Shown here: piece by piece, positions 1-7,984 of the stretch | Layout of the letters: each line of letters starts with the position of its first letter | Numbering within the stretch: the first letter of the stretch is position 1 | Assembly (NCBI GenBank): GCA_946481205.1 | Contig: CAMLNB010000158.1 | Location: 1-7,984, forward strand | Source of the DNA: an uncultured Kangiella sp. | Lineage (GTDB): Bacteria; Pseudomonadota; Gammaproteobacteria; Enterobacterales; DSM-103792 | Direction: 5' to 3' | DNA length: 7,984 nt | The notes under the pieces: generated by a model | What the model was told of the DNA's origin: nothing | Seen by the model: the letters and a program-made list of their open reading frames with translations, nothing else | Databases searched by the model: none | Program-made: the position numbers and the translations under genes

Positions 1-19
1 GATTCGGGTGATGAGTCTC

Positions 20-25
20 TATAAT
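20..25 (+). promoter_or_regulatory. Perfect -10 box (TATAAT), possible tex promoter
   Basis: TATAAT matches the sigma70 -10 consensus in all six positions and points towards tex. The matching -35 box would fall just before the first base of the window, so only half of the promoter can be judged. If it is used, transcription would begin near base 32. It would then run through the palindromic element at 40-176 before reaching tex, giving a leader of about 220 nt. It could instead serve a transcript unrelated to tex. Confidence 0.4.
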
Positions 26-39
26 CCCGCTCCGATGAA

Positions 40-176
40 CGTGTAGGGCGGGTCTCGACCCGCCGTTCGGCCGGCAAGCTTCGTCATTCAGCGATTTCTG
101 CGGCCTGTCTCTTGCGCCACCTTTGGTGGCGCCATGTGTCGGGTTACGCGGCGTCGCCGCAAACCCGACCTACACG
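40..176. repeat. MITE-like intergenic element with terminal inverted repeats
   Basis: The element is bounded by CGTGTAGGGCGGGTC on the left and, read on the other strand, CGTGTAGGTCGGGTT on the right. These match at 13 of 15 positions, and the outer 8 bp are perfect. Inside are three compact hairpins: 47-53 with 58-64, 114-121 with 125-132 (GCGCCACC/GGTGGCGC around TTT), and 138-145 with 162-169, the last enclosing an inner stem 148-152/156-160. It is too short to encode a transposase, and no clear target-site duplication flanks it. The TGTAGG-TCGGG type of end resembles dispersed intergenic palindromes I have seen in other proteobacterial genomes, but copy number cannot be judged here. It lies between a perfect -10 box and tex, so it may have inserted into the tex leader. 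Confidence 0.6.
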
Positions 177-234
177 GTTCTCATTTTCCGTTTGGTCGTC
201 GACCTCGTGAAACGCGAGGCCCGTCCCCGTATTT

Positions 235-250
235 GAAAGGATTTGCTTTC
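235..250 (+). promoter_or_regulatory. tex ribosome-binding site inside a small hairpin
   Basis: AAAGGA at 236-241 stands 10 bases before the ATG at 252 and decides the tex start. An in-frame TTG at 243 would leave almost no spacing and is rejected. GAAAG (235-239) is complementary to CTTTC (246-250), so the site can fold into a weak 5-bp hairpin that partly hides it. Just upstream, CCTCG (203-207) and CGAGG (215-219) form another short stem. Confidence 0.55.
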
Positions 251-251
251 C

Positions 252-2576
252 ATGTTGGATATCGCGCAGCGCATTGCCTCTGAACTGAATGTCCGTCCAC
301 AGCAGGTCAATGCCGCCATCACCTTGCTCGACGAAGGCGCGACCGTGCCGTTCATTTCCCGTTACCGGAAAGAAGTCACCGGCGGCCTGACCGACACCGA
401 TCTGCGCAATCTCGAAGAGCGACTCGGCTATTTGCGCGAACTGGAAGATCGCCGCGGCGCGATCCTGAAAAGTATTGCCGATCAGGGCAAGCTGACGCTG
501 GAGCTGGAAGGCCAGATCCGTACTGTCCAGAACAAAACTGAACTCGAAGATCTGTATCTGCCATACAAGCCTAAGCGTCGCACCAAAGGCCAGATCGCCC
601 GAGAAGCCGGGCTGGAACCGTTGGCGCTGGCGCTGCACGCTGAACCGACACTGGACCCGCAAGCCGAAGCCGCGAAGTACATCGACGCTGACAAAGGCGT
701 TGCCGATGCCGCCGCCGCACTCGAAGGCGCGCGTTACATTCTGATGGAAGACTGGGCCGATGATGCCGCGCTGCTGGCCAAACTGCGGACCAAACTGCAG
801 GACAGCGCGCTGGTCGCCTCGAAAATGGTCGATGGCAAAGAGCAGGAAGGCGCCAAGTTCCGCGACTATTTTGCCTTCAGTGAACAGATCAACAAGATCC
901 CCTCGCACCGCGCGCTGGCGTTGTTCCGTGGCCGCAACGAAGGCGTGCTGACGCTGACGCTGGTGCCGCAGCAAGTCGCCGAAGGCGAGCGTGCCGATGC
1001 CGTCTGCGAAATGATGGTCGCCGAGCATGTCAACGTCGCCGACAAAAAGCGGCCGGCCGATGCCTGGCTGATGCAGACCGCGCAGTGGACCTGGCGGATC
1101 AAGCTGGCCACCAAGTTCGAAACCGAATTGTTCAACGATATCCGCGAACGGGCCGAAGCCGATGCGATCCGCGTGTTCGCCAGCAACCTGCGCGATCTGT
1201 TGATGGCGGCGCCAGCCGGCGCGAAAACCACGATGGGTCTCGATCCGGGCCTGCGCACCGGTGTCAAATGCGTCGTGGTCGACGATACCGGCAAGCTGCT
1301 GCATTACAGCGCCTTGTTCCCGCACCAGCCGCAGAACGAATGGAACAGCTCGCTTAAGCAGCTCTATCTGCTGTGTGCGAAGTTCAACGTCGGTTTGATC
1401 TCGATCGGCAACGGTACTGCCTCGCGCGAAACCGACAAGCTGGTCGGTGAGCTGCTGAAGAACCATCCGGAGATCAAGGCAACGAAAGTGGTCGTCAGCG
1501 AAGCCGGTGCGTCGGTCTATTCGGCGTCGGAACTCGCGGCAAACGAATTTCCGGATCTCGATGTCTCGTATCGTGGTGCGGTGTCGATCGCCCGTCGTTT
1601 GCAGGATCCGCTCGCTGAACTGGTCAAGATCGATCCGAAATCGATCGGTGTCGGCCAGTACCAGCACGATGTCTCGCAGGCGCAGCTCGCCAAGATGCTT
1701 GACTCGGTTGTCGAGGATTGCGTCAACGCGGTCGGTGTTGATGTGAACACCGCGTCGGTGCCGCTGCTGGCGAAAGTGTCAGGTCTGAACCGGACGTTGG
1801 CGAGCAATATCGTTGCCTTCCGCGACAAGAATGGCCGGTTCAAATCGCGCGCCGATTTGCTGAAAGTCGATCGCCTGGGCGAGCGTACCTTTGAACAAGC
1901 GGCCGGCTTCTTGCGCGTGATTGGCGGTGAGAATCCGCTTGATGCGTCGGCGGTGCACCCGGAAGCCTATCCGGTGGTCGAGAAAATCTTGAGCAAAGCC
2001 GGCAAGAACTCGATCAAGGAAGTGATGGGCAATGTCAGCTTCCTGCGCACGCTGAAAGTGACCGAATACACCGATGACAAATTCGGCGCGCCGACCGTTA
2101 CCGACATCGTCGCCGAACTGGAAAAGCCGGGTCGCGATCCGCGTGGCGAGTTCAAGACCGCGACCTTCAAGGAAGGCGTCGAGAACCTCAGCGATCTGAA
2201 AGTCGGCATGCAGCTGGAAGGCTCGGTGACCAACGTTACTGACTTTGGCGCCTTCGTCGACATCGGTGTGCACCAGGATGGTCTGGTACATATTTCCCAG
2301 TTGTCCGATCGCTTCATCAAGGATGCGCGTGAAGTGGTCAAAGCCGGTGATGTCGTCAAAGTCACCGTGATGGAAGTTGATATCCCGCGTAAGCGCGTTG
2401 GCCTGTCGATGCGCTCGGATGCACTCAGCGTGATCGCGCAGGGTGGTGTCGGCGCCGTGCCGAAGTCCGGTGGCGGCAAGCAGCCAACCAGCTTCAGCAG
2501 CAAACCGAAGCAGGACAAGCCGGCCGCGGTCGGCGGCTTCGGTGCCTTGCTGGCTGATGCGATGAAGAAGAAGTAA
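252..2576 (+). CDS. tex: Tex, S1-domain RNA-binding transcription accessory protein
   Basis: This is a 774-residue protein, the usual length for the Tex/YhgF family. The N-terminal Tex domain has the signature [18 protein letters not shown] near residue 30 and [13 protein letters not shown] near 100. A YqgF/RNase H-like domain begins near residue 327 with [10 protein letters not shown] (Asp331). A helix-hairpin-helix region runs from about 496 to 565 (VDVNTAS, then [12 protein letters not shown]). A C-terminal S1 RNA-binding domain spans about 648-721 ([21 protein letters not shown] through KRVGLSMR). The last 50 residues are a Gly/Lys/Pro-rich tail. Tex is a cytoplasmic nucleic-acid-binding protein that influences transcription and the expression of virulence or toxin genes in several bacteria, but its exact biochemical role is not settled. 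All domains look intact. No partner gene overlaps it, so it is probably transcribed alone. The ATG at 252 is preferred because of AAAGGA at 236-241. Confidence 0.97.
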
Positions 2577-2597
2577 GCCGGCGCAGTCGTCCGATCG

Positions 2598-2637
2598 GTA
2601 TTTGTCGCAATGCAGCAAACTGTATTGCGACAAATAC
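2598..2637. other. Long perfect hairpin downstream of tex
   Basis: Bases 2598-2611 and 2624-2637 are a perfect 14-bp inverted repeat. Allowing one G-U pair (2612 with 2623), the stem continues inward through 2613-2615/2620-2622. The result is an 18-bp stem with the four-base loop CAAA (2616-2619). It starts 21 bases after the tex stop codon. No T run follows on either strand, so it is not a standard intrinsic terminator. It may protect the tex mRNA 3' end, work with Rho, or be a large operator dyad. Its right arm overlaps the first AAACTGTA repeat. Confidence 0.6.
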
Positions 2638-2687
2638 AAAGTCGAGGAAACTGTAAAGCCAAATAATGAACTTGCAGGAAAACTGTA
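2617..2687 (+). promoter_or_regulatory. Three helically phased AAACTGTA repeats upstream of the sRNA promoter
   Basis: AAACTGTA occurs at 2617-2624, 2648-2655 and 2680-2687. The second and third copies share the longer context AGGAAA(A)CTGTAAA. The copies are 31 and 32 bases apart, close to three helical turns each, so they face the same side of the DNA. Relative to the predicted start at 2731 their centres are near -110, -80 and -48, positions that suit an activator contacting RNA polymerase. The third copy also forms part of the A-rich UP-like stretch. I do not recognise the regulator. The half-site resembles a Pho-box half (CTGTCAT), but the 11-bp Pho spacing is absent. Confidence 0.4.
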
Positions 2688-2695
2688 AAAAAGGT

Positions 2696-2724
2696 TTGCG
2701 CGCTGAAAACGGCAATGCTATAAA
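2696..2724 (+). promoter_or_regulatory. Strong sigma70 promoter of the candidate small RNA
   Basis: TTGCGC (2696-2701) and TATAAA (2719-2724) are separated by the ideal 17 bases. A TG at 2716-2717 adds an extended -10 element. The region at 2671-2691 is A-rich, like an UP element. The discriminator after the -10 box is ACGCCC, and GC-rich discriminators are typical of promoters under stringent control, such as those of stable RNAs. Transcription should start near 2731. Confidence 0.7.
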
Positions 2725-2730
2725 ACGCCC

Positions 2731-2816
2731 GCTAGCGACACAAAGAAGCACCGAGGACACGGTGCCCTGCAGACTGGAAAACTTCCGAAGCCCCCGTAAA
2801 AAGGGGCTTTTTATTT
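2731..2816 (+). ncRNA. Candidate small RNA of about 86 nt
   Basis: This is the stretch between a strong promoter (2696-2724) and a strong intrinsic terminator (2788-2816), with no credible reading frame inside. The predicted RNA begins with about 17 unpaired, A-rich bases. A 6-bp hairpin (2748-2753 with 2760-2765, GCACCG/CGGTGC) then shows AGGACA in its six-base loop. A weak GGAA/TTCC stem (2776-2779/2783-2786) follows, and then the terminator hairpin and its U tail. The GGA in a hexaloop is the shape bound by CsrA/RsmA, but only two GGA motifs are present, so it is not an obvious CsrB/RsmZ-type sponge. The CUUCC and CCCCC runs could pair with Shine-Dalgarno sequences, and the U tail could bind Hfq. 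It matches none of the common enterobacterial or pseudomonad small RNAs that I can recall. A leader of a downstream gene is unlikely because the next gene runs the other way. Confidence 0.6.
2788..2816 (+). terminator. Intrinsic terminator of the candidate small RNA
   Basis: AAGCCCC (2788-2794) pairs with GGGGCTT (2803-2809) around an 8-base A-rich loop, followed by TTTTTATTT (2808-2816). The U tail lies on the + strand only, so it does not terminate the converging - strand gene. It is too far from tex (over 200 bases, with a promoter between) to be only the tex terminator, although it would stop read-through from tex. Confidence 0.87.
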
Positions 2817-2864
2817 GCCTGCGATTTCATGGCTGAACGGCCCTGCCGCAAGCAAATAACCGGT

Positions 2865-3086
2865 TCAGGCATGGCGACGCGGCTTTCGCACCGGACGCCG
2901 GCGGCTTTGCATCGCCGCTTCTTCCTGGCGATGACTGAACCGCAAGTTCAGCACCAAGAGGCCGGCGACAATCAACAGCGCGCCGGGAATGAATCGGGCG
3001 CCGGATTCGATCATCACCAGCGCCAGCAGGCCGAAGCCCACATAGACATAAGGCAGGGCTTCATAAAGGGGTTTCGGCAGCACCAT
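2865..3086 (-). CDS. Small two-helix inner-membrane protein of unknown function
   Basis: This predicted protein has 73 residues. The start at 3086 is chosen because GGAGG (3092-3096, read on the - strand) stands five bases before its ATG. A longer in-frame version starting at 3122 lacks such a site. The protein opens with MVLPKPLYEALPY and has two hydrophobic segments at about residues 13-27 and 33-48, with a short loop containing Glu27 and Arg31. It ends in a strongly basic tail (SRRRPVRKPRRHA). By the positive-inside rule both ends should face the cytoplasm. I do not recognise a named family, though small proteins of this layout occur in related bacteria. It is divergent from dsbB with about 130 bases between the starts, so regulatory DNA could be shared. 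Its base composition resembles its neighbours. Confidence 0.75.
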   Translation of the reverse strand: MVLPKPLYEALPYVYVGFGLLALVMIESGARFIPGALLIVAGLLVLNLRFSHRQEEAAMQSRRRPVRKPRRHA

Positions 3087-3203
3087 AACGGCCTCCGCAA
3101 ACAAGTGACACGGACAGCTCACCGGTAGGTTTTACCACCGCTGCCGGCGTTTGCATCACCGGCAGGAACCGGTACAGTGGCAAGCCTTTCGCGCCATCGG
3201 TTG

Positions 3204-3209
3204 TAAGAT
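3204..3209 (+). promoter_or_regulatory. Possible -10 box immediately upstream of dsbB
   Basis: TAAGAT ends eight bases before the dsbB ATG at 3217. If it is a working -10 element, the mRNA would start at about the ATG itself and be leaderless or nearly so. That would fit the lack of a good Shine-Dalgarno sequence. No convincing -35 box lies at the right spacing, so this is weak evidence. Confidence 0.28.
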
Positions 3210-3216
3210 ATTCGCC

Positions 3217-3702
3217 ATGCACGGACGTACCTTCAATCTTCTGCTCGCTTTCATTTGCCACGAACTGCTGGTCGCGGCCTATTACTTTCAATATGTCGAA
3301 GGCCTGAACCCGTGCCCGCTGTGCATCATCCAGCGGGTGGTCGTGTTTGCCCTTGGCGTCTGGTTCCTGCTGATGGCAGGCGTCAACGTCAAACCCGGCG
3401 GCATCGGCGCCAAGCTGTTCAACGGCGTCGGAGTCGTGATCAGCGCGGTCGGCATTGCGGCTGCCGGTCGTCAGGTTTGGCTGCAATCGCTGCCGGCGGC
3501 GGAAGTGCCGGCCTGTGGCCCGGATCTGGGCTACATGATGGAAGTGTTCTCGGCCGGGGAGATTTTCAGCGAGTTGCTGAAGGGCAGCGGCGATTGCGCC
3601 AAGGTTGATTGGTCGTTCCTGGGCCTGTCGATGGGCGCCTGGATGCTGGTGGTATTCAGTCTGTTTGCGCTGTTTTTCTTGCTGCGGGCTGTGCGCAAGT
3701 AA
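3217..3702 (+). CDS. dsbB: DsbB, disulfide bond formation protein
   Basis: This is a 161-residue inner-membrane protein with four hydrophobic segments at about residues 6-24, 41-56, 67-84 and 138-156. DsbB re-oxidises the periplasmic thiol oxidase DsbA and passes the electrons to quinone. The first periplasmic loop carries the redox pair Cys33-Pro-Leu-Cys36, followed by Arg40, which matches the quinone-interacting Arg48 of E. coli DsbB. The second pair is Cys100 (in PACGPDLGYM) and Cys127 (in GSGDCAKVDW). An extra Cys14 in the first helix is common in the family. The GLSMGAW motif before the last helix is also characteristic. The ATG at 3217 places the first membrane segment correctly. An upstream in-frame ATG at 3151 would add 22 atypical residues and is rejected. 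No strong ribosome-binding site is visible. No dsbA is present in the window. Confidence 0.97.
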   Translation: MHGRTFNLLLAFICHELLVAAYYFQYVEGLNPCPLCIIQRVVVFALGVWFLLMAGVNVKPGGIGAKLFNGVGVVISAVGIAAAGRQVWLQSLPAAEVPACGPDLGYMMEVFSAGEIFSELLKGSGDCAKVDWSFLGLSMGAWMLVVFSLFALFFLLRAVRK

Positions 3703-3729
3703 CACCGCAAACCGGATTTGCATTTGCCG

Positions 3730-3758
3730 AAAAAGCGGGCCAGATGGCCCGCTTTTTT
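3730..3758 (+). terminator. Intrinsic terminator of dsbB
   Basis: GCGGGCC (3735-3741) pairs with GGCCCGC (3746-3752) around the loop AGAT and is followed by six T. The five A before the stem can pair with the T run, so it could also act on the - strand. It begins 28 bases after the dsbB stop codon, closing that transcript before the regulator gene. Confidence 0.92.
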
Positions 3759-3802
3759 GTTACCTCCGTTGGTATAGACACTGTTGGGTTGGCGCCGGGC
3801 AA

Positions 3803-3868
3803 CTGACAGCTCCTTGTCAGCAGCCCCGGTCTTTGTACACAGGCCGGTGGGGGCGACGGGTGTACCAT
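3803..3868 (+). promoter_or_regulatory. Dyads upstream of the WYL regulator, possible operators
   Basis: Two inverted repeats lie in the 197-base gap after dsbB. The first is CTGACA (3803-3808) with TGTCAG (3815-3820). The second is GTACAC (3835-3840) with GTGTAC (3860-3865), whose arm centres are 25 bases apart. A poor -10-like TACCAT (3863-3868) overlaps the second dyad. Autoregulation is common among helix-turn-helix regulators, so these are reasonable candidate operators, but 6-bp arms can occur by chance. No clear Shine-Dalgarno sequence precedes the ATG at 3900. Confidence 0.25.
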
Positions 3869-3899
3869 ATCGACCTACCCCGCAGCCGGATTCGCCCGC

Positions 3900-4610
3900 A
3901 TGACTCGTCGCGCCGATCGCCTTTTTGCCGTGGTGCAGCTGCTGCGCCGGGGCAAGCTTGTGACTGCCAAGCAGCTCGGTGAACGGCTCGAGGTGTCCGA
4001 GCGGACCATCTACCGCGACATCGCCGATCTGCAGGCCAGCGGCGTGCCGATTGATGGCGAAGCCGGGGTCGGTTATCTGCTGCGGGCTGGCTTCGATCTG
4101 CCGCCGCTGATGTTCAGCCGCGAGGAGGTCGAGGCGCTCGTGGTTGGCGCCCGGCTGGTCAAGACTTTTGTCGGCGCTGGCCTTGGTCGCGGTGCCGAAG
4201 ATGCGCTGGCGAAAATCGAGCATGTGCTGCCGGATGGGCTCAAACGCGAGCTGGAGAAGTCGCGGCTGTTCGTGCCGGAGTTTCTGGGTGATGTCGGCGT
4301 CCAGGCGGTGCTCGATCAGCTGCGTCAGGCCATCAACCAGAAAAGCGTGGTTCAGTTTGGCTACCAGCGGGAAGACGGCCTGCGCAGTGAACGGGCGGTC
4401 GAGCCGCTCGGGCTGTTCTGTTGGGGCCGGACCTGGACGCTGGCCGGCTGGTGCGAGCTGCGCAACGATTTCCGCCATTTCCGGGTCGACCGGATTAATG
4501 CGCTGGTGCTGACCGAGCGCAAATTCCAGGAAGTGCCGGGCCGTTCGCTCAGCGACTTCTTCCGCGCCGTCGAAGCCGAAGAGAGCAGCCGCAAAAGCGC
4601 CGAAGGCTGA
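3900..4610 (+). CDS. YafY-type helix-turn-helix regulator with WYL domain
   Basis: This 236-residue protein is the usual size for the YafY/DeoR-like WYL regulators. A winged helix-turn-helix fills about residues 3-61: TAKQLGERLEVSERTIYRDI contains the turn and recognition helix (33-45), and GVPIDGEAGVGYLL forms the wing. A central helical region (about 72-110) leads to a WYL domain at about 145-205. There the signature triad appears as Trp179-Thr-Leu181, followed by the conserved FRHFRVDRI. WYL domains are thought to bind a small ligand, nucleotide or nucleic acid, and to control the attached DNA-binding domain. The target here is unknown. It is a cytoplasmic transcription factor. rpiA starts 70 bases downstream on the same strand, so co-transcription is possible, but a separate -10-like box precedes rpiA. 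The acidic, Ser-rich last 13 residues are probably disordered. Confidence 0.93.
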   Translation: MTRRADRLFAVVQLLRRGKLVTAKQLGERLEVSERTIYRDIADLQASGVPIDGEAGVGYLLRAGFDLPPLMFSREEVEALVVGARLVKTFVGAGLGRGAEDALAKIEHVLPDGLKRELEKSRLFVPEFLGDVGVQAVLDQLRQAINQKSVVQFGYQREDGLRSERAVEPLGLFCWGRTWTLAGWCELRNDFRHFRVDRINALVLTERKFQEVPGRSLSDFFRAVEAEESSRKSAEG

Positions 4611-4641
4611 TTATTCCGCGCACCGGCAGCGATGCCGCGGC

Positions 4642-4647
4642 TAAAAT
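4642..4647 (+). promoter_or_regulatory. Possible -10 box upstream of rpiA
   Basis: TAAAAT lies 33 bases before the rpiA ATG and would start transcription near 4654, giving a leader of about 27 nt. That leader is pyrimidine-rich and has no Shine-Dalgarno sequence. No good -35 hexamer is found at 16-18 bases. rpiA may instead be read through from the regulator gene upstream. Confidence 0.33.
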
Positions 4648-4680
4648 GGCGGCCTTCGCCCGCCAGTTCTCCCGCCCGCC

Positions 4681-5334
4681 ATGGATCAAAACGCCCTGAA
4701 ACGCCGCGCCGCCGAGGCCGCCCTCGCTTTTGTCGAAGAAAACACCGTGCTCGGTGTCGGCACCGGCAGCACCGTCAATTGCTTTATCGACTTGATCGGC
4801 GAGCGCCGCATTCCGCTCAAAGGCGCAGTCTCCAGCTCAAAAGTGACCGAAGCCAAGCTGCGCGCCATCGGCGTTGACGTGCTGGATCTGAACAGCGCTG
4901 GGCCGATCCCGCTTTATGTCGATGGTGCCGATGAAACCGATGCCAAGCGCAACCTGATCAAAGGCGGCGGCGCCGCGCTGACCCGCGAGAAAATCGTCGC
5001 CCAAGCCGCCGAGCAATTTGTCTGCATCGTCGATCAAAGCAAGCTGGTGCCGCAGCTCGGCAAGTTTCCGCTGCCGGTGGAGGTGATCCCGATGGCGCGT
5101 TCGCTGGTCGCGCGCGAGCTGGTCAAGCTCGGTGGCGATCCGGTCTGGCGCGAAGGCGTCATCACCGACAACGGCAACGTCATTCTCGATGTCTGGCACC
5201 TCAACATCACCGATCCGAAAGCCCTTGAGCAGCTCATCAACAATATGCCCGGCGTGGTCTGCAACGGCCTGTTTGCGTTGCGTCCGGCCGATGCGGTGCT
5301 GATTGCCCGGCCGGATCGGATCGAGCGGATCTGA
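4681..5334 (+). CDS. rpiA: RpiA, ribose-5-phosphate isomerase A
   Basis: This 217-residue cytoplasmic enzyme (E. coli RpiA has 219) interconverts ribose 5-phosphate and ribulose 5-phosphate in the non-oxidative pentose phosphate pathway. The phosphate-binding loop reads GVGTGSTV (residues 25-32), followed by [10 protein letters not shown] (51-60). The active-site segment is YVDGADE with Asp81 and Asp84, then Lys94 in [14 protein letters not shown] and the catalytic base Glu103. These numbers match E. coli RpiA exactly. The C-terminal part has the conserved [14 protein letters not shown] and GVVCNGLFA. The ATG at 4681 gives the standard N-terminus although no Shine-Dalgarno sequence precedes it. 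The stop codon at 5332-5334 lies in the loop of a GATC-rich hairpin. The gene is complete, and I see nothing missing. Confidence 0.98.
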
Positions 5335-5373
5335 TCGCTCCGATCCATTCGCTCCGATCAGGGCGACCGGATC
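5314..5373. repeat. GATC cluster with hairpin and direct repeat at the rpiA 3' end
   Basis: Seven GATC sites lie within 60 bases (5314, 5319, 5328, 5333, 5342, 5356 and 5370), where chance predicts about one per 256. Bases 5318-5327 pair with 5336-5346 with one bulged C (5340), leaving an 8-base loop that contains the end of the rpiA stop codon region. CGCTCCGATC occurs twice (5336-5345 and 5350-5359), with a 14-base period. There is no T run, so it is not an intrinsic terminator. It could be a degenerate repeat, a Rho-dependent 3' end, or a Dam-sensitive site if the host has Dam. Confidence 0.5.
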
Positions 5374-5411
5374 TGACTCGGTAAACCGGCGCTGTCGGCA
5401 GCGCCATTCGC

Positions 5412-5417
5412 TATACT
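5412..5417 (+). promoter_or_regulatory. Probable -10 box for the LolA-like/beta-barrel operon
   Basis: TATACT matches five of six -10 consensus positions and would start transcription near 5424. No convincing -35 hexamer lies 16-18 bases upstream, so an activator may be needed. The resulting leader before the ATG at 5532 would be about 108 nt. Confidence 0.42.
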
Positions 5418-5419
5418 GC

Positions 5420-5512
5420 CGCCATGACCGCGTATGCCGGTCATGGCGTTGTCGAACCGGCAGTGTCGTACTGCCAGGATTCAGGCCAGGAACGGTCATG
5501 CGCTCGTGCGCA
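5420..5512 (+). promoter_or_regulatory. Structured leader or operator of the LolA-like operon
   Basis: CGCCATGACCG (5420-5430) and CGGTCATGGCG (5438-5448) are a perfect 11-bp dyad that covers the predicted transcription start at 5424. Two more stems follow: GGCAGT/ACTGCC (5459-5464/5470-5475) and TGCGC/GCGCA (5499-5503/5508-5512). CGGTCATG recurs at 5493-5500, so the first arm could pair with either copy and form alternative structures. The dyad may be a repressor operator, or a 5' hairpin that stabilises the mRNA. It matches no riboswitch class I know. Confidence 0.4.
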
Positions 5513-5531
5513 ACATTACAAGGACGCTCAG

Positions 5532-6335
5532 ATGAACGCCCCTCGTTTGCTTTCTGCCATTTTCCCGTTTGCGGTACTCAGCATGGCGGCACCGCTGCTG
5601 GCCGACGAAGCCGGCTCCGCACTGGCCCAGCAGGTTCGTGATCGGCCCACCGGCAAAGACAGTGTCACCGCCGGCAGCATGGTGTTGCTGGAACCCGGTC
5701 ACGCGCCACGCTTGCGCCGGATGCGCACCTATCAGCTCGAACAAACCACCGACGAACAATGGACGCTGATTCGCTTTTCCGAACCCGCCGATATTGCCGA
5801 CACCGGCCTGCTGACACTCGATCACGCCAGCGGAGAAACCGATCAATGGGTCTATCTGCCGGCGGTGAAAAAAGCCCGACGCATTCCGGCTGAACGGCGC
5901 GGCGGCAACTTCGTTGGCTCCGATCTGATATACGAAGATCTGCGCGACCGCAAAGTCGATCAGGATGTGCACACGATCCTGCGCGAAGAAAAACTCGAAG
6001 GCCAGCTGTGCAAGGTGCTGGAAAGCGTACCGGTCGACAAAACCAATTCCGAATACAGCAAACGCATCAGCTGGATCCATCCGCAAACGCTGGTCGCGTT
6101 GAAAGTCGATCTGTACACCGGCGGCGCTGAGCCCAGCAAACGCATGGAAGTGAAGAAGCTGCAGAAGATCCAAGGCTACTGGACTGTCATGGAGCTGATG
6201 ATCACCGATCTGAAAAGCAAGCACAGCACGCGCATGCTGGCCGACAGCGTCGTCTATGACAAAGGCTTGTCGCCGACCTTGTTCACCCAGGCGGTGCTGG
6301 AAGATCCGATTCAGGAAAGCAGCCTCGTCAAGTAA
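5532..6335 (+). CDS. LolA-like outer membrane lipoprotein-sorting protein
   Basis: This is a 267-residue secreted protein. The start at 5532 follows AAGGA (5520-5524) at seven bases and gives a standard signal peptide (MNAPRLLSAIFPFAVLSMAA), probably cleaved after Ala24, before DEAGSALA. An in-frame ATG at 5424 would put 36 polar residues before it and is rejected. There is no lipobox cysteine, so the mature protein should be soluble in the periplasm. The body matches the LolA_like family (PF17131) by recognition: WTLIRFSEPADIADTGLLT, then DQWVYLPAVKKARRIPAERR (from residue 104), GSD (129-131) and YEDL. The LolA fold is an open half-barrel that carries hydrophobic lipid. The cargo here is unknown and need not be a lipoprotein. 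The gene lies 95 bases before a beta-barrel gene on the same strand, with no terminator between, so the two are probably one operon. Confidence 0.92.
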   Translation: MNAPRLLSAIFPFAVLSMAAPLLADEAGSALAQQVRDRPTGKDSVTAGSMVLLEPGHAPRLRRMRTYQLEQTTDEQWTLIRFSEPADIADTGLLTLDHASGETDQWVYLPAVKKARRIPAERRGGNFVGSDLIYEDLRDRKVDQDVHTILREEKLEGQLCKVLESVPVDKTNSEYSKRISWIHPQTLVALKVDLYTGGAEPSKRMEVKKLQKIQGYWTVMELMITDLKSKHSTRMLADSVVYDKGLSPTLFTQAVLEDPIQESSLVK

Positions 6336-6430
6336 GCGTAGCGACCAAGCGCATCGACGACACGCAGCCAATGAACCGAGCAGGCAAGCGTCAGGCATGA
6401 CAGTGGCCGAGGCCGGCAGGAGCCAGAGGA

Positions 6431-7984
6431 ATGGCAGCAAAACCTAAGCAGCGGATGAGACGACAGCGTACTGGGGTCAAGTCATGGTCGTTGTCGCCGC
6501 TGCAGCGAGCGCTGGCCGGCGCGGGCCTGCTGTGCGCATTCAGCATGACGGCACACGCCGCCGAAACCGTTGTCCACGGCGAATACGACAGTTACCCGCG
6601 TGCGCAACAAGTGGCCACCGATTTGCGTTCGGAAGGGCGGTTGATCAGCTTGCTGCGCGAGCCGATCACCCGCCGCGGTCAAGCGGTGCAACTGACTTTC
6701 TACCAACTCGCTGACGCGGCCGATTGGGCGGCGCGCAATCTGCAGCGCTACGGCTTCAAGGCCTGGGTGATTCCGCAGCGCGAATCCTATGGTTTCGTTG
6801 TTCAAGTTGGTTTGTATGCCACGACGGAAGAGGCGCAAGCCGCGATCGCGCGCTTGCGCGAACTGGGCCATCGCAATGTCCGCACGCGCTCGCTGCAATG
6901 GCCCAGCTATCGCTATGTCATTCAGGAAACCGTTGATCCCAATCGGCCGATCAGCGCGCCGGAGTTAGCGACCGATACGCCGGCCGGTACCGGTATCGTG
7001 GCGACTACACCAAGAGCGACTACGCCAGGAACCACGTCTGAGACCGCCAGCAGCCCCGAGGAGCCGGACAGTTTCAGCTTCGGTGCCGATGATGAAGGCG
7101 CGGTACTGGCTTTCGGTACCCAAACCAATTACGACGCGCTGTTGGTGCAAAGTCAGCAGAAAACGCCAGCGCAGCGCAACACCGGTTTTCGGATGGACGA
7201 GTTGCGTCTGGAATATGGCAGCGTCAATGCTGACGAAGGCGGCGTTGAAATCAAAACCAGCCACGCACTGCTGGCCCGGTTCGGTTATGGTTTTCAAATC
7301 AATGATCAGCTCGATGGCCGTATTGCTGTGCGCTTCGATGGCGCCAAGCAAGGCCCGGATCGTAGTGTCAGCTATCGCGAATGGGAACCTGACGAAGTGT
7401 TCCTGCGCTATCGCAGCGGCGAACACAAATTCAGTATCGGTGCGCAGACCATCAATTGGGGCACACTGGATGAACTGGCGCCGGGCAATGTGATCGCCCG
7501 GCAAGATCTGACCCGTTTCGTGCTCGATGATTTGAGCCGCCGCTATCGCGCGCAAGGCGTGCTGCGCTACGAAGGCTGGTTTGATCGCTACAAACTCGAA
7601 GCCGTTGTGATTCCTGCATTCGAACCGGCAGCGTTGCCGGATCCCGACAGTATCTGGTCGCCATACGATCAGCAGCGCGGTTTGCTGCTTGGCGTCGAAC
7701 CCAATCCGCTGCTGGCAGCGCTGCTGCAGTTTGGTAGTGTCGAGCCGGATCCGGATGACGAAGAAAAGGATGGCGGCGGTGGTTTGCGCTTGTCGCACCA
7801 GGGCCAGGGCTTTGATTGGGGCGTTTCGCTGCAGCATGTTCGCCACACCACGCCGTATTTTATTTTGCAGGACGATGTCCGTCTGGCGCTGCTCAGTGGC
7901 GCACCGCCCGATGTTGCGCTAGCCAGCACCACCGAACCAACGTTTTCCGCTTGGCATCCCTTCACCGATGTCGCGTCTGCAGAC
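6431..7984 (+). CDS. SPOR-like domain fused to outer-membrane beta-barrel (partial, 3' end outside window)
   Basis: The frame is open for 518 codons from the ATG at 6431 to the last base. AGGAG (6418-6422) stands eight bases before this ATG. A later in-frame ATG at 6455 has no such site. A basic N-region and hydrophobic core give a signal peptide, likely cut after Ala44 (TAHAA, then ETVV). Residues about 85-165 read like a SPOR fold: AVQLTFYQ, AADWAARNLQRYG, YGFVVQVGLY, EEAQAAIARLRELG, SYRYVI. A weaker half-repeat lies at about 47-75. SPOR domains bind peptidoglycan strands lacking stem peptides. A Thr/Ser/Pro/Glu-rich linker (about 166-225) follows. From about residue 253, alternating amphipathic strands (FRMDELRLEYG, ALLARFGYGF, GRIAVRFDGA) resemble a DUF1302-like porin, with GAQTINWG (337-344) and an APGNVIARQDLTRF segment. 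The product probably anchors to peptidoglycan and forms an outer-membrane channel. The exact barrel family is uncertain. Confidence 0.86.
   Translation, partial: MAAKPKQRMRRQRTGVKSWSLSPLQRALAGAGLLCAFSMTAHAAETVVHGEYDSYPRAQQVATDLRSEGRLISLLREPITRRGQAVQLTFYQLADAADWAARNLQRYGFKAWVIPQRESYGFVVQVGLYATTEEAQAAIARLRELGHRNVRTRSLQWPSYRYVIQETVDPNRPISAPELATDTPAGTGIVATTPRATTPGTTSETASSPEEPDSFSFGADDEGAVLAFGTQTNYDALLVQSQQKTPAQRNTGFRMDELRLEYGSVNADEGGVEIKTSHALLARFGYGFQINDQLDGRIAVRFDGAKQGPDRSVSYREWEPDEVFLRYRSGEHKFSIGAQTINWGTLDELAPGNVIARQDLTRFVLDDLSRRYRAQGVLRYEGWFDRYKLEAVVIPAFEPAALPDPDSIWSPYDQQRGLLLGVEPNPLLAALLQFGSVEPDPDDEEKDGGGGLRLSHQGQGFDWGVSLQHVRHTTPYFILQDDVRLALLSGAPPDVALASTTEPTFSAWHPFTDVASAD

Follow-up and report, generated by a model that had tools for sequence, protein, structure and literature searches.

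In the analysed window, a stretch of 7,984 nucleotides from an uncultured Kangiella sp., the region between tex and dsbB almost certainly contains a real, unannotated gene for a small RNA (sRNA) of a new family, with a predicted transcript of about 82–86 nt on the forward strand (positions 2731–2814). Judged from the compared sequences, this sRNA probably acts in trans, pairing with the 5′ leader of the hfq mRNA and adjusting the supply of Hfq. The gene itself is accepted because its promoter layout is kept in all 24 sequences (the window and 23 relatives), because it contains a covarying hairpin and because tex lies directly upstream of it in 23 of 23 relatives; the window alone would provide weak evidence. 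The sRNA is presumably transcribed.

The homologues, all located 3′ of tex, were collected by DNA similarity, by eye and with two covariance models. A DNA search found the sRNA in genomes G062 (88% identity, E 1e-45) and G018 (78%, E 4e-23), and a further copy in G042 was spotted by eye. The first covariance model (R1), made from three sequences, recovered the sRNA in 15 of 40 genomes of a second family (that of G176, which we take to be Kangiellaceae) at 44 bits or more; two further matches that passed E 0.01, bringing the total to 17/40, scored 25–27 bits and were regarded as chance. The second model (R2), made from 19 sequences, was run on 394 genomes of the order and gave 26 genomes with E ≤ 0.01, namely three Permianibacter-like genomes, 14 of the second family, five with new copies at the tex locus (G061, G007, G041, G032 and G017), three with a match at another locus and one taken as chance. 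A class-wide model search of 369 genomes yielded 54 that pass E 0.1, where only G062 was strong (115.8 bits), and the remaining matches (≤31.5 bits) were taken as chance as a group rather than one by one. Five weak R2 matches (23.9–25.6 bits) in genomes without the sRNA lie near neither tex nor dsbB and were likewise put down to chance. One 25.6-bit match, at 1501–1577 of L312 (G296), has the similar-looking CCTGCTAACTGGAAA ahead of a terminator, at a distance from tex and dsbB, and is either chance or a remote relative. The three matches at another locus, in L119, L120 and L122 (G186, G175 and G275), are weak R2 matches of 28–35 bits around positions 1500–1580. Each adjoins a hemE-like gene (named by eye) and lies on the strand opposite to it, with a similar layout of TATAA, A-rich run, hairpin, CACGCT/GCGCTGAAA-like segment and terminator; no Rfam family matched at this place, which may hold another, distantly related RNA of this type.

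The neighbours of the sRNA gene were identified with Pfam as Tex, upstream, and DsbB, and dsbB is within reach in 20 of the 23 relatives. Between the sRNA and dsbB, the window encodes a small membrane protein of 85 aa (2865–3122, reverse strand), for which neither a Pfam nor an NCBIfam model matched. The protein collection contains 12 homologues of it, of which a single one, from Permianibacter sp. IMCC34836, carries an organism name, and weaker homologues are present in some relatives. Since this protein was found at 7 of the 18 loci of the first set of relatives and at none of the five later loci, the presence of the sRNA is not linked to this gene. In a Tex tree of 23 rows, from which G032 was dropped for want of a usable piece, the window falls beside G062, with 95% identity. 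Just past the tex stop codon, at 2598–2637 of the window, there is a perfect 14-bp inverted repeat (GTATTTGTCGCAAT...ATTGCGACAAATAC), and L094/L095 contain another perfect inverted repeat, of different sequence, upstream of the sRNA.

All elements of the sRNA gene lie on the forward strand. The first-pass annotation had described a TTGCGC-17-TATAAA promoter with an extended −10 element and an A-rich upstream stretch, and these are indeed present. The −35 element TTGCGC occupies 2696–2701, and TTGC occurs at the 17-nt spacing in 24/24 sequences; the extended −10 element TGC-TATAAA spans 2716–2724 and is kept as TGn-TATAA(A/C), again in 24/24. The UP-element-like A-rich stretch 5′ of the −35 element (TGTAAAAAA, 2684–2694) also occurs in G062, G018 and G042 and is more variable in the other relatives. 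A consensus promoter scan of 2300–3300 in the window alone listed no promoter. The discriminator ACGCCC (5/6 GC) is GC-rich as had been noted, while the stringent-type growth-rate control read from it was rejected: GC content at this place ranges from 2/8 to 6/8 in the other sequences, so that GC-richness is not conserved and such control is unsupported.

The predicted RNA begins with an unpaired 5′ segment (2731–2747), which starts with GCTAGC in 23/24 sequences (G042 differs) and is A-rich before the hairpin. Hairpin 1 (2748–2765) consists of GCACCG and CGGTGC around an AGGACA loop. An alignment of the region downstream of tex, a check that the first-pass annotation had proposed, revealed compensatory changes in this conserved hairpin: five of its six pairs show double changes and 91.9% of cells are paired, with 27 double-change cells compared to 6.2 in shuffles (0/500 as good) in a 19-sequence alignment that was fitted to the hairpin structure by R1 and hence leans towards it. 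Slid controls gave 11–53% paired cells, and the outermost pair fails to form in 9 of the 19 sequences. Downstream of the hairpin, the unpaired 12-mer TGCAGACTGGAA (2768–2779), the proposed seed for hfq mRNA, is identical in 19/19 sequences of alignment A4 and has its complement in hfq leaders. Among the five sequences found later, it is kept in G061 and G007, carries one change in G041 and differs in G032 and G017. The strong intrinsic terminator with a U tail, also recognised in the first-pass annotation, lies at 2788–2812, where AAGCCCC (2788–2794) pairs with GGGGCTT (2803–2809) and TTTTT follows; a 3′ hairpin of −9.9 kcal/mol or lower ending in a T run is found in 24/24 sequences. In the window alone, a terminator scan gave three sites versus 1.8 in shuffles. 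The 84-nt transcript folds better than its shuffles (z of −2.57, 3/200 as good).

The claims that the region holds no credible reading frame, is neither a leader nor a coding gene and belongs to no recognised RNA family have all survived the comparison. The window transcript contains no ATG, and the one GTG frame of 24 codons that starts within it is absent from G062, the closest relative. No open reading frame of at least 10 codons is common to the 24 sequences, and those seen in relatives differ in place and length. The gene is free-standing, with its own conserved promoter and terminator and with tex always upstream. The covariance search with Rfam 15 gave no match at the gathering cut-off in the window and 18 related loci, and nine further loci, searched at E up to 1, gave a single match, away from the sRNA. 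Below the cut-off, STnc100 (RF02076) scored 18.1 bits against a required 47 (E 0.03–0.06), with a match that starts upstream of the promoter. By sequence, the locus displays the features of a trans-acting base-pairing sRNA: the gene stands alone, with a promoter and an intrinsic terminator of its own, and its conserved unpaired seed has a conserved complementary target in 18 of 23 genomes.

This target is the hfq leader. The hfq gene was retrieved from 25 genomes, of which 23 carry the sRNA; the leader of the window's own organism is not in this set. For each genome, the longest Watson–Crick run was determined between a 27-nt segment of its own sRNA and the 170 nt preceding the hfq start codon. 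A perfect match of 9–14 nt was obtained in 18 of the 23 genomes, and these sites end 54–155 nt before the start codon. The longest runs were observed in G062 (14 nt) and G032 (13 nt), followed by 11 nt in G316, G325, G387, G306, G258, G343, G334, G762, G267 and G370, 10 nt in G018, G276, G286 and G176, and 9 nt in G218 and G061. The remaining genomes reached 8 nt (G352 and G041), 7 nt (G017), 6 nt (G042) and 5 nt (G007). Reversed hfq leaders gave longest matches of 5–9 nt. When each leader was shuffled 2000 times with dinucleotides preserved, 19 of the 23 leaders were equalled by at most 28 shuffles; the G352 leader is weak (equalled by 139/2000), and those of G017, G042 and G007 were equalled by at least 582/2000. 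In G042 and G007, the sRNA segment is present and the hfq leader lacks a match, while in G017 the sRNA segment differs and the leader also lacks a match. The clearest single case is G062, where the sole perfect TTTCCAGTCTGCA in the genome besides the sRNA gene lies in the hfq leader, ending 59 nt before the start codon of a protein assigned to Hfq by two NCBIfam models above cut-off. The matches of G018 (TTTTTCCAGT, 10 nt at the other flank) and G032 (TAAATTTTTCAAA) do not include the AGTCTGC core.

The two partners also appear to change together. The base before UGCAGAC in the sRNA is U and the facing hfq base is A in G316, G286, G218, G325 and G176, whereas G276, which belongs to the clade of these five, and most genomes of the other clade have C in the sRNA and G in hfq; the exact place of G276 within its clade is not settled by the Tex tree. 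In G062, C faces A as a mismatch at this position, and the match is instead prolonged by AAAA-UUUU at the opposite flank. In G032, the sRNA segment has changed and the hfq leader complements this genome's own version over 13 nt (0/2000 shuffles), both being A+T rich. Across the 18 genomes with the core, own sRNA–hfq pairs outperformed swapped ones (188 versus 172.6 ± 4.1, 0/20000), a difference inflated by kinship; as the genomes are related, none of the sRNA–hfq counts are independent. As an absence control, 25 second-family genomes without a recognised sRNA were inspected; hfq was present in 24, and 23 leaders were usable. The hfq element was absent from 20 of these 23 leaders. The other three, from G361, G396 and G764 (L245, L297 and L310), carry CAGTCTGCAGG although R2 finds no sRNA in these genomes, which reflects either an assembly gap or true absence. 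Combined, the complementarity and its co-change make the hfq mRNA a likely conserved target of the sRNA.

Pairing with the hfq leader could be real and yet serve a different end, if the leader acted as a sponge that ties up the sRNA and the working targets were other mRNAs. Genome-wide searches bear on this reading. In 12 sRNA-bearing genomes, the complement of the sRNA segment with some wobble (TTTYCAGTYTGYR) gave 80 sites versus 30 for the reversed pattern, 11 of the 80 being the sRNA gene itself and 69 others. In 10 genomes, CAGTCTGCAGG gave 45 sites versus 5 for the reversed pattern, comprising nine sRNA genes, nine hfq leaders and 27 others. Complementary sites thus exceed the reversed controls (69 non-self versus 30, and 27 beyond the sRNA gene and hfq versus 5). 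Some of them fall at ribosome-binding sites (a TonB-dependent receptor in G218 and a FadE-like gene in G334), and the hfq sites themselves lie away from the ribosome-binding site, as a sponge would allow. However, each of those other leader sites was confined to a single one of the genomes compared. A translated-similarity comparison of 112 of the 114 sites (69 plus 43 of 45, omitting one sRNA gene and one hfq leader) showed recurrence at the hfq leader (nine genomes), the sRNA gene (eight), one coding-antisense place (five) and two coding-frame pairs; no leader other than that of hfq recurred among the 112 sites, a comparison that may miss the leaders of genes that are short or diverged. We regard the sponge as unlikely.

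Several individual sites deserve mention. The site in L191 (G218) lies next to the Shine–Dalgarno sequence (SD) of the TonB-dependent receptor gene (Plug domain), and that in L272 (G334) is a single-genome leader site of the FadE-like gene, named by eye; both are candidate extra targets. Three more single-genome candidates are leader sites in L256 (G352), L282 (G343) and L207 (G018), which belong to one PspA-like gene and two genes like those of efflux membrane-fusion proteins, again named by eye. A site shared by five genomes, some 2 kb downstream of dsbB, was set aside: it lies on the strand opposite to a coding frame and looks like coding conservation, with a peptide that presumably resembles a histidine-kinase motif.

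The shared 10–12 bp could also be a DNA site for one transcription factor, located inside a real sRNA gene and upstream of hfq. An alignment of 12 hfq leaders, nine from genomes with the sRNA and three from genomes in which no copy was recognised, shows that the conservation of TCAGTCTGC(A/G)GGCTTT reaches past the pairing part, as might be expected of such a site. A fixed protein site does not sit easily with the observation that the match slides, reaching to the left of the core in G062 (TTTTCCAGTCTGCA) and to its right in other genomes (CAGTCTGCAGG and AGTCTGCAAGA). Moreover, the segment is situated in the unpaired part of a structured transcript, is not palindromic throughout and differs on both sides together in G032. 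This explanation has a slim chance, a little below that of the sponge.

Even less probable is an RNA that titrates CsrA/RsmA, with the GGA of the hairpin loop and the conserved CUGGAA binding the protein. Some GGA does occur in or next to the hairpin in 20/24 sequences, mostly in stems, and Rfam returned a weak RsmY (RF00195) match, though on the opposite strand and at 15.5 bits (14.5 in a shorter search) against a cut-off of 57. We place this possibility low because AGGA is found in the hairpin part of only 5/24 sequences (the window, G062, G018, G276 and G017); outside these five, GGA is missing (4/24) or occurs at shifting places with the Gs mostly in the stem, and repeated GGA exposed in hairpin loops, the hallmark of such RNAs, was not seen. 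That the region is nothing but the 3′ end of tex with its terminator, next to a promoter arisen by chance, is hardly credible: past tex, the first site resembling a terminator that the scan listed on this strand is indeed that of the sRNA, but the promoter layout, its spacing and the transcript from the predicted first base are conserved across distant genomes.

For the preferred reading, a base-pairing sRNA acting on hfq, the following mechanism can be proposed. Transcription of the sRNA would start at a sigma-70-type extended −10 promoter of its own and stop at the intrinsic terminator. Its conserved unpaired C(C/U)UGCAGACUGG would then pair with the hfq leader, in most relatives 54–155 nt upstream of the start codon, with Hfq probably bound to both RNAs, and this pairing would adjust the amount of Hfq made. 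We infer that the pairing takes place in the cell with the participation of Hfq, and that its effect is feedback on Hfq. The A-rich 5′ part and the U tail are only suggestive of Hfq-dependence of the sRNA. Given the distance of the sites from the start codon, plain blocking of the ribosome site is not a likely route; it is more likely that the sRNA would bring in Hfq and RNase E or cause the leader to refold. Folding of leaders with the hfq site blocked showed no consistent opening or closing of the SD. A hairpin that presents the hfq element, which single folds had made seem likely, was not supported by the alignment fold, in which only four unvarying pairs were found. We lean moderately towards negative rather than positive feedback, because, of the three trans-acting sRNAs on hfq that were found in the literature, two repress it.

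Base-pairing sRNAs that act on hfq are a kind already known from at least three other RNAs. The trans-encoded sX13 of Xanthomonas lowers hfq mRNA and Hfq::GFP (PMC3771888). It shares with the present sRNA its trans-encoded nature and hfq as a target, as proposed here, but it is a 115-nt RNA encoded downstream of polA, works through C-rich loops on G-rich motifs independently of Hfq, and has its motif 9 nt after the hfq AUG rather than far upstream of the start (PMC3771888). MtvR of Burkholderia cenocepacia binds to the 5′ leader of hfq and reduces the level of this mRNA, which corresponds to the location proposed here; it differs in its length of 136 nt, its restriction to the Burkholderia cepacia complex and its pairing, drawn over the ribosome-binding site and start codon (PMC4046987). 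For GssA of Pseudomonas aeruginosa, a site in hfq mRNA was likewise predicted and an effect on hfq::sfGFP measured; GssA raises hfq translation, while its effect on the hfq mRNA depends on conditions (PMC9973299). Its site includes the ribosome-binding site, and its gene context differs from the tex locus (PMC9973299). In contrast to MtvR and GssA, the sites found here do not overlap the hfq ribosome-binding site. Two cis-antisense RNAs to hfq genes have also been reported, one in Legionella and h2cR in Burkholderia.

Class II Hfq-dependent sRNAs such as ChiX possess an A-rich unpaired segment and a 3′ terminator with a U tail. Both features are predicted from the sequence of the tex-locus sRNA as well, which differs in being without an Rfam match. 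A paper that mentions this class also suggests that undefined sRNAs contribute to hfq autoregulation in E. coli (PMC6348989). No literature on this sRNA locus, or on small RNAs of Permianibacter or Aliikangiella, was found in a search that covered subscription journals thinly; as far as the literature was searched, neither the family nor its base-by-base co-change with hfq has been described before.

Many sRNAs share Hfq as a partner, and the control of its level is not yet fully settled. The odds appear even that the sRNA is a dedicated regulator of Hfq supply across several bacterial families, co-evolved base by base with the hfq leader in a feedback loop that itself uses Hfq. The finding adds an RNA family missing from Rfam 15, and a conserved sRNA–hfq pair with co-changing bases in environmental bacteria would make the role of sRNAs in hfq autoregulation directly testable.
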